Source: Actinomycetota bacterium (GTDB lineage Bacteria; Actinomycetota; Acidimicrobiia; Spongiisociales; UBA4744). From it: a stretch of 64,000 bases of DNA. Both the position numbers and the translations under genes were made by a program. Positions 1 through 64,000 of this stretch are shown one piece after another (positions within the stretch are counted from its first letter, which is position 1; every line of letters starts with the position of its first letter). The notes beneath the pieces were generated by a model, which worked only from the letters and a program-made list of their open reading frames with translations, was not told the DNA's origin and searched no databases. The DNA lies in contig JAADGS010000027.1 in assembly GCA_013152275.1 (NCBI GenBank), positions 86,658 through 150,657 of the forward strand, in the 5' to 3' direction.

Positions 1-154
1 CCTGGGGAAACAACGCTTTGTCATGCCCTGCATTCAAAGCGTCCTCGCCGGCCAGCGGATCCTCGGCAGAGGCCATTCCCGTGCATCTCGAGTGTCCAGT
101 TCACCTATCCGCGTGTCCTCGAAGTACGAAACACAAAGAAAACCAGCCGTTTCT

Positions 155-1645
155 CTAGGCCATCACGGCTCTCGTGGAAGCCCACGCGCGCAGTCGTGCC
201 ACGTCCTCGGCGCGTGACACCGACAGCGGTACGGTGGAGCGAATCTCGTCGAGCACCCGTGCGGTCGTGAGCGGTTGGTCGGCGGCGACGGCCCGATACA
301 GGGCGCCCACGATCGCCGTCTCGATCTCGGCACCGGAGAAGCCGGCGGTCTGTGCCACGAGCGTGGTCAGGTCGAAGCATGAGGGATCGTTTGCTCGCTT
401 GGCCAGATGGACTCTGAGGATCTCGCGGCGCGCGTCCTCGTCGGGGAGATCGACGAAGAAGATGTCGTCGAACCGACCCTTGCGAAGCAGTTCCGGAGGC
501 AGCGCATCGATCTGGTTGGCGGTCGCGACGAGAAAGACCTCCTCGGAATGGTCCTGCATCCAGCGCAGGAACGTTCCGAGAAGGCGGCGGGCCACGCCTC
601 CGTCCTGGTCTCCGGTCGCGAATCCTTTCTCGATCTCGTCGATCCAGAGCACGGCCGGAGCCATCGCCTCGATTGTTCGAAGAGAACTGTCGAGACGGTT
701 CTCGGATTCGCCGACGAACCTCCCGTAGAGCCGCGACGGGTCGAGCAGGACGAGCGGCAACCCCCAGGTGCGAGCGAGGGTTTTGGCGATGAGGGACTTT
801 CCACATCCCGGTATGCCCGTGAGCAGGATCCCTCTTGGAGGATCGAGGCCGGGCATTTCGGAGTCCATGGCGATCCGGCGCACCCGCAACCAGGACTTCA
901 CTTCTTCCAGACCGCCGACCTCGTCGAGTGTGCCGGCGTCGGATTCGACGAGCTCGAGGACTCCGTCTGTGTTCAGGAGATCGGCTTTGGCGGCTCGCAA
1001 GGCCGAGATGTCGTTCGATCCGAGCCTGCCGTCCTGGAGTGCCTGGCGCTGGATGAGGCCGGCGGCCTCACGAAGCGTGATTCCTTTCAATGCGTTCGCG
1101 ACCTCGGTGAGGTGGTCGTTGTCGAGGACCACCGGGAACCCACGATCCGCGAGCCGCCGAACGGTCCTTCTGACGAGCCGGAGCAGTTCCGCTTCGCTGG
1201 GCGGATGCAGCCTCCAGCGGTGGGCCAGTCCCTTGATCTCCTCCGGAAGATCGGGATGCGGGGCGGTGAGGATGATCGTCTGACTCCGGCGCTGCGCCTG
1301 GGCCAGCTCCTTGATTCGGCGGACGACGATCGGGTCGCGAAGGATCGGGTTGGCATCGGCGAACACGAATGCCCCCGGTGTCGAGATCTCTGCAATGAAC
1401 CCGAGTGCCTGGTTCGGGTCGGTGCTCTGATACTGGGCCTGCTGCCGATCTCGGGCCAGACCTTGGGTTGAGGACCACGTCCAGACCGGAATGTCGAGTT
1501 CCCCGGCAGCGCTTCTCAGGACTTCAAGGAATCGTGGCTCCTCGTCTGTGGCGACGACGAGCAATGGGTACTGGGAAGCGAGCAGAACTCGAAGGTCGCC
1601 GGTGTTGTCCATGATCACAGATATCGCCCGCATCCGGGGGGACAC
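155..1645 (-). CDS. AAA+ ATPase, Ycf46-like
   Basis: Cytoplasmic AAA+ ATPase of about 496 aa. The N-terminal ~230 residues lack a P-loop and resemble the Ycf46 N-domain. The C-terminal AAA module has Walker A GIPGCGKS (residues 277-284), Walker B AVLWIDEIEK (331-340), a sensor-1 Asn in ATANQ (~377) and an arginine-finger context RKGRFD (~388-393). Length and arrangement fit the Ycf46 family of cyanobacteria, plastids and actinobacteria, whose substrate is poorly defined. The longest start is a GTG; the ATG at 1612 (residue 12) gives an N-terminus closer to the family and is a real alternative. No ribosome-binding site decides between them. The gene is alone on this strand. Confidence 0.85.
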   Translation of the reverse strand: MSPRMRAISVIMDNTGDLRVLLASQYPLLVVATDEEPRFLEVLRSAAGELDIPVWTWSSTQGLARDRQQAQYQSTDPNQALGFIAEISTPGAFVFADANPILRDPIVVRRIKELAQAQRRSQTIILTAPHPDLPEEIKGLAHRWRLHPPSEAELLRLVRRTVRRLADRGFPVVLDNDHLTEVANALKGITLREAAGLIQRQALQDGRLGSNDISALRAAKADLLNTDGVLELVESDAGTLDEVGGLEEVKSWLRVRRIAMDSEMPGLDPPRGILLTGIPGCGKSLIAKTLARTWGLPLVLLDPSRLYGRFVGESENRLDSSLRTIEAMAPAVLWIDEIEKGFATGDQDGGVARRLLGTFLRWMQDHSEEVFLVATANQIDALPPELLRKGRFDDIFFVDLPDEDARREILRVHLAKRANDPSCFDLTTLVAQTAGFSGAEIETAIVGALYRAVAADQPLTTARVLDEIRSTVPLSVSRAEDVARLRAWASTRAVMA

Positions 1646-1783
1646 TTAGGAGTTCCGGGGCACCTGCCGGGTTCAGAACTCGATGTGCCCGTCGCGATAC
1701 GGACCGGGGGGCAATGACCCGGCGTCGGCTCGGCATCGGTCTCTTCGATACATCTGCCACGATGCCGCAGTCCGAACGTCGGC

Positions 1784-3004
1784 TCAGGGAGTGAGGTCGG
1801 CCAGTCCCTCGAGGACTCTGGCGACTTCCTCGAGGGTGTTGTAGTGGACGAATCCGACCCGGACCGCTCCTCCGGTTTCCAGCAGTCCGAACCGGTCCAT
1901 GATGTTCAGCGCGTAGTAGTGACCCGACCACACGAAGATGCCTTCCTCGGCCAAACGCGTGGCCGCCACGTGCGGGTGCACACCGTCGATCGTCACTGCA
2001 AACGTAGGTACCCTGTCCTCGATCCGATCCACGCCCCAGAGGTGGGCGCCGTCGATGGCGGCGATGCCATCGAGGAACGCCCTCGCCATGTCGGATTCGT
2101 GTTGTCCGATCCACTCATAGGCAGCTATGAGTCGGCTGCGCCGAGGGCGGTCGGTGCCGACTGGAGCCAGGTTCGCGAGGTACTCCACGGCGGCGGCGAC
2201 ACCGGCGAGCGATTCAAAGCTCTGTGTTCCCGTTTCCCATTTCTCAGGTGGCTCCTCGGGGGCCGGGCGCACCTTGTATGCATCGATCCGGTCGAGAAGG
2301 TCGGTACGACCGTAGAGGACCCCCGTGTGTGGCCCGAAGAACTTGTATGCGGAACAGACGAGGAAGTCACAACCGATCTCGGCGACATCGAGCAGGCGGT
2401 GCGGTGTCGAGTGCACCGCGTCCACGAAGACGAGTGCACCCGCTGCATGCGCCCGGCGGGTCACCTCTTTGACATCGACTTTGGTTCCGAGGGCATTGGA
2501 GGCAGCGGTCACGGCCACGAGTCTGGTTCTCTCCGACAGGGAGCGATCGAGGTCGTCGAGATCGAGCGTTCCGTCGTCCCGGACTCCCACCTGCCGCACA
2601 ACGGCGCCGGCGTCACGGGCGGCGAGCACCCATGGGGTGACGTTGGCATCGTGGTCGAGCGTCGTGACGATGACCTCGTCGCCTTCGTGCCACGAGTGGC
2701 CGATCGCCCTGCTCATGGAGAATGTGAGCGAGGTCATGTTCTGGCCGAATGCGATCTCGCCCGGGTGTTCTGCCCCGAGAAGCTCGGCCATCGCCGATCG
2801 GGCGGCATCGGTGATGGTGATGGCGTCCCGGCCCGGAGCGAAATGCGAGCTCAGGTTCGAGACCCCCGCCGTCAACGTGGCGGCCATGGCATCGATGACC
2901 GATCGGGGAGTCTGCGTTCCTCCAGGTCCATCCAGCCACGCGACTTGGCGGCCGTCCTGGGTTCGAGACAGTGCGGGGAATCGGGATCGAATGGTTGCGA
3001 GCAT
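1784..3004 (-). CDS. Class V aminotransferase, cysteine desulfurase-like (VC1184-type)
   Basis: PLP enzyme of fold type I, about 406 aa. The PLP-binding lysine lies in CSAYKFFGPHTG and the cofactor-contact histidine region is VDAVHSTPHR. The flexible loop with a catalytic cysteine seen in true cysteine desulfurases is absent: the C-terminal part reads GIFVWSGHYYALN. It therefore belongs to the 'cysteine desulfurase-like' branch, and sulfur transfer is not assured. ATG 3004 is chosen over the longer frame to 3103 because a -10 element (TATCGT, plus-strand 3012-3017) ends 7 nt before it, giving a leaderless start. The archease gene starts divergently 75 bp away. Confidence 0.85.
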   Translation of the reverse strand: MLATIRSRFPALSRTQDGRQVAWLDGPGGTQTPRSVIDAMAATLTAGVSNLSSHFAPGRDAITITDAARSAMAELLGAEHPGEIAFGQNMTSLTFSMSRAIGHSWHEGDEVIVTTLDHDANVTPWVLAARDAGAVVRQVGVRDDGTLDLDDLDRSLSERTRLVAVTAASNALGTKVDVKEVTRRAHAAGALVFVDAVHSTPHRLLDVAEIGCDFLVCSAYKFFGPHTGVLYGRTDLLDRIDAYKVRPAPEEPPEKWETGTQSFESLAGVAAAVEYLANLAPVGTDRPRRSRLIAAYEWIGQHESDMARAFLDGIAAIDGAHLWGVDRIEDRVPTFAVTIDGVHPHVAATRLAEEGIFVWSGHYYALNIMDRFGLLETGGAVRVGFVHYNTLEEVARVLEGLADLTP

Positions 3005-3079
3005 GGAGCGAACGATAGCGCTCGGCCTGCTCGGTGGAACTCGCCCGCGTGCGGCGACCCCCGGTGGCACAATGGCCAT

Positions 3080-3487
3080 GTGCGATACGAGGTCGTCGCC
3101 CACACCGCCGATACCGGCATCATCGCCTACGGAAGAACGCTTGCCGAGCTGTTCGAGAACGCCGCGTACGCGATGTTCGACCTCATGTTCGATCTGGCTC
3201 CCTTGGTTGCGGCTTCGGAGATCGAGATCGTCGTCGAGGGCGAGGATCTTCAGGACCTGATGTTCGGCTGGCTCTCCGAGCTTCTGTTTCGCTTCGAGGT
3301 CGACGGACAGGTGTGGTGCCGATTCCGGGTGGGCATCGAGGGTGACCGGATCCGGGCGCTGGTCGGTGGTACGTCGGCGGCTTCGTTGCCATTGCGAGGA
3401 TCACCGATCAAGGCTGTCACGATGCACGACCTCGAGGTCGTTCGCAAGGGACCCGAATGGGCAGCGACGGTCATCTTCGACGTCTGA
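3080..3487 (+). CDS. Archease
   Basis: Small (135 aa) archease. In characterised systems archease stimulates RtcB RNA ligase by promoting histidine guanylylation. The N-terminus YEVVAHTADTGI has the typical His-Thr-Ala-Asp metal-site start, and the C-terminal part has KAVTMHDLEV, matching the conserved 'KAvT.H.l.v' block. GTG 3080 starts 6 nt after a -10-like CACAAT (3068-3073), so the mRNA is probably leaderless. An open frame continues upstream, but it lies antisense to the aminotransferase gene and does not resemble archease. The rtcB gene follows 240 bp downstream on the same strand, so the ligase and its activator are neighbours. Confidence 0.9.
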   Translation: MRYEVVAHTADTGIIAYGRTLAELFENAAYAMFDLMFDLAPLVAASEIEIVVEGEDLQDLMFGWLSELLFRFEVDGQVWCRFRVGIEGDRIRALVGGTSAASLPLRGSPIKAVTMHDLEVVRKGPEWAATVIFDV

Positions 3488-3727
3488 GTTTGGGCAAGGC
3501 AGCAGCCAAAGGGCCGAATGAAGCGGCGAGGGAGTTCAGGGACTTGCTTGCCCGCGACGATCCGGGCGTCGATGTGCACAGGCCCTCCAGAGTGAAAAGG
3601 GAAGAGGAGGAGCGGGTCGGATCTCCGGAGGACACCCCGCTGTTGTGGGAGACGTCGAACCGACCGGCAAGGTGGCAGCGTGCACAGGACCGTTCAAGTG
3701 CCGGCTGCAACGCGTAACCTTGAGGCC

Positions 3728-5146
3728 GTGGAACTGCGAGCCCTCGGCAGGCATGTATGGGAGATCCCGAAGGAAGGCGGGATGCGTGTGCCCGGTCGAG
3801 TCTTCATCCCGGAGATGTTTCTTGTGGAGGCGGACAAGGCGCTGACGCAGGTGAAAAACGTTGCGTGCCTTCCCGGTATCGTTGAAGCCTCGATGGCGAT
3901 GCCGGACATCCATTGGGGATACGGGTTCCCGATCGGGGGCGTTGCGGCAACCGACATCGAAGACGGCGGCGTCGTTTCACCCGGCGGCGTGGGGTTCGAT
4001 ATCGGCTGCGGCGTACGGCTCCTCGCTTCCAGGTTCACGGCAGAGGACTTCGAAGCGCGGGCCGAGGCGGTAATGGGAGAGCTCGATCGACGGATTCCAC
4101 GGGGCCTTGGCAAGGGAGCCGTCGCCGACCGCCTCGACATCGACGAAGTGCTCAGTGACGGTGCTGCCGCGGTGCTTTCCGCCGGGTATGGCTGGGAGAG
4201 TGATCTGGATCGGTGTGAGGAGAATGGGACATCCGTCGGAGCAGTCCCCGCGTCGATCGGCGACCGCGCCAAACGGCGCGGGGGTGGACAATTGGGCTCG
4301 CTCGGGGCGGGTAACCACTTCCTCGAGGTCCAGGTCGTGGAGGAAATCCACGATGCCGCCACAGCGAACGTCTTTGGACTCGGTGCAGGGATGATCTGTG
4401 TGATGATCCACTGTGGGAGCCGGGGCCTCGGTCACCAGACCTGTACGGATCAACTGGAGATCATGGGCCGTGCCTCGGCTCGGTACGGGATCGAGCTTCC
4501 CGATCGGCAACTTGCCTCGGTCCCCGTGCGGTCCCCGGAGGGCGAACGGTATCTCGCCGCGATGGCGTCGGCAGCCAACTTCGCGTGGGCGAACCGGCAC
4601 GTCCTCGCTCATGAAGTTCGTCAGGCCTTCGCTCGAGCATTTTCCACGACCCCGGAACATACGGGCATGCGACTCGTGTTCGACGTTGCGCACAATCTCG
4701 CCAAGATCGAGGAGCACATCGTCGATGGCTCGAGCCGGCGTTTGTGCGTACACCGCAAAGGGGCGACGCGTGCCTTTGGCCCCGGACATCCTGATCTCGC
4801 AGACGACCTCCGCGCGGTCGGCCAGCCAGTGCTCGTTCCGGGATCCATGGGGACGGCGTCGTGGGTGCTCGCCGGTGTGGAGAACAATCCGGCATTCTTT
4901 TCGGCGGCGCACGGTGCCGGCCGGATGATGAGTCGCAAGAAGGCCAAGCGGCGCGGATCGGGTGCGGACGTCAAACGCGCGCTCGAGAGGAAGGGGATTG
5001 TGGTGCGCCCAGGTTCGGTGGCGCTCCTGTCCGAGGAGGCGCCCTATGCCTACAAGGATGTGGACACGGTCGTCGGTGTCTGTGAGGAAGTCTCTCTGGC
5101 TCGCAGGGTGGCGCGACTGCGACCGCTTGGGGTCGTCAAAGGGTAG
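3728..5146 (+). CDS. rtcB: RNA-splicing ligase RtcB
   Basis: GTP-dependent RNA ligase that joins 2',3'-cyclic phosphate (or 3'-phosphate) to 5'-OH ends in tRNA splicing or RNA repair. About 472 aa. Metal and nucleotide residues are visible in order: GFDIGCGVR (Asp/Cys), GAGNHFLEVQ, IHCGSRGLGHQ, VFDVAHNLAKIE and the guanylylated-histidine region VHRKGATRAFGPGHP. The N-terminus LRALGRHVWEIPK aligns with archaeal-type RtcB, which supports GTG 3728. A -10 hexamer TAACCT (3715-3720) ends 7 nt upstream, so the start is probably leaderless. The frame stays open to a GTG at 3680, but those 16 residues do not resemble the family. No RtcR-type regulator is present nearby. Confidence 0.95.
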   Translation: MELRALGRHVWEIPKEGGMRVPGRVFIPEMFLVEADKALTQVKNVACLPGIVEASMAMPDIHWGYGFPIGGVAATDIEDGGVVSPGGVGFDIGCGVRLLASRFTAEDFEARAEAVMGELDRRIPRGLGKGAVADRLDIDEVLSDGAAAVLSAGYGWESDLDRCEENGTSVGAVPASIGDRAKRRGGGQLGSLGAGNHFLEVQVVEEIHDAATANVFGLGAGMICVMIHCGSRGLGHQTCTDQLEIMGRASARYGIELPDRQLASVPVRSPEGERYLAAMASAANFAWANRHVLAHEVRQAFARAFSTTPEHTGMRLVFDVAHNLAKIEEHIVDGSSRRLCVHRKGATRAFGPGHPDLADDLRAVGQPVLVPGSMGTASWVLAGVENNPAFFSAAHGAGRMMSRKKAKRRGSGADVKRALERKGIVVRPGSVALLSEEAPYAYKDVDTVVGVCEEVSLARRVARLRPLGVVKG

Positions 5147-5236
5147 GAGGGTCGCCTCTCCGGTCGGTGACCCCGGTCGACCTTCGAAGTACGAGGTGCC
5201 GGGTACCGGGTATGCAGCACCGAGTATCCTCGAATC

Positions 5237-5782
5237 ATGTCCGACGCCACCGCCCTCATCGTGATCGACGTGCAGCAGGGATTTGACGATTCCGGCTTTG
5301 GACGTCGCAATAACCCCGACTGTGAACGCAACGTGGCCATGCTGATCGATGCGTGGCGATCGAACGGCCGGCCACTGGTCTTCGTTCGGCATGACTCTGC
5401 AAAGAAAGGGTCCCCGCTCGCGCCAGGGACCGTGGGGAATGCTTTCAAGGATGTCGTTTCCGGCGACGCCGATCTGCTGGTCACCAAATCGGTGCACTCG
5501 GCGTTCTATGGACGGCCGGATCTCGACGCGTGGTTGCAGGAGCGGGGGATCGAGAAGGTGGCCATTTGCGGCATCCAGACGAACGTGTGCTGCGAGACGA
5601 CCGCCCGGATGGCCTCGGACCTCGGGTATGAGGTGCAGTTCGTGGCCGATGCGACGTTCACGTTCGCCACGCACGGGCCGGATGGGGACGTCGTCTCGGC
5701 AGACGAGCTCACGAGGGCTACGTGTGCAAGCCTGGAAGGTGAGTTCGCGACGGTGGTGAGCACCGCGAATCTCGTGTCGTGA
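5237..5782 (+). CDS. Isochorismatase-family cysteine hydrolase
   Basis: Cytoplasmic cysteine hydrolase of 181 aa (isochorismatase/nicotinamidase fold). The catalytic triad is visible: Asp11 in IVIDVQQGF, Lys84 in LVTKSVHSAF and Cys118 in GIQTNVCCETTAR. The cis-peptide region GIQT precedes the cysteine as expected. Substrate cannot be assigned: nicotinamidase-specific metal ligands are not evident, and ureidoacrylate-type or other amide hydrolysis is equally possible. The ATG lies 6 nt after TATCCT (5225-5230), so leaderless translation is likely. It forms its own unit and ends 9 bp from the convergent hspR gene. Confidence 0.85.
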   Translation: MSDATALIVIDVQQGFDDSGFGRRNNPDCERNVAMLIDAWRSNGRPLVFVRHDSAKKGSPLAPGTVGNAFKDVVSGDADLLVTKSVHSAFYGRPDLDAWLQERGIEKVAICGIQTNVCCETTARMASDLGYEVQFVADATFTFATHGPDGDVVSADELTRATCASLEGEFATVVSTANLVS

Positions 5783-5791
5783 CAGGTCGAG

Positions 5792-6202
5792 CTATTCGAA
5801 CAGGTCTCGCAATTTCCTACGGATGTCCGGGTGTGCATGGCGGCGCAGAACGATGTCGCGTCGGTAACTGCGGTGCACCTCCGCGATCTGACGGCCGGTC
5901 TGCTCGATGGTCTCGTTCAACGAAGCCTTGATCGATTCCAGATCGCTCTCGAGACGTTCGATGCGTTCTCGGAGTTCGAGAACTTGTTTGACGCCCTCCA
6001 GGTTCAGGCCCTGGTCGGTGAGGCTCTGAATCAGAGCGAGGCGTTCAATGTCTTCCTGCGAGTACCGGCGCGTACCGCCCGGTGTCCGGTACGGCTCGAT
6101 CAAACCCCGGCGTTCGTAGATGCGCAGCGTCTGCGGGTGCACACCTGCGAGTTCGGCGGCCACCGAGATCACATAGACTGCCTGATCCTTGCGCTTCGCC
6201 AT
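5792..6202 (-). CDS. hspR: Heat-shock repressor HspR (MerR family)
   Basis: MerR-type regulator of 136 aa. An N-terminal winged-helix domain is recognisable from YVISVAAELAGVHPQTLRIYE and the RRYSQEDIERL wing. It is followed by a coiled-coil region (ELRERIERLESDLESI, ~75-100) and a basic tail. In Streptomyces and mycobacteria HspR represses the dnaK operon by binding HAIR sites, with DnaK as co-repressor. Here it is the last gene of dnaK-grpE-dnaJ-hspR, 3 bp after the dnaJ stop, the standard actinobacterial arrangement, so feedback control of its own operon is expected. Confidence 0.95.
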   Translation of the reverse strand: MAKRKDQAVYVISVAAELAGVHPQTLRIYERRGLIEPYRTPGGTRRYSQEDIERLALIQSLTDQGLNLEGVKQVLELRERIERLESDLESIKASLNETIEQTGRQIAEVHRSYRRDIVLRRHAHPDIRRKLRDLFE

Positions 6203-6205
6203 GAT

Positions 6206-7333
6206 CTACACCTCGAGGCCTTCGCGAGGATTGATCCCCGCCTCGAATTCCTCTGCGAACTGCTGAAGCATCTTCTTGGCTTCCCTCGACAGCCTGGTGG
6301 GCACGACGACCTCGACGGTGACCAGGAGATCACCAGGGCGTCCCCTCTTCTTCTTGACGCCGCGGCCACGAACACGGAAGGTGCGCCCACTGCGGGTTCC
6401 GGCCGGGATCTTGAGGCGCACCGGTTCGTCGAGGGTCGGGACCGTGATCTCGGTTCCGAGCGCAGCCTCCGTGAACGTGATGGGCACCTTGATCTTCAGA
6501 TTGTCGCCGGCACGCCGAAACAGCTTGTGTCTCGCCACGTGCACCTTCACGAGCAAGTCGCCTGCAGGTCCACCGTTCTTTCCTGGAGCACCTTTGCCCT
6601 TGAGCCGCACGACGGCACCGTTCTTGACGCCTGCCGGGATCTTGACTTTGATCGTGCGGGAGAGCGTCGTCGTTCCAGAGCCATGACACGTGTGGCATGG
6701 GGTTCTCACCGTCGTCCCGGTGCCGCCGCATGTTGGGCATGGCCTGGTCGTGGAGAAGAAACCTTGGCTCTGGGCGACCACGCCGCTTCCGCGGCACGTC
6801 GGACACGTCTCCACCGGAGTACCCGGCTCCGCTCCACTACCTCGACACGTCCGACACACCGTCTCGCCCTTGACGGACACCGTTGTCGTGACGCCGCGAA
6901 TCGCGTCTTCGAAAGACAGATGGAGTTCGGCGCTCGTGTCGGCTCCTCGCTGCGGGCCGGACCGTCGACCTGCGGTGCCTCCGAATCCGAACACTTCTCC
7001 GAGGCCTCCCCCGAACAGATCCCCGAGGTCCTCGAATCGAATCTTCTGGCCGGCACCGAAGCCGCCGGGAGCGTTCTGGAAGCCGCGGAACCCACCGGAA
7101 TCGACCATCCGCCGCACCTCGTCGTACTCCTTTCGCTGCTCCTCATTGGAGAGCGTCGCATACGCCTCCGAGATGTCCTTGAACTTCTCTTCGGCTTTCG
7201 CGTCAGTAGGGTTCGCGTCGGGGTGGTACTGCTGAGCGAGTTTGCGGTAGGCGCGCTTGATCTCCTTGGCGTCCGCATTCTTCGAGACACCAAGGACTTT
7301 GTAGAAATCCTTGTCGACCCAGTCCCTATTCAT
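6206..7333 (-). CDS. dnaJ: Chaperone protein DnaJ
   Basis: Hsp40 co-chaperone of 375 aa with the full type I layout: J domain with the HPD motif (QQYHPDAN, ~38), a Gly/Phe-rich linker (GGFRGFQNAPGGFGAG), four zinc-binding repeats CRTCRGSG, CPTCRGSG, CPTCGGTG and CHTCHGSG, and the C-terminal beta-sandwich domain. It stimulates DnaK ATPase and delivers substrates. The start overlaps the end of grpE by 8 bp, suggesting translational coupling within the heat-shock operon. Confidence 0.97.
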   Translation of the reverse strand: MNRDWVDKDFYKVLGVSKNADAKEIKRAYRKLAQQYHPDANPTDAKAEEKFKDISEAYATLSNEEQRKEYDEVRRMVDSGGFRGFQNAPGGFGAGQKIRFEDLGDLFGGGLGEVFGFGGTAGRRSGPQRGADTSAELHLSFEDAIRGVTTTVSVKGETVCRTCRGSGAEPGTPVETCPTCRGSGVVAQSQGFFSTTRPCPTCGGTGTTVRTPCHTCHGSGTTTLSRTIKVKIPAGVKNGAVVRLKGKGAPGKNGGPAGDLLVKVHVARHKLFRRAGDNLKIKVPITFTEAALGTEITVPTLDEPVRLKIPAGTRSGRTFRVRGRGVKKKRGRPGDLLVTVEVVVPTRLSREAKKMLQQFAEEFEAGINPREGLEV

Positions 7334-7895
7334 GATCCACTGCGACGAGTGCTGCGCGGATCACACGACCATGCAACGTGTAGCCACGGCGCATCTCTTT
7401 GGTAACCACGAGCCTGCCTTCGCCCTCCGAAGGGGCGATAGCTGCTTCGTGGGCCTCCGGGTCGAAGGGAACTCCGACGGACGGGATCGGTTCCAGGCCC
7501 TCGTTGCGGAGGATGTCCAGGAGGAGATCGCGAGTGCTGCGGACTCCCTCGAGGAGTCGCTCCTCGGCCGGTGAGCCCGGCTCGGTGGCAAGAGCGGCAT
7601 CGAGCGAGTCCAGCACCGGCAGCAGGTTCTTGGTGACCCGCTCGGCCGCCCGTTCGATGTTCTGTGCCTGCTCGCGCAGCATTCGCTTCCGGTAATTGTC
7701 AAAATCGGCCGCGACGCGCTGCAGATCGTTGAGGTAGGTTCCTGCTTCCTGCTGGAGCGCCGCCACGGTCCGCAGGAGAACCTGGACTGCCTGGGACGGG
7801 TCCTCAGGCAGCTCCAGTCCGAGATCGCGCGGGTCGATAACCTCTTCTTCCGGCAGGATCTCTGCCGGCACGACAGCTTCTGGCTCTTCGGTCAT
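7326..7895 (-). CDS. grpE: Nucleotide exchange factor GrpE
   Basis: GrpE of 189 aa: an acidic N-terminal region (EEPEAVVPAEILPEEEV), a long central coiled coil (AALQQEAGTYLNDLQRVAADFDN with the family NYRKRM motif), then the beta domain with FDPEAHEAA near the C-terminus. It releases ADP from DnaK. The ATG shares one base with the dnaK stop (TGATG), so it is probably translated by coupling to dnaK. Confidence 0.96.
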   Translation of the reverse strand: MTEEPEAVVPAEILPEEEVIDPRDLGLELPEDPSQAVQVLLRTVAALQQEAGTYLNDLQRVAADFDNYRKRMLREQAQNIERAAERVTKNLLPVLDSLDAALATEPGSPAEERLLEGVRSTRDLLLDILRNEGLEPIPSVGVPFDPEAHEAAIAPSEGEGRLVVTKEMRRGYTLHGRVIRAALVAVDHE

Positions 7896-9733
7896 CAGGA
7901 CTCATCACCTTCGTCGATGATCTCGGCTTCGACGACGTCCTCGTCGGAGGGGCCTTCATCGCTCCCGGCCGCCGTTTGCTGGGCCTGCTCGGCCTGCTGT
8001 TGGTACAGCCGCTGTGCGAGGGACTGCGAAGCCGACACCACGGCGTCCATCTTCGCCCGGAGGTCTTCCGTCGACGCGTTCTCGTCGTTGAGCGTCGTTC
8101 GCAGCTCTTCGAGCGCAGACGTGATCGCCGTCTTCTCCTCGTCGTTGAGTTGTTCCGCCTGCTCGGTCAGCAACTTGTCCGTCTGGTGCGCCAACTGGTC
8201 TGCCTGGTTGCGCGTCTCTGCTGCTTCACGAAGCCTGCGGTCCTCTTCTGCGTACTGTTCGGCATCGTGAACCATGCGATCGATGTCCTCTTGGGCCAGG
8301 GCAGTGCCACCGGTGATCGTCATGGCCTGCTCTTTGCCGGTGCCGAGGTCTTTCGCCGAGACGTGAACGATGCCGTTCGCATCGATGTCGAACGTCACCT
8401 CGATCTGGGGGACCCCCATCGGAGCAGGTGGAATACCCGTCAAGCGAAACTTGCCAAGGCTCTTGTTCGCGGCAGCCATCTGGCGCTCGCCCTGCAGCAC
8501 GTGAATCTCCACCTCCGGCTGGTTGTCGTCGGCCGTCGTGAAGATCTCGGACCGGCGGGTCGGGATCGTGGTATTGCGCTCGATCATCTTGGTGGCGATA
8601 CCGCCCTTGGTCTCGATCGACAGCGTGAGGGGGGTCACGTCGAGCAGGAGGATGTCCTTGACATCTCCGGTGAGCACACCGGCCTGGATGGCGGCGCCGG
8701 CAGCGACCACCTCGTCCGGGTTGACGCCCTTGTGGGGTTCCTTGCCGCCGGTGAGGTCACGTACCAGCTCCTGGACGGCCGGCATCCGGGTCGATCCACC
8801 GACCAGCACGACGTCATCGATCGCGGACACGGAGATGCCGGCGTCCTTGATGGCCTGCTCGAATGGCGGCTTGCACTTCGCCAAGAGGTCCTCGGTCATC
8901 TTCTGGAACGTGGATCGGGAGAGCTTGACCTGCATGTGGAGCGGTCCCGCTGCCGTTGCCGTGATGAACGGAAGGTTGATCTCGGTTTCGGCGACCTGCG
9001 ACAACTCGATCTTCGCCTTCTCGGCCGCTTCTTTCAGGCGTTGGACCGCCATGCGATCCGCCGACAGGTCGACGCCATGCTCGTTCTTGAACTCGGTGAC
9101 GAGCCAGTCGACGATCGCCTGGTCCCAGTCGTCGCCGCCCAGGTGGGTGTTCCCCGACGTGGACTTCACCTCGAAGACGCCCTCACCGATCTCCAGGACG
9201 GACACGTCGAACGTGCCGCCACCGAGGTCGAACACCAGGATCGTATGGTCGTGTTCCTTGTCGAGACCGTAGGCGAGTGAAGACGCCGTCGGTTCGTTGA
9301 TGATGCGCTGCACTTCGAGGCCTGCGATCTGTCCAGCCTCTTTCGTGGCCTGGCGCTGCGCGTCGTTGAAGTATGCGGGCACGGTGATTACCGCTTCGGT
9401 GACCGGCTCCCCGAGGTACGACTCGGCATCACGCTTGAGCTTCATCAGGATGCGTGCGGAGATCTCTTGGGGCGTGTAGCTCTTGCCTTCGATCTCGACT
9501 TTCCAGTTCGGATCGCCCATGTGTCGCTTCACGGAGTGGATCGTGCGGTCCGGGTTGGTGATCGCCTGCCGTTTGGCGACTTCTCCGACCATCACCTCGC
9601 CGTCCTTGAACGCGACGACCGACGGGGTGGTGCGGGCGCCTTCCGCGTTCGGGATGATGATGGGCTCGCCGCCTTCGAGGGTGGCGATCACGCTGTTTGT
9701 GGTACCGAGGTCGATACCGACTGCCTTGGCCAT
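7895..9733 (-). CDS. dnaK: Chaperone protein DnaK (Hsp70)
   Basis: Hsp70 of 612 aa, first gene of the heat-shock operon. The ATPase domain starts [14 protein letters not shown] and has the phosphate loop [13 protein letters not shown] and the adenosine motif [13 protein letters not shown]. The substrate domain follows the linker DVTPLTLS, and the lid ends with a Gln/Ala-rich tail and acidic C-terminus (DVVEAEII). ATG 9733 is preceded by a good ribosome-binding site (GAGGAG on the minus strand, 6-nt spacing), so this gene has a leader, unlike many others in the window. Confidence 0.98.
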
Positions 9734-9780
9734 GGGGAACTCCTCAACTGTGTCAGATTTAGTGTGTCACAAGTGTATAA

Positions 9781-9801
9781 CCTGAGTGACCCTTTGTCAT
9801 A
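9781..9801 (-). promoter_or_regulatory. Candidate HspR (HAIR-like) half-site upstream of dnaK
   Basis: The known HAIR consensus is CTTGAGT-N7-ACTCAAG. On the minus strand ACTCAGG (9781-9787) matches one half at 6 of 7 positions, but the partner half at the right distance (TATGACA, 9795-9801) is poor. A weak -35/-10 pair lies close by (ATGACA, 17 nt, TACACT). I call it a half-site only. Confidence 0.35.
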
Positions 9802-9816
9802 TTTCATCTTTGTCAC

Positions 9817-9867
9817 TGAACCCAGGGCTCAGGGGGGTCGTCACGACCCCCCTGAGCCCTGGGTTCA
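9817..9867. repeat. Conserved 50-bp palindrome, copy 1 (terminator-like)
   Basis: Perfect inverted repeat: 25-nt arms (9817-9841 and 9843-9867) around a single C. The outer arm is TGAACCCAGGGCTCAGGGGG. It lies 10 bp past the stop codon of the ABC permease gene and upstream of the dnaK promoter. There is no T-tract. Two further copies stand at 29677-29733 and 37853-37909, each also just beyond a stop codon. Confidence 0.9.
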
Positions 9868-9876
9868 ATGAGGGGG

Positions 9877-10935
9877 CTACGCGGTGGCGGCGAGGCGTCC
9901 CTCGAGGCGGTGGCCGAGCACCTTGACGATCGGGACGAGTGCCGCGCAGATGGCCACGCCGATGGCCAGCGTCACCCAGACGTCCCTGAGGGCAGAGCCT
10001 TCGACGGCGATCTTGAAGATCGGATCCAGGAAGTAGTACGTCGGTCCCAGGTGCGCGATCCACTGTGGCAGGTTCGGGAAGATCGGAAAGATCACCGGGA
10101 AGAGGAGCAAGATCCCTGCCGACTTGAACAGGGTGAACAGGACGGTCGAGTCCTTGGATACGGACCCGAGGATGAGGCCGATCTCGGCCATCATCACGCC
10201 GGCGATCGCGAGCGAGATCAGCATGGCTCCACCATGGCGGCCCCAGGCGGAGTTGAGGAGCAGCGTGAACACCCCGGTTGCGATCGCCAGCACAAACCCG
10301 AACAAGCCCTTGGCGGCCAGCACCTCCGTCATGCGAGCCGGTGTGGCCAGTACGGCGTCGAGGGTGCGGTTCTCCCGCTCTTGCACGATGCTCATGGCCG
10401 GAATGAACGAGCCGCCGATGACTACGGCGTAGATCATCACGAGTGGCAGAAGGCGGGTGACGAGGTCGTATCCTTCCTGGCCGAGCGAGATCACCTTCAC
10501 GTCGACGGGGGCCGGAGCGCCCGCGATGCTCCGGATGAGATCGAGCATGGTCACCTCGAGGATGATGCGGTTCGACACAAGACTCTCCCCGGAGACGAAC
10601 AGGTGCAGCTCCGGCATTGCGCCCGTCTTCACGTCCGTGTCGAAACCGGGCTGGAGAACGAGTCCGGCATCGAGGTCGTTCGACTCGACCATGCGCTTGA
10701 GCTTCTCCACCGAATCGAGGACGGTCACCTTGATCCCATCGAGTTGCCGGACCTGCGCCGTGATGACCGAGTTCCCTTCATCGACAACACCGAGGCGGGG
10801 CTGTGCTTGGAACAAGGTCCCGAACACGCCTCGAATCAGCAGAGTGATCAGGATCGGCAGGACGATCGCGTAGAGGAGCAACGGCGATCTGGGTCCGACC
10901 TGGAGCTCGCGTCGGAACAGGGCAAGAAGTCTCAT
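9877..10935 (-). CDS. ABC-2 type exporter permease (second of two)
   Basis: Membrane permease of 352 aa in the ABC-2/NatB style: a membrane helix near residue 20-40 (LLLYAIVLPILITLLIRGVF), a large extracytoplasmic domain, then five hydrophobic segments from about residue 160 (LPLVMIYAVVIGGSFI, FGFVLAIATGVFTLLL and others) with the ERENRTLDAVLATP cytoplasmic motif typical of the family. ATG 10935 overlaps the stop of the upstream permease by ATGA; the longer frame to 11103 would overlap that gene and is rejected. Substrate unknown. Copy 1 of the palindromic repeat closes the operon. Confidence 0.88.
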   Translation of the reverse strand: MRLLALFRRELQVGPRSPLLLYAIVLPILITLLIRGVFGTLFQAQPRLGVVDEGNSVITAQVRQLDGIKVTVLDSVEKLKRMVESNDLDAGLVLQPGFDTDVKTGAMPELHLFVSGESLVSNRIILEVTMLDLIRSIAGAPAPVDVKVISLGQEGYDLVTRLLPLVMIYAVVIGGSFIPAMSIVQERENRTLDAVLATPARMTEVLAAKGLFGFVLAIATGVFTLLLNSAWGRHGGAMLISLAIAGVMMAEIGLILGSVSKDSTVLFTLFKSAGILLLFPVIFPIFPNLPQWIAHLGPTYYFLDPIFKIAVEGSALRDVWVTLAIGVAICAALVPIVKVLGHRLEGRLAATA

Positions 10936-12014
10936 AGCGTCTCGACTTTCCGCTTGAGGACGAAGACTCCTGCGCCAAAGGCGACGGCGCTCCATGCGAC
11001 GGTCATCGCGAAGAAGGGAGCGGTCTCGCTCCATCCGGCTCCATAGGATGTGGCACGCACGATGGCTTCGGTCATGCCGTAGGACGGCAGGACCTGGATC
11101 CACGTCGCCGGCGTGCCCGGGAACAAAGCCGCTCCGGCGGGAATCATGATCGGAATCATGAGGAACATGCTCCAGAAGAGAATCTCGATGAAATCCTTGC
11201 CGGTCGCTCCTGCAAGCAGGGCAAGCCCGGTCACGAGGAACGCACCGAGGAGGAGCGCGGCCGCGAGCACGAGCGGCCGGCCGCCAAATGATCGGATCGC
11301 GACCATCAGGACGGCGACTTCGGCGAACGCAAGCCCGGTGCCGAGCAGCGTCTTGGCTGCCAGGAAGTCCGACGTCCGAGCCGGTGTCACGAGTATGGCC
11401 GTGACGGTTCGGGAGCGTATCTCCTCGGCGATGAGCGCGGCAAAGGCGAACATTTCCATCATGAGGGCGAAGATGGCCAACAGCGGGCGCATCCGCTCTT
11501 GCATCGAGATCTGGTCACCCGTCCGGTCCGGACCGAGCACCATGGCTTCTTCGGCCGGCGCCGACACCGGTGGCCGGTTGCCGGCGATCATGTAGGCGAG
11601 CTCGCGAACCATGCTGCGCATGGCCTCGCGGATCTCGGGGGGTGTACCGGCCGGAACGAACACCCGCACGGTGGTCTGCCGACCGGTCGCGACGGCGCTC
11701 AGAAAGCCATCGGGGAAGTCGATTCCTGCGGCCAGTTGGTTCTGTTTCTCTTCGACCGCGGTCTGCAGCGCCTCCGATGTGTCGAAGTTCGTCAAGGCGA
11801 GCCCCTCCTGGTCGCCAAGTCGGGCGAGGAGCGTCTCGATCCCGGTTCCGTGGACTCCGAGACGGATCGTTTCGTCGACGGTGTCAGGCATCGCCCAGAA
11901 GAGCGCGACGTAGCCGACGAGGGCGAGCGTGGTGATGAACACGAAGAAGCGATCCCTGCTCATCTGGGCGACGTCCTTGCGGACGATCGCCCAGATGATG
12001 CGTCCTCGGTTCAT
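10932..12014 (-). CDS. ABC-2 type exporter permease (first of two)
   Basis: 360-aa homolog of its downstream neighbour: one N-terminal membrane segment (FFVFITTLALVGYVALFWA), an extracytoplasmic domain, then five or six hydrophobic stretches beginning at about residue 185 and the EIRSRTVTAILVTPARTSDFL motif. It overlaps both neighbours by four bases (ATGA), so the ATPase and two permeases are translated as a coupled unit and should form one heterodimeric exporter. NatAB-like and antibiotic or sodium export are common for this type, but nothing here fixes the substrate. Confidence 0.88.
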   Translation of the reverse strand: MNRGRIIWAIVRKDVAQMSRDRFFVFITTLALVGYVALFWAMPDTVDETIRLGVHGTGIETLLARLGDQEGLALTNFDTSEALQTAVEEKQNQLAAGIDFPDGFLSAVATGRQTTVRVFVPAGTPPEIREAMRSMVRELAYMIAGNRPPVSAPAEEAMVLGPDRTGDQISMQERMRPLLAIFALMMEMFAFAALIAEEIRSRTVTAILVTPARTSDFLAAKTLLGTGLAFAEVAVLMVAIRSFGGRPLVLAAALLLGAFLVTGLALLAGATGKDFIEILFWSMFLMIPIMIPAGAALFPGTPATWIQVLPSYGMTEAIVRATSYGAGWSETAPFFAMTVAWSAVAFGAGVFVLKRKVETL

Positions 12015-12874
12015 GCCACGAGCCTCTTGCCGGCGAAGTGAATGAAGATATCCTCCAACGTGGCCTCTTCCGTGTGGATCGTGAGGAGGTCGTCCTGGGC
12101 GACTGCCTGGCGGATCCGCTCGCCGGCATCCTGATCGTCGAGTGGGATGACGATCTCGACGATTTCGCCGTCCCTCCTGGCTCTGATCCTGACGGAACGC
12201 CGGCCGTAGGTCTGCTTGAGGTTTTCTGGTGTGTCGGTGACCAGGATGCGGCCCTCATCGATGAACGCGACACGATCGGACAGCTTGTCGGCCTCCGTCA
12301 TGTCGTGGGTCGTCAGCAACACGGCTGCTCCACGAAGCGCCTCTTCCCGGATCACCTGACGAATCGACTGAGACGAGACCGGATCGAGACCGTCGGTCGG
12401 CTCGTCGAGGAACAGAACGTCGGGTGTGTTGATGAGCACCCTGGCAATCATGAGGCGCTGCTTCATTCCCTTGGAGAACTCGGCGACCCGATCACCGCCG
12501 CGGTCGGCGAGGTCGACTCTTCGAAGGAGCGAGTCGGCGTCGAGATTGGCGATTCCGAAGAGCCGACCGAAGAAGATCAGGTTCTCCCTGGCCGACATGT
12601 TGCCGTAGAGATTCTTTTCTTCGAACGCCACGCCGATGCGGGCCTGAATCTCCGTGGCCCTTGTGGGCATGCTCATGCCGAGGATCGTGATCGTGCCCGT
12701 CTGCGGCTTCAGCTGGCCGGTGAGCATCTTGATGGTCGTCGACTTGCCGGCGCCGTTCGGGCCCAGGAATCCGAGGATCTCTCCCGGCGCGACGGTGAAA
12801 CCGATGTCGTCGACGGCGAGTTGCCCGTCGTACGAGTAGCCGATCCCTTCGACCCGGATGGCTGGTTCACTCAT
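12011..12874 (-). CDS. ABC transporter ATP-binding protein
   Basis: ATPase of 287 aa with Walker A GPNGAGKST, a signature-like FSKGMKQRL in place of LSGGQ, Walker B VLFLDEPTDGLDP and switch histidine in LLTTHDM. The C-terminal ~70 residues carry the extra domain seen in DrrA/NatA-type exporters. ATG 12874 overlaps the stop of the upstream regulator by ATGA; an in-frame ATG at 12913 would add 13 residues inside the regulator and is less likely. It powers the two permeases downstream. Confidence 0.92.
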   Translation of the reverse strand: MSEPAIRVEGIGYSYDGQLAVDDIGFTVAPGEILGFLGPNGAGKSTTIKMLTGQLKPQTGTITILGMSMPTRATEIQARIGVAFEEKNLYGNMSARENLIFFGRLFGIANLDADSLLRRVDLADRGGDRVAEFSKGMKQRLMIARVLINTPDVLFLDEPTDGLDPVSSQSIRQVIREEALRGAAVLLTTHDMTEADKLSDRVAFIDEGRILVTDTPENLKQTYGRRSVRIRARRDGEIVEIVIPLDDQDAGERIRQAVAQDDLLTIHTEEATLEDIFIHFAGKRLVA

Positions 12875-13339
12875 GTGGTCCCCTTCTTCCAGCGTTCCAT
12901 GAGTGCAGGCCACTCTCGTTCCCAGAAGAGAAAGGCATCGCGCATCTCCACGAGGCGGTTTCCTCGGTTCGTGTCATTGCCGACGGCGGCGATGCCACGT
13001 TCAGCCAGCCGGCGCAGGTTGATGATCTCATCTCCTTGGCGCTCGAAGACCGTCTGCCAAGCTCCGGGTGTGACACGGTGGTGCATCTCGCGGGATCCCG
13101 GCTTTCGGTACCGGTCGATAAGCCCCACCTGCTCGAGAAGACGACTCATCGTGCTCGTGGAGCTCTTCGAGGTGCCCAGTGCCTTCACCAGCTCGCCCGT
13201 GGACTGGCCGGGGGGGATCACACACCATCAGCCATCCGATCAGGCGACCTGCCATTCGGGGGAGGCCGTTGGACACGTAGTAGGAACCGAAGGCCTCGAC
13301 GATCCGTGCAATGTCGGAGTCTTCATCACTCGGCGGCAT
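12871..13339 (-). pseudogene. GbsR/MarR-type regulator, frameshifted in a C7 run
   Basis: Two overlapping frames together spell one winged-helix regulator. The N-terminal part (from ATG 13339) reads EAFGSYYVSNGLPRMAGRLI followed by GWLMVCDPP. The continuation GQSTGELVKALGTSKSSTST is in another frame and runs to 12871. The switch falls exactly on a run of seven G (plus strand 13210-13216); with six bases the gene would be a single 155-aa frame, a normal length for GbsR-like proteins. This may be a sequencing error, a phase-variable tract or a real inactivation. Its stop overlaps the ABC ATPase start (ATGA), so it should control the exporter operon. Confidence 0.8.
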
Positions 13340-13340
13340 G

Positions 13341-13385
13341 ATCGTTCCGAACGTTCAGGAATGACCGAACGATACCAAATTGGTA
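13341..13385. promoter_or_regulatory. Candidate operator between regulator and oxidase genes
   Basis: Two inverted repeats lie in the divergent region: ATCGTTC (13341-13347) paired with GAACGAT (13367-13373), and the compact palindrome TACCAAATTGGTA (13373-13385). The second overlaps the -10 (TACCGT, 13384-13389) of the oxidase gene. MarR/GbsR proteins usually bind such short palindromes, so autoregulation plus control of the neighbour is plausible. Confidence 0.5.
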
Positions 13386-13396
13386 CCGTGGAGATC

Positions 13397-13798
13397 ATGC
13401 AGATACCCGAAGCAGCGGAGCAGCGTCTCCAACGAGAACTGATCATCTGGTTGACCACGGTCACGCCGACCGGGCGGCCGCAGACGTCACCGGTGTGGTT
13501 CTTGTGGAAGGACGGCGAGTTCCTCATCTACAGCCTCGCCGATACGGCACGGGTTCGGAACATTCGGGCGAATCCGCATGTCGCCCTCAACTTCGATGGG
13601 GACGGTGTGGGCGGTGCAGTCGTGACCTTCGAAGGAGTCGCGCGTATCGATGATGCTGCCCCGCCGGCGAGCGGCATGCCCGAGTATGTCGAGAAGTATC
13701 GTGACGACATGGCCGAGAACAAGTGGACGCCGGAGGTGTTCTCGGCCCGCTATTCGGTGCCGATCCGAATCACCCCGCGGCGGGTCCGATCCTGGTGA
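13397..13798 (+). CDS. Pyridoxamine 5'-phosphate oxidase-fold protein (FMN or F420-dependent type)
   Basis: Split beta-barrel flavin/F420-binding protein of 133 aa. Typical blocks are LIIWLTTVTPTGRPQTSPVWFLW near the N-terminus (strand with the Gly-Arg-Pro turn), RVRNIRANPHVALNFDGDG in the middle and the C-terminal YSVPIRITPRRVRSW. The family reduces or oxidises diverse small molecules with FMN or F420; specificity is unknown. ATG 13397 sits 7 nt after TACCGT (13384-13389). An upstream ATG at 13361 is in frame but would place the operator palindrome inside the gene. It is divergent from the GbsR-like gene and may be co-regulated. Confidence 0.85.
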   Translation: MQIPEAAEQRLQRELIIWLTTVTPTGRPQTSPVWFLWKDGEFLIYSLADTARVRNIRANPHVALNFDGDGVGGAVVTFEGVARIDDAAPPASGMPEYVEKYRDDMAENKWTPEVFSARYSVPIRITPRRVRSW

Positions 13799-13938
13799 GA
13801 GGGTGGGGGTCGGGTCTTCTCGGTGTCGTGCGTTCGATTCGAGTGATCCGTCAGGGTTGGTGTATTCACCGACGACCGACTGTTCCGTGGTGCGGTGGAT
13901 CGATGGGAGAGTTCGATCGTTGCACCGAAACCGATGTG

Positions 13939-13956
13939 CTGTGACTGTGGTCACAG
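13939..13956. terminator. Hairpin between convergent genes
   Basis: Perfect 7-bp inverted repeat CTGTGAC/GTCACAG around TGTG, in the 192-bp gap between the oxidase and M20 peptidase genes, which converge. No T-tract, so termination is only inferred. Confidence 0.35.
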
Positions 13957-13990
13957 GGGCTCTTTGAAGACATGCTCACGCCTCAGGGAG

Positions 13991-15127
13991 TTACCGCTTC
14001 GCCCACCCGATCAGGTTCGAGACGAACCGGTCGGCGAGCGCCAGTTGGGCAACGCTGACATATTCGTCCGGCTGGTGGGCTTGGGCGATGTTTCCGGGGC
14101 CGAGGAGAATCGAGGGAATCCCGGCGTTCGAGAACAATCCTGCCTCGCTCCCATAGGTGACTTTCCCCGTGTCCCGGCGCTCGGCGAGGCTGTTCGCCCA
14201 TCGGACGATCTGTGCATCTCGGGCGGTGGAGAGACCAGGGAGATACACATTGGGCTCGATGTGGATGGCGCCGTAGCTTCCCATCTCGCGTGCCAGCCTG
14301 TCGCCTTCTTCCCGGATGCGTCGGAGGATCGTGTCGAGGTCGTCTGTGGGGAGATTGCGGATCTCGAACTGGAAGACACAGGAGCCGGGGACGATGTTCA
14401 GGGCGGTGCCCCCGGCGACGGTACCGACGTGGACCGTGCTGTGCGGCACGACGTATCCGGGATCGAAGGGACCGTTCTTCGCGATATCCCGGGCCAGGTC
14501 TTGAAGGAACACGATGAGTCGTGCCGCATACTCGACTGCGTTGACACCTTGCGGGGCGAGGGAGGAATGGCGTTCTACTCCCGTCACATTCACTCGATAG
14601 GTGCCGATGCCTTTGTGATCGGTAACGACCTGCATCTCCGTCGGTTCTCCGACCACGCAGAATCGAGGAAGAACCGGGAGGGATTCGAGCGCTCGAATCA
14701 GATCAGGTGCACCCAGACCACCGACTTCCTCGTCGTAGGAGAGGGCAATGTGGATGGGAACTCTGAGATCGGCAGCGACGAAGGCCGGCAGAGCGGAGAG
14801 GATGGCGGCGATGAAGCTCTTCATGTCGGCGGTACCGCGGCCGTAGAGACGCTTCTTGTGCTCGGTTGCTGTGAAGGGGTCGGTCGACCAGTTCTGGCCG
14901 TCGACCGGAACGACGTCGGTGTGTGCCGAGAGAACGACACCGGGTTCGGATATCGGTCCGATGACGGCCAGCAGGTTCGCTTTGGTCCCTTGGGGGTTCG
15001 GAATCCGGCGGCTTTCGATACCGTGCTTCGCCAGGAGGTCTTCGACGAATGCGATGAGCGGCAGGTTGGTCCCGGCACTCGTCGTGTCGAAAGCGACGAG
15101 CTGCCGGAGCATGTCGATCGTACGCAT
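13991..15127 (-). CDS. argE: M20 peptidase / acetylornithine deacetylase (ArgE-like)
   Basis: Zinc amidohydrolase of 378 aa. Metal ligands are visible in LSAHTDVVPVDGQ (His, Asp), YGRGTADMKSF (bridging Asp), ALSYDEEVGG (catalytic Glu-Glu), VVGEPTEM (Glu) and the C-terminal LLGPGNIAQAHQPDEYV (His). The sequence TVHVGTVAGGTALNIVPGSC is characteristic of ArgE and DapE dimerisation domains. The ArgE assignment rests on overall layout; DapE or a related deacylase remains possible because no other arginine genes are nearby. ATG 15127 lies 6 nt after TAGGAT (plus-strand 15134-15139), a leaderless start. Confidence 0.85.
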   Translation of the reverse strand: MRTIDMLRQLVAFDTTSAGTNLPLIAFVEDLLAKHGIESRRIPNPQGTKANLLAVIGPISEPGVVLSAHTDVVPVDGQNWSTDPFTATEHKKRLYGRGTADMKSFIAAILSALPAFVAADLRVPIHIALSYDEEVGGLGAPDLIRALESLPVLPRFCVVGEPTEMQVVTDHKGIGTYRVNVTGVERHSSLAPQGVNAVEYAARLIVFLQDLARDIAKNGPFDPGYVVPHSTVHVGTVAGGTALNIVPGSCVFQFEIRNLPTDDLDTILRRIREEGDRLAREMGSYGAIHIEPNVYLPGLSTARDAQIVRWANSLAERRDTGKVTYGSEAGLFSNAGIPSILLGPGNIAQAHQPDEYVSVAQLALADRFVSNLIGWAKR

Positions 15128-15336
15128 GGGCAGATCCTAAAGGCTCGCTGCACTCGTCGAATTCGGCACCCGGTATCTCTACGCCGGGTCGACCCAAGAT
15201 CCGGGGGCGAACGCAGCCATCACCGCTTCGCGGCTGCTGTTCCCCGCATTGCGTTCCATGCGCCATTCAACGGAACGTCGGCACTTCCTGCGGGGGACCT
15301 CGGTCGACAATCCGTACGCGTCGGTACCCTGTGACC

Positions 15337-16212
15337 GTGAACAAGCTGGAACCGACTCCCCGCTGGGTCGTCGCGGTGCTCGGCCTGGCTCTGCTGACGC
15401 TCCTGACGGTCGTGGCGATCGGTGCACGGCAGATTCCCGGCGCGACCGGTGATTCACAATTGCCGCTGGACTCGCGAGCGATGGGACAGATCCTCGCGGT
15501 CACCGCCTGGCTGGTGATGGTCGCGTTGCTGATCTGGATCATGTTGCCGGGTGGGGTACGGAAGAAGCAAAGGACGCCCCCGAAGCGGAAGTCGTGGTTG
15601 GCGGCTGCCTTGGTACTGGTCGCTCTGCTGGCCGTGTTCATGCAGGTGGGAAAGTTCACACAGTCGGGAAAGCAGCATTCGGATCTCACGGCGGAGCAGC
15701 CGTCGACGATGCTGAGTGTCCCGAACGCGCAGAACCCGACCGCCGTGTCGATGGGGTCGCGTGCAGCCTTGCCGGCCGGCTCGACGGCAGGGCTTCTGCT
15801 CGTGGCGGCCGCAGTGGTCCTGGCGGTCGTGGCACTGTCTGCAATCGGGAAGGGGAGGAACGACCAGTCCGACATGGAGCCTGTCGAGGAGCCTGACTTC
15901 TCGAGCGTCATCGATGATCTCCTCGCAGAGTTGGAGCACTCCGGCGATCCGAGAGCCGTCGTGATCGGAGCGTACGCGCGAATGGAGCAGGCGCTCGGAA
16001 AGGACGGCATGTCGCGCCGCAGCACGGAAGCGCCACTGGAGTTCCTCGACCGGGCACTTCGCCAGTTGGATGTGAGTGGACATGCCGCGAAGCGTCTCAC
16101 CGGCCTGTTTGCGGAGGCGCGTTTCAGTCCGCATGTGATCGATGAGGGAATGTCGGCGGAGGCGATCGATGCCCTTCGTGAAATCCGTGATGAGTTGAGG
16201 GCCAAGGCATGA
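15337..16212 (+). CDS. DUF4129-domain membrane protein
   Basis: Membrane protein of about 291 aa with three hydrophobic segments (near residues 12-32, 50-70 and 90-105), a fourth at ~150-170 and a cytoplasmic C-terminal DUF4129-like domain, seen as VVIGAYARMEQAL, EAPLEFLDRAL and FAEARFSPH. In related operons this domain accompanies MoxR, DUF58 and a transglutaminase. GTG 15337 is preferred because TACCCT (15325-15330) ends 6 nt upstream; GTG 15331 directly abuts that hexamer. First gene of a five-gene plus-strand operon. Confidence 0.8.
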   Translation: MNKLEPTPRWVVAVLGLALLTLLTVVAIGARQIPGATGDSQLPLDSRAMGQILAVTAWLVMVALLIWIMLPGGVRKKQRTPPKRKSWLAAALVLVALLAVFMQVGKFTQSGKQHSDLTAEQPSTMLSVPNAQNPTAVSMGSRAALPAGSTAGLLLVAAAVVLAVVALSAIGKGRNDQSDMEPVEEPDFSSVIDDLLAELEHSGDPRAVVIGAYARMEQALGKDGMSRRSTEAPLEFLDRALRQLDVSGHAAKRLTGLFAEARFSPHVIDEGMSAEAIDALREIRDELRAKA

Positions 16213-16700
16213 GACGGGTGGTGGTGGCGACTCTGGCGGTGGCGGTGGTTGTCACGGGCATCCTGTTCTGGTTTTCCGGCTTCATGGAGGCAGCCGCCTA
16301 TGAGGTGCTGCTGGGAGTCGTTGCCGTCGCCGGTCTGGTCGCGTTGCGCACGTCGGTACCCACCTCCCGGTCGGCGATCGGCGCGCCGGCGCGCCGGCGC
16401 GCCGTCCCTCCGCAACTCGAGCGCCTGGAGCGAATCGTCAGGTTTGGAACGAGCACGGCCATCGATGCCGATCGCCGGTTGTACCGGGTCTTGCGCGACC
16501 AGGCCCGCGAGTTGCTGCTCAGCCGTTACGGGGTGGATCTGGACGCCGAGCCGGAGGAGGCAAGGCGGCTGTTGGGTGACGGCGCATGGGAACGCATCCG
16601 TCCCGATCGGCCCGTTTCCAAGGATCCTCTCGGTCCGGGTGCCGAGCTGTCGGAAGTGGATATGGTCGTCGGCGCGATCGAACGCATCGCCGGTCGGTAG
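16209..16700 (+). CDS. Hypothetical membrane protein in MoxR/DUF58 operon
   Basis: 163-aa protein with two N-terminal hydrophobic segments (VVVATLAVAVVVTGILFWF and YEVLLGVVAVAGLVAL) and a cytoplasmic part rich in Arg and Glu. I do not recognise a family. It overlaps the DUF4129 gene by ATGA and is followed by MoxR after 10 bp, so it should work with them. An unusual CG-rich stretch (16384-16402, repeated GCGCC/GGCGC) encodes the basic APARRRA segment. Confidence 0.75.
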   Translation: MRRVVVATLAVAVVVTGILFWFSGFMEAAAYEVLLGVVAVAGLVALRTSVPTSRSAIGAPARRRAVPPQLERLERIVRFGTSTAIDADRRLYRVLRDQARELLLSRYGVDLDAEPEEARRLLGDGAWERIRPDRPVSKDPLGPGAELSEVDMVVGAIERIAGR

Positions 16701-16710
16701 GCTGCGGCTG

Positions 16711-17679
16711 ATGAACGAACTCGATGTGCAGCAGGTTGCCACGCTGGCCAGGCGTGTCCTCGATGAAATCGAGCGGGCGGTGATCGGAAAGCGGGCTGCT
16801 CTCGAGCTGATGCTGCTGTCGATTCTGTCGGACGGTCACATCTTGATCGAGGATTATCCGGGACTTGCGAAGACGCTGATGGCTCGCTCGTTCGCTCAAG
16901 TCACGGATCTGGCATTCAACCGTGTGCAATTCACCCCCGATCTGATGCCGATGGACGTGACCGGGTCCATGGTGCTGGGTGCCGGACGACAGCTCGAGTT
17001 TCGTCGAGGGCCCGTGTTCACGAACCTGCTGCTCGCCGACGAGGTGAACCGTGCGCCGGCGAAAACGCAGGCGGCCCTGCTGGAGGCGATGCAGGAACGC
17101 CAGGTGACCGTGGACGGCGTGACACATCCGCTCGATCGGCCATTCCTGGTCATGGCGACTCAGAATCCGATCGAGTACGAAGGCACCTATCCACTGCCGG
17201 AGGCGCAACTCGACCGCTTTCTGATGCGACTCTCCGTCGGGTATCCGGAGCCGGAAGACGAATGGCGAATCTTGGAGGACCGCATGGAGCGACGGTCCGA
17301 CGACGTACGGCTCGACGTTGTCATCGATGGTCGGACATTGCGAGGAATGCAGCGGGTGGTCGAGAGCGTCCACGTTTCCGAGCCTGTCGGCAAATACATC
17401 GTGGATCTTGTCGGGTCGACGCGGACACGGAGAAGGACACAGGTCGGAGCGAGCCCTCGGGGATCGTTGGCGGTGATGAAGCTGTCCAGGGCGAAGGCTG
17501 CGGTCGATGGGCGAGACTTCGTCACACCCGACGACGTCAAACGCGTTGCCATCCCTGCCCTTGCGCACCGCATCATCCTGCGCCCCGAGCTCTGGGTTCA
17601 GGACGTCCGGGGCGAAGACGTCGTGGAAGAGTGCCTCGACACCGTTCCCACTCCACCATCCGTGCCGCGCGACGAATGA
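16711..17679 (+). CDS. MoxR-family AAA ATPase
   Basis: AAA+ ATPase of 322 aa. Walker A is the atypical EDYPGLAKTLMARS, usual in MoxR proteins. Walker B is LLLADEVNRAPAKTQ, sensor-1 Asn is in MATQNPIEYEGTYPLPEAQLD, and the arginine of LDRF follows. MoxR ATPases act as chaperone-like activators, often with von Willebrand or DUF58 partners. Here the DUF58 gene overlaps by ATGA directly downstream. Confidence 0.93.
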   Translation: MNELDVQQVATLARRVLDEIERAVIGKRAALELMLLSILSDGHILIEDYPGLAKTLMARSFAQVTDLAFNRVQFTPDLMPMDVTGSMVLGAGRQLEFRRGPVFTNLLLADEVNRAPAKTQAALLEAMQERQVTVDGVTHPLDRPFLVMATQNPIEYEGTYPLPEAQLDRFLMRLSVGYPEPEDEWRILEDRMERRSDDVRLDVVIDGRTLRGMQRVVESVHVSEPVGKYIVDLVGSTRTRRRTQVGASPRGSLAVMKLSRAKAAVDGRDFVTPDDVKRVAIPALAHRIILRPELWVQDVRGEDVVEECLDTVPTPPSVPRDE

Positions 17680-18974
17680 CCCGTCTGGTCTCTCCTCGCT
17701 TCCGCACCTATGCGGTGCTGGGAGTCGTGGCGTTGATCGGAGGCCTCGCCTCCGGCAGGCCCGAGCTCGTTGCCGTGTCCGCGCCCTTCATCTTGCTGAT
17801 CGGACTCGGCCTGATGGGGACCTTCGATCTGTCTCCGGTGCTCGAGGCTCGATTCGATCGGGATCGCGCCTTGGAGGGCGAAGATGTTCACCTTCACATC
17901 GCCATTACTTCGCGGGCCGTCCGCTTACTGGAGGTCTCGTGCGATCTGCCTGCCGGGCTCTCGGTTGCGCCAGACCAGGACGATCCGCTGATCACTCTCG
18001 TCGGCGAGACCGGTGTCGTGATCCGTCACGGCGGCGGGCTGGTGGATCTCACCGTGCGCCTGTCCTGCGATCGGTGGGGTGCCTACCGTCCGGCCTGGAT
18101 TCGGCTGCGAAACCGGCAGGGCCTCACGCAGTTCGTTCACGTGGGCGTGTTCCCCGTTGATCTCGAACTGCGCGTCTATCCAAGGACCGATACGCTTCGC
18201 CGCCTCTTTCAACCGGTGGAGACACAACTCGGGTTCGGGGACCTGGTCTCACGAAGGAAGGGAGAGGGACTCGAGTTTGCCGATATCCGACCGTTCAGTC
18301 CCGGTGACGACCCTCGCCGTATCAACTGGAGAGTCAGCGCCACGGGGCGAGGTGTCTGGGTCAACGATCGACATCCCGAACGCAACAGCGATGTGGTGCT
18401 GCTCGTCGACACGCTTGCCAGTGCTCGTCGAGGAGTAGGTGTCGTGCTGGACCTGGCGGTACGAGCAGCGGCTGCAATCGCGGCCGGACACCTGGGGCGC
18501 CATGATCGTGTCGGACTGATCTCGTTCGGGGAGCCCATTCGGTGGCTTCAGGCGGGCATGGGTGACGTTCAGCGCTATCGGATACTCGACACGCTGATGG
18601 AGAGCCATGTCCATTGGCAGCTGCTCTGGCGGGGCGTGCGAGTCGTCCCGCCAGGTGCCCTTCCCGCGAAGGCGCTGGTCGTCGGGCTCACGCCGCTGCT
18701 GGACGATCGGGTGATCGAGGCATTCGGCGAGCTTGGCGGGCGAGGCTTCGATGTGATCGTCATCGAGATTCCTCCCGAACCGTTCCTGCCCAACGCCGAG
18801 AAACCGCCCGATCGTGTGGCGCGTCGCATCTGGAAACTCGAACGCGAAGCAACACGAAGTCGCTTCGCGCGTCACGGCATCGCCGTTGTGCGGTGGGACC
18901 CGAGCGAGCCTCTGCAGCAGGCGCTCGTGAATGCGCAGAGCTACCGAAGGAGTCGTCTTCGTGCACGAGCGTGA
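17676..18974 (+). CDS. DUF58-domain protein
   Basis: 432-aa protein with two N-terminal membrane helices (residues ~10-50), a beta-rich extracytoplasmic part and the DUF58 core. The signature is GLEFADIRPFSPGDDPRRINWR, followed by a von Willebrand-like fold with VVLLVDTLAS (metal-site Asp). In other bacteria MoxR-DUF58 pairs are linked to envelope or stress functions. The start overlaps the moxR stop (ATGA). Confidence 0.9.
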   Translation: MTRLVSPRFRTYAVLGVVALIGGLASGRPELVAVSAPFILLIGLGLMGTFDLSPVLEARFDRDRALEGEDVHLHIAITSRAVRLLEVSCDLPAGLSVAPDQDDPLITLVGETGVVIRHGGGLVDLTVRLSCDRWGAYRPAWIRLRNRQGLTQFVHVGVFPVDLELRVYPRTDTLRRLFQPVETQLGFGDLVSRRKGEGLEFADIRPFSPGDDPRRINWRVSATGRGVWVNDRHPERNSDVVLLVDTLASARRGVGVVLDLAVRAAAAIAAGHLGRHDRVGLISFGEPIRWLQAGMGDVQRYRILDTLMESHVHWQLLWRGVRVVPPGALPAKALVVGLTPLLDDRVIEAFGELGGRGFDVIVIEIPPEPFLPNAEKPPDRVARRIWKLEREATRSRFARHGIAVVRWDPSEPLQQALVNAQSYRRSRLRARA

Positions 18975-19521
18975 ATCGATGGTGTTGGAGAGGATCGGCG
19001 CGCGTCGGAAGATCCGCCGGGATGTGGTGACGGCCTTGCTGGGAGCGTTTGCCGTGTTGCTGGCCGGTGTCATCGGTGTGTTCGGTGCCACGGGGCTTCC
19101 TCCGCTCCGACTCGTGGCGCTTGTGGCACTGGTGCTGTCGGCTCTCGGACTGACCGCCGGTGCATCATGGCCGATCACCGGCGCCGCGGTGCTGCTCATT
19201 GTCGAATGGGCCGTCGGACTGGCCGCTGGATCGGTTGTGTCCGGGTGGACTCCGTACTTTGCCGTCGGGCTGTATCTGCTCGTGGAGTCGGGGGTGACGG
19301 TGCTCGAGCGAAGAGGCGTTGTGGAGGCGCCGGAAGAGCCGAATCCGGGCAGGATCGCCGCCGTTGCCGCCACGTCGCTTGTCGTGTGGGCGGTGGCGGC
19401 GCTGATTGTCCAGCTGAGTCGCTTCGAGATATCCGTCGGAGCGTTCACTCAGATCGCAGGAGCGGCGGCGGCAGCGGCCGTGGTCGCGACGCTCGGCAGG
19501 CTGCTGCGGAAGAGAGTGTGA
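18961..19521 (+). CDS. Hypothetical membrane protein, last gene of MoxR/DUF58 operon
   Basis: 186-aa protein with five or six hydrophobic segments, including LLGAFAVLLAGVIGVFGATG, a pair around SALGLTAGASWPITGAAVLLI, and RIAAVAATSLVVWAVAALIV. It has a basic C-terminus (LLRKRV). GTG 18961 has a clear ribosome-binding site (AGGAG, 18948-18952, 8 nt away) inside the end of the DUF58 gene, overlapping it by 14 bp; ATG 18979 is an alternative. No recognised family. Many MoxR/DUF58 operons have a transglutaminase protein here; this one does not. Confidence 0.75.
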   Translation: MHERESMVLERIGARRKIRRDVVTALLGAFAVLLAGVIGVFGATGLPPLRLVALVALVLSALGLTAGASWPITGAAVLLIVEWAVGLAAGSVVSGWTPYFAVGLYLLVESGVTVLERRGVVEAPEEPNPGRIAAVAATSLVVWAVAALIVQLSRFEISVGAFTQIAGAAAAAAVVATLGRLLRKRV

Positions 19522-19672
19522 TCCGAACGGTGCCCGCTGCACCGGGTCCCGAGGGTCCTGGTGTTCGGCCGCCGGCTTTCCCGGGCACGGCGAGGTTCGC
19601 TTCCCTGATCCTGCGATGGCCGGTCGCCGTTTGCCGGGGGAGGAGCACCGGCTCGGCTTCGTTGCCGGCGCC

Positions 19673-20305
19673 CTAACGAGATCCTCGTGCAGGGCGGAGG
19701 AGCACCTCACCTCCGATCGGACGAAAACCCGCGGCCAGGAAGGCCCGCAGTGACGCCGCATTGCCGGGTGAAATCGAGGCAAAAAGCCAGTCTGCCTTGC
19801 CTACGAGGCCTCGTGCATCGGTGATGAGGCTGCGACCCACACCCCTGGAGCGAGCGCTCTCGGGGACCTCGACGCTCACGTCCAGGCGACCTGCCACACC
19901 GGTGCCGAGGATGACCAGCCCGCGGTCGTCCCCGTAGACACGCACGTCGACCCGCAGATTCCGGGCGAGTCGCGTTCGTGGATGATCGTCGAGATCGAAT
20001 CGTTCCGGCAGCGCCGGAGCGTCGAGCCCGGGTGCGACGAGGAGATTGTCCAGGCAGCCGATCCATCCGTCCCTGCCGGCAAGCCATGTGAGAAACCTCG
20101 CGTTGTGCGCGCCACCGTATCCATCCGCACCCGCCGCTCGGATTGCATCCGCCTCGAGAGCCGTGGCGACGAAGGCGTGCCCGGTGAAGGCGATGACCGC
20201 TTCGAGGCTGCGCCAGGAGGGAAGCACGTCGACAGCTCCGTCGACGGGAGGGAATCGGCCGGCCGCTGCGTCCTCGAGGACGGCGAGAAGTGGATGCGGT
20301 GCCAT
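19673..20305 (-). CDS. GNAT-type acetyltransferase-like protein
   Basis: About 210 aa. The C-terminal half has the acetyl-CoA binding pattern SVEVPESARSRGVGRSLI (Q/RxxGxG/A type loop) followed by SISPGNAASLRAFLAAGFRPIGGEVLL, typical of GNAT enzymes. The N-terminal ~90 residues are less clear. Substrate unknown. ATG 20305 is chosen: TAGCAT (plus-strand 20314-20319) ends 8 nt before it; an in-frame ATG seven codons upstream would lie upstream of that hexamer. Confidence 0.7.
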   Translation of the reverse strand: MAPHPLLAVLEDAAAGRFPPVDGAVDVLPSWRSLEAVIAFTGHAFVATALEADAIRAAGADGYGGAHNARFLTWLAGRDGWIGCLDNLLVAPGLDAPALPERFDLDDHPRTRLARNLRVDVRVYGDDRGLVILGTGVAGRLDVSVEVPESARSRGVGRSLITDARGLVGKADWLFASISPGNAASLRAFLAAGFRPIGGEVLLRPARGSR

Positions 20306-20682
20306 GAAGCGGGATGCTATCGACACGATCGGTGGGCTGCGAACGCCTCCGGCATGACCGGACCGCCCTCGGCATGATGTTCAGAGCGGGCCCGTGCGGA
20401 GTCGCCGTACTCCCGGCGTACTTCGGCTGCAGGACGAAGCGCGGGAGGAGAGCGCGGCGCCGCCGATGCCATCGGTGGTGGTCGCGATGTCGGTCGACAC
20501 CTGCGGTAGATGCCGGTGCTCCACACGTCTCTCTCTGTGGCCGGACAGGTCGTCGGTGGGAGACACGCCGCCCGTACCATGGAGGACGCAGCCGAAAGGG
20601 AGAATCTGCACCGCTTGTCGGGCCGGCGGCAGTGTGTGCGTTCTCCGCCCACGATCGTCGGTGAGCAGTATCCTCTTGCCTC
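20306..20682. other. Divergent intergenic region, no gene seen
   Basis: 377 bp between the GNAT and LCP genes. It holds the -10 elements of both (TAGCAT for GNAT, TATCCT at 20669-20674 for LCP). Short frames inside have no recognisable product. I see no further operator. Confidence 0.6.
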
Positions 20683-22206
20683 ATGCAGGTGTCTCGCCAT
20701 CGTCGGGGAACCCGAGGAGCCGTTGCGGCGTTCTGGTCCGCGATCCTTCCTGGTCTTGGGCAGCTATACGTAGGGCGTCGACGGCGGGGATGGGTGATGC
20801 TCCTTGTCACGTTTGCGCTGGTGGTTGCCGCCGGAGTCGTTGCCTCCGAAGGACTGTCGAACCTGCTGAAGGTGCTTGTCCGGCCGGACGTTCTCGTCGG
20901 TATCTTCGTCGGCAACATCGTGCTCTTCGCTCTGCGGGTGGCTTCCGCGATCGATGCGTACCGTCTCGGCTCGGGGGTTTCGAGTGGTTTGCTTCGACCT
21001 GAGGCCGCCGGACTGTTCATCATTCTTGCCGCGATTCTTCTCATCGTTCCCCACGCATATCTGGGGTACGCGGACCTGGTCACCCATCGGGCGATCAGCT
21101 CCGTGTTCGAGTCTGCCTCTTCGACGTTGACGACGGCGGCGGCAGTGGTATCGACGACTGCCGGAGGGAGTAACACGAGTGCGCCGACCAGCACGGTGAC
21201 GTTGCCGACGACCACCACGACGACTGCCCCTCTTTGGGCAGGCCAGGGAAGGTTGAATATCTTGTTGCTCGGTGGTGACGCGGGAGTGGGGAGGACCGGG
21301 ATTCGCACCGATACGATGATGGTGGTGAGCATCGACCCGGAGACCGGGGATTCGGCGATCCTGCAGGTGCCACGCAACTTCGCACGAATGCCGCTGCCGA
21401 CGAATCTGCGCATCAACGAGTGCAACTGCTTTTCCGACATTGCCAACGCGATCTATCAGTTCGGGGAGAAGCATCCGGATCTCTATCCCGACGCAGCCGA
21501 TCCCGGGGCGGCGCTGATCATGGCTTCGTTCCAGCGCCTGATGGGCATTCCGATCCACTACTACGCGCTCGTCGATCTGGAAGGGTTCGTCGACATGGTG
21601 GACGCCGTCGGGGGAGTATCGATCTACGTTTCCAAACGGGTATACGACAAGAACTACCCGCATGAGGATGGGTCGACCGAAGTGATCGACATCCAGCCGG
21701 GCGAATACCACATGGACGGGCACTTGGCGCTCGCATACGCACGATCCCGGCACGGCTCCGACGACTACAACCGGATGGGACGGCAGCGCTGTGTCCTCGA
21801 GGCGATGTTGAAGGAGGCCAATCCTGTCACGATGGCACTGAGGATCGGGCCGATCGCCGACGCGATCTCCAGCTATGTCAAGACAAACATTCCGATCGAG
21901 CAGCTCCCCAATCTGATCGATCTGCTGCCGAAACTGGACTCTGACCGGATCGTCAGCGTTCGCTTCATGCCGCCGACCTATGTTGCCGGGTACACGAAAG
22001 ATCGATACTCGATTCCGGATGTGGACAAGATCAGGCAGACGGTGTCTCTCGTGATGAGTGTCCCCGCACAGGAGGCGATCGCTGCGCTCGAGCTGAAACC
22101 GCTGTCGTCGACCTGTGAAAAGCCGGAGCCTGCGACCACGACGACGACCACCACGACCACCACGACCACCACGACGACCACCACGACGGCCACGACGAGT
22201 CCGTGA
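20683..22206 (+). CDS. LytR-CpsA-Psr (LCP) family ligase
   Basis: 507-aa membrane protein. LCP enzymes transfer glycan polymers from lipid carriers to peptidoglycan. Four hydrophobic stretches lie in the first 140 residues (AAFWSAILPGLGQLYVG is a loop resembling TM2 proteins). Then comes a Ser/Thr-rich linker and the LCP domain: NILLLGGDAGVGRTGIRTDTMMVVSI, ILQVPRNFARMPLP (conserved Arg), DGHLALAYARSRHGSDDYNRMGRQR (conserved Arg cluster). The tail is almost pure threonine (residues ~480-505). ATG 20683 lies 8 nt after TATCCT. It is convergent with the flippase-transferase gene, consistent with a shared role in surface glycans. Confidence 0.92.
   Translation: MQVSRHRRGTRGAVAAFWSAILPGLGQLYVGRRRRGWVMLLVTFALVVAAGVVASEGLSNLLKVLVRPDVLVGIFVGNIVLFALRVASAIDAYRLGSGVSSGLLRPEAAGLFIILAAILLIVPHAYLGYADLVTHRAISSVFESASSTLTTAAAVVSTTAGGSNTSAPTSTVTLPTTTTTTAPLWAGQGRLNILLLGGDAGVGRTGIRTDTMMVVSIDPETGDSAILQVPRNFARMPLPTNLRINECNCFSDIANAIYQFGEKHPDLYPDAADPGAALIMASFQRLMGIPIHYYALVDLEGFVDMVDAVGGVSIYVSKRVYDKNYPHEDGSTEVIDIQPGEYHMDGHLALAYARSRHGSDDYNRMGRQRCVLEAMLKEANPVTMALRIGPIADAISSYVKTNIPIEQLPNLIDLLPKLDSDRIVSVRFMPPTYVAGYTKDRYSIPDVDKIRQTVSLVMSVPAQEAIAALELKPLSSTCEKPEPATTTTTTTTTTTTTTTTTTATTSP
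22134..22199 (+). repeat. Threonine-codon microsatellite in LCP gene
   Basis: About 65 bp of ACC/ACG triplets encode the poly-Thr C-terminus of the LCP protein. Such tracts are prone to length change by slippage without loss of frame. Confidence 0.8.
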
Positions 22207-22478
22207 CGGGCGGGAGAGGTGCGGGGCGCGCTCTGGAAAGCGGAGGTCGGATGGGTGCCACCCTTCGGTATCGAGAACGGCCGAACGCTTCGCGATCCGA
22301 CACGTGGTTGCAGTGGCAACCCGGCGATCCCTCCACGGCACGCCGGCATCGGGTGAAACGACGCCGGATGTGTTTGTCGCTTCGACATGGTTCACGACCG
22401 TGCCTTGTCAGGTCCGAGCCGTCGCGCCCGTCCTACGGTCTTGTCTCGATCTGAGGTTGCGACTCGGAATACGAGAAA

Positions 22479-22504
22479 CGATGCAGCCGGTACCGGCTGC
22501 ATCG
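22479..22504. terminator. Bidirectional terminator-like palindrome
   Basis: Perfect 26-nt palindrome with arms CGATGCAGCCGGT, placed between the convergent LCP and flippase-transferase genes, 20 bp from the end of the latter. No T-tract. Confidence 0.6.
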
Positions 22505-22523
22505 AGCGAGACGAGCGGTCGAC

Positions 22524-24347
22524 CTACTCGCCGGGGTCACGAATGATTGCCGGAATCGTTGCGGCGAGAATCTTGAGGTCGAGCAGGAGCGTCCTGGTGC
22601 GGACGTACTCGGCGTCGTAGCGGTTGCGTTGCTCGGGTGAGATGGCATCCCTGCCGTGCACTTGCGCCAGCCCGGTGATTCCGGGTTTCGCGATTCGCCG
22701 TGTGGGGTCGCCGAGCAGCTCGGATTCTGCAGGGACGAGTGGTCGCGGGCCGACGAGCGACATCTCTCCCCGGATGACATTCCAGAGGTTTGGGAGTTCA
22801 TCGAGGGAACCTTTGCGAAGCAGTCTGCCGATCGGTGTTACGCGAGGATCGTCCTCCATCTTGAGGCGGCTCCGGTTCGGCTGTCCTTTGAGATGCTCGA
22901 GATGCTCGAGATGGATGGTTTCGTCGGCGTTGTGCAGCATCGTCCGGAACTTCAGCATCGCGAACTGTTTCCCGTTCAGGCCGACCCGCGTCTGGTGGAA
23001 GAAGACCGGTCCGTGCGAGTTGAGTTTCACGGCGATCGCCACGGCGGCTATCGCCGGCAGGAGGATCAGCAGCAGTGCGGTCGCGAGGAGGATGTCGAGT
23101 GCGCGTTTCAACGTCGTATACATGATCGGGCTCGTAAACCGTGCCGCCGTCGCCGCGAGGGCGAAGGTCGCTGCCGCTTCTCCGGCGAGGAATGCGACGC
23201 CGATGCGGAAGTCCGGTGAACCTACGGTCAGGAGCAGTCCGGCCGCCGCTGCGATCAGGCCGACTATCCAGGCGAGTGTGAGCTTTCCGGTCTCCCCTCT
23301 GGCGACCAGGACCTGACCGAGAAACAGAGAGGCGCCGGCGAGGGTGACCCCGGCGGCGGCGAGCATCGCAAACGTGGGCTCGGGCCTGAAACCGCTGCCG
23401 AAGAGCGCCTCGACGATGGGCGGTCCGATCCAGAATCCGAGGAACCCTGCGGGAACGGCCGTGATCACGCCCGAAGCGAGGAGGAGACCTACCCATCGTG
23501 TGAGATGTGCATCCTCGCCACGTTGGGCCATCGTCGTGAACGGAGGCAGCACCCTGGCGATCAGGTTGTACCCGAAGATGAGTGGTGCTCGAGCGAGGGT
23601 CATGGTGACGAAGACGGTGGAGATCAGAGCTGCGGACGCGCCGAGAAGACCTGCGACGAGTGGGCCGGCGAGCAGAAGCACCTGTGAGGTGGCGGCGGCG
23701 AGGATGAACGTGACGAGGAAACGGGTGGGCTCCGTTCTCTCATCGGGGATCGGGGTGACGCGTAGCGAAGCAGGCCAGAAGAGGATCACGAGGGGTCCTG
23801 CTGCAAGAGCGGCGGCGAAGCCGAGCGCGCTACCGGTCGCGATCGCCACAACGACGGCGACACTCACGCGCAGGATGGCCGCTCCACCGCTTGCCTCTCC
23901 GTATGAGCGAAAGCGGCGGTTTCCTGCGAGCGTCCCCCGCCCATGTACGAAGAGCGCGTGGGTCAGTACCGTGGCTGCGGCGACATACGCGAACCGGACA
24001 TCACCACCGAAGAGCCGGTCTTTTCCCCACAGGCCCACGGCGAAGGCGAGTACGGCCGTCAGGACGACGGTGATTCGGCCGGTCCGGGCTGTCGCCCTGG
24101 TGAGCCCACCGCGGATCGTGATCGCTCGGATCACGAGTTGCTCGACGGGAAGCAGCACGATGATGAATGTGAGGAAATGGATGGTGAGCAGCGACCCGAT
24201 CGGCGCGAACTTCTCGGGTCCCAGGGCGCGACCACCGATGAGCTGGTAGACGTAGTTGCCGATGCCGGCGATGAGCGTTCCGGTGACCATCGCGGCGGTG
24301 CCGTCTCTGGCCAGGTATCGCAGGTGGGATGTTCTTTGATCTGTCAC
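22524..24347 (-). CDS. Flippase fused to polyprenyl sugar phosphotransferase
   Basis: About 607 aa with two parts. Residues ~1-400 contain some 12 hydrophobic segments in the pattern of a Wzx-type (MOP superfamily) polysaccharide flippase, starting LRYLARDGTAAMVTGTLIAG. Residues ~410-607 are a bacterial sugar transferase (RfbP/WcaJ C-terminal type): KRALDILLATALLLI helix, then GPVFFHQTRVGLNGK, MLKFRTM, KGSLDELPNLWNVIRGEMSLVGPRP and PGITGLAQVHGRD. This enzyme starts lipid-linked glycan synthesis; the flippase exports the product. The frame is open to TTG 24431. GTG 24347 is preferred because -10 TACGCT (plus-strand 24375-24380) lies between them and the neighbour starts at 24453. Confidence 0.85.
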   Translation of the reverse strand: MTDQRTSHLRYLARDGTAAMVTGTLIAGIGNYVYQLIGGRALGPEKFAPIGSLLTIHFLTFIIVLLPVEQLVIRAITIRGGLTRATARTGRITVVLTAVLAFAVGLWGKDRLFGGDVRFAYVAAATVLTHALFVHGRGTLAGNRRFRSYGEASGGAAILRVSVAVVVAIATGSALGFAAALAAGPLVILFWPASLRVTPIPDERTEPTRFLVTFILAAATSQVLLLAGPLVAGLLGASAALISTVFVTMTLARAPLIFGYNLIARVLPPFTTMAQRGEDAHLTRWVGLLLASGVITAVPAGFLGFWIGPPIVEALFGSGFRPEPTFAMLAAAGVTLAGASLFLGQVLVARGETGKLTLAWIVGLIAAAAGLLLTVGSPDFRIGVAFLAGEAAATFALAATAARFTSPIMYTTLKRALDILLATALLLILLPAIAAVAIAVKLNSHGPVFFHQTRVGLNGKQFAMLKFRTMLHNADETIHLEHLEHLKGQPNRSRLKMEDDPRVTPIGRLLRKGSLDELPNLWNVIRGEMSLVGPRPLVPAESELLGDPTRRIAKPGITGLAQVHGRDAISPEQRNRYDAEYVRTRTLLLDLKILAATIPAIIRDPGE

Positions 24348-24452
24348 GGGGGTTGCAGGTCGACGGATCGGACCAGCGTAGTGGGCCGGAACTCGGGACC
24401 GATGATCGATCGGGTCCACGAAGGAACGCAAACTGGTGGTTAACTGTCGCTC

Positions 24453-26018
24453 ATGCGCACCGGTCGCACGGGAACAACCATGCTGCTCACGGTGGTGACC
24501 GTTTTCGCCGCGGTCGTCGGCGGATGGCAGCTCGCGCGGCTCGTGGCAGGTGTGGAAACGACGAGCACGACCGTCGTTGGTGTGGCGCCCGTCGTCACGA
24601 CTGCCGCGTCAACGTCGACTACGCACGCGGTCATCACCACGACGTCGACATCGACGACGACCACCACGGTTCCTTTTGCTCGGTTTGGTGATGCTCGCAC
24701 GGTTGGACGCCACGTCGGATCTGTCGATGGGCTGACGATGTTCAGGGGGAATCCGAGCCGCACGTTCTACGGGGAGGGCCCGGTCCCGGACAATCCGGCG
24801 GTTCTGTGGAGGTACCCGGATGCGGCAATGTGCGGCCGATCGAGCGTGCACAATGAGACGCGTCTGTGGTGCGGTACGGGATGGACGGGCCAGCCCGTGG
24901 TCTGGTCACGTGACGACGGTGTTACCGAGATCATCATCGGCGCTTTCGACAAGGCCGTCCATTTCATCGATGCCGATACCGGAATCGACACGAGGCCGCC
25001 GTTCCCTACCGGTGATCTCGTCAAAGGCTCCGGTTCTCTCGATCCGGACGGGTATCCCCTGTACTACTTCGGATCGAGAGACAACAACCTGCGCATCCTG
25101 GCACTCGATCGCGACGTTCCCACCGAGCTGTGGGCCCTGAACGCGAACGTCGTCGCAGGCATGTGGAACAACGACTGGGACAGCGATCCGGTGATCATCG
25201 ACGATATCCTCTTCGAGGGCGGCGAGAACAGCTATTTCTTCGCCTACCGGCTCAACCGCTCATACGGTCCGGACGGACTGGTTGACGTGAATCCCGAGCC
25301 ACTCGTTCAGTTTCCCGCCTTCACCGACGAGCTCGTCCGGAAGGTAGGGAGGGAGCAGAGCATCGAGAACTCGGTGGCCGTATACGAGAACCGTGTGTAT
25401 TTCGCCAACTCGGCAGGGCGGGTCGTCGGGCTGGACCTGACCCGTATCGACGATGGAGAGGCCCCGGTGGTGTTCGACTACTGGGACGGTGACGATACGG
25501 ATGCCACGATCACGGTCGATCGCCAGGGGATGCTGTATGTCGCCATCGAGATGCAGCGGTTCAACGAGCGGTCGAGAGAGGTCGGGCAGATCATCAAGCT
25601 CGATCCGTACACGGACGGTGACCCTCGGCAGTGGGGGGTTGCGGTTCCTCCGATCGGCAACGACGAGGGAGGTGTGTGGGCAACTCCGGCACTCGGCGAC
25701 GGAGTGCTCTACGTCGCCACCCACCCCGGGGAGCTGCTGGCGATCGACACCGAGACCGGTGAGGTCGTGTGGCGCGACGAGGTTGGCTGGCACGCCTGGT
25801 CGTCACCGGTGATCGTGGACGACACGCTGGTTCAGGCGGTGAACTGTGGGGTGGGCGGGGCGCTGCGAGCCTACGACCTCACGGATCCCCGCTCTCCCGT
25901 GCAGGTGTGGGAGACCGCTCCGGTGGGTGGATGCATCGAGTCGACTCCGGCGATATGGAAGGGCCGGATCTACGTGGGGTCTCGGGACGGATTCTTCTAC
26001 GCGTTCGGGGACGGGTAG
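24453..26018 (+). CDS. Exported beta-propeller (PQQ-like repeat) protein
   Basis: 521-aa protein with one N-terminal membrane segment (MLLTVVTVFAAVVGGW), a Ser/Thr-rich linker (residues ~35-75) and a large domain of PQQ-type propeller repeats: GTGWTGQPVVWSRDDG, ALGDGVLYVATHPGELLAIDTETGEVVWRDE, STPAIWKGRIYVGSRDGFFYAF. No dehydrogenase active site is evident, so a structural, sensing or binding role outside the membrane is more likely than catalysis. ATG 24453 lies 7 nt after TTAACT (24440-24445). It is divergent from the flippase-transferase gene, with overlapping promoters. Confidence 0.85.
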   Translation: MRTGRTGTTMLLTVVTVFAAVVGGWQLARLVAGVETTSTTVVGVAPVVTTAASTSTTHAVITTTSTSTTTTTVPFARFGDARTVGRHVGSVDGLTMFRGNPSRTFYGEGPVPDNPAVLWRYPDAAMCGRSSVHNETRLWCGTGWTGQPVVWSRDDGVTEIIIGAFDKAVHFIDADTGIDTRPPFPTGDLVKGSGSLDPDGYPLYYFGSRDNNLRILALDRDVPTELWALNANVVAGMWNNDWDSDPVIIDDILFEGGENSYFFAYRLNRSYGPDGLVDVNPEPLVQFPAFTDELVRKVGREQSIENSVAVYENRVYFANSAGRVVGLDLTRIDDGEAPVVFDYWDGDDTDATITVDRQGMLYVAIEMQRFNERSREVGQIIKLDPYTDGDPRQWGVAVPPIGNDEGGVWATPALGDGVLYVATHPGELLAIDTETGEVVWRDEVGWHAWSSPVIVDDTLVQAVNCGVGGALRAYDLTDPRSPVQVWETAPVGGCIESTPAIWKGRIYVGSRDGFFYAFGDG

Positions 26019-26335
26019 GGGGGTTCGGCCGCGTGCGGGAGACGCGAGAACGCGGGGGCAGCGGTGCCTGGATGCGTTCGAGGGTGCAGCATGGACCCGG
26101 GCGACGCGATCGTCCGGCATCTCGAGGGATGCGCGCACCGAATCGGCGATATCTTCGACCGGTCCGTGGTGGACGTCGTCGATGCGGACGGCGAACCGGC
26201 TGATGCACATCGGAAGGCCCTGGCGGTGCCGGGTGGTTTTCACGCAACGGGTTTCACGGATTCTTGCGGTCGTGGGCCACGCCTGAACGCGTGGCAGGCC
26301 CCCGCTTTCGCAGAGGCCTGCCGGTGGGGGGATCA
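26019..26335. other. Intergenic, no gene supported; hairpin at 26294-26323
   Basis: 317 bp. Open frames on both strands here lack family features. Near the right end is an 8-bp stem GGCAGGCC/GGCCTGCC around a 14-nt loop, which may terminate the flanking convergent genes. Confidence 0.5.
26294..26323. terminator. Hairpin between convergent genes
   Basis: Stem GGCAGGCC (26294-26301) pairs with GGCCTGCC (26316-26323). No T-tract; position between converging genes supports a terminator. Confidence 0.45.
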
Positions 26336-26560
26336 TCAAGTGTTGTCGTTCTCTCGGGTCTCGAGTTGCTCGGCCTTTCTGCGATCCGGCCGCAGCCCCG
26401 ATACGGCGATCAGAGCACCGGTGATGATGACGGCCGTTGGCCACAGCCACCGCGTTTCCAGATGGAGGGGAGTGTTCGAGATCAGAACCGGCAGGGCGAT
26501 GACGATGAAGATCAGTCCGAATACCAGTGAGACGAGGTCGAGTGGGTGCCGTTCCTTCAT
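26336..26560 (-). CDS. Small two-helix membrane protein
   Basis: 74 aa: two hydrophobic segments (LVSLVFGLIFIVIALPVLI and WLWPTAVIITGALIAVSGL) and a charged tail. It overlaps the end of the PspC/LiaF-like gene by one base (TGATG), so it is co-translated with it. Unknown function; probably part of the same envelope-stress module. Confidence 0.75.
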   Translation of the reverse strand: MKERHPLDLVSLVFGLIFIVIALPVLISNTPLHLETRWLWPTAVIITGALIAVSGLRPDRRKAEQLETRENDNT

Positions 26561-27702
26561 CAGCTGCCTTCCTGTGTCACGGTGATCTTGCCTGCCCCGA
26601 CGCTCAGGTCGATGCGGGCGGTTCCGTCGGTGCCATCGAGATAGACCGTCCTGCCGATACCGAGACCTTGGCTCGTCGTTCCGAGCACGTTGAACTCGCC
26701 GACGCCGAGGCGGGAACTGATCGACCCTCCGATACCCTTGGGGAGAATGACGTTGAGTTCACCTGCACCGAGATTGGCGCTGAAAGCGAAGTCGGAGGAG
26801 GGGATGTCGGACAGGTCGATGGTGAGGGTGCCTGCACTGAGTTCGTAGCGGCTGCCGACCTGTGAGGCGGATTGTGGCTTGTAGGTGACCACCTGACGGT
26901 CCTGGACGGCGTCGACCGTGCTGCCGGTCGTGGCCATTCCCATGGCAAAGGCCAGGATGAGGCCGACTGCGATCAGACCTCTGGAACGTCCCCAGACTGC
27001 GCCGACGACCAGACCTGCTCCTACGATGGCCAGCGCCGCCGCGAAGTAGTGTCGAGGCTCGGGGACGAGAACCCCGGCATTGTTGAGCAGTGCGAGGACA
27101 CCCAGACCGATCAGCGTCGCAGCAAGGGTGAACCGACCGAGGCTCGACCGTTGGCGGGGCTGTTGTCGACGTCGTGGACGAGGCTGCTTCGTCTGGGTCG
27201 TTACCGGAGCGGATCCAGAGGACGTCTCCGGTTGCTCCGATGTCCTTGGTGCTCTCGCCGTCTCCGGTCGTCTGGCCGGGCCTTCCCCCAGATACAGGAG
27301 GATGCCGATTCCGAGCAGGGCCAGTGCCACGATGACGCCGGATCCTGCGACGTTCAACGACGAGAGGATCCAGATCGCTGCGATGACGATCAGCGCCACG
27401 CCGATCCAGGCCGGTTCCGTGGAGATCCCCTGCAGCCATCCTTCGACGATCGAGTCGTCCGACCCCCGCTCCGGGATGATCAGCCAACCTGCCAGATAGA
27501 GCAGAATGCCGAGGCCGCCGGCGAAGACCAGGAGCAGGAAGCCCAGACGAATCAGCCAGGCTTCCACGTCGAAATAGTCGGCGATGCCGGCTGCTACGCC
27601 ACCCAAGATGCCGTGCACGCGACGAAGAGGTGGGCGAGAGGCCCTTCCGCCGTCCGTTGGGGCTTCGGCCTCCGGTGGCGGGATTGTGGTGTGATCATTC
27701 AT
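26560..27702 (-). CDS. PspC-domain membrane protein with LiaF-like C-terminus
   Basis: 380 aa. The N-terminal PspC domain (~28-80) is seen as RVHGILGGVAAGIADYFDVEAWLIRLGF. Further membrane segments lie at ~95-140 and ~190-265, with a basic Gln/Arg-rich linker between. The C-terminal ~110 residues form a beta-rich domain like LiaF/DUF2154 (ELSAGTLTIDLSDIP, SANLGAGELNVILP, SSRLGVGEFNVLG, IDLSVGAGKITV). LiaF-type proteins restrain envelope-stress kinases. It is divergent from a PspC-containing histidine kinase, which supports that role. Confidence 0.85.
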   Translation of the reverse strand: MNDHTTIPPPEAEAPTDGGRASRPPLRRVHGILGGVAAGIADYFDVEAWLIRLGFLLLVFAGGLGILLYLAGWLIIPERGSDDSIVEGWLQGISTEPAWIGVALIVIAAIWILSSLNVAGSGVIVALALLGIGILLYLGEGPARRPETARAPRTSEQPETSSGSAPVTTQTKQPRPRRRQQPRQRSSLGRFTLAATLIGLGVLALLNNAGVLVPEPRHYFAAALAIVGAGLVVGAVWGRSRGLIAVGLILAFAMGMATTGSTVDAVQDRQVVTYKPQSASQVGSRYELSAGTLTIDLSDIPSSDFAFSANLGAGELNVILPKGIGGSISSRLGVGEFNVLGTTSQGLGIGRTVYLDGTDGTARIDLSVGAGKITVTQEGS

Positions 27703-27736
27703 GGGGCCATCTTCAATGGTGTATCCCCTCTCGTCT

Positions 27737-29044
27737 ATGAGGACTGTCCCTGATGAAACCCTGACGCTTCTCGGGGTTCATCGGGGGTTTCCCCTGTTGT
27801 GGAGCGCACTTGTCCTGTGCGATGATCCACGCAGGTCTCTTCAGAGGTGCACGATCAAGGATCATCGCTTCGGGCTTGCCGTCCGCAGAAGTGAAGACCG
27901 GCTGGTCACCGGCCTTGCCGGCGGCATCGCCGAGACACTCGGTATCGCCTCCGTGTTCGTGCGCGCGGCGTTCGTGGTGCTGGCGTTTGCAGGCGGGGTC
28001 GGCGTCCTGCTGTATCTGATCGGGTGGGTGCTCACACTCGAGACCCCGGACGCGACAGCCGTCGAAGCACTTCGGAAGCGGGTGGTTGCTCGCACCGGTA
28101 GACAGAGGTTCGCGCTGGCCGTCATGTTCCTTGGCATCCTGCTCCTGCTGAGATCGATGGGGCTGTGGTTCGGCGACTCCCTCGTCTGGCCCGTATCGTT
28201 GATCGTGTTCGGCTTCGCGCTCACCTGGTCGCGGCTCGACGAGGCGCGGCGAACCCGGTGGGCGCGTCGAACGTTTTCTGCCGAAGATCTGAAAGGGACG
28301 CTCGCCCGTCTCGCCGTCGGAGGACTCCTCATGACCGTGGGGTTGGGCTTGTACCTGCGGTCGATCGACGCCGTAGCCCTGGTGGGCGGCGTCGTTCTGG
28401 CCGTGCTGATGACCGCCGTGGGTCTGGGTTTGATCCTCGGTCCGTGGGTGTGGCGGCTCATCACGCAGCTCACGACGGAGCGGAGAGAACGAATCAGATC
28501 TGACGAGCGGGCGGAAGTGGCCGCCCACCTGCACGACTCGGTGCTCCAGACACTGGCGCTCATCCAACGTACCGACGATGTGCACGCCATGGTGATGCTC
28601 GCGCGACGGCAGGAACGGGAGCTGCGAGCCTGGCTCTATGACGGTTCCGGCCCTGAAGGTGGGACGTTGCGCGCTGCGCTCGAACAGGCTGCTGCCCGGT
28701 TGGAGGAAGTCCATCAGGTGCCTGTCGATGTCGTCGCCGTCGGAGATGCACCGCTGGATGACAAGCTGCGTGCAGTCGTCGCGGCTGCCGGCGAGGCGAT
28801 GACCAATGCCGCCCACCATTCGGGATGTGGTCATGTTTCCGTGTTCGCCGAAGTCTCGGATGCCACAATCGATGTGTACGTGACCGATCAGGGGACAGGC
28901 TTCGACCTGGAAGCGGTTCCCGATGGCCGCCGGGGGATCGCCGAGTCGATCATCGGCAGGATGCAGCGTCAGGGTGGCGAGGCGGCAATTGCGAGCGAGA
29001 AGGGCGTGGGGACCGAGGTGCACCTGAAGGTGGGGCGTTCATGA
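27737..29044 (+). CDS. Sensor histidine kinase with PspC domain
   Basis: About 435 aa. A PspC domain (RSEDRLVTGLAGGIAETLGIASVFVR) precedes five further membrane segments. The kinase part is of the NarX/LiaS type: the phospho-acceptor region is AAHLHDSVLQTLALIQR, the N-box AGEAMTNAAHHSGCG and the G-box YVTDQGTGFDLEAV. The start is uncertain. ATG 27737 avoids overlap with the divergent gene; TTG 27797 is possible and PspC similarity begins near 27856. It overlaps the response regulator gene by ATGA. Confidence 0.85.
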   Translation: MRTVPDETLTLLGVHRGFPLLWSALVLCDDPRRSLQRCTIKDHRFGLAVRRSEDRLVTGLAGGIAETLGIASVFVRAAFVVLAFAGGVGVLLYLIGWVLTLETPDATAVEALRKRVVARTGRQRFALAVMFLGILLLLRSMGLWFGDSLVWPVSLIVFGFALTWSRLDEARRTRWARRTFSAEDLKGTLARLAVGGLLMTVGLGLYLRSIDAVALVGGVVLAVLMTAVGLGLILGPWVWRLITQLTTERRERIRSDERAEVAAHLHDSVLQTLALIQRTDDVHAMVMLARRQERELRAWLYDGSGPEGGTLRAALEQAAARLEEVHQVPVDVVAVGDAPLDDKLRAVVAAAGEAMTNAAHHSGCGHVSVFAEVSDATIDVYVTDQGTGFDLEAVPDGRRGIAESIIGRMQRQGGEAAIASEKGVGTEVHLKVGRS

Positions 29045-29673
29045 TCAGCGTGTTTCTCGTCGACGATCACCAGCTGTTTCTCTCCGGCGTGCGAACGGAG
29101 CTGGCTCGCTCATTCGAAGTCGCCGGTGTTGCGTCGGATGTCGACAGAGCGATCGACGAGATCCGGTCGACCAGGCCGGACGTTGTCCTGGTCGACGTCC
29201 ACATGCCGGGAGGAGGCGGCTTGGTGGTGGTCCGTGCGGTTCATGAGACGAACCCCGATGTGCGTTTCCTCGCCCTGTCGGTCTCCGACGCCGCCGAGGA
29301 CGTCATCGCGATGATCCGTGCCGGGGCACGCGGCTACGTGACGAAATCGATCAGCCCGGCCGATCTCGCCGCGGCGATCCGCAGGGTGCATGAGGGCGAT
29401 GCCGTGTTCTCGCCGAGGCTGGCCGGCTTCGTGCTGGACGCTTTTGCGGACACGATTCCGGCCGAACTCGACCCCGAACTCGACCAGCTCACGCCGCGTG
29501 AGCGCGAAGTCCTGCGCCTGATCGCGCGCGGCTACCCCTACAAGCAGGTGGCGAGAAAGCTCTCGATCTCCATCAAGACGGTCGAGTCGCACGTCTCGGC
29601 GGTGTTGCGAAAGCTTCAGCTCTCGTCCCGATACGAGTTGACTCGCTGGGCGACGGATCGCCGCATCATCTAG
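29041..29673 (+). CDS. LuxR/NarL-family response regulator
   Basis: 210 aa: receiver domain with the acidic pair DDH (~8-10), phosphorylated Asp52 in VVLVDVHMPGG and Lys in YVTKSIS, then a LuxR helix-turn-helix (LTPREREVLRLIARGYPYKQVARKLSISIKTVESHVSAVL). It is partnered with the PspC-kinase by overlap and very likely regulates the divergent PspC/LiaF-like operon, as in LiaFSR-type circuits. Confidence 0.95.
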   Translation: MISVFLVDDHQLFLSGVRTELARSFEVAGVASDVDRAIDEIRSTRPDVVLVDVHMPGGGGLVVVRAVHETNPDVRFLALSVSDAAEDVIAMIRAGARGYVTKSISPADLAAAIRRVHEGDAVFSPRLAGFVLDAFADTIPAELDPELDQLTPREREVLRLIARGYPYKQVARKLSISIKTVESHVSAVLRKLQLSSRYELTRWATDRRII

Positions 29674-29676
29674 AAA

Positions 29677-29733
29677 CGTTGAACCCAGGGCTCAGGGGGG
29701 TCGTGGCGACCCCTACGAGCCCTGGGTTCAACG
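29677..29733. repeat. Conserved 50-bp palindrome, copy 2 (bidirectional terminator-like)
   Basis: Arms CGTTGAACCCAGGGCTC and GAGCCCTGGGTTCAACG are perfectly complementary. The inner part (AGGGGGGTCG against CGACCCCTAC) pairs imperfectly. It begins 4 bp past the response-regulator stop and ends 7 bp before the stop of the converging gene. Confidence 0.9.
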
Positions 29734-29739
29734 GATTGG

Positions 29740-30030
29740 TCAGCCGAGCCAGCGGATCCTGCACCATGTGCGTCGGTCACAGGAAGGGCAGGTCATCCAC
29801 CTGCCGTAGCGGCGCCAGGGAAACCAGAGGGTCAGATCCATGATCCGGCGGAGGGCGTCCGTGATCGGTGTTCTCACCGCAACTTCACATGCCGAGCATT
29901 CGATGAGCACCGTTGCGGGCGAAGAAGTCGGCTCATGGGAGAAGACGGCTTCGCGTCCCTCATCGTCGGCCGTCAAGTCGATGGGCGGTGTCTCGAACAG
30001 GGCTCGTTTCCCCTGAGGGTCGTCTCTCAC
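29740..30030 (-). CDS. Small zinc-ribbon protein coupled to ParA
   Basis: 96 aa. The C-terminal half holds two CxxC pairs, IECSACEVAV and MTCPSCDRRTW, separated by 33 residues with LTLWFPWRRYGR: a probable zinc ribbon. I do not recognise the family. GTG 30030 overlaps the parA stop (GTGA), so it is translated with ParA and may be its partner. The frame stays open far upstream, but only antisense to nothing known and inside parA, so the coupled start is preferred. Confidence 0.75.
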   Translation of the reverse strand: MRDDPQGKRALFETPPIDLTADDEGREAVFSHEPTSSPATVLIECSACEVAVRTPITDALRRIMDLTLWFPWRRYGRWMTCPSCDRRTWCRIRWLG

Positions 30031-30779
30031 AATCGCTCCCGGATCGTGACGGCCAGATCTCGGTACGCCTGTGCAGCCTGTGAGCGAGGCGCGTACTCGA
30101 GGACGGTTGTGCCGAGTTCGGGCGCTTCTGCAACCCGAACCGTCTTGGGGATCGGCGGTCGCAGGACCTCGAGGCCGTACTGCTCGGGGAGCTCTTGGAG
30201 CACGCGTTGGGCGAGGCGTGTGCGCCCGTCGTACATCGTTGCCACGGCACCGAGCGTTTCGAGCTTCGGGTTCGTGTAAGAGCGGACGTCGTCGACGGTT
30301 TCGAGCAGCTGTCCCACCCCGCGGCGGCTCAGGGTCTCCGGCTGCACAGGAATGAGGAGGGACTGCGCAGCGGTCAAGCCGTTGATCGTGAGGAGGCCGA
30401 GGGACGGGGGACAGTCGATGAGGATCAGGTCGTACTCGCTGCGCAGCGGGCGCAGTGCCTTGGCGAGGACGTGTTCGCGGCCGGTCTTGGTGAGCAGATG
30501 CACCTCGGATCCCGCCAGGTCGATCGTCGAGGGGAGCAAGTCTGCCCCTTCGAGGTCGAGTCGCGCCTTGCCTGCGGTCGTGCGGTCCAACATCACGTCG
30601 TGGACGGAGAGATCCAGACCGTCGGCGTCGACTCCCATGGAGTACGTGAGACATGACTGGGGATCCAGATCGACCAGAAGCACATCGAGGCCCAGGTCTG
30701 AGAAAGCCGCGCCGAGGGTCTGGACGGTCGTCGTCTTGGCGACCCCACCCTTCTGGTTGGCGACCGCGATGATGGTCAT
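30027..30779 (-). CDS. ParA-family ATPase
   Basis: Deviant Walker ATPase of 250 aa: MTIIAVANQKGGVAKTTT (Walker A with the signature lysine), VLLVDLDPQSCLTYSMG and YDLILIDCPPSLGLLTING. It positions DNA or protein cargo. No ParB and no parS-like repeats are nearby, so it is probably an orphan ParA acting on another cargo, perhaps through the zinc-ribbon protein coupled downstream. ATG 30779 lies 6 nt after TACACT (plus-strand 30786-30791); the longer frame to 30848 is rejected. Confidence 0.92.
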   Translation of the reverse strand: MTIIAVANQKGGVAKTTTVQTLGAAFSDLGLDVLLVDLDPQSCLTYSMGVDADGLDLSVHDVMLDRTTAGKARLDLEGADLLPSTIDLAGSEVHLLTKTGREHVLAKALRPLRSEYDLILIDCPPSLGLLTINGLTAAQSLLIPVQPETLSRRGVGQLLETVDDVRSYTNPKLETLGAVATMYDGRTRLAQRVLQELPEQYGLEVLRPPIPKTVRVAEAPELGTTVLEYAPRSQAAQAYRDLAVTIRERL

Positions 30780-30832
30780 AGAGGGAGTGTAGGTGCCGTC
30801 GGGATGTCGGGAGCGGAGGTACGCTGTCGCCG

Positions 30833-31603
30833 ATGAGCTATGTCTCACTGGTGCTGGCGATGCTCGTTCTGGCCGGTGGGTGTACGGCCGAGCCGATTCG
30901 AGGACCCGATCCGATCCCTCCTGGGACGCTGGAACCGACGGTGCCCGAGGCTTTGCTGGAGATGACCACGACCAGCAACCCAGGCCCTTCGATGTCGTCG
31001 ACGACGGTGAGGGCGGCGATCACCACCATTCAGCCCTCCACCACGGAGATCCTCGTGATCGACGATGCCATCGTCGAACGCATGGCTTCATCCTGGAGGC
31101 CGGGCTGTCCCGTGCCTTTGGAGGATCTCCGCCTTCTCCGACTTCGCTACCACGACTTCACCGGCGGGACGTCGATGGGAGAGTTGGTCGTGGCCGACGA
31201 TGTGGCCGACGACATCATGGGGGTCTTCGAGGAGCTGTACTCGGTCGGTTTCCCGATCGAACGGATGGAGCTCGTCGATGCCTACGCCGGCGACGACACG
31301 GCGTCGATGCAGGCCAACAACACCTCGGCGTTCAACTGCCGGCGTGTGGAGGGCACCGACCGATGGTCCGAGCATGCGTACGGGATTGCCATTGATATCA
31401 ACCCGTTACTCAACCCGTGGATGCGGAGATCGAGCGTGTCGCCGGCGGAAGGTGCCGCCTATGCGGACCGGAGCCTGGATGTGCCAGGGATGATTCACGA
31501 CGGTGATGCCGTTGTACAGGCTTTCGCCAGGATCGGATGGGTCTGGGGTGGGACATGGCGCACCACGAAGGACTACCAGCACTTCAGCCGGTCGGGGCGG
31601 TGA
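30833..31603 (+). CDS. M15-type D-Ala-D-Ala carboxypeptidase-like lipoprotein
   Basis: 256 aa. A signal peptide ends in the lipobox LAGGC (Cys17), so the protein is probably lipid-anchored outside the membrane. A Thr/Pro linker follows. The C-terminal domain has the M15 zinc pattern SEHAYGIAIDIN (His, Asp) and DYQHFS (last His), with an upstream SAFNCR region. It likely trims peptidoglycan peptides. ATG 30833 is 7 nt after TACGCT (30820-30825). Confidence 0.88.
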   Translation: MSYVSLVLAMLVLAGGCTAEPIRGPDPIPPGTLEPTVPEALLEMTTTSNPGPSMSSTTVRAAITTIQPSTTEILVIDDAIVERMASSWRPGCPVPLEDLRLLRLRYHDFTGGTSMGELVVADDVADDIMGVFEELYSVGFPIERMELVDAYAGDDTASMQANNTSAFNCRRVEGTDRWSEHAYGIAIDINPLLNPWMRRSSVSPAEGAAYADRSLDVPGMIHDGDAVVQAFARIGWVWGGTWRTTKDYQHFSRSGR

Positions 31604-31607
31604 CCCG

Positions 31608-32345
31608 TCACGTGTCCGATTTGCGGTAGATGGACAGGTGCTGTTCGCTGCGCGCGGTGAATGCGTGGCGCTTCCAGTCCTCCCACCGGTGCTCCAGATC
31701 CAGGCCGGCAAGGCGGGCCATGAGGTCCAGTTCGGCCGGGTATGCATAGCGAATCGTCACCGGGAAGAAATCGATCGAGTCTTTGGAGAGGACGATCTTC
31801 TGGCTTCGCACGAGCTGGTTCGCCTGATCGTGCAGATCCACGTTGAGTGTGACCGATTCCGGCTCGATCTCGGTCACGTAGGTCCTCTGACCTCGGTCGA
31901 AGCGGGTCAGATCCGGGATGAACGTCTCGATCAGGAAGCGGCCTCCTGGCAGGAGACGGTTGGCGACCTGCCTGAAGCATCGCATCTGATCGTCTCGGGT
32001 GAGCAGTGCGAAGAACGTGTTGAATGCCGCGTAGATCAGGGAGAACGAGCCCTCGACGGGTACGTCTGCAAAGTCGCCGATCACGACGGGGATGTCCGCA
32101 CCTCCGGGCTTCTCGCGAAGCCGCGCGACCATCGCCGTGGATGCGTCGACACCGTGGACCTCGACTCCGCGTGCGCGAAGTGGTAGAGCAACCCTGCCGG
32201 TGCCGATACCCAATTCGAGAACAGGACCGGCACCGGCGAGGTCGCTCAGCAACGCGACGGCGTCACCTGGATCGAGCTGCGCGTACAGATCGTCATAGAC
32301 GCCGGCGATGCGGTCACCGTACGTAGATGCCTCATACCCGTCCAT
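31608..32345 (-). CDS. Class I SAM-dependent methyltransferase
   Basis: 245 aa, Rossmann methyltransferase. Motif I is VLELGIGTGRVALPL, the acidic residue at the end of strand 2 is in VEVHGVDAS, and motif IV is FSLIYAAFNTFFAL. The C-terminal half is a beta-rich add-on typical of small-molecule methyltransferases. Substrate unknown. ATG 32345 gives the family-like start MDGYEASTYGDRIAGVYD; the 49 extra codons upstream do not resemble the family. Confidence 0.85.
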   Translation of the reverse strand: MDGYEASTYGDRIAGVYDDLYAQLDPGDAVALLSDLAGAGPVLELGIGTGRVALPLRARGVEVHGVDASTAMVARLREKPGGADIPVVIGDFADVPVEGSFSLIYAAFNTFFALLTRDDQMRCFRQVANRLLPGGRFLIETFIPDLTRFDRGQRTYVTEIEPESVTLNVDLHDQANQLVRSQKIVLSKDSIDFFPVTIRYAYPAELDLMARLAGLDLEHRWEDWKRHAFTARSEQHLSIYRKSDT

Positions 32346-32422
32346 GTGCCGATACTGGCAGGACTCACGGGATGGTGCAGGGTGTTTTCGAGAGCCGCTC
32401 GCGTTGTGCGGGTGGCTTTCGT

Positions 32423-33004
32423 TCAGCCGGTGCTGATCTCCGTGCCCAGAAGTTCGAGGAACAGCGCCAGCCATTTTGGATGGGCCGGCCACGCCGGTGC
32501 GGTCACGAAGTTCCCGTCGACGATCGCATCGTCGATTGCGATGTCGGCGAACTCCGCTCCGGCGTTGCTCACATCAGGTCCTACGGCCGGGTAGGCGGAG
32601 ATTCGCCGACCATCGATGACGCCGGCTGCTGCGAGCACCTGGGCGCCGTGGCAGACCGAGGCGATCGGCTTGTCGTTCTCGGCGAAGTGACGCGTGACTT
32701 CGATGACTTTCGCATCCAGCCTGATGTACTCCGGAGCCCGTCCTCCCGCGATCACGAGGGCGTCGTAGTCGGCAGGGTCGACGTCGGCGAATGTGGTGTT
32801 GAGGGTGAAGTTGTGCCCAGGCTTCTCGCTGTAGGTCTGGTCGCCTTCGAAGTCGTGAATCGCGGTACGAATCTGCTCTCCGCTCGCCTTGTTCGGACAC
32901 ACCGTGTGCACGGTATGACCGACCATCTGGAGCGCCTGAAACGGCACCATCGTTTCGTAGTCCTCCGCGAAATCTCCAACGAGCATGAGGATCTTCTTGG
33001 CCAT
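32423..33004 (-). CDS. DJ-1/PfpI-family protein
   Basis: 193 aa, PfpI/DJ-1 fold. The nucleophile elbow is ASVCHGAQ (Cys118) and an acidic partner lies in DFAEDYE (~14-17). Members include proteases, glyoxalases and deglycases; the long [17 protein letters not shown] insertion does not decide between them. ATG 33004 has a strong ribosome-binding site (GGAGAGG) and the upstream frame to 33211 shows no homology. A palindromic operator candidate lies 17 bp upstream. Confidence 0.88.
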
Positions 33005-33316
33005 GACCTCTCCTTCCTCACGACCAACCGTTGGTCGCTCCTGTGTCCATACTCGCGCTTTCCGGCGGGGGCCGGGTGGAGAATGTCTGTTTTTCGGATA
33101 CGTGCGTTCTCGTTCGAGCGTGTGCAGGGGGTTCCTCGCAGGAAGGATCGGGCTCGAGGTGACACGTCGGTCTGGAAGTGTGAAACGGGGGATTCCGCTG
33201 CGGGAAGGCAAATGGGGCCTCCGGCCATGGCCTTCGGTAGCATGGCGTCCAGCACCGGAGCCGCCGGAGTGACGGTTGTTCGCGGCCGCTCTTCAGAGAG
33301 ATTCGAGGAGATCACG
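33005..33316. other. Divergent promoter region of DJ-1 and ppdK genes
   Basis: 312 bp, no gene. It contains the palindrome at 33021-33037 and, for ppdK, a possible -10 TAGCAT (33237-33242) and the ribosome-binding site GAGGAG (33305-33310). Confidence 0.55.
33021..33037. promoter_or_regulatory. Palindromic operator candidate upstream of DJ-1 gene
   Basis: Perfect inverted repeat CGACCAAC-C-GTTGGTCG. The spacing and the ACCAAC/GTTGGT core resemble TetR-family operators; this is inference from form only. Confidence 0.5.
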
Positions 33317-36028
33317 ATGACGAAATGGGTCTACGCGTTTGGCGAGGTGGCGGACGCAGAGAAGTATGCAGGTTCTTGGGACGGTGTCCGCGGCCTTCTG
33401 GGCGGCAAGGGGGCGAACCTCGCCGAGATGTCTCGGATCGGCGTGCCGGTGCCCCCCGGGTTCACGATCACGACCGAGGCCTGCAACGCGTACCTCGAGG
33501 CCGGCGAGTCATTCCCACCGGGCATGTGGGAGGAGGCGCTGGCTGCGTTGCACGCCATGGAGGAGCAGACCGGCAAGACGTTCGGCGACCCGGAGAATCC
33601 GTTGCTCGTGTCCTGTCGTTCCGGAGCGAAGTTCTCCATGCCCGGGATGATGGACACGGTGCTCAACATCGGTCTGAACGACGAGGTCGTCGAGGGAGTT
33701 GCCCGGCTCACCGGCGACCCACGGTTCGCCTATGACTCGTACCGCCGTCTCATCCAGATGTTCGGGACCGTGGTTCTCAACGTATCCGGCGAGCCGTTCG
33801 AAGAGGTTTTGGCGAAATACCGCGACCGGTTCGGTGTCACCAACGATGCCGAACTTCCGCCTGAAGCCATCAAGGAGGTTGTTGCCGAGTTCAAGGAGAT
33901 CATCCGGGATGAGGCAGGCCTCGAGTTCCCGCAAGATCCCTATCAGCAGTTGGAGTTGGCAACGGAAGCCGTGTTCAAGTCCTGGAACAGTCCGAGGGCG
34001 TACGCGTATCGCAAGGCCGCCAACATCGCCGACGATCTGGGGACTGCGGTCAACATCGTCACGATGGTGTTCGGGAACATGGGGAGCGACTCGGCGACAG
34101 GCGTGGCCATGTCGCGCAACGCCACGACCGGTGAGAAGTCGATCGAAGGCGATTACCTGGTGAACGCCCAAGGCGAAGATGTCGTTGCCGGTGGTCGGGT
34201 GACCGACCCGGTTCAGAAACTCGCAGACGATATGCCGGAGATCTGGAAACAGTTCACCGGTATCGCTCAGAAACTCGAGCACCATTACCGCGACATGCAG
34301 GACATGGAGTTCACGATCGAACGCGGGAAACTGTGGCTGCTCCAGACTCGCGACGGAAAGCGCACCGCGCAGGCGGCCGTCAAGATCGCCGTCGACTTGG
34401 TGGGGGAGAGCCTGATCACCAAGGAAGAGGCGGTGATGCGGGTCTCACCCGAACAGGTCGACTTCTTCCTGCACCCGCAATTCGAGGCGGAGTCTCGAGC
34501 GGCCGCCACCGAAGGTGGCGCGCTCGTCGCCAAAGGCCTCAACGTCTCGCCCGGCGCCGCCGTGGGCGTGGTCGCGTTCGACGCCGACCTGGCGCAGCGG
34601 TGGGCCACCGAGGAGGGCAAGCAGGTGATCATGGTGCGCCCGGAGACCAAACCGGACGATGTGCACGGGATGCTTGCCGCCAACGGCATCCTGACGAGCA
34701 GGGGCGGCAGGACATCCCACGCGGCTCTCGTCGCCCGACAGTTCGGCAAACCGGCGGTGGTAGGTGTCTCGGAGCTCGACATCGACATGGACGCCCGGTC
34801 GATGTCGGTGGGCGGCAAGACGATCAACGAGGGCGACTGGATGTCCATCGACGGATCGACCGGCGAGGTGTTCATCGGTCGTCTGGACACGAAGGTCCCC
34901 GATATTTCGGACCCGGCGCTGATGACGCTTCTCGGGTGGGCCGACGAGATCCGTCGGCTGGACGTCTGGGCCAACGCCGACTATCCACGAGATGCCGAGC
35001 GGGCTCGCTCGTATGGTGCCCACGGCATCGGTTTGTGCCGCACCGAGCATATGTTCTTCGAGCCGGAGCGCCTGCCCTATGTCCAGCAAATGATCATGGC
35101 GAAGACCGCAGAGGAGCGTGAGGCGCCACTGGCGGTGTTGCTTCCGTTCCAGCGGGACGATTTCGCCGGCCTGTTCCGGGCCATGGATGGGCTTCCGGTG
35201 ATCATCCGGCTGATCGACCCGCCACTGCATGAGTTCTTGCCGAGCCACGATGATCTGGAGGCCGAGTTGACCGACCTGCGTGCCAGGCTTGCCGCGGGTG
35301 AGGAAAGTGATGTGGTCCATGCGGCGATCGCCGAGAAGGAGCGGATGCTCGAACGTTCCGAAGCGCTGCGTGAATCCAATCCCATGTTGGGCTTGCGTGG
35401 TGTGCGGCTCGGTATCGAACTGCCGGAGCTGACCCGGATGCAGGTTCGGGCAATCTTCGAAGCCGCCATCCAGGTCAAGGGGGAAGGCATCGATCCACAC
35501 CCGGAGGTCATGATCCCGCTGACGAGTCACGTCAACGAACTGAAGTGGCAGCGTTCGGTGCTGGAGGACGAGGCCAAGAAAGTCATGGAAGAAAAGGGCG
35601 TGGAGGTCGACTACAAGTTCGGCACGATGATCGAGATTCCGCGTGCGGCGCTGACCGCCGACGAGATCGCCGAGTATGCCGAGTTCTTCTCCTTCGGTAC
35701 CAACGATCTGACCCAGACGACATTCGGGATCAGCCGAGATGACGCGGAGGCAGGCTTCTTGATCAGTTACTTGGAGCAGGGGATCCTGCCGGAGAACCCG
35801 TTCGCCACCCTCGACGAGGCCGGCGTCGGCAAGCTGATGCGCCTTGCCGTCGAAGCGGGAAGATCGACACATCCGGGGCTCGAAGTCGGGATCTGCGGGG
35901 AGCACGGTGGAGATCCGTCGTCTATCGACCTGTGCCATCGACTCAATCTCGACTACGTGAGTTGCTCGCCCTTCCGGGTGCCGGTTGCCCGGTTGGCGGC
36001 TGCCCAGGCGGCGGTGCGTAACCGCTGA
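33317..36028 (+). CDS. ppdK: Pyruvate, phosphate dikinase
   Basis: Full-length enzyme of 903 aa that interconverts pyruvate + ATP + Pi and PEP + AMP + PPi in the cytoplasm. The N-terminal nucleotide domain has LLGGKGANLAEMSRIGVPVPPGFTI and CRSGAKFSMPGMMDTVLNIGL. The swivelling histidine domain has GGRTSHAALVAR with His468 as phospho-carrier. The C-terminal PEP/pyruvate barrel has GLCRTEHMFFE, NPMLGLRGVRLG, SFGTNDLTQTTFG and GICGEHGGDPSS. ATG 33317 is supported by GAGGAG 6 nt upstream. The enzyme fits gluconeogenic growth or PPi-based glycolysis. No regulatory-protein (PDRP) gene is adjacent. A strong terminator follows. Confidence 0.97.
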   Translation: MTKWVYAFGEVADAEKYAGSWDGVRGLLGGKGANLAEMSRIGVPVPPGFTITTEACNAYLEAGESFPPGMWEEALAALHAMEEQTGKTFGDPENPLLVSCRSGAKFSMPGMMDTVLNIGLNDEVVEGVARLTGDPRFAYDSYRRLIQMFGTVVLNVSGEPFEEVLAKYRDRFGVTNDAELPPEAIKEVVAEFKEIIRDEAGLEFPQDPYQQLELATEAVFKSWNSPRAYAYRKAANIADDLGTAVNIVTMVFGNMGSDSATGVAMSRNATTGEKSIEGDYLVNAQGEDVVAGGRVTDPVQKLADDMPEIWKQFTGIAQKLEHHYRDMQDMEFTIERGKLWLLQTRDGKRTAQAAVKIAVDLVGESLITKEEAVMRVSPEQVDFFLHPQFEAESRAAATEGGALVAKGLNVSPGAAVGVVAFDADLAQRWATEEGKQVIMVRPETKPDDVHGMLAANGILTSRGGRTSHAALVARQFGKPAVVGVSELDIDMDARSMSVGGKTINEGDWMSIDGSTGEVFIGRLDTKVPDISDPALMTLLGWADEIRRLDVWANADYPRDAERARSYGAHGIGLCRTEHMFFEPERLPYVQQMIMAKTAEEREAPLAVLLPFQRDDFAGLFRAMDGLPVIIRLIDPPLHEFLPSHDDLEAELTDLRARLAAGEESDVVHAAIAEKERMLERSEALRESNPMLGLRGVRLGIELPELTRMQVRAIFEAAIQVKGEGIDPHPEVMIPLTSHVNELKWQRSVLEDEAKKVMEEKGVEVDYKFGTMIEIPRAALTADEIAEYAEFFSFGTNDLTQTTFGISRDDAEAGFLISYLEQGILPENPFATLDEAGVGKLMRLAVEAGRSTHPGLEVGICGEHGGDPSSIDLCHRLNLDYVSCSPFRVPVARLAAAQAAVRNR

Positions 36029-36046
36029 CCACATGTGCATCGAGAG

Positions 36047-36076
36047 GAGAGGGGCGCCCGGCCGGGCGCCCCTCTC
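36047..36076. terminator. GC-rich terminator after ppdK
   Basis: Perfect 30-nt palindrome (arms GAGAGGGGCGCCCGG), 18 bp past the ppdK stop and 23 bp from the end of the converging DUF5667-like gene. No T-tract. Confidence 0.75.
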
Positions 36077-36099
36077 GAGTGGATGATTGCGGGCGGTAT

Positions 36100-37095
36100 C
36101 TATGGATGTGTGGTTCCCGGGCCTGCACCGTTTCCGCCCGAACCGCCGGAGCTGTCTCCGAGGCCGGCGTCAGAACCGGGCGTGGCGGGCATGGTCGTGG
36201 GGGTCGCCGGCATGGGCGGCATTACCGGGACGGTGATCGTCGGTCTGGTCGGCATTACCGGGACGGTGATCGTTGGTTTGGTCGGCATCTCGGGGATGGT
36301 GATCGTCGGACCAACCGGCATCTCGGTGGTGGTCGTCGTCGACCGTCCCACTTCTTGCCTCATCTGGTGGGTCATCTCTCGGGTCGTCTCTCGAACTTGG
36401 CGTGCCGTTTCCGCCACATGCTGAACGTTGATGTCCTGCTGCTGCATCTCTTGAGAGATGAGTCGCAGCATCTCGGCCACTTGATCCCGGTACTCCTGGG
36501 TCGCCTGGTACCCCTTGGTGTCGGTGTGCTGGGTGGCGACATGCGTAGCCGCCTCCTCGAGCGCGGAAGCGGCCTGCTCGAGACCGCGGTCGTGATCGGC
36601 TCTGCCGATCGCCTTTCCTGCGAACTCGAGCCCTTCTGCGATGTGGTCTTGAGCAACGAGTCGCTGTGCTTCTTGGAGCCGTTCGGTGGTACCGCCGTTG
36701 AAGAGGCCGACATGCTCGAGAGCGATGTCGACTCCGTACAACGGGTCGCCGGGCGCGGACTGATTCGCGACGGCGCCGACCCCACCCGTCACGGCGGCCA
36801 GCGCAACAGATGCAGCCAGCACTTTGGTCAGGATGGTGAATATGAAACTTGTGAACACGGTACGTCTCCTCCATCGATATCTCTTTGATTCCCGGCTTCT
36901 GGCCGGGCGTGGGGAGAGACGGGCGGCTTCCGCAGCCGCGGCGATCTGCCGGGCACCCATCGCCGGATCGACGGATTCGGTACCGGTGTCCCGTATCCGC
37001 TCGACCAGCGCCGCGATATCGGCGAGGTCGATCGGAGCGGTCCCGTTGAGGATCGCTTCGATCTCCTGGTCGCTGAGGCTGTGGAATGTTGCCAT
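36100..37095 (-). CDS. DUF5667-like membrane protein, putative anti-sigma partner
   Basis: 331 aa. A short acidic N-terminal cytoplasmic region, one membrane segment (FTILTKVLAASVALAAVTGGVGAV, ~105-128), then a helical extracytoplasmic domain with DUF5667-like features (SAPGDPLYGVDIALEHVGLF, ERLQEAQRLVAQDHIAEGLEFA). The tail has three 11-residue repeats of the form PTITVPVMPTR and a Gly/Pro-rich end. It follows an ECF sigma gene by 26 bp and so may be its membrane anti-sigma factor; the usual zinc-binding HxxxCxxC anti-sigma motif is absent. ATG 37095 is chosen because the frame upstream overlaps the sigma gene. Confidence 0.75.
   Translation of the reverse strand: MATFHSLSDQEIEAILNGTAPIDLADIAALVERIRDTGTESVDPAMGARQIAAAAEAARLSPRPARSRESKRYRWRRRTVFTSFIFTILTKVLAASVALAAVTGGVGAVANQSAPGDPLYGVDIALEHVGLFNGGTTERLQEAQRLVAQDHIAEGLEFAGKAIGRADHDRGLEQAASALEEAATHVATQHTDTKGYQATQEYRDQVAEMLRLISQEMQQQDINVQHVAETARQVRETTREMTHQMRQEVGRSTTTTTEMPVGPTITIPEMPTKPTITVPVMPTRPTITVPVMPPMPATPTTMPATPGSDAGLGDSSGGSGGNGAGPGTTHP
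36203..36310 (-). repeat. 33-bp in-frame repeats in DUF5667-like gene
   Basis: Three near-identical units of about 33 bp encode the repeated Pro/Thr/Met motif of the extracytoplasmic tail. Confidence 0.7.
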
Positions 37096-37121
37096 CTCGT
37101 GTTTGTTACCGTTCGGGCGTC

Positions 37122-37682
37122 TCAAAGGGGTACGTCCTTTGTGAGTTCTTTTCGGAGGGCGTTCAGCCCCCGGCGTTGGAGCGCCTTGACGGCGCCGGGA
37201 CGCTTTCTCAGGATGTGCGCGATCTCCGTCACGGTGAGCCCCCCGATGATGCGCAGCGTGAGGACGTCACGTTGGTCATGCGAGAGACCTTCGAGCCTTC
37301 GTCGAATATCTCCCGTGGCCAGGCCCGTCATCGCTTCGGCCTCGGCAGACTGCCGGGGGTCCGATAGCGCGTCGAGTTCCCGGTCCTCTCCGATGAGACG
37401 TTCCTTGCGTCGGGATCCTCTGCGTCGCTCATCGATGAGACGGTGGTGGGCGACCATGAAGACCCAGGAGCGAAACGCGGCCTCGTCACCTTTGAACGTG
37501 CCGATGTTCCGGGCCAGTTGAAGGAATACGTCGCCAAGGCGGTCTTCAGGGTCGGAGGCGCCACGCGATCTGAGGTAGCCGAGGACCTGTCCGGCGAGGT
37601 CGTGGTAGAGCGCTTCCCACGCCCAGTCGGCCCCCGTTTGGGCGGCGGCGAGTACAGAGTCGAAACTTGGCCCGATCACCAT
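37122..37682 (-). CDS. ECF RNA polymerase sigma factor
   Basis: 186 aa. Region 2 is recognisable in YHDLAGQVLGYLRSRGASDPEDRLGDVFLQLARNI and AAFRSWVFMVAHHRLIDERRR. Region 4 is GLSHDQRDVLTLRIIGGLTVTEIAHILRKRPGAVKALQRRGLNALRK. ATG 37682 lies 7 nt after TACTCT (plus-strand 37690-37695), so it is probably leaderless. The downstream membrane protein is a candidate regulator. Confidence 0.92.
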   Translation of the reverse strand: MVIGPSFDSVLAAAQTGADWAWEALYHDLAGQVLGYLRSRGASDPEDRLGDVFLQLARNIGTFKGDEAAFRSWVFMVAHHRLIDERRRGSRRKERLIGEDRELDALSDPRQSAEAEAMTGLATGDIRRRLEGLSHDQRDVLTLRIIGGLTVTEIAHILRKRPGAVKALQRRGLNALRKELTKDVPL

Positions 37683-37852
37683 GTGGAGAAGAGTATGCCT
37701 GCGTCTGCAATCGCCAAATCGGCCGGAACGATTGACGGGCGGGATTGTGCGTCTCCCTCGGATGTCGCGGCGGACCGCATCGGTGCAGGGCCTCCGTGCA
37801 TGCACTGGTTACCGCCGGACGGTAACAAAAGGGTACGGCCGCCCCCCACTTT

Positions 37853-37909
37853 CATTGAACCCAGGGCTCAGGGGGGTCGCCACGACCCCTACGAGCCCAG
37901 GGTTCAATG
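37853..37909. repeat. Conserved 50-bp palindrome, copy 3 (terminator-like)
   Basis: Arms CATTGAACCCAGGGCTC and GAGCCCAGGGTTCAATG, complementary except one A-A pair. The centre matches copy 2 (AGGGGGGTCG and CGACCCCTAC). It ends 20 bp past the stop of the YwiC-like gene, on the promoter side of the sigma gene. Confidence 0.9.
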
Positions 37910-37928
37910 AGTGTCGGCCGCCAAGGGT

Positions 37929-38717
37929 CTACCAGCCGACCCAGACTCCGATGGCGGTGAGCAGTGCAACCATCAGGCCGACGCCCATCTGCGTCCAACC
38001 GACGACTTTGGCCGGAACCGGCGGCCTGGTCAGCGAGACGACGGCGATGATTCCGAGCAGGCCGATCGCGACGACACCGAGCCAGGGGACCACTCCGGCG
38101 GCTGCGCCTGCCGCAACGACTCCGACGGCGGCGACCTGCACGATGTAGATCCGCGTTCGATCGACGGACTTGTCCTTGAACCTGCGGACCATGCCCCGTG
38201 CAAGGACGATTGCGGCGATGTCTCTTGCCGCGAGGATGAGCCAGAGGCCGAACGCGGGGATCCACTCCCATCCTGCCCCCATTGCGATCGCCGCCACGGT
38301 GGAGCCCATTGCGATCGATCCGGCCAGTTGTGGGGCCAGCGCGCGGTTGTGGCTGTGGGCGTCCGCCCGCAGGGCGAACGCCGCAAAGGGCACTGCGACG
38401 AGCAGCGGCCACCAGAACGGGCCGCGAGTGGTGGTGATCGCACCGGCGGCACCCGCGATCGCCACCACCCCGTAGACGGCCGCGACGGCAAGCGCCGTGG
38501 TGGAGCGGGGCAGCCATCGACCGCGGATGACATCGGTGGAGAAGAGTTTGACGGGTCGTCGAGCCAGGAAAACGCCGAGTGCGGCCGCCGCGATCTCCCA
38601 GCCCGCCGCCGACGGTGCGACGAGAAGTCCCAGGAGGATCGGTTCCAGTGTGAAGCCCCACCCGCCGTGCTCGGTGGGCAGCGCCACGGACCGCACACGG
38701 GCAGAAGGAGAAGTCAT
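37929..38717 (-). CDS. YwiC-like membrane protein
   Basis: 262 aa with about eight hydrophobic segments. The N-terminal LPTEHGGWGFTLEPILLGLLVAPS is the hallmark of the YwiC-like family; GMVRRFKDKSVDRTRIY is a conserved cytoplasmic loop. B. subtilis ywiC lies near nitrate-respiration genes but its function is unknown. ATG overlaps the stop of the tag gene (ATGA). Copy 3 of the palindrome follows the stop. Confidence 0.85.
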   Translation of the reverse strand: MTSPSARVRSVALPTEHGGWGFTLEPILLGLLVAPSAAGWEIAAAALGVFLARRPVKLFSTDVIRGRWLPRSTTALAVAAVYGVVAIAGAAGAITTTRGPFWWPLLVAVPFAAFALRADAHSHNRALAPQLAGSIAMGSTVAAIAMGAGWEWIPAFGLWLILAARDIAAIVLARGMVRRFKDKSVDRTRIYIVQVAAVGVVAAGAAAGVVPWLGVVAIGLLGIIAVVSLTRPPVPAKVVGWTQMGVGLMVALLTAIGVWVGW

Positions 38718-39310
38718 CGCGGCCTCGCCGCCTCGACGGCCGGTCTGATCGAGCAGCCATCGAGGTGATCATTCACCATGCCGATGGCCTGCATGAAGGC
38801 GTAGATCACGGTCGGTCCGACGAACTTCCATCCCCGGCTGCGCAGGTCCGTGCTCAGTGCCTTGGACTCTTCGGTGACGGCGGGGATGTCGTAGGTGGGG
38901 GCCGGGCCGGGATCTGGTGCGAAACGCCACAGGTACTCTGCCAGGGATCCGAACTCGTCGATCACGTCCAGAGCAAGCCGGGCATTCGCGATCGTCGCTT
39001 CGATCTTGCCTCTGTGGCGGACGATGCCCGGATTCGCCAGGAGTCGCTCGACTGCTCCACTGCCATAGGACGCCACCGTCTCGATGTCGAAACCGTCGAA
39101 AGCTCTTCGGAAGGCTTCCCGCTTGCGCAGGATCGTGATCCAGGCAAGCCCGGCCTGAAAGGCGTCGAGGCTGATCTTCTGGAACAGGGCCCGGTCGTCG
39201 GTGACCGGAAACCCCCACTCGTCGTCGTGGTAGGCCACGTACAGGGGGTCGTCCCCCGGCCACCAGCATCGCAGGGTCCCGTCGGATCCGATTCGCAGTC
39301 GGTCGTTCAC
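38714..39310 (-). CDS. tag: DNA-3-methyladenine glycosylase I
   Basis: 198 aa, constitutive Tag-type base-excision enzyme. Zinc ligands are in place: Cys in LRCWWPGDDPLYVAYHDDEWG (with the conserved His) and His/Cys in MVNDHLDGCS. The substrate pocket block FQAGLAWITILRKREAFRRAF is typical. GTG 39310 is 7 nt after TATCAT (plus-strand 39318-39323), a leaderless start. First gene of a two-gene unit with the YwiC-like gene. Confidence 0.95.
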   Translation of the reverse strand: MNDRLRIGSDGTLRCWWPGDDPLYVAYHDDEWGFPVTDDRALFQKISLDAFQAGLAWITILRKREAFRRAFDGFDIETVASYGSGAVERLLANPGIVRHRGKIEATIANARLALDVIDEFGSLAEYLWRFAPDPGPAPTYDIPAVTEESKALSTDLRSRGWKFVGPTVIYAFMQAIGMVNDHLDGCSIRPAVEAARPR

Positions 39311-39365
39311 CGGCGAGATGATACGGGGATCGGAATCCGACAGCTTGTCGGCTGGATGCCGGAGA

Positions 39366-40865
39366 TCACTCGGCGATGGCTTCGGCGATGAACGAGACGA
39401 GATCCTCGCGCAGCCGCTCCAGCGACGGCCGGTGGATGTACATCATGTGCCCGGCCTCGTAGCGCCGTTCCGTGATGTTGGCTTCGAGCGCCTCCTCCAG
39501 TCCAAGGTGGCGCAGCGTGTAGTCGGTTGCGAAGTAGGGGGTTGCCATGTCGAAGTAGCCGGACGCGACGAACACCTTCATGTGTGGATTTCGGCTCATC
39601 GTCGACCGAAGCGTCTCAGACACGTCTACGTACGCGTTCTGGAAATCTTCGTAGTTCCAGGCCGGGTACACGTCCGGATTCAAGATCTCGTACGGAAGAT
39701 CACTCTCGTAGCCCAGGTCGCGGCGCACGTAGTCGTTCAGCATCGCTGCGAACGATCCCAGGATTGCATCGATGCTCGGGTCGTTCTCGAGCATCGATCC
39801 CACCAGGTAACGGTCGACTCCTTTGAAGCGACTGTCGATTCGACCGACCGTGTGGCCCTCGTCTCGGAGCAGTTCCTTGAGGAAGTGGAACTTCTCGATC
39901 CGGAGGTTGGATCGTTGGACGAACTCGATACTCAGACCGCTGTAGCGGGCCACCGCCGCCGCGATCTCCGCTCTTTGTTCGGAAGGGAGACGGGCGCCTG
40001 CCCACAACGCCGCCATGTACTCGCCTCCAGCAAAGGCCTCGGCATCGGCGAGCACTTCTCGAAGTGGCCGGTTCTGGAGATCTTCCTCCAGCTTGCCGTG
40101 GTACCACGCGGTTGCCGTGTAGGCGGGCAGATACAGGATGTAGGGCAGGTCGTTGCCCCGGTGGAACATGTGGGTCTTCTTGTCGACGGCAATCGTCTGG
40201 AAGTTCAGTACCGAAGAAATCAGCATGACTCCGTTCAGGTAGAGGCCGTAGCGTTCGAGGAGATGCCCGGCCAAGCCGGCGGATCGGGTCGTTCCGTAGC
40301 TCTCGCCGATCAGGAACTTCGGCGAGGCCCAGCGACCGAACCGTCCCAGGTACAGGCGGATGAAGCTGCCGACCGTCTCGATGTCGCGTGTGAAGTGATG
40401 AAACGAGGATGCTTCCTTCTCCGGAATCGCTCTGGTAAAACCGGTGCTCACGGGATCGATGAAGACGAGGTCGGCAGCGTCCAGAATCGACGCATCGTTG
40501 TCGATGAGTTGTCCTGGAGGCGGTGGCTGGTTCCCTTCATCGTCCAGGAGAACCCGCTTGGGCCCGAGGAGGCCCAGATGCAGCCACACCGAGGCCGAGC
40601 CGGGACCTCCATTGAACGCGAAGACGATTGGACGCTGCGCCGGATCGGGTGCGTCGTCGCGCGTGTACGCAACGAAGAAGAACGACGCCTTCTTCTCGCC
40701 CTCTTCCTCCTTGAGGATGATCCGCCCTGCAGTTGCCGTGTAGGCGAACGTGTCACCGCCGATCGTCGCCGTGTGGGAACTCTCCGAGAAGTGGTCTTCG
40801 ACGTGGGGTGGTGGTTCCCCCGGTGTGCCGGCCTTCTCTGCAGACTCGCTGTTGTCACTGGTCAT
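39366..40865 (-). CDS. Serine carboxypeptidase-like protein (peptidase S10)
   Basis: 499 aa, alpha/beta hydrolase of family S10. FAFNGGPGSASVWLHLGLLGP forms the oxyanion hole, GESYGTTR contains nucleophile Ser189, GYFDMATPYFA contains the Asp and RYEAGHMMYIH the catalytic His. No signal peptide is visible: the N-terminus is acidic (MTSDNSESAEKAG), so it is probably cytoplasmic, which is common for bacterial members. ATG 40865 lies 6 nt after TACCCT (plus-strand 40872-40877). Confidence 0.9.
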   Translation of the reverse strand: MTSDNSESAEKAGTPGEPPPHVEDHFSESSHTATIGGDTFAYTATAGRIILKEEEGEKKASFFFVAYTRDDAPDPAQRPIVFAFNGGPGSASVWLHLGLLGPKRVLLDDEGNQPPPPGQLIDNDASILDAADLVFIDPVSTGFTRAIPEKEASSFHHFTRDIETVGSFIRLYLGRFGRWASPKFLIGESYGTTRSAGLAGHLLERYGLYLNGVMLISSVLNFQTIAVDKKTHMFHRGNDLPYILYLPAYTATAWYHGKLEEDLQNRPLREVLADAEAFAGGEYMAALWAGARLPSEQRAEIAAAVARYSGLSIEFVQRSNLRIEKFHFLKELLRDEGHTVGRIDSRFKGVDRYLVGSMLENDPSIDAILGSFAAMLNDYVRRDLGYESDLPYEILNPDVYPAWNYEDFQNAYVDVSETLRSTMSRNPHMKVFVASGYFDMATPYFATDYTLRHLGLEEALEANITERRYEAGHMMYIHRPSLERLREDLVSFIAEAIAE

Positions 40866-41148
40866 GGGTCCAGGGTAACGCCCGTTGAAGGTTGGGCGTT
40901 TGCGAAACTCGAGACGGTTTCACCGATGCGCGCACGTTCACGGAACGATTCGAGCGCCGTGCGCACAGGCACCCGGCCGGCGTGTCGCGTCGGCCTTCGA
41001 GACCCCTGAACCGATCGGCCCCACCGGTACGGATCGGCGTCGACCTCGGAGATGAGCCCCCGGGCATCTTCAGAGGACACGGCAAACAATCCGGCGTGTC
41101 AACGATGTCCTGAGGGTTGTCCGGTACCAGGCACCAGGTGCCGGAAGC

Positions 41149-42945
41149 TCAGAACTGCTCTGGCTCGAGGGCGGCAAGCAGATCGTTGCCCGCGGTGACC
41201 GCTCCGATGAGTGCCGCATCCTGGGGGAGGAGATGCTCGGCATAGAAGCGTGCCGTCACGATCTTCGCTTCGAGGAACTTCTTGTTCTCGGCTCCCTCGT
41301 CCAGCAGCGCAGACGCAGTGAGTGCCTCTCGTGCCAAGTAGTAGGCCCCGAGCGTCGATCCAAGCATGCGCAGGTAGGGGGTTGCCCCCGCGAGCGCCTG
41401 GTTCGGATCCTGCATCCCGTTCGCCGCAAGCCACCCCGTTGCCTTTTCGACCGCTTCGACTGCCGAAGACAGATTGGTGCGAATGGTGGAAAAGCGTTCC
41501 CCGGCGGCTTCGAGTTCGCCGTCGATCGATTTCATCTCGCCGATGAGTTCCATGATCGGCGCTCCGTTCGCCATGGGGAGTCTCCGTCCCACCAGATCTA
41601 TGGCCTGAATGCCGTTGGTCCCCTCGTAGATCGGGCCGATACGCGCGTCCCGGTAGTACTGAGGGATGCCGCTGTCCTCGATGAAACCCATGCCCCCGTA
41701 GACCTGTGAGGCGAGACCGGTGATCTCGATACCCATGTCGGTCAGCCACGCCTTGGTGATCGGTGTGAGCAACTCGGCGAAGAGCTGGTACTTCTCCCGT
41801 TCCGACTCATCCGTGTGGCTCGTGGCCAGATCGAAGGCGAGTGCGTTGGTGAGCTCGATGGCTCGCATCGCGTCGAGCTTCGCCTTCATCGTCATGAGCA
41901 TCCGTCGCACGTCGGGGTGCTCGATGATCGCGACGGAAACGGTCTTGGGTGCACCAATCGGTCGTCCCTGGATCCTCTCCTGTGCGTACTGCACGGCGTT
42001 CTGATAGGCGACTTCACCGATGCCGGTGCCGCTGATGCCCACCTCGACCCTGGCCGCATTCATCATCGTGAACATGTAGTGCATGCCCCTGTGCTCTTCA
42101 CCGACGAGGTAGCCGACGGCACCCTCACCGTCGTCTCCGTACGCCATCACGCAGGTCGCCGACGCCCTGATCCCCAGCTTGTGCTCGATCGACACGGTCT
42201 TCACATCATTACGTTCGCCAAGCGATCCATCCGGGTTCACGAGATACTTGGGCACCACGAACATGCTGATTCCCTTGGTGCCCGGGGGGGAGCCGGGCGT
42301 TCTGGCCAGCACCAGGTGGATGATGTTCTCGGTGATGTCCTGATCGCCCCACGAGATGAACGACTTCGTGCCGGTCAAGCGGTAGGTGCCGTCTGGCTGA
42401 GGGATCGCCTTGGTGGTGAGCGCGCCAACGTCCGATCCGGCTTGGGGCTCGGTGAGGTTCATGGTCCCGGACCATTCGCCGGACACGAGTTTCGGGACGA
42501 AGGTCGCTATCAGATCGTCCGAAGCGTGTTCGATGAGCGCGTGCGCGGCGCCCTGTGTGAGACCGAGCATGATCGAGAGGCTGGCGTTCGTGGAATCGAG
42601 CATCTCGGTGATCGCGGCGACGATGACCTGGGGGAGCTGACCGCCGCCATGTGCCTCGTCGAAGGGGGCGCTGAGCCATCCGTTCCGGGCGGCCATCTCA
42701 TAGGCTTCCTTGAACCCTTCGGGTGTGGTGACCACACCATTCGCGAAGGTTGAACCGACTTCGTCGCCCGGCTGGTTGAGGGGGAACCATTGTTCTGTCA
42801 GGAACTTGCCGGCTTCGCTGAGGATCGCGTCGACGAGGTCGGCGTCCAGCTCCGAATAGCGAGGAAGCGCGGTGAGGCGATCGAGGCCGATGAGGTGATT
42901 GAGGACGAAGCTGAATTCGTCGAGGGGTGGTGCATAGACGGTCAT
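41149..42945 (-). CDS. Acyl-CoA dehydrogenase, DmdC-like
   Basis: 598-aa FAD enzyme of the long ACAD branch that includes DmdC (methylmercaptopropionyl-CoA dehydrogenase). FAD and substrate blocks are MNLTEPQAGSDVGALTTKA and SFISWGDQDITENIIHLVLAR, and the catalytic glutamate is in IGPIYEGTNGIQAIDLVGRRL. The C-terminal ~130 residues are the extra domain of this branch. Substrate is not fixed by sequence; fatty acyl-CoA is as likely as a sulfur-containing one. The gene stands alone behind a near-consensus promoter overlapped by a palindrome. Confidence 0.92.
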   Translation of the reverse strand: MTVYAPPLDEFSFVLNHLIGLDRLTALPRYSELDADLVDAILSEAGKFLTEQWFPLNQPGDEVGSTFANGVVTTPEGFKEAYEMAARNGWLSAPFDEAHGGGQLPQVIVAAITEMLDSTNASLSIMLGLTQGAAHALIEHASDDLIATFVPKLVSGEWSGTMNLTEPQAGSDVGALTTKAIPQPDGTYRLTGTKSFISWGDQDITENIIHLVLARTPGSPPGTKGISMFVVPKYLVNPDGSLGERNDVKTVSIEHKLGIRASATCVMAYGDDGEGAVGYLVGEEHRGMHYMFTMMNAARVEVGISGTGIGEVAYQNAVQYAQERIQGRPIGAPKTVSVAIIEHPDVRRMLMTMKAKLDAMRAIELTNALAFDLATSHTDESEREKYQLFAELLTPITKAWLTDMGIEITGLASQVYGGMGFIEDSGIPQYYRDARIGPIYEGTNGIQAIDLVGRRLPMANGAPIMELIGEMKSIDGELEAAGERFSTIRTNLSSAVEAVEKATGWLAANGMQDPNQALAGATPYLRMLGSTLGAYYLAREALTASALLDEGAENKKFLEAKIVTARFYAEHLLPQDAALIGAVTAGNDLLAALEPEQF

Positions 42946-43033
42946 CGCTTCCCTTTCTGTATCACCTGGAGGACCGTGGGGTCACTCCGTGTGGATCAAC
43001 CCGGGAAACCCGGGATAGTTTGCCATTGTTTGC

Positions 43034-43064
43034 ATTATCGCATTTTCTGCTTGCATTTGCAAGC
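43034..43064 (-). promoter_or_regulatory. Promoter and operator of acyl-CoA dehydrogenase gene
   Basis: On the minus strand TTGCAA (43057-43062), a 17-nt spacer and GATAAT (43034-43039) form a near-consensus promoter. The perfect inverted repeat GCTTGCA-TT-TGCAAGC (43049-43064) covers the -35, the usual position for a repressor site. The leader is about 80 nt. Confidence 0.7.
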
Positions 43065-43211
43065 TGTTGGTGCTGCTCATGACCGTACGATCGCGGTAAG
43101 CGAACGGCCTGTACACCGGGTTCTGGACAGTCCTTTGGGCCGACGCGCAGGCGAGCGATGGGAGAATATTCGGCCGTTCCCGAAGGTGCCGACCGGTAGC
43201 CTTCTCCTCTC

Positions 43212-44963
43212 ATGCTTCGTCGGTATCTGACTCTGCTCGTTGGCTATCTGCGCCCGCTGCGCGGTCGTGTCGTCGCGCTCACCCTGCTGTTGCTCGCAGG
43301 GATCACCTTTCAGCTGATCAATCCGCAGATCGTGCGGCGATTCATCGACGGAGCAACGTCGGGCTCACCTCGGGCTGCTCTCGTCGCCCTGGCGGTGGTG
43401 TTCATGGCGCTGGCGGTGGCGCAGCAGGCATTCTCCGTGTTTGCCACGTTTCTGGCGGAAACGGTGGGGTGGTCGGCGACGAACGAGCTCCGTGGTGATC
43501 TCGCCGATCACCTCCTTCGCCTCGACATGGGCTTCCACAAGTCCCACACTTCCGGGGAGCTCATCGAGCGGATCGACGGAGACATCACGGCCCTGTCGAA
43601 CTTCTTCTCCCAATTCGTCATCCACGTTGCCGGGAACCTGGTGCTTCTCCTCGGAATCCTCGTGCTCCTGTTCAGAGAGAACCTGTGGATCGGCCTTGGG
43701 ATATCGGTGTTCGCCGTGATGGCGCTTGCAGGGATGGTGAGTATTCAGGCTCTCGCGATGCCGTGGTGGAAACGCGTCCGTCAGAAGAGTGCCGAGTTCT
43801 ACGGATTCCTTGGTGAGCAACTCGGCGGGACCGAGGATGCTCGGGCCAACGGTGGTGTAGCGTTCATCGTCGAGCGGTTCACCCGGCACCTGCGCGAATG
43901 GCTCCCCGCCTCCGTTCGTGGATTCATGGGATGGGCGCATCTGTGGTCGACCAACATCGTGCTGTTCTCGGCACTCACCGCGTTGGTGTATTGGCTGGGT
44001 TCCAGGTTCTTTGGAGCGGGGGCGCTGAGCATCGGCTCGGTGTACCTGGTCTTCTCCTACAGCGAGCTGATGCGACAGCCCATGGATCGCATTCGCACCC
44101 AAATGCAGGATCTTCAGAAGGCTTCCGCAGCCCTCACGAGGGTCGAAGCCCTCTTTGCCCTCGAGTCCCGCCTGCCGCTGGACGGAACGAAGCTGCTTCC
44201 CGCCGGTGCGCTCTCGGTGACGTTCCAAGACGTCTCGTTTGCCTATCACGACGGAGATGACGGATCCGACGAGATCGTCCTGAGTGATCTGGCCATTGCC
44301 CTGGAAGCCGGAAGGATTCTCGGCGTACTCGGGCGCACCGGCAGCGGCAAGACGACACTGGCCAGACTTCTGACTCGCCTGTATGACCCGGTCGAGGGCA
44401 CGGTGACGCTTGGGGACGTGATGCTGCGACACACGGACATGGCGGATTTACGCCGGCGGGTGGGAATGGTCACACAGGACGTCCAGCTCTTCCATGCGAC
44501 AGTGCGGGACAACCTGACCTTCTTCGCCCCGGGGTTCGACGATCGGCGGATCCACGCGGTCCTCGACGAGCTCGAGCTGTCCGATTGGGTGCAGGCCCTG
44601 CCCCAGGGTCTCGATACGACCCTCGGGCCCGGAGGTGGTGGATTGTCCGCGGGCGAGGCGCAACTTCTCGCGTTCACGCGCATCTTCCTTCGAGATCCCG
44701 GCCTGATCATCTTGGACGAGGCATCGTCGAGGCTCGACCCGGCGACCGAGCAGCTCATCGAGCGCGCCGTCGACCGTCTCATGGCCGGCCGAACCGGGAT
44801 CGTGATCGCCCATCGGCTCTCAACGGTGACGCGCGCCGACGACATCCTCATCCTCGAAGGCGGCGAGGTCGTGGAGTTCGGAAGCCGCAAGGCGCTCGCG
44901 CAGGACCCCGACTCTCGATTCTCGTTCTTCTTGCAGGCCGGCATGGAGCAGGTGCTCGAATGA
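43212..44963 (+). CDS. ABC exporter, fused membrane and ATPase domains (A subunit)
   Basis: 583 aa: six membrane helices (residues ~1-300), then an ATPase domain with Walker A GRTGSGKTTLAR, signature LSAGEAQLLAFTR (variant LSAGE), Walker B LIILDEASSRLD with the catalytic Glu, and H-loop IAHRLST. It pairs with the next gene, overlapping by ATGA, to make a heterodimeric type IV exporter. This subunit has the complete Walker B and a variant signature; the partner has the reverse. ATG 43212 follows TAGCCT (43197-43202) by 9 nt. Confidence 0.92.
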   Translation: MLRRYLTLLVGYLRPLRGRVVALTLLLLAGITFQLINPQIVRRFIDGATSGSPRAALVALAVVFMALAVAQQAFSVFATFLAETVGWSATNELRGDLADHLLRLDMGFHKSHTSGELIERIDGDITALSNFFSQFVIHVAGNLVLLLGILVLLFRENLWIGLGISVFAVMALAGMVSIQALAMPWWKRVRQKSAEFYGFLGEQLGGTEDARANGGVAFIVERFTRHLREWLPASVRGFMGWAHLWSTNIVLFSALTALVYWLGSRFFGAGALSIGSVYLVFSYSELMRQPMDRIRTQMQDLQKASAALTRVEALFALESRLPLDGTKLLPAGALSVTFQDVSFAYHDGDDGSDEIVLSDLAIALEAGRILGVLGRTGSGKTTLARLLTRLYDPVEGTVTLGDVMLRHTDMADLRRRVGMVTQDVQLFHATVRDNLTFFAPGFDDRRIHAVLDELELSDWVQALPQGLDTTLGPGGGGLSAGEAQLLAFTRIFLRDPGLIILDEASSRLDPATEQLIERAVDRLMAGRTGIVIAHRLSTVTRADDILILEGGEVVEFGSRKALAQDPDSRFSFFLQAGMEQVLE

Positions 44964-46744
44964 AGCGCGACCGCTTGACCCTCCATCTGATGTGGAGACT
45001 GATTCGATCACAGCCTCTTCGTTACCTCGGGAACGTCGCTGCGTGGGCGACGGTATGGGTGATGCCGGTGGTACCCGGGCTGATCACGAAGGCTTTCTTC
45101 GACCGCATCACAGGAGACCAGACGGCAGGCTTCACCGTCGGGACGCTGATCGCGTTCCTCGGCGCCTACGCCGTGGCGCGTGTCTGTGTCGTCCAGTTCG
45201 GGATGTTCAACGACGAGAACTTTCGTTTCCGAGTCGCCGCGCTGCTTCGCGGTAACCTGCTCGAACGGATCCTCGAGCTCCCCGGCGCTCGGGCAATCCC
45301 CGACTCGCCGGGGGAGGCGATCAGCCGCTTCCGCGACGACGTCGATCAGGTTGCGGAGACGATCTCATGGACGACCGACATGATCGGCACGGTGGCGTTC
45401 GCGGCGGTTGCGGTGGGGATCTTGTCGTCGATCAACGCGCAGATCACCCTGGTCGTGTTCATCCCGTTGGTGCTGGTGATCGTTGCTGCGGAGCGAGCAG
45501 GCACCCGTATTCGTACGTACCGGAGAGCGGCTCGTGAAGCGACCGGCCGGGTCACCGGTGCGATCGGGGAGATGTTCCGATCGGTGCAGGCGATCAAGGT
45601 GGCCGGGGCCGAAGAAGGCATGATCGGCCACTTCCGCAGGCTGAACGATGAGCGGAAGGTCGTCGCGGTCAGAGATCGAGTGTTCACCGCGATCCTCGAA
45701 TCGATCTTCTGGAACACGGTCAACATCGGGACCGGCATCATCTTGATCCTCGCCGCGGGCACGATGAGCCCCGAGGGGACGTTCACGGTCGGCGACTTCG
45801 CGATCTTCGTGTATTTCCTGACGTTCGCGACCGACATGGTGCACTTCGTGGGGCTGTTCATCGCGAGGCTCCGCCAGTCGTCCGTAGCGTTCGATCGGCT
45901 GTATGAACTGCTGCAAGGCGCACCCGCGGACCGGATGGTGGCGCCCCGAACGCTGCATCTCACAGGTGATGTCCCGCCCCTCCCCGACCCTCCGGAGCGA
46001 GAGCCTCTCGAGCGACTCGAGGTGCGCGGGCTCACGTATCGATACCCCGGGACCGGCAACGGGATCGAGAACATCGAGATGACGCTCGAGCGGGGAAGTT
46101 TCACCGTCGTCACCGGGAGGATCGGTGCCGGCAAGACGACACTGCTGAGGGCACTGTTGGGTCTGCTCGATGCCGGCGGCGGGGCGATCTTCTGGAACGG
46201 CCGTCGCGTCGACGACCCGGCCACATTCTTCGTGCCGCCCCGCAGCGCCTACACCCCGCAGATCCCGTTGCTGTTCTCGATGAGCCTGAGGGACAACCTC
46301 GCGATGGGCCTGCCCGTCGATGATGATGCGATGGCCGCGGCGATGCATGCCGCCGTGCTCGAGCCGGACGTCGCCGCCATGCCGGAAGGCCTGGAGACGC
46401 AGATCGGCGCGCTCGGAGTTCGGCTGTCGGGCGGACAGGTGCAGCGCACTGCAGCCGCACGTATGTTCGTGCGGGAACCGGAGTTGTACGTGTTCGACGA
46501 CCTGTCGAGTGCACTCGACGTGGACACGGAACGCATCCTTTGGAGACGGATGTTTGCCGAGCACGCCCAGGCAACCAGCCTCGTCGTGTCCCATCGTCGG
46601 GCTGCGCTGAGGCGTGCCGATCAGATCATCGTGCTGCAGGAGGGCCGTGTGTCCGCCGAGGGGACCCTCGACGAGTTGTTGGAGTGCAGCGAGGAGCTGC
46701 GCCGTCTGTGGTCCGACGAACCGGATCGGGACGGAGACGGATGA
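44960..46744 (+). CDS. ABC exporter, fused membrane and ATPase domains (B subunit)
   Basis: 594 aa with the same layout as its partner. ATPase motifs: Walker A GRIGAGKTTLL, canonical signature LSGGQVQR, Walker B LYVFDDLSSALD where Asp replaces the catalytic Glu, and VSHRRAALRRAD. One consensus and one degenerate ATP site are a known property of heterodimeric exporters. Substrate unknown; drugs, lipids or peptides are typical. Confidence 0.92.
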   Translation: MKRDRLTLHLMWRLIRSQPLRYLGNVAAWATVWVMPVVPGLITKAFFDRITGDQTAGFTVGTLIAFLGAYAVARVCVVQFGMFNDENFRFRVAALLRGNLLERILELPGARAIPDSPGEAISRFRDDVDQVAETISWTTDMIGTVAFAAVAVGILSSINAQITLVVFIPLVLVIVAAERAGTRIRTYRRAAREATGRVTGAIGEMFRSVQAIKVAGAEEGMIGHFRRLNDERKVVAVRDRVFTAILESIFWNTVNIGTGIILILAAGTMSPEGTFTVGDFAIFVYFLTFATDMVHFVGLFIARLRQSSVAFDRLYELLQGAPADRMVAPRTLHLTGDVPPLPDPPEREPLERLEVRGLTYRYPGTGNGIENIEMTLERGSFTVVTGRIGAGKTTLLRALLGLLDAGGGAIFWNGRRVDDPATFFVPPRSAYTPQIPLLFSMSLRDNLAMGLPVDDDAMAAAMHAAVLEPDVAAMPEGLETQIGALGVRLSGGQVQRTAAARMFVREPELYVFDDLSSALDVDTERILWRRMFAEHAQATSLVVSHRRAALRRADQIIVLQEGRVSAEGTLDELLECSEELRRLWSDEPDRDGDG

Positions 46745-46954
46745 TCGATCATGACACCTCCGGATCGGGCGGCGTTGGCGGCGGGCTCGGGCGCCGCCCC
46801 GGGACAGCCGGCGTTCGTGGGGATACCCCCCGGCACGGCCGGCCGGGCCTTCCGCCGGCGAGAAGCAGAGACGTCTTGTCGCACGGATCCTGCGTCCTGT
46901 GGGAGCCGCTCCGACCCGCGTGATGCGGGTCCGTGTACGGGTAACCTGCGGGTC

Positions 46955-47842
46955 GTGAACGTGCGCGCCGAACGAATCCACACCGTCCGCAAGACCTTGT
47001 GGATCGTTCTCGGCCTGAACCTGGCGGTCGCCGGCGCCAAGCTCGGCTACGGGGTGGTCACGGGATCGGTGGCGATGACCGCCGACGGGTTCCACTCACT
47101 CTTCGACGGGTTGTCCAACGTGATCGGGCTGCTCGGGATGGCCATTGCCGGGCGACCTCCGGATGAGGGGCATCCGTACGGCCACGGCAAGTACGAGACG
47201 TACGCTGCAGCGGCGATCGGAGGGGTACTCGTCGTCGTGGCATGGGAAGTCGGCCGCAGCGCCCTCGAAGGACTCACCAGCGGTGCTCAGCCACCCGTCG
47301 TCACCTCGATCTCGTTCATCGTGATGTTGGTGACGCTGGCGGTGAACATCGGGGTGACGATAGGCGAGCGTCGCGTCGGCAAGCGAGTGGGCAGCGACCT
47401 CTTGCTCGCCGACGCCAGCGACACCGCCTCGGACATCATCGTCAGCCTCGGCGTGATCGGGAGCCTCGTGGCCGTCCGGCTCGGCTATCCGACGGCAGAT
47501 CCGATCATCGCACTTCTCGTGGCTTTGGCCATCGTTCGCACCGCGATCTCCGTTCTCGCACGTGCAGAAGCGACGTTCTCGGATCGGGCACGTCTCGACG
47601 CAGACGAAGTCTGTCGGGTCGTGAGCACCGTGGAGGGTGTGCAGGGGTGTCATTCTGTTCGGACGCGAGGCTCGATGTCGGAGGTGTTCGTCGATCTGCA
47701 CGCGGAGGTCGACCCCGACATCACCGTCGAGGAGGGACACCGCATGAGCAGGACCGTCATGGAAGAGGTTCGTGAGGCGTTCCCCGAGGTGGTCGACGTG
47801 CTCGTGCATCTGTGCCCGTCCGGGGTCCGGCACTCGAAATGA
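46955..47842 (+). CDS. Cation diffusion facilitator family transporter
   Basis: 295 aa with six membrane segments and a cytoplasmic C-terminal domain (VEGVQGCHSVRTRGSMSEVFVDLHAEVDPDIT). The metal site in TM2 is FHSLFD (HxxxD). In TM5 the usual HxxxD is DTASD (DxxxD), so the ion may not be Zn; Fe or Mn is possible. GTG 46955 lies 7 nt after TAACCT (46942-46947); an open frame reaches 46751 but lacks homology. Confidence 0.88.
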   Translation: MNVRAERIHTVRKTLWIVLGLNLAVAGAKLGYGVVTGSVAMTADGFHSLFDGLSNVIGLLGMAIAGRPPDEGHPYGHGKYETYAAAAIGGVLVVVAWEVGRSALEGLTSGAQPPVVTSISFIVMLVTLAVNIGVTIGERRVGKRVGSDLLLADASDTASDIIVSLGVIGSLVAVRLGYPTADPIIALLVALAIVRTAISVLARAEATFSDRARLDADEVCRVVSTVEGVQGCHSVRTRGSMSEVFVDLHAEVDPDITVEEGHRMSRTVMEEVREAFPEVVDVLVHLCPSGVRHSK

Positions 47843-48600
47843 TCACGTCCGTTTACGGAGCTTCCAGGCTTCTTTGGCGGGCCGGCGCCGCGCCCATTCG
47901 ACGGTGACGAAGTCGTACCACGTGCAAGCGTCCGGTGGCGGACGCACTTCGATCAGATCCAGTATCTCGAGCCCCCGATCGCGAAAGATGCGGATCTGGT
48001 CGCCGTGGCTCAGGTGGAACTCGATTGCCGGGTTGCCCGGCCACTCGAACCGGTGCATGCCGAAGAGGTTTCGCTTGAGCGTCGTGTCGGCGGGGATGCC
48101 GTCCTCGTCGGGGACGCACATCATGAGCAGAGTCGAGTTCCCGAAGATGATCAGCTCACCTCCCGGTTTCAGGACTCTGGCTGCTTCGGGAATCCACCGG
48201 TACGGATCGGACCAGATGGTCGCTCCGTATTCGGAGATCACCAGATCGAAGTGCTCGTCGCGAAACGGGAGTGCCTCTGCGATGCCATGGATCAACGGAA
48301 AGACGAGGCCGTGCTCGTGCTGCATGCGCCGCGCCGTTGCGAGTCGGGCCGGAGAGTTGTCGAGTCCGACGACCCGCGCGCCGCGACGAGAAAGCCAAGC
48401 GGAGACGTACGCAATTCCGTAACCATCGTCGGGCACGTCCTTGCTGTCGATGTCGGGGAGGAGTCCGAGTTCGGTCTCGGCCATGCCCCAGACCCCCACG
48501 ACGGTTCGCTCGCCCAGTTGCGTTCCCCGGCTGCGACCTAGTCGCCGGCGGAGTCGTTCCACGCGGTCCGGTCGTACTGGATGTAGCCGGGCAGGTCCAT
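47843..48600 (-). pseudogene. Decayed SAM-dependent methyltransferase
   Basis: From ATG 48600 the frame reads MDLPGYIQYDRTAWNDSAGD, the expected N-terminus of a methyltransferase family. It then hits TAG (48538-48540) where the family has Tyr, and continues VAAGERNWASEPSW. A one-base loss near 48491-48498 shifts the frame, after which VWGMAETELGLLPD and the rest of the protein follow to 47843. Motif I, normally VLELGCG, is VPDDGYG. The distal part (RGARVVGLDNSPARL, EYGATIWSDPYRWIPEAARVL) is well kept. A 255-aa frame from GTG 48610 exists but its first ~40 residues are the wrong frame. Confidence 0.8.
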
Positions 48601-48665
48601 CGGCGCTCACCCAATCCGACGTGTTCCACCACGCTATGATTTGGTGATCGACGAAAGGAAATTCC

Positions 48666-48860
48666 TTGGCAATCCCATGGGCGGCCCTGGCTCCGGTGAT
48701 GGCGCTTGCCCTCGCCTTCGTCGTCTACTGCTGGATCGACATCGCCCGATCGCGCGTCCGGTACCTCCCCAAGTGGCTGTGGGCGGTCATCTGCATCATC
48801 TCCGTGCCGGCCGGAGGCATCATCTATCTGCTGATCGGCCGGGAAGAGGGAAGTCCGTGA
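48666..48860 (+). CDS. PLDc_N-type small membrane protein
   Basis: 64 aa, two hydrophobic segments (ALAPVMALALAFVVYCWIDI and WLWAVICIISVPAGGIIYLLIG) and a terminal GREEGSP; the pattern matches the PLDc_N family of small membrane proteins that often sit beside ABC exporters. TTG start with AAGGAA upstream; -10 TATGAT lies near 48634. Its stop overlaps the ABC ATPase start (GTGA). Confidence 0.8.
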   Translation: MAIPWAALAPVMALALAFVVYCWIDIARSRVRYLPKWLWAVICIISVPAGGIIYLLIGREEGSP

Positions 48861-49738
48861 TCGTCCGGACCTCCGGCCTTGTCAAGGAGTACGGTTCCAC
48901 GACCGCCTTGGCGGGGGTCGATCTCGAGGTGAGTGAGGGCTCGGTGTACGGGCTGGTCGGATCGAACGGCGCGGGCAAGACGACGCTGCTCGCGATCCTC
49001 TCCGGGCTACGGCGCCCGACCGGCGGCTCGGTGCACCTTGGTGTTTCCTCTGCCGAGATGGCCGTGCTCCCGGACACCCCCCATTTCGACAAGTGGCTGA
49101 CCGGTCGAGAAGTCGTCGACCTCGCTCGGAACCTGTCGGAGCGTTCGATCACCGAGTCACGCGTGGGAGAGGTCCTGGAGCTGACCGGAATCATCGACGC
49201 GGCGGAGCAGAAAGTCGGCGGATACTCACGGGGCATGCTCCAACGCCTCGGGCTTGCCGCAACCGTCGTGGCCGAACCGAAGCTGCTGCTTCTCGATGAG
49301 CCGTCGGCCGCACTCGATCCGGCCGGCCGTCGAGAGGTGCTGGATCTCGTTACGAAGATTCGTGGAGAGGCGACCGTTGTGTTCTCGAGTCACATCCTCT
49401 CCGACGTGCAAGAGGTCTGTGACACGGTGGGAGTCCTGGACCATGGCCGCCTTCGGTTCCAGGGGCCGATCGGTGAGCTGCTGAGCGGCCGGGCGGCACC
49501 CGCGTACCGGGTGCGTCTTCGGCCTCCGGCCGTGCCTGCGGTCGCCGCTCTCCAAGAGCAGCCCTGGGTGCAGGAGGTCGCCGTGCTCGGTGATGGCGAT
49601 CTGCGTGTGTCGGTGACCTCGCTCGAGGATGCGGAGCGATACCTGCCTGGCGTGCTCGCCGGCGTGGAGGCGCGTGTCGTGTCGATCGCTCCCGAGGCCG
49701 CCACACTCGAAGAAGTGTTTCTGGAGCTGACTCGATGA
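48857..49738 (+). CDS. ABC transporter ATP-binding protein
   Basis: 293 aa. Walker A is GSNGAGKTTLL, the signature region is GGYSRGMLQRLGLA, Walker B is LLLLDEPSAALDP and the switch is FSSHILSD. A C-terminal domain of ~75 residues is typical of ABC-2 exporters. GTG 48857 overlaps the small PLDc_N gene and its own stop overlaps the permease start (ATGA): a three-gene coupled unit. Confidence 0.92.
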   Translation: MIVRTSGLVKEYGSTTALAGVDLEVSEGSVYGLVGSNGAGKTTLLAILSGLRRPTGGSVHLGVSSAEMAVLPDTPHFDKWLTGREVVDLARNLSERSITESRVGEVLELTGIIDAAEQKVGGYSRGMLQRLGLAATVVAEPKLLLLDEPSAALDPAGRREVLDLVTKIRGEATVVFSSHILSDVQEVCDTVGVLDHGRLRFQGPIGELLSGRAAPAYRVRLRPPAVPAVAALQEQPWVQEVAVLGDGDLRVSVTSLEDAERYLPGVLAGVEARVVSIAPEAATLEEVFLELTR

Positions 49739-50484
49739 ACCTCTGGCGGCTGGAATGGCTTCGACTGTGGCGCACCAAGCGGTGGATCGCCCTGGTGGGT
49801 GTGTACCTCTTCTTCGGGTTTCTCGGCCCCCTCAGCGCTCGCTACCTCAACGAGATCCTGGCCCGGACCGCGCAGCTCCAGGGAGGTGCGGTCATCAAAC
49901 TGCCGCCTCCGACTCCTGCCGATGGGATCGCCCAGTACGTCGGGAACATCGCGCAGTTGGGCATACTGGTCGTCGTGGTAGTTGCTGCCGGCGCGTTTGC
50001 GATGAAACCGGAGATGGCAACGTTCCTGCGCACGCGAGTCCAGAGCATGGTCCGGCTCCTCCTCCCACGCTATGTCGTCAGCGTGACCGCGGCCACCGGA
50101 GCGTTCCTGCTGGGGACCGGCGCAGCGTGGTATGAGACGAGCGTGCTCCTCGGCGGTCTCCCCGTGGGGAGGATGTTTGCCGGCATCGGGTACGGGGTCC
50201 TGGCGCTCCTGTTCGTCGTGTCTGTGGTCGCCGCCGCGTCCTCTCGGTCGAAGAACACGCTTGGGACGGTCCTGATCTCCATCGTCGCTCTGTTGCTACT
50301 CCCGCTGATCGGCCTGATTCACGGTGTGGCCAAGTGGGTTCCCACTTCGCTGATCACTGCGATGAGTGATCTCGCCCGGGATGCCTCCATAGGCGACTTC
50401 GCGAAGACGGCGATCGTGACGGTGATCGTCACCGCGGGGCTCTTGTGGTTCGCGGTGTGGGGGCATGCACGCCGCGAGGTGTGA
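49735..50484 (+). CDS. ABC-2 type permease
   Basis: 249 aa with six hydrophobic segments (for example IALVGVYLFFGFLGPL, LGILVVVVVAAGAFAM, TVLISIVALLLLPLIGLI, VIVTAGLLWFAVW). It serves the ATPase encoded immediately upstream. Only one permease is encoded, so it probably works as a homodimer. Substrate unknown. Confidence 0.88.
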   Translation: MNLWRLEWLRLWRTKRWIALVGVYLFFGFLGPLSARYLNEILARTAQLQGGAVIKLPPPTPADGIAQYVGNIAQLGILVVVVVAAGAFAMKPEMATFLRTRVQSMVRLLLPRYVVSVTAATGAFLLGTGAAWYETSVLLGGLPVGRMFAGIGYGVLALLFVVSVVAAASSRSKNTLGTVLISIVALLLLPLIGLIHGVAKWVPTSLITAMSDLARDASIGDFAKTAIVTVIVTAGLLWFAVWGHARREV

Positions 50485-50556
50485 CGGCCGGGTCGCAAGT
50501 GTTGGCACTCCGTGGCAGCTCCTCCGCCACGAACCGGAGGAGGCGGCTGTCTTTCG

Positions 50557-51753
50557 TCAGCCCGTTCGCAGCGCCTCGGTCGGTGACATCCTCGCGGCAC
50601 GCATGGCCGGGTACAGGCCGGCGATCGCTCCGATGACCAGAGCGGCGCCCAGCCCGCCGACCCACGAGATCGTCGGGATCAACGTCGTCCATCCTTTCAG
50701 CTGCGAGTAGGCGGCCGTGACCGCGGCTCCGAGGGCCACTCCGCCCAGTCCGCCGACCGTCGAGAGCAGGAACGACTCTCCGAGGAATTGGAGTGCCACG
50801 TGCCGTCGCGTTGCGCCGAGAGCTCTTCGAAGTCCGATCTCGGAGCGACGCTCGAGCACCGAGATCACCATGACGTTCGCGATGCCGACACCTCCGACGA
50901 GGAGCGCGATGGCGCCGAGCCCGAGAAAGAGAGCGGTGAGCGCGTCGTCTGCCGCTTCGCGTGCTTCGAGAGCATCGGTCGGTCGGGAGACTTCCACTTC
51001 CTCAGGGTTCTCCGGGTTGGTCGTCGCGGCGAGCACACCCATGACCGCGTCGACCTGATCGGGAGTGGTCCTCACATACAGGGTGCTCGGGACACCGTCG
51101 GCGTCGAGGTAGGTTTTCGCGGCCTGGATCGGCACGATCGCGGCACGATCGAGATCGGGGCTCAGATCGAGCGGGTCGAGGATTCCCCGTACGGCGAACC
51201 ATTGATCCCCCAGCCATATCTTCGGTGCGGCATCCAGGCTGGAGATCCCGAGCCGTTCTGCCGCGACCGCACCAAGTACGACGGTCGGATAGGAACCTTG
51301 CTCGTCGAGGAACGTGCCGTCGGCAACGGTGCCTTGGAGCGTGTCGAGAAGGTTCGGGTCCACCGCCCTGACGGTGATCCCGCCGCTCTGTGTCGAGGGC
51401 ACGTAGTCGGTGCGATAGACCTTCGCGCCGACGTTGCTGACCGAGGAGACGGCCCGCACGGGTCCGATCCGCTCGATCATGGACACGGCCGTGTCCGGAA
51501 GCTCCCCTCTGCCGATGCCGATTCCCTGGCCGGCTTCCACGGTGAGGAGGTTCGTTCCGAGCCGATCGAGTTTGGCCAGCAGATCCGACTTGCTCGACTC
51601 GGAGAGTCCGAGCACGCCCACGATCGCTGCGATGCCGATCATGATGCCGAGCATCGACAGGGCAGCACGCAGCTTGCGTGTGCGAAGACCCACCGTGGCC
51701 GTGCGGAACACGTCACCGATGTGCAGCTTGGACGGAGTCAGACCGTCCGGCAT
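50557..51753 (-). CDS. MacB-like ABC permease (FtsX fold)
   Basis: 398 aa: an N-terminal membrane helix (ALSMLGIMIGIAAIVGVLG), a large extracytoplasmic domain (~60-270), then three helices around GLGAIALLVGGVGIANVMVIS, LGESFLLSTVGGLGGVALGAAVTA and LGAALVIGAIAGLYPAMRAARMSPTEALR, the standard MacB/FtsX C-terminus. The start shares a base with the ATPase stop (TGATG). Last gene of a four-gene operon. Confidence 0.92.
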   Translation of the reverse strand: MPDGLTPSKLHIGDVFRTATVGLRTRKLRAALSMLGIMIGIAAIVGVLGLSESSKSDLLAKLDRLGTNLLTVEAGQGIGIGRGELPDTAVSMIERIGPVRAVSSVSNVGAKVYRTDYVPSTQSGGITVRAVDPNLLDTLQGTVADGTFLDEQGSYPTVVLGAVAAERLGISSLDAAPKIWLGDQWFAVRGILDPLDLSPDLDRAAIVPIQAAKTYLDADGVPSTLYVRTTPDQVDAVMGVLAATTNPENPEEVEVSRPTDALEAREAADDALTALFLGLGAIALLVGGVGIANVMVISVLERRSEIGLRRALGATRRHVALQFLGESFLLSTVGGLGGVALGAAVTAAYSQLKGWTTLIPTISWVGGLGAALVIGAIAGLYPAMRAARMSPTEALRTG

Positions 51754-52457
51754 CAGGCCGCAACCCCGGTGTCATAGTCGATGATGCCGTCCCTGATACC
51801 TACGCGGCGGGGCATCTGGTCGGCGATCTCGCGGTTGTGGGTGATCACGACGATCGTCACCCCGTCGGTATTGAGATCTTCGAGGAGTTCTACGATCGCG
51901 TCACTCGAACGCGTGTCGAGGTTTCCGGTCGGCTCGTCGGCGAGGACGATGGCCGGATTCCCCACGATGGCCCTGGCGACGGCGACCCGCTGCCGTTCGC
52001 CACCGGACAGCTTGTTCGATACCTGATCGAGGCGGTGTCCGAGCCCGACACGCTCCAGCGCCGCGGCGGCCATCTCGCGGCGCTTCCTGGCCGGGATTCC
52101 CGTGTAGAGAAGGCCGTCCGCAACGTTGTCGAGTGCCGTGTAGTCACTGAGCAGGAAGAACCGCTGGAAGACGAAGCCGATGTGACGCGAACGCAACGCA
52201 GACATCTGCTTGTCCGACAGAGAGGCGATGTCGTAGCCGGCGACATGGATCCGGCCGGACGAAGGGCGGTCGAGGGTCCCCATGATGTGGAGCAGCGTCG
52301 ATTTCCCCGATCCGGATGGTCCGACGACGGAGACGAGCTCGCCGGAGCGGATCTGCAGATCGATGCCGCGAAGTGCCCGCACCGGCGGCGTGCCGGCATA
52401 GGTCTTGATCACATTGGAGAGCGACAAGACGGTCGAGAGGTCGGTGGGCTCCGTCAC
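51753..52457 (-). CDS. MacB-like ABC ATPase (LolD type)
   Basis: 234 aa. Walker A GPSGSGKSTLL, signature LSGGERQRVAVARA, Walker B VLADEPTGNLDTR, switch VITHNREIA. It overlaps the adaptor gene by ATGA. With the permease it forms a mechanotransmission-type exporter that acts on periplasmic or surface substrates rather than moving them through the membrane. Confidence 0.93.
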   Translation of the reverse strand: MTEPTDLSTVLSLSNVIKTYAGTPPVRALRGIDLQIRSGELVSVVGPSGSGKSTLLHIMGTLDRPSSGRIHVAGYDIASLSDKQMSALRSRHIGFVFQRFFLLSDYTALDNVADGLLYTGIPARKRREMAAAALERVGLGHRLDQVSNKLSGGERQRVAVARAIVGNPAIVLADEPTGNLDTRSSDAIVELLEDLNTDGVTIVVITHNREIADQMPRRVGIRDGIIDYDTGVAA

Positions 52458-53497
52458 GGAACCACGACCCGGTCGCCTGCGGCCACCTCGCCGGACGTGA
52501 TCTCGACGAGCCCGTCGGCGTACATGCCCGGTTCGACGGCCACGAGATGGGTCGAGTCGCCGTCGCCGATCTCTACGGCGTAGCCCCCTTCCGAGAGTGC
52601 CAGCAGTGCGGTGACGGGTACGGCCAGCACGTCGTATGCCGCGTCGGTGACGATGCCGACGTCTACCGTCGAGTTCCCGAAGCTCGCTGCGGCCTTCGGA
52701 TCGTCGAGGGAGATCGTCACCGAGGTCGATGTCGCTCCTCCCTGGCCGACGCTCGTATCGAGCGATGTCACGGTTCCACCCATGTCGGTGTCGTCGGGAA
52801 GTGTCACCGTGACACGGTCATCCACTTCGAACAGTCCTTCATCGGAAGGGTCCAGGGTCACGGTGACCACCGAGTCGCTGGAAGACGTGGACAGCACAGG
52901 TGTTCCGTCGCGGACGCCCGAACCCAGTTGAACGAGTGTGTCGGCCACTCGCACCGGTCCCGTGAGGAACACGACTTCGCCGAGATCGACGATCCCATCG
53001 ACGGGTGCGCCGATGTCCTCTTGCCAATCCTTGACCATCGTTCGGGTGTACGACGTGAACTCCTCGTCCACGGTCACCTTGCCGTCGGGGTCATAGCCGA
53101 GAGCCACGAGCGCTTTCTCCAGCTGCCTCACGTCGGCGCCCTCGGTGCCCTTGCGCAGCGGACGCCACGCCGGCAGGTCTCCGTAGAGGAGGGTGACCGG
53201 CTGGTCGTTGATGACGAAGAGCGTGTCTCCCTGCTCGAGCGTGGAATCATCGTCGACGGAGGAGACGAGGGTTCCGTTGAGACGATTCAGAATCGGGTCG
53301 GTGGAGGTGTAGCCGAGGGTTCCGCTCACCGTCTCGGTCTGTTCGAGGTCGGTGACCGTTGCTTCCGCAAATCGGAGGGCTCTGACGGTCGTGGCCGTCG
53401 CGTTCTCTGTTCCGCCCCTGAGCGAATACCAGACGCCGGCTCCTCCGGCGACCAGAATCACGATGATGGCGGCGATCCAGCGTCCCGCTCGCCCCAT
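52454..53497 (-). CDS. MacA/HlyD-like adaptor with peptidoglycan-binding domain
   Basis: 347 aa. An N-terminal membrane anchor (WIAAIIVILVAGGAGVWYSL), a biotinyl-lipoyl-like start, then a peptidoglycan-binding domain 1 motif (GADVRQLEKALVALGYDPDGKVTVDEEF) inserted before the beta-barrel (SVVTVTLDPSDEGLFEVDDRVTVTLP) and a C-terminal domain ending GEVAAGDRVVVP. This PG-binding plus adaptor arrangement is usual for Gram-positive MacAB-like systems. ATG shares a base with the lipoprotein stop. Confidence 0.85.
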   Translation of the reverse strand: MGRAGRWIAAIIVILVAGGAGVWYSLRGGTENATATTVRALRFAEATVTDLEQTETVSGTLGYTSTDPILNRLNGTLVSSVDDDSTLEQGDTLFVINDQPVTLLYGDLPAWRPLRKGTEGADVRQLEKALVALGYDPDGKVTVDEEFTSYTRTMVKDWQEDIGAPVDGIVDLGEVVFLTGPVRVADTLVQLGSGVRDGTPVLSTSSSDSVVTVTLDPSDEGLFEVDDRVTVTLPDDTDMGGTVTSLDTSVGQGGATSTSVTISLDDPKAAASFGNSTVDVGIVTDAAYDVLAVPVTALLALSEGGYAVEIGDGDSTHLVAVEPGMYADGLVEITSGEVAAGDRVVVP

Positions 53498-54105
53498 CAG
53501 CCGCCTCCTCCTCCCGGTCCGACGGCACCCCGGGTTCCTCCGAGGAAGCCGGGAAGGTTCGTGAAGATGCTCTGGCAGGCGTCGTTGGCTTTGATGAAGG
53601 CCGGATCGCTCGGGTCGATATCGGCGAAGGGTCCGCGAGGCGGGCCGTCCCCGGATCCGGGTGAACCGACGTTGGAGAAGTCGGGGTCTGGCATGTCGTA
53701 GCCGTTCTCGCGCATGCAGGCCGCATACGTGACGAACGTGTCTTCGAGCTGTGTCCGATCCTGCTGCCGGAACCCGATGGCGACCCGTTCGAGAATCGGA
53801 CCGCACGCATCCCGTGCCTTCTGGAAGAGTTCCCGATCATTCGGGTCGAAGTTGGTGGGACGGGAGAGCCGCAGGTTGCCGTTTGCGTCTACGACCGGAT
53901 CCTCGATCTCGATCCCCTGTTCACGAAGGCACGCCGTGAAGTCGAGCATCGCCTGCTCGAAGTCGACCTCGGTCGTCGTCGTGGTGCTGCTTTGGGGCGT
54001 GGTGTCTTCGAGCGATGCCACCGCATCACTGCTCGTGCTTCCTCCACCGCATGCTGCCGCGACCAGGCCGAAGGCAGCCACGAGTGTGATGAGTCTGATG
54101 CTCAT
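53497..54105 (-). CDS. Lipoprotein with duplicated Cys motif, MacAB operon
   Basis: 202 aa. The lipobox LVAAAC is at the end of the signal peptide, followed by a Ser/Thr-rich linker. Two similar stretches, FTACLREQGIEIEDP and YAACMRENGYDMPDPDF, each precede a Asp/Pro motif, and two more cysteines (KARDACGPI, KANDACQSI) occur at matching positions, suggesting an internal duplication with two disulfides. Family function unknown. A ribosome-binding site GAGGAAG precedes ATG 54105; first gene of the operon behind an array of regulator heptamers. Confidence 0.8.
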   Translation of the reverse strand: MSIRLITLVAAFGLVAAACGGGSTSSDAVASLEDTTPQSSTTTTTEVDFEQAMLDFTACLREQGIEIEDPVVDANGNLRLSRPTNFDPNDRELFQKARDACGPILERVAIGFRQQDRTQLEDTFVTYAACMRENGYDMPDPDFSNVGSPGSGDGPPRGPFADIDPSDPAFIKANDACQSIFTNLPGFLGGTRGAVGPGGGGG

Positions 54106-54415
54106 GGGCTTCCTCTCAGGAGTATCCAGAGTGACGATCGCGCACCGGGCTTAACGGCACGTGAAGGGAGCATGAGAATGTGATGAGAAAACCTGCGCCT
54201 GACACGGCGGCCTTTCTCACATTGCCTCCTGAGGAAGGCAGCGGAGTCGTGGCACCACATCATTGCCATGGCGCCTTCTGCCCCCCTGTCTTGCCTGTCC
54301 TCGAGCCTGGGTAGACGGCCATCGCACGGTCCGCCGTCCGGGAACCGGATGAGTCGTAGCCCCTTCGACCGGCGAGGCGCCCCGAGTTCGACGGGCGGGC
54401 AGGTCCGGACGTGGA
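54106..54415. other. Intergenic region: hairpin, then regulated promoter of MacAB operon
   Basis: 310 bp, no gene. From right to left: a GC-rich stretch, an imperfect hairpin GCCTTTCTC/GAGGAAGGC (54210-54239), then the heptamer sites at 54161-54189 and the leader of the lipoprotein gene. Confidence 0.5.
54161..54189 (-). promoter_or_regulatory. Tandem heptamer sites upstream of MacAB operon
   Basis: Minus-strand TTCTCAT at 54183-54189 and 54172-54178, exactly 11 bp apart; a degenerate third (CCTTCAC) at 54161-54167. Same motif and period as the sites at 56182 and 58256. Confidence 0.6.
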
Positions 54416-56119
54416 TCAGCGCATGTCCGCCTCGACCTCCTGCGGGAGGGGGAACCAGCGGATGGCTTCTGCGGAGGGTGACAGGCTGATCGGCTCACCA
54501 TCGAACGGTGCGAGGGGCTGCCCGAGGATCCGACGCGCCGCAGACAAGTAGGCCGGAAGGCGATCGAGGGGTTCGACCGGCCGACGTCGAGGGTAGGTCA
54601 TCGCCGCTCCGTCGTAGGTGATGTCGGCGAGTGCCATCGGAGGCACGCGGGTCCCGGCTCGATGCCGCCACACTGCCGTCGCGGGGTCGACGCCGTACCG
54701 GCTCAGGATCCGCCATCCGTCGTTGGCGATGAGGTGCACTGCGTCGACGATGTAGGAGAACTCGTCCTCGCCGATGAAGTAGTTGAAGTTGACGCGAGCC
54801 CAACCGGGCTTGATGATCTCGCAGCCATCCTCGACCTCCTTCTCGAGACGTCGGCTCATCTCGTGGTCGATACCGAGGAGACGATGTCCGTACGGCCCGG
54901 CGCAGGAGCAACCGCCGCGTGCCTGAATGCCGAAGAGGTCGTTCAAGAGTGCAACGACGTAGTTGTGGTGGAGCCACCGGTCGATCCCGAAGCGTTCGGG
55001 AGCGCGCACCACGAACGACACGATCGAGAGCCGATCGGCGTCGGGGTTGCCGAGGATCCGGATGTTCGGATCGTCTCGCCAGGAACCGATCGCTCGACGG
55101 ATGAACGCTGACTCGCGGCGCCGAATCTCGTCGGATCCGACCGCCTCCTTGAGTTGGAACACGAGTCCGGCTCTGATCGACTCGACGATCGCCGGCGTGC
55201 CGCCCTCCTCACGGTGCTCCTGATCGCGGAGGTAGTGGTGCTCGAACGAGCTCACGTAGCTGACCGTCCCTCCGCCCGGCACCGACGGAACCCGATTGTG
55301 GAGGAGATCGCGACGTACGGCGAGCACACCGGGAGTCTGCGGCCCACCGATGAACTTGTGCGGAGAGATGAACACGGCATCCTTGTAGTCGTCACCGTGC
55401 GTGTCCGGGGATCGGAGCTCGACCGCGACGTAGGGTGCCGCAGCCGCGAAATCCCAGAACGACAAGGCTCCGTGACGGTGCAGCATGGACGAGATCGCCG
55501 ACGTGTCGGTGATGATGCCGGTGACGTTGGAGGCGGCGGAGAAACTGCCGATTCGCAGAGGGCGGTTCTGGTACTCGACCAGCATCTCGTCGAGATGTCC
55601 GAGGTCGATGTGGCCGTCGTCGTCCTCGCGGATCTCGACAACGTCGGCGATCGATTCGAGCCAGGGGAGTTCGTTGGAATGATGCTCATACGGGCCGACG
55701 AAGACGACCGGCCTGTCCCTCGAGGGAATGTGGTCTTCGAGATGGTGGCGCTCATCGAGCTCGGCCGGGATTCGGATGCCGAGGATGGTGATCAGCTTGT
55801 CGATCGCTCCGGTCGACCCCGACCCACAGAAGATGACTGCGTGCTCATCATCGTTTCCGCCGAGGCATCGTTTGATGATCGACCTGGCCTCTTCGCGGAA
55901 CCGAGTTGTCTGGAGCCCCGTTCTGGACGTTTCGGTATGGGTGTTGGCATAGAGGGGCAAGACCACATCGTGGATGTAGTCCTCGATGAACGACAGCGGC
56001 TTCCCCGAGGCCGTGTAGTCGGCGTAGGTGATCCGCCGGGGGCCGAAGGGACCGTCGATCGCCGCATCGGCGCCGACCACGGAAGAGCGAATCAACTCGA
56101 TGAGGTTTTCGGTTGCCAT
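54416..56119 (-). CDS. Class V aminotransferase / cysteine desulfurase-like, long form
   Basis: 567-aa PLP enzyme. The PLP lysine is in FISPHKFIGGPQTPG, preceded by SFWDFAAAAPYVAVEL. Unlike the gene at 1.8 kb, it keeps a cysteine-rich active-site loop IQARGGCSCAGPYGHRLL, reminiscent of the catalytic Cys loop in desulfurases. A C-terminal ~110-residue extension follows. Substrate unknown; sulfur mobilisation is a reasonable guess. ATG 56119 lies 6 nt after TACCAT (plus-strand 56126-56131); the longer frame to 56188 is rejected. Confidence 0.85.
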   Translation of the reverse strand: MATENLIELIRSSVVGADAAIDGPFGPRRITYADYTASGKPLSFIEDYIHDVVLPLYANTHTETSRTGLQTTRFREEARSIIKRCLGGNDDEHAVIFCGSGSTGAIDKLITILGIRIPAELDERHHLEDHIPSRDRPVVFVGPYEHHSNELPWLESIADVVEIREDDDGHIDLGHLDEMLVEYQNRPLRIGSFSAASNVTGIITDTSAISSMLHRHGALSFWDFAAAAPYVAVELRSPDTHGDDYKDAVFISPHKFIGGPQTPGVLAVRRDLLHNRVPSVPGGGTVSYVSSFEHHYLRDQEHREEGGTPAIVESIRAGLVFQLKEAVGSDEIRRRESAFIRRAIGSWRDDPNIRILGNPDADRLSIVSFVVRAPERFGIDRWLHHNYVVALLNDLFGIQARGGCSCAGPYGHRLLGIDHEMSRRLEKEVEDGCEIIKPGWARVNFNYFIGEDEFSYIVDAVHLIANDGWRILSRYGVDPATAVWRHRAGTRVPPMALADITYDGAAMTYPRRRPVEPLDRLPAYLSAARRILGQPLAPFDGEPISLSPSAEAIRWFPLPQEVEADMR

Positions 56120-56181
56120 GCCTCGATGGTAGAGGGATCTGTTGGATTGCATCGGGTCGCGGACCGGGTCATGTCGGTTCC

Positions 56182-56237
56182 TTCTCACCCGTTTCTCATC
56201 TTCCTCTCACCATCTTCCTAAGCCTCCCCGGTACAGT
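56182..56237 (+). promoter_or_regulatory. Tandem heptamer array and promoter of MprA-like gene
   Basis: TTCTCAC (56182), TTCTCAT (56193) and CTCTCAC (56204) follow each other at exact 11-bp steps. A -10 TACAGT (56232-56237) lies 21 bp downstream and ends 8 nt before the start codon. This layout suits autoregulation by an OmpR-family regulator. Confidence 0.6.
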
Positions 56238-56245
56238 GGCTTTTC

Positions 56246-56929
56246 ATGAGTGGTTCCCGAATCCTGATCGCCGAAGACGATCGCGGCGTGCGCCAATCAC
56301 TGGAGCGAGCTCTGCGCTTTGAGGGTTACGACGTGTCCGCCGTCAAGGATGGTGCCGAGGCACTGGAGGTGCTCATCGAGGATGTTCCCGACCTACTGTT
56401 GCTGGACGTGATGATGCCACACATCGACGGTCTCACCGTGTGCCGGCGGCTGCGGGCCACCGGTAACGCTGTCCCGGTGCTCATGCTGACGGCGCGTCAT
56501 GAGGTCCGTGACCGTGTCGCCGGGCTCGACGCGGGTGCCGACGATTATCTCGTCAAGCCGTTCGCGTTGGAGGAGCTGTTGGCGCGAATCCGTGCGCTCC
56601 TTCGGCGCAACGTCCCTGCCGAAGGAGCCGAAACGCTGACGGTCGGTGATCTGACTCTCGATCCCCGCACGCGCAAGGTCACGAGAGGGGATCGTGAGCT
56701 CAACCTCACGAAGACGGAGTTCGATCTCCTCGAGCTGCTCCTCATGAACGCCGGTGTGGTCCTGACGAGAGAAGTGATCTACGAGCGGATTTGGGGGTAC
56801 GACTTCGGAACGAGCTCGAACTCCCTGGATGTCTATATCGGCTACCTACGACGAAAGATGGAGGAAGGCGGCGAGCCGAGGCTCATCAGCACCGTTCGCG
56901 GCGTCGGTTACGTGATACGGAAGCCATGA
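56246..56929 (+). CDS. OmpR-family response regulator, MprA-like
   Basis: 227 aa: receiver with AEDD (~9-12), phosphorylated Asp54 in LLLLDVMMP and Lys in [14 protein letters not shown], then a winged helix ([57 protein letters not shown]). Closest in type to mycobacterial MprA. Coupled to the kinase by ATGA. Start is leaderless. Confidence 0.95.
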
Positions 56930-58266
56930 AGCTGCGAGCAAGACTCACGATGCTGGTCACCGGCGCAGTGGCACTTGCCGTGATTCTCGTTTCCGCTTCG
57001 GCGTTCTTTCTCGCTCGCGCCCAGATGCGTTCGGTGATCGACGAGTCGCTCCTGGACCGTATCGCGTTCGCCACGCGCGTCGAGAATGCCAGCGGGATGA
57101 TGCGCCGGGTAGGTCCGCTGCTGCTCGCCGGCGCTGCCGGCGATCTCTTTCGTTTGGATCAATACGTGCAGGTGGTCTTCGCCGACGGGTCGATCGAGAC
57201 TCCTCTTGGCCAGGAGCTGATACTGCCGGTCACCAATCATGACGTGGCGATCGCCGCAGGCGCCGAGCATGGGATCATTCGTGATGTCTTCGTCGACGGT
57301 CTGCATCTTCGGATGGTGACCGGCCCGGCCGGCAAGGGCCAGGCGGTCCAGTACGCCCGCCCGTTGACCGAAGTCGATCAGACACTCGCAAAACTCGCTT
57401 TGGTGCTCGGCCTCGTCGGGCTCGGTGGTATCGCGATCGCCGCCGCTCTCGGGATGATCGTCTCGCGCAGCAGCCTCGCGCCGGTGATGGCGCTCACGGC
57501 GACTGCAGAGCATGTCGCAGAAACACAGGACCTCGAGGCACGGATCGACGTCGATCGCGACGACGAGATCGGGCGACTTGCAGCGTCCTTCAACACGATG
57601 CTGGAGGCATTGCAGACCTCGCGTGAGCAGCAGCGCAGGCTGGTTGCCGACGCATCACACGAACTGCGAACACCTCTCACGAGCCTGCGGACCAACATCG
57701 AGTTCCTTGCCCGGGCCGAGGGGATGGGTGACGACGACCGGATGGCACTCATGGACGATGTGTCTTTCGAGATGCGCGAGTTGAGCAGCCTGGTCGGTGA
57801 AATGGTCGAGCTTGCGACCGATCCGAAGGCAGGCGACGAGCCGCTACAGGGTGTCGACCTCACCGAGACGGTCGACGAGGTTGTCGGACGGGCTCAGCGG
57901 AGAACCGGAAGGACGATCGAAGTGTCGGGTGATGCAGGGCAGATCGAAGGGCGTCCGAACTCGCTTCAGCGCGCCGTGTCGAACCTGATCGACAACGCTC
58001 ACAAGTGGAGCCCTCCGGAGGCGCCGATCACGATCACCCTCTCACCGGGCAGGGTGGAGGTCGCCGATCGCGGGCCAGGGATTCCCACGGAGGACCTTGC
58101 CTACGTCTTCGATCGTTTCTATCGGGCGACCGAAGCGAGGTCCCTCCCCGGATCCGGGCTTGGGCTGTCGATCGTCAGGGAGATCGTCGAGAACCATGGC
58201 GGCACCGTGTTCGCGTTCAACCGGGACGGTGCGGTCGTCGGGTTCGAGATCCCGATTCTCACCTGA
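56926..58266 (+). CDS. Sensor histidine kinase, MprB-like
   Basis: 446 aa. Two membrane helices (residues ~8-30 and ~155-180) flank an extracytoplasmic sensor; then HAMP ([20 protein letters not shown]), phospho-acceptor His245 in [15 protein letters not shown]-box [10 protein letters not shown]-boxes VADRGPGIP and [13 protein letters not shown]. In mycobacteria mprAB senses envelope stress and lies beside the HtrA gene pepD; an HtrA gene is also the next gene here, though in convergent orientation. The last codons overlap a regulator-site array. Confidence 0.95.
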
Positions 58267-58317
58267 TTCTCACGTTGCTCTCAGGCTCCTCTCATGGTGG
58301 GAGCGCATCCTTATGAA
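58256..58317 (+). promoter_or_regulatory. Four-site heptamer array with downstream promoter
   Basis: TTCTCAC (58256), TTCTCAC (58267), CTCTCAG (58278) and CTCTCAT (58289) at exact 11-bp steps. 16 bp after the last is a -10-like TATGAA (58312-58317), so the last heptamer covers the -35 position, as for an activator. No protein gene follows on this strand. Confidence 0.6.
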
Positions 58318-58514
58318 TGCAACTCGACAAAGAGTGCTCTTCCCTCCCCAAGGACCCGGCTTTCGAGCCGGGTCCTTGTCTGCAGTTTGTCTGCACACAA
58401 TGAAAGAAGACCCGGAGATACTTCGGCATTGAGCCGCCGCATGAGGACCAGCATGCGGATCTCCAGGTCCCGGTGGTCCGGTTGGTAGTCGCCACCTCGA
58501 GGAAGCGACATCAT
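58311..58514 (-). CDS. Possible small protein, doubtful
   Basis: 67-aa frame starting MMSLPRGGDYQPDHRDLEIR. The first ~33 codons have the strong third-position GC bias of real genes here; the second half runs antisense through the UUCG terminator and loses it. No ribosome-binding site or leaderless -10 is clear. It may be the remnant of a gene or chance. Confidence 0.25.
   Translation of the reverse strand: MMSLPRGGDYQPDHRDLEIRMLVLMRRLNAEVSPGLLSLCADKLQTRTRLESRVLGEGRALFVELHS
58324..58385 (+). ncRNA. Candidate small RNA ending in a UUCG terminator
   Basis: About 60 nt between the predicted start (some 7 nt after TATGAA) and the terminator. It holds a small hairpin AAGAG-TG-CTCTT (58330-58341), a pyrimidine stretch TTCCCTCCCC (58340-58349) able to pair with purine-rich ribosome-binding sites, and the terminator stem. 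No start codon with a ribosome-binding site precedes a frame of useful length. Prediction from layout only. Confidence 0.45.
58349..58378 (+). terminator. Intrinsic terminator with UUCG tetraloop
   Basis: Perfect 13-bp stem CAAGGACCCGGCT/AGCCGGGTCCTTG closed by TTCG, followed by a T-rich stretch. Also ends the two-component operon if transcription reads through. Confidence 0.85.
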
Positions 58515-58826
58515 GGCCGCTTCAGCGACCGGCCACCTCCAGAGTCCTGTTACAACTGTCTACCAAGACCACCTCCTCTCTCTGGTGGCCTCAGTTTGGC
58601 ACAGAACGCTGCAAGATCGGAGAGGTTTTTTTCGACGATCGAACCCTGGTTTCGTCTGAGGGAAAAGGAGATGGTCGGGAGACTTCCTCTTTTCGTTGCT
58701 TTCTCTGATGAAGGAACAGGGCGTCACGAGCAGGCGGAGTGTGAAGTGGGACGGTTCTCGCAACGCCTCCGTCGTCTCCGCCTGGCTTGGGACTTCCCTC
58801 TGCGGAGGGGGAGGAGGAACGGTGCC
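58386..58826. other. Intergenic, low coding potential
   Basis: About 440 bp apart from the doubtful small frame. It is less GC-rich than the surroundings in places. A T7 run (58627-58633) is preceded by GGAGAGG that could pair with CCTCTCT near 58574, a possible weak plus-strand terminator. No other structure seen. Confidence 0.4.
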
Positions 58827-59882
58827 TCAGCGCTCGCCGACGGTGACGGCGATGGTGCCCTGCCGGCTGCCTCGGACGACGGTCAGCAGGAGCACGTCCC
58901 CTTTCTTGGCCGCGGCGATCGTGGCCTCCAAGGTCGGCTGATCGGTGACCTTTGCTCCGTTCACCGCGGTGATGATGTCACCGACCTGGAGACCTGCGCT
59001 GTCGGCCGGGCCGGTCGGGAGCACGGTCGTGACGATCACACCTTCGTTCGTCGCCAGTCCGAACCGTTGTTGATACTCGTCGCCGTTGGTGACGAATCCG
59101 ATACCGATGAAGGCCCTGCCGAGACCTTCGAGGACGCGGTCGACGTCGGGAAGTGCGGTTTCGATCGGTATCGCAAATCCGATGTTCTGTGCGTTGCCTG
59201 CGATTGCGGTGTTGATGCCGATCACCTCGCCATTCCGGTTCAGTAGCGGCCCGCCGGAGTTGCCCGGGTTGATGGCCGCGTCGGTTTGCAGGAGGCCGCT
59301 GAGCCGACCGGTTTGCGTCCGGATCGTTCGATCGACGGCGGAGAGGATACCGACGGTGACCGTCGGTGAAGAGCTGTCCAGGCCCAGTGCGTTGCCGATG
59401 GCGACCACCGGGTCACCGACGTCCATCGAGTCTGCCCTTCCCAGCGGGAGTGGCTCGAGACCCTGTGCGTCGTCGACTTTGAGGATCGCCACATCGTCCG
59501 CCGGGAAGCCTCCGATCACTTTGGCGGTTCGTGTCCGGGCGTCCTCCCCGACGATCGTCACCTGGTCGGCTCCCGCGATGACGTGGAAGTTGGTGAGGAT
59601 GTGGCCATCGTTGTCGATGACGATGCCGGTGCCGGTGCCCGACTCGCTCAGCTCTCGCCGCAGGAACATGTCGATGGTGATTCTGCTTTGCGTAACCGTG
59701 ACGATGCCGGATCGAACGGTGTCGACGAGGTCCGAGACGTCGTAGAGGATCACCCCCGGCTGTGGAACGGCAGGCGAGATGGCAGGAGGCATGGCCGGTG
59801 CGCGCGATGGCGCGTTCACGGCGCCGAGACCTGCGCATGCCGACAGCACGATCGAGAACGCTGCAACGGAGATCGGGCGCAT
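58827..59882 (-). CDS. HtrA-type serine protease with PDZ domain, lipoprotein
   Basis: 351 aa. A signal peptide ends in lipobox LSAC, so it is probably anchored outside the membrane. Trypsin-like triad: His in ILTNFHVIAG, Asp in DDVAILKVDD, Ser in NPGNSGGPLL. The PDZ domain is GVIVTTVLPTGPADSAGLQVGDIITAVNG. ATG 59882 is supported by TACACT 7 nt upstream (plus-strand 59890-59895) and by the lipobox; ATG 59942 is an alternative. Extracytoplasmic protein quality control, possibly tied to the MprAB-like system. Confidence 0.9.
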   Translation of the reverse strand: MRPISVAAFSIVLSACAGLGAVNAPSRAPAMPPAISPAVPQPGVILYDVSDLVDTVRSGIVTVTQSRITIDMFLRRELSESGTGTGIVIDNDGHILTNFHVIAGADQVTIVGEDARTRTAKVIGGFPADDVAILKVDDAQGLEPLPLGRADSMDVGDPVVAIGNALGLDSSSPTVTVGILSAVDRTIRTQTGRLSGLLQTDAAINPGNSGGPLLNRNGEVIGINTAIAGNAQNIGFAIPIETALPDVDRVLEGLGRAFIGIGFVTNGDEYQQRFGLATNEGVIVTTVLPTGPADSAGLQVGDIITAVNGAKVTDQPTLEATIAAAKKGDVLLLTVVRGSRQGTIAVTVGER

Positions 59883-59960
59883 GCGGGTGAGTGTACGTGT
59901 TTGTGGCGGGTGTCTCGGAGTAGGGACGTTCGGCCCTTTCATAGGGGACCTTCGGGTGGA

Positions 59961-59988
59961 TTCCAGGTACCCCCGGGGGTAGTAGAGT
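59961..59988 (+). promoter_or_regulatory. CsoR/CstR-type operator within promoter of cytochrome operon
   Basis: TACCCCCGGGGGTA (59968-59981) is a perfect palindrome of the G-tract type bound by CsoR/RcnR/CstR regulators. It lies between a weak -35 (TTCCAG, 59961-59966) and -10 (TAGAGT, 59983-59988), 47 bp before the octaheme cytochrome start. Confidence 0.55.
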
Positions 59989-60035
59989 GATATGTACCAC
60001 TTCTTGATACGCGATCCGACACGGGGGTCGAACTT

Positions 60036-61529
60036 ATGGCACAGGATCCCGGACACGTTCCAGACGAGAAGGCGTCGAAGAGGCTCCTTCGACGCGATTT
60101 CCTGATCGGCCTGATCGCGATCCTGGTGGTGATCCTTGTTCCGATCATCATCTTCGTGCCGTTGCGGAGCCCTGCTACGCCGAGTGACCCGTGGTCTCAC
60201 GTCCCGGAGAAGCTGGGGCACACCGACCACACGGCCTTGATGCCCGGCCCGTACGAGACCGGACAGGAGGTCACCCGGGCCTGTTTGGAGTGTCATCCCG
60301 ACGCCGGTGAAGACATGCTGCACTCGGAGCACTTCACATGGGTGAACGATCCCGTCCCCATCGCAGGTCGGCAAGAACCGGTTGCGTTCGGCAAGAAGAA
60401 CTCGATCAACAACTTCTGTCTCGGTGTGCAGGGGAACTGGCCGAAGTGCACGACCTGCCATGCCGGCTACGGATGGTCGGACGAGAACTTCGACTTCACG
60501 AACGAGGACAACATCGACTGTCTCGTCTGCCACAACCAATCCGACGCGTACGCCAAGGGGGAGTCAGGCAACCCCGCAGAGGGATCCGACCTCACCATCG
60601 CCGCGCAGAGCGTCGCGAATCCCTCACGTTGGAATTGCGGCCAATGCCATTTCGAGGGCGGGGGCGGCAACGGGGTCAAACACGGGGACCTCGACGACAC
60701 GCTCATCTATCCGGACGAGAACATCGACGTCCACATGGGCAGGTACGACCTCGTTTGCACCGACTGTCACAAGACGGAGGACCACGACATCAAGGGCACC
60801 GCCACGTCGGTTGCACTCGATGCACACAACCAGATCCTTTGTACCGACTGCCACGATTCGAAACCGCACGAGGATGAGCGCCTGAACGGTCACACCGACG
60901 CGGTGGCGTGTCAGACCTGCCATGTCCCCGAGTACGCGCTGAAGGACCCGACGAAGATGTGGTGGGACTGGTCGACAGCCGGCAGCGACAGTATCCCGCA
61001 GGATCACTACACATACCTCAAGATCAAGGGCAGCTTCGTCTACGACACGAAGGTGACGCCCGAGTACTTCTGGAACGACGGAACCGCCGATCGATACCTG
61101 CTCGGTGACCCGATCGATACCGATGGCCCTACCCCGCTGAACAAACCCAACGGTGACATCACAGATCCGGGATCGAAGATCTGGCCCTTCAAGGTCCATC
61201 GTGCCAAGCAGCCGTATGACACCGTCAACAACATCCTGATTCAGCCGAAGTTGGCCGGTGAGGGCGGCTACTGGGTCGACTTCGACTGGCCAACGGCCTT
61301 GAGACTGGGAGCGGAGATCACCGGCCTGGACTACAGCGGCGAGTACGGATTCACGCGCACCGACATGTGGTGGCCGATCACCCACATGGTGCAGCCTGCA
61401 GAGAAGGCTCTGCAGTGCAACGACTGCCACGGAGATGGAGGCAGGTTCGATTGGGAGGCGCTCGGCTATCCCGGTGACCCGATGTTCTCTGGTGGCAGGG
61501 TCGATCTCGGTCTCGTGGGAGGCGAGTGA
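60036..61529 (+). CDS. Octaheme c-type cytochrome, tetrathionate reductase (Otr) family
   Basis: 497 aa. An N-terminal signal anchor (DFLIGLIAILVVILVPIIIFV, ~21-42) puts the protein outside the membrane. Eight CxxCH heme sites begin at Cys83, 138, 162, 201, 241, 269, 292 and 461; seven are close together and the eighth is far downstream, with long heme-free stretches between, as in octaheme tetrathionate reductase-like cytochromes. In Shewanella that protein reduces tetrathionate, nitrite and hydroxylamine in vitro, so the true substrate here is open. Coupled to the next gene by TGATG. The start has a leader and only a weak purine-rich site. Confidence 0.88.
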   Translation: MAQDPGHVPDEKASKRLLRRDFLIGLIAILVVILVPIIIFVPLRSPATPSDPWSHVPEKLGHTDHTALMPGPYETGQEVTRACLECHPDAGEDMLHSEHFTWVNDPVPIAGRQEPVAFGKKNSINNFCLGVQGNWPKCTTCHAGYGWSDENFDFTNEDNIDCLVCHNQSDAYAKGESGNPAEGSDLTIAAQSVANPSRWNCGQCHFEGGGGNGVKHGDLDDTLIYPDENIDVHMGRYDLVCTDCHKTEDHDIKGTATSVALDAHNQILCTDCHDSKPHEDERLNGHTDAVACQTCHVPEYALKDPTKMWWDWSTAGSDSIPQDHYTYLKIKGSFVYDTKVTPEYFWNDGTADRYLLGDPIDTDGPTPLNKPNGDITDPGSKIWPFKVHRAKQPYDTVNNILIQPKLAGEGGYWVDFDWPTALRLGAEITGLDYSGEYGFTRTDMWWPITHMVQPAEKALQCNDCHGDGGRFDWEALGYPGDPMFSGGRVDLGLVGGE

Positions 61530-64000
61530 TGGGACGCAAGACCGTACGCCGGAGTCTGACAGTCGGCTTGGCTGCCACCGCGCTCCTGACCGCCACCTTG
61601 GCTGCGATGACGAGACCGGCGGCCGCCGACGTGAGCCCCGTGCATCCCCGGTACGAACTGCTGGACCAGAACGGTCGGAATGTGCTCGATTCGGGCGGGC
61701 CGGTTTCCACGATGCAGACATGTGGACAGTGCCACGACACCGAGTTCATCGCCGATCACGACTTCCATTCCGACCAGGGGTTGACTTCGATGACCGAGCC
61801 GGGGTTGAGCCCCTCAGGCCGGCCCTGGGATACGAGTCCTGGTTGGTTTGGTGAGTGGAGCCCGATCACGTATCGGTATCTGTCGCCGGTAGGTGACGAG
61901 CGACTCGACCTCGGCACCGCAGACTGGATCGAAGCGCTCGGCTACCGCCATCCTGGCGGCGGTCCGGCCACGACGTCGCGAAACGGATCGCCGCTCGGCG
62001 ATCTGGCGGTGATCCCCGGGGATCCGGAGACACACGTCGTCGATTCGGCCTCTGGCCAGATCGTGCCCTGGGATTGGAAGTCGTCGGGTGTCGAGGAACT
62101 CAACTGCTTCCTCTGCCACATACCGCAGCCCGACAACGCCTCCAGGATGCGTGAGCTTGCCGCAGGACGGTTCGAATGGGCCAACACGGCGACGCTCAAC
62201 GGAACCGGGATCGTGACCTCGACCGTGGACCATGCCTGGAAGTGGAACCCCGGGGCGTTCGATGAAGATGGGAGACTGGCGAAGCAATACGTCAGGATCC
62301 AGGACCCCTCGAACGACAACTGCGGAATATGCCATGGGGTCGTTCACGACTCCGACCGACCGCTCGACGAAGTGGGTTCGACGACCGGCGGATGGGAGAC
62401 CCTGACCACAGGCCAGGTCTTCTCGGCACAGCGGATCTCCGAATCGGCGCTCAATCTCGCCGACAAACAAGACCTGAACCGGGCGTGGGACGTACACGCC
62501 GAGCGCCTGGTGAAGTGCACCGACTGCCACCACTCGCTCAACAACCCCATCTATCTCGAGACGGCACGACCGAGTTACCTGGATTTCGATGCCCGTAGGG
62601 CCGACATCGGTGACTATCTGACCCGGCCTCTCCATGAGCTGGCAAGGGGCAGAAGCGCCCAGGGGACGCTCGCCCCGGAGTTCGACTACACGATGCGATC
62701 CTGTGAGTCGTGTCACGGTATCGAGAAGGCGCACGAGTGGCTTCCCTTTGCCGACCGACACATGGAGCAGCTTGCATGCGAGACATGCCATATCCCCAAG
62801 ATGTACATGCCCGCCGCCGAACAGTACGACTGGACGGTCATCCACACCGATGGCACTCCGGCGGTGGTGAACCGGGGCATCGATGGGGTGCCGGGTGACC
62901 CTTCGGCGCTGATCACCGGCTACGAGCCGGTCATCCTGAAGCGTGTCGGTGAGGAAGGCGAGACTCGCCTCGCCCCGTACAACCTGGTGTCGTCATGGTT
63001 CTGGATATACGGCGATCCTGCGCGTCCTGTGCGTCAGAGGGACCTCGAAGCCGCGTTCCTGGTCGGGGGTGCATACCGACCTGAAATCGTGGCAGCGTTC
63101 GATACGAACGGCGACGGAGTCGTCGCCGAGAGAGAACTCGTGATCGACACGACGGAAAAGGAGGCGGCTGTCAAGAGTCGGCTCGAGGCGATCGGGCTCT
63201 CCGATCCTCGCATCGATTCGGAGATTCAGCCCTTCACCGTGGCTCATGGTGTGACCGGTGGTGAATTCGCCACCAAGGATTGTCAGACGTGCCATACGAA
63301 AGACTCCCGGCTCACGGCGTCCATGCAGCTTGCGGCATATGTGCCCGGCGGAGTCATACCGCACTTCGTCTCCGACACGAATACGGAGACGACAGGCTCG
63401 GTGCAACTGGCCGAAGATGGAACGCTCTGGTATCAGCCGACGACGTCGGAGGCCGACATCGGGGTGTTGGGAAGCGATTCGGGCGGTTGGATCGATTGGT
63501 TCGGCTGGGTGCTGCTCATCCTGACACTCCTCGGAATCAGTCTGCACGGCGCCCTCCGGGTTCTTCTCGGACTCAGGTTGAGCAAGGCCAAGCCCAAGAC
63601 GGTGCTCGTGCACATCTATGAACCGTATGAGCGGTTCTGGCATTGGTTGCAGGCAGTGGCGATCATCCTGCTGGTGGTCACGGGTGCGATCATCCACTGG
63701 CCAGGTGCCGTGAGTCCTCGAGGCTTTACGAGGCTCGTGATCACCCACAATGTGATGGCGGCCATCTTGGTGGCCAACGCGTTGCTGTCGATCGTCTGGC
63801 ACGTTGCCAGCGGCGCGATTCGCCAGTACATCCCGCGGCCGAGAGGGTTCTTCGACCAGGCAGTCCGCCAGGCGGTCTTCTACGTGCAGGGCATCTTCAG
63901 AGGTGAACCCCACCCGTTCGAGAAGGATGCCCGCCACAAGATGAATCCTTTGCAGCAGATGACATACGTCGTGATTCTGAATGTGTTGTTGCCGCTGCAA
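61529..64000 (+). CDS. Multiheme cytochrome c - EF-hand - cytochrome b fusion (partial, runs off the edge)
   Basis: Open for 824 codons to the window edge. A signal peptide (AATALLTATLAAMTRPAAAD, cleaved near residue 34) leads to a large extracytoplasmic part with seven CxxCH sites at Cys65, 193, 265, 330, 392, 417 and 585. An EF-hand-like loop DTNGDGVVAERE (525-536) lies between sites 6 and 7. After it come a membrane segment (~655-680) and a cytochrome b-type domain: YEPYERFWHWLQAVAIILLV and LVITHNVMAAILVANALLSIVWH, with histidines in the positions of heme b ligands (formate dehydrogenase gamma / thiosulfate reductase cytochrome b type). It probably carries electrons from quinol to the octaheme protein, or the reverse. 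Confidence 0.85.
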   Translation, partial: MGRKTVRRSLTVGLAATALLTATLAAMTRPAAADVSPVHPRYELLDQNGRNVLDSGGPVSTMQTCGQCHDTEFIADHDFHSDQGLTSMTEPGLSPSGRPWDTSPGWFGEWSPITYRYLSPVGDERLDLGTADWIEALGYRHPGGGPATTSRNGSPLGDLAVIPGDPETHVVDSASGQIVPWDWKSSGVEELNCFLCHIPQPDNASRMRELAAGRFEWANTATLNGTGIVTSTVDHAWKWNPGAFDEDGRLAKQYVRIQDPSNDNCGICHGVVHDSDRPLDEVGSTTGGWETLTTGQVFSAQRISESALNLADKQDLNRAWDVHAERLVKCTDCHHSLNNPIYLETARPSYLDFDARRADIGDYLTRPLHELARGRSAQGTLAPEFDYTMRSCESCHGIEKAHEWLPFADRHMEQLACETCHIPKMYMPAAEQYDWTVIHTDGTPAVVNRGIDGVPGDPSALITGYEPVILKRVGEEGETRLAPYNLVSSWFWIYGDPARPVRQRDLEAAFLVGGAYRPEIVAAFDTNGDGVVAERELVIDTTEKEAAVKSRLEAIGLSDPRIDSEIQPFTVAHGVTGGEFATKDCQTCHTKDSRLTASMQLAAYVPGGVIPHFVSDTNTETTGSVQLAEDGTLWYQPTTSEADIGVLGSDSGGWIDWFGWVLLILTLLGISLHGALRVLLGLRLSKAKPKTVLVHIYEPYERFWHWLQAVAIILLVVTGAIIHWPGAVSPRGFTRLVITHNVMAAILVANALLSIVWHVASGAIRQYIPRPRGFFDQAVRQAVFYVQGIFRGEPHPFEKDARHKMNPLQQMTYVVILNVLLPLQ

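Follow-up and report, generated by a model that had tools for sequence, protein, structure and literature searches.

The window analysed here, a stretch of 64,000 nucleotides from an actinobacterial contig (G000:C27:86658-150657), ends within what is, on balance, probably a four-gene membrane module in which a redox reaction of an inorganic sulfur compound, linked to the quinones, is coupled to sulfur import. Two of its genes, encoding an OTR-type octaheme cytochrome and a heptaheme/EF-hand/cytochrome b fusion, overlap at the end of the window, and extension of the contig revealed two further genes, giving the order otr-fusion-YedE-a-YedE-b. This reading is based on gene content, conservation, family membership and the numbers of hemes and histidines, together with a predicted topology, and from these we infer the direction of electron flow, the substrate, the carrier function of a C-terminal tail and the formation of a complex. 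The features concerned are as follows (window positions; fusion end L002:4892 corresponds to window position 64234).

60036..61529, + strand: otr-like gene, octaheme c-type cytochrome of 497 aa with an N-terminal membrane anchor (TIGR04315, 1SP3 match, 8 CXXCH)
60099..60161 (approximate), + strand: N-terminal transmembrane anchor of the octaheme protein, from hydropathy; the preceding N-terminus is K/R-rich and probably cytoplasmic
60675..60689, + strand: VKHGD motif of the octaheme protein, with Lys215 aligned to the VKHGD lysine of 1SP3
61526..64000, continuing to 64234 on the contig (L002:2184-4892), + strand: heptaheme/EF-hand/cytochrome b fusion gene, 902 aa
61526..61630, + strand: signal-peptide-like N-terminal segment of the fusion, from sequence (predicted helix 5-26)
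61721..63295, + strand: heptaheme domain, CXXCH at 61721, 62105, 62303, 62516, 62702, 62777 and 63281
63101..63136 (residues 526-537), + strand: EF-hand calcium-type loop DTNGDGVVAERE, from conservation in 51 fusions
63482..64000, continuing to about 64219, + strand: cytochrome b domain of the fusion (PF01292, Foldseek, profile alignment)
64231-64782 (L002:4889-5440), beyond the window: YedE-a, half-size Sulf_transp protein
64793-66037 (L002:5451-6695), beyond the window: YedE-b, Sulf_transp and rhodanese domains with a GGCG tail

The octaheme cytochrome and its fused partner

An earlier note on this DNA had described two overlapping heme-rich genes, an OTR-like octaheme cytochrome and a heptaheme/EF-hand/cytochrome b fusion, and this description is borne out by matches to TIGR04315 and PF01292 and by the CXXCH counts. 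The octaheme protein scores 562 bits against TIGR04315 (cut-off 375), which places it in the OTR family, and its top PDB match is 1SP3, the octaheme cytochrome of Shewanella oneidensis (E 3e-144). Its eight CXXCH motifs are at residues 83, 138, 162, 201, 241, 269, 292 and 461; among operon OTRs of more than 430 aa, 55/55 have exactly eight such motifs and 55/55 carry VKHGD. The protein shares with 1SP3 these eight motifs, the Cytochrome_cB C-terminal domain and the VKHGD lysine, which we take, after Mowat 2004, to be the active-site heme ligand. The Shewanella protein is soluble in the periplasm, whereas the operon OTR has an N-terminal membrane anchor (median hydropathy peak 2.68 and median net charge +3 before it, 54 operon OTRs), and in the tree the operon clade is split at 100/100 from five other OTRs.

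The fusion gene starts with a GTG at 61526, overlapping the stop of the first gene by 4 bases, and is still open where the window ends; the extended contig completes it at 902 aa, with neither an early stop nor a frameshift and with its cytochrome b whole. Its seven CXXCH motifs (residues 66, 194, 266, 331, 393, 418 and 586) recur in exactly that number in 58/58 fusion proteins longer than 800 aa and, as the eight motifs of the 55 OTRs are equally fixed, the counts are not a matter of chance. The heptaheme domain has seven additional histidines (H40, H81, H324, H370, H403, H412 and H574), all kept in 51/51 proteins and equal in number to its hemes. Within the EF-hand loop, D526 and E537 are invariant (51/51), position 528 is N or D in 51/51, position 530 is D or N in 50/51 and G531 is kept in 46/51. 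The MmcA-type heptaheme cytochromes of methanogens likewise have seven hemes, but the domain described here is fused to a cytochrome b, and the fusion falls far below the cut-off of their model TIGR04314 (51 vs 250 bits, partial match over residues 303-539). The heptaheme part of the predicted structure, modelled without heme, gave no fold match; domains of this kind have little regular structure.

The cytochrome b domain is complete (residues 698-889; 82.3 bits against a PF01292 gathering cut-off of 30.1), its fold is of the FdnI/HyaC type (Foldseek matches 1kqf_C and 6g94_A) and its His 706, 741, 855 and 869 align with the histidines of HyaC in a profile alignment. Fold and the four heme-ligand positions are thus shared with the FdnI, HyaC and PhsC subunits, but the domain here stands behind an extracytoplasmic heptaheme domain of 650 residues, and the protein stays below the cut-off of the PhsC model NF011582 (143 vs 204 bits). 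A complete b561/FdnI/HyaC-type cytochrome b in the same chain agrees with the view in the earlier note that the fusion looks like the quinone partner of the OTR. Shewanella OTR is served by a CymA/STC route (PMC4484225), which the multiheme-cytochrome b chain would replace in the operon. An OTR adjoining a b561-type cytochrome b also occurs in Ignavibacteria (PMC7509429), Photobacterium and Paracoccus, where the cytochrome b gene is separate; in Photobacterium and Paracoccus its product is some 200 aa long, the OTR carries a membrane helix at its C-terminus, and neither a heptaheme domain nor a YeeE pair was found adjoining otr. A literature search found no published function for the heptaheme-cytochrome b fusion, so that of the finding named in advance as telling against the module, a common fusion with another known function, only the first part holds: the fusion is quite frequent within a single class.

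Occurrence and conservation of the operon

Contigs were scanned with the single fusion protein as query and an exact-peptide prefilter that favours near relatives, and within this scope 58 loci with the fusion were obtained, all from Chloroflexota and, where a class was named, from Anaerolineae. Wherever a locus is not interrupted by the end of a contig (48/48), all four genes are present in order. The further partners are YedE-a and YedE-b, and since these sulfur-transport genes follow wherever the contig allows, the view of the two cytochromes as a self-contained electron module is not supported. The conserved synteny shows co-function, not contact.

In Chloroflexota the fusion was found in 13/350 genomes, and every genome in which a rhodanese-bearing YedE-b turned up holds the fusion too, on the same contig; TusA was not detected in two of the five operon-bearing Chloroflexota genomes searched. 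The reading of an Otr module in an actinobacterium is partly supported: besides the window, G018, an actinobacterial genome, has the complete operon, and G002 has it in two parts on separate contigs. The module is mainly one of Chloroflexota, as the 58 loci there stand against occurrence of the pair in two of the 397 genomes searched in the phylum to which the window belongs, and additionally in G002, a member of its family. The conserved operon further suggests that some Anaerolineae have a sulfur module in common which annotation gene by gene would overlook.

We considered assembly contamination and rejected it, because in G002, from the window's family, the operon recurs together with neighbours that the window also has: an HtrA-position gene, a regulator pair and a SufS-like neighbour, in partly rearranged order. 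The GC content of the operon genes (0.61-0.62) is close to that of the window (0.64), and composition gives no sign of recent transfer. The three actinobacterial copies do not form one clade in the best OTR and fusion trees, although the AU test does not reject their union in a single clade (p 0.48 for OTR and 0.46 for the fusion). In some Anaerolineae SUF iron-sulfur genes also lie close to the operon, and otr adjoins such genes in Paracoccus and in the second copy of G018. The Anaerolineae operon has an ArsR regulator.

The sulfur-transport genes and the GGCG tail

By family, YedE-a and YedE-b are a split thiosulfate/sulfur importer of the PmpA/PmpB type, as judged from sequence. They score 88.0 and 54.5 bits against PF04143 (cut-off 27), and YedE-a C144 and YedE-b C114 align with the cysteine motifs of TsuA, their counterparts being PmpA/Cys293 and PmpB/Cys91 (PMC11582611). 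As in the PmpA/PmpB halves of the YeeE/TsuA importer, two half-size Sulf_transp proteins each contain a channel cysteine; YedE-b differs in adding two helices, an inactive rhodanese domain and a GGCG end. The rhodanese domain is recognised by PF00581 (49.4 bits, cut-off 22.2) and has no cysteine at the active-site position, so it does not qualify as an active rhodanese. Only the channel C114 and the tail C413 are invariant cysteines of YedE-b.

GGCG is the exact C-terminus of 52/52 complete YedE-b proteins and of a further 11/11 read in a second genome set, including the divergent G637. The structure model has six long membrane helices, with pLDDT below 50 for the last nine residues. Average K/R numbers are 2.4, 1.0 and 5.5 in the presumed cytoplasmic loops versus 0.2, 0.1 and 1.4 outside, and owing to this positive-inside distribution, together with hydropathy, the tail is predicted to lie outside the membrane, on the same side as the hemes.

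A comparison with SoxY of SoxYZ suggests itself, as its GGCGG holds the sulfur substrate (PMC6067878): both proteins end in a glycine-flanked cysteine, outside the cytoplasm in SoxY and predicted to be so in YedE-b. The YedE-b tail lacks the last G, however, is carried on a rhodanese rather than a SoxY fold, is tethered to a membrane importer and has no SoxZ partner in the four-gene operon. In 41 YedE-b proteins scanned against Pfam the only domains were Sulf_transp, Rhodanese and DUF6691, with no match to the SoxY profile PF13501; a SoxY search in 14 genomes gave no match, but neither did its control, making it uninformative. We infer that the tail probably carries sulfur.

Proposed electron and sulfur transfer

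Annotations of OTR as a tetrathionate reductase are widespread and go back to activity in vitro; Zodletone genomes of 14 phyla are one example (PMC9040765). The Shewanella enzyme reduces tetrathionate in vitro, and nitrite and hydroxylamine as well (PMC4484225), and the earlier note had left open whether a sulfur or a nitrogen compound is the substrate. The constant presence of YeeE/PmpAB partners, together with the GGCG tail, now shifts the balance towards sulfur. By tying OTR to a sulfur importer and to a tail resembling that of SoxY, the operon also makes the enzyme's physiological role a concrete question that can be tested.

In the four-gene module as we envisage it, menaquinol would be oxidised at the cytochrome b domain, with its two b hemes, and the bis-His heptaheme domain in the same polypeptide, serving to conduct electrons and not to catalyse, would hand them on to the membrane-anchored OTR. 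The latter would reduce a polythionate-type S-S bond, either that of tetrathionate or an S-sulfonate/thiosulfonate on a protein cysteine, and the resulting thiosulfate or sulfane sulfur would enter the cell through YedE-a/YedE-b. The flexible GGCG tail on the rhodanese domain, which is predicted to be extracytoplasmic, most likely would hold sulfur covalently and shuttle it from OTR to the channel cysteine and back, in the manner of SoxY among the Sox proteins. A more specific version, which we put forward tentatively, is a Sox-independent, heme-based sulfur-carrier cycle, in which the GGCG arm on an importer-tethered inactive rhodanese platform presents bound sulfur to the quinone-wired octaheme enzyme, so that this OTR clade may in reality act on protein-bound sulfur and not on free tetrathionate.

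A less likely explanation is plain tetrathionate (polythionate) respiration, in which electrons pass from quinol through the heptaheme-cytochrome b chain and OTR to free tetrathionate, YedE-a/b import the thiosulfate product as a sulfur source, and the tail is the importer's sulfur acceptor and never meets OTR. Besides the activity and annotations mentioned above, it can draw on the YeeE family, whose thiosulfate import needs the sulfur acceptor partner TsuB (PMC11582611). TsuB is cytoplasmic, though, whereas the YedE-b tail is predicted outside, and a tail serving import only would be expected outside the operon too, where the other PmpB hits in Chloroflexota have neither rhodanese nor tail.

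It is improbable that the module runs in the oxidative direction, with OTR acting like SoxAX to oxidise thiosulfate or sulfide onto the GGCG cysteine and the heptaheme domain carrying electrons from OTR to cytochrome b, where menaquinone would take them up. The SoxY-like tail would suit this, as would the fold shared with FdnI and HyaC, cytochromes b that run towards quinone; however, we know of no oxidase activity for any OTR, thiosulfate oxidation with menaquinone is energetically unfavourable and Anaerolineae are mostly anaerobic heterotrophs. A further point in its favour is that otr adjoins soxY-S3/soxZ in sulfur-oxidising lucinid symbionts (PMC11237559). Very improbable is a nitrite or hydroxylamine reductase for nitrosative-stress defence, fed by menaquinol and with the sulfur genes merely co-regulated, a role to which the SUF neighbours of otr would lend some weight, but there was no nitrogen-cycle gene among the recurrent operon neighbours inspected, and both sulfur-transport genes are present at every uncut locus.

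Architecture of the four-gene operon

The window occupies positions 86658-150657 of a 198-kb contig and holds the first gene and most of the second of an operon that continues past its edge, into the extended contig region referred to here as L002:

Window 60036-61529: otr, octaheme cytochrome (OTR), 497 aa, TIGR04315
Window 61526 (GTG start) to L002:4892 (window 64234): heptaheme/EF-hand/cytochrome b fusion, 902 residues, 4-base overlap with otr
L002:4889-5440, same strand as the fusion: YedE-a, 183 aa, PF04143 Sulf_transp, 88 bits
L002:5451-6695, same strand as the fusion: YedE-b, 414 aa, PF04143 Sulf_transp, 54.5 bits (PF04143 cut-off, 27 bits)

The otr product scored 562 bits in a profile search with TIGR04315 (cut-off 375), its closest solved structure is 1SP3 (E 3e-144), and in the alignment with this structure all 8 heme sites and the lysine of VKHGD are matched. 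Profile and structure matches and the extension of the contig bear out the description and coordinates of both heme genes in the earlier note, with the fusion frame intact beyond the window, free of stops and frameshifts, as far as L002:4892. The two-gene module proposed there was right as to the heme pair but too short, as YedE-a and YedE-b adjoin directly downstream.

The fusion contains seven CXXCH motifs, an EF-hand loop and a full-length cytochrome b domain. Outside the heme motifs, seven histidines of its c-type domain (H40, H81, H324, H370, H403, H412 and H574) are invariant in the 51 aligned rows spanning them; with seven hemes and seven spare ligands, these counts suggest bis-histidine hemes throughout and therefore an electron wire, not a catalyst. 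D526 and E537 of the EF-hand loop are present in 51/51 rows and the remaining ligand positions are nearly as constant, which makes it probable that this part of the fold is held by calcium or some other ion. The cytochrome b part has the FdnI/HyaC fold (Foldseek matches 1kqf_C and 6g94_A), its four histidines aligning with those of HyaC. Weak and partial matches link the c-type domain to a methanogen heptaheme family (51 bits, cut-off 250) and also to OTR.

The YedE pair and its GGCG tail

TsuA, a thiosulfate importer of solved structure, resembles YedE-a in its C-terminal half and YedE-b in its N-terminal half, the relation described for the half-size PmpA and PmpB, which have one cysteine each, at TsuA Cys293 and Cys91 respectively (PMC11582611). 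In YedE-b a membrane part of six segments, by hydropathy and in the structure model, is followed by a rhodanese domain with no cysteine at the active-site position. GGCG is the exact C-terminus of 52/52 complete YedE-b proteins and of 11/11 in a second genome set, which includes the divergent genome G637 and shares one genome with locus L054; the only invariant cysteines of the family are channel C114 and tail C413. Lysine and arginine per loop (2.4, 1.0 and 5.5 on the side read as inside versus 0.2, 0.1 and 1.4 outside) predict that the N-terminus, rhodanese domain and tail lie outside, and pLDDT falls below 50 over the final nine residues, as would be expected of a free arm in such a model. 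SoxY, whose cysteine binds the Sox-system sulfur substrate (PMC6067878), ends in GGCGG, whereas YedE-b ends in GGCG. In lucinid symbionts otr adjoins soxY-S3 and soxZ, independently of this operon (PMC11237559).

Of the components, OTR itself, OTR adjoining cytochrome b561 (PMC7509429), importers of the YeeE/PmpAB kind and the SoxY arm are already known. The open-licence literature searched yielded no description of the fusion of heptaheme, EF-hand and cytochrome b parts, of the operon of four genes or of a GGCG-tailed rhodanese importer.

Distribution and gene neighbourhood

Searching genome contigs with the fusion protein gave 58 confirmed loci at about 47-54 percent identity, all 58 from Chloroflexota and labelled Anaerolineae, Anaerolineales or just Chloroflexi; because exact peptides of this fusion served as the first filter, distant forms elsewhere may escape. 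The four genes keep a fixed order on one strand at 48 loci, the other ten being interrupted by contig ends. Among evenly drawn Chloroflexota genomes the fusion is present in 13 of 350; in that sample rhodanese-bearing YedE-b occurs only in fusion-carrying genomes, on the same contig, and the remaining PmpB-type matches have neither rhodanese domain nor tail. Within the window's phylum (397 sampled genomes) the fusion was found in the window's genome and in G018; G002, of the same family as the former, has the operon divided between two contigs. Phylogenetically, the OTRs encoded in the operon group as one clade, separate from the other included OTRs (support 100/100), with the window's genome and G002 basal and G018 within Anaerolineae; topology testing does not reject monophyly of the actinobacterial copies (AU p 0.48). 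Transfer of the operon between phyla is likely.

The neighbouring genes include:

Window 54419-56119, minus strand: SufS-like cysteine-desulfurase homologue (117 bits versus 475), 4 kb before otr
Window 56246-58266, plus strand: response regulator and histidine kinase
Window 58830-59873, minus strand: HtrA/Do-type serine protease, divergent from otr
L002:9271-18915, minus strand: TtrA/TtrB/NrfD-like molybdoenzyme set, about 2.6-12.2 kb beyond the operon
L048:8141-11407, L142:508-8548 and 12-22 Anaerolineae loci: otr with SUF neighbourhoods

In G002 a similar response-regulator/kinase pair and a near relative of the SufS-like protein (L046:7687-9372) also lie close to otr. SUF iron-sulfur assembly genes are found near the second otr copy of G018 and near otr on Paracoccus plasmid pFER4 and at the 12-22 Anaerolineae loci. 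The molybdoenzyme set, which includes a polyferredoxin, NarL-type regulator, sensor kinase and PhnD-like binding protein, resembles ttrSR-ttrBCA, with every match to the Ttr models under cut-off (TtrA 511 versus 1750 bits).

At about 44 Anaerolineae loci (among L054-L111) otr is immediately preceded by an ArsR-family gene, absent from the actinobacterial copies, whose stop lies -31 to 47 bases from the otr start; 44/46 such proteins have a cysteine directly ahead of an ALxDP-type motif. Sulfane-sulfur-sensing ArsR-type repressors govern thiosulfate oxidation in Hyphomicrobium (PMC12423496), which by analogy makes regulation of the Anaerolineae operon by a sulfur signal plausible.

Proposed function and alternatives

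What the sequences show are the parts of the operon, their constant gene company, the heme and ligand counts and the predicted membrane sides. The operon most likely works by menaquinol-driven reduction of a sulfur-sulfur bond coupled to uptake by the YedE pair. The cytochrome b domain of the fusion would oxidise menaquinol, the seven c hemes would carry electrons to the anchored octaheme enzyme, this enzyme would reduce the sulfur-sulfur bond and the YedE pair would import the sulfur product, the GGCG tail being the probable carrier from enzyme to channel; electron direction, substrate, carrier chemistry and complex formation are what we infer here. One rival is respiration of free tetrathionate, in which the tail would be used solely for import, and another is an oxidative Sox-like module. 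A nitrite or hydroxylamine reductase could be argued from the SUF genes that repeatedly adjoin otr, but is weakened because no nitrogen genes occur among the recurrent neighbours inspected.

Divergent OTR-like proteins occur in another taxonomic family (f36) of the window's phylum (loci L037-L044; genomes G413, G226, G093, G117, G078 and G106). Their open frames span about 570-915 aa, the ones read contain 9-11 CXXCH, and they score under the TIGR04315 cut-off. Two of the Chloroflexota loci (L092:3651-8024 and L111:3181-7705) encode a second OTR-like protein of 738-774 aa with 15 CXXCH per chain, followed by TtrB/NrfC-like and NrfD-like genes, which are an alternative quinone link for this 15-heme set; in L092 the set immediately precedes the four-gene operon.
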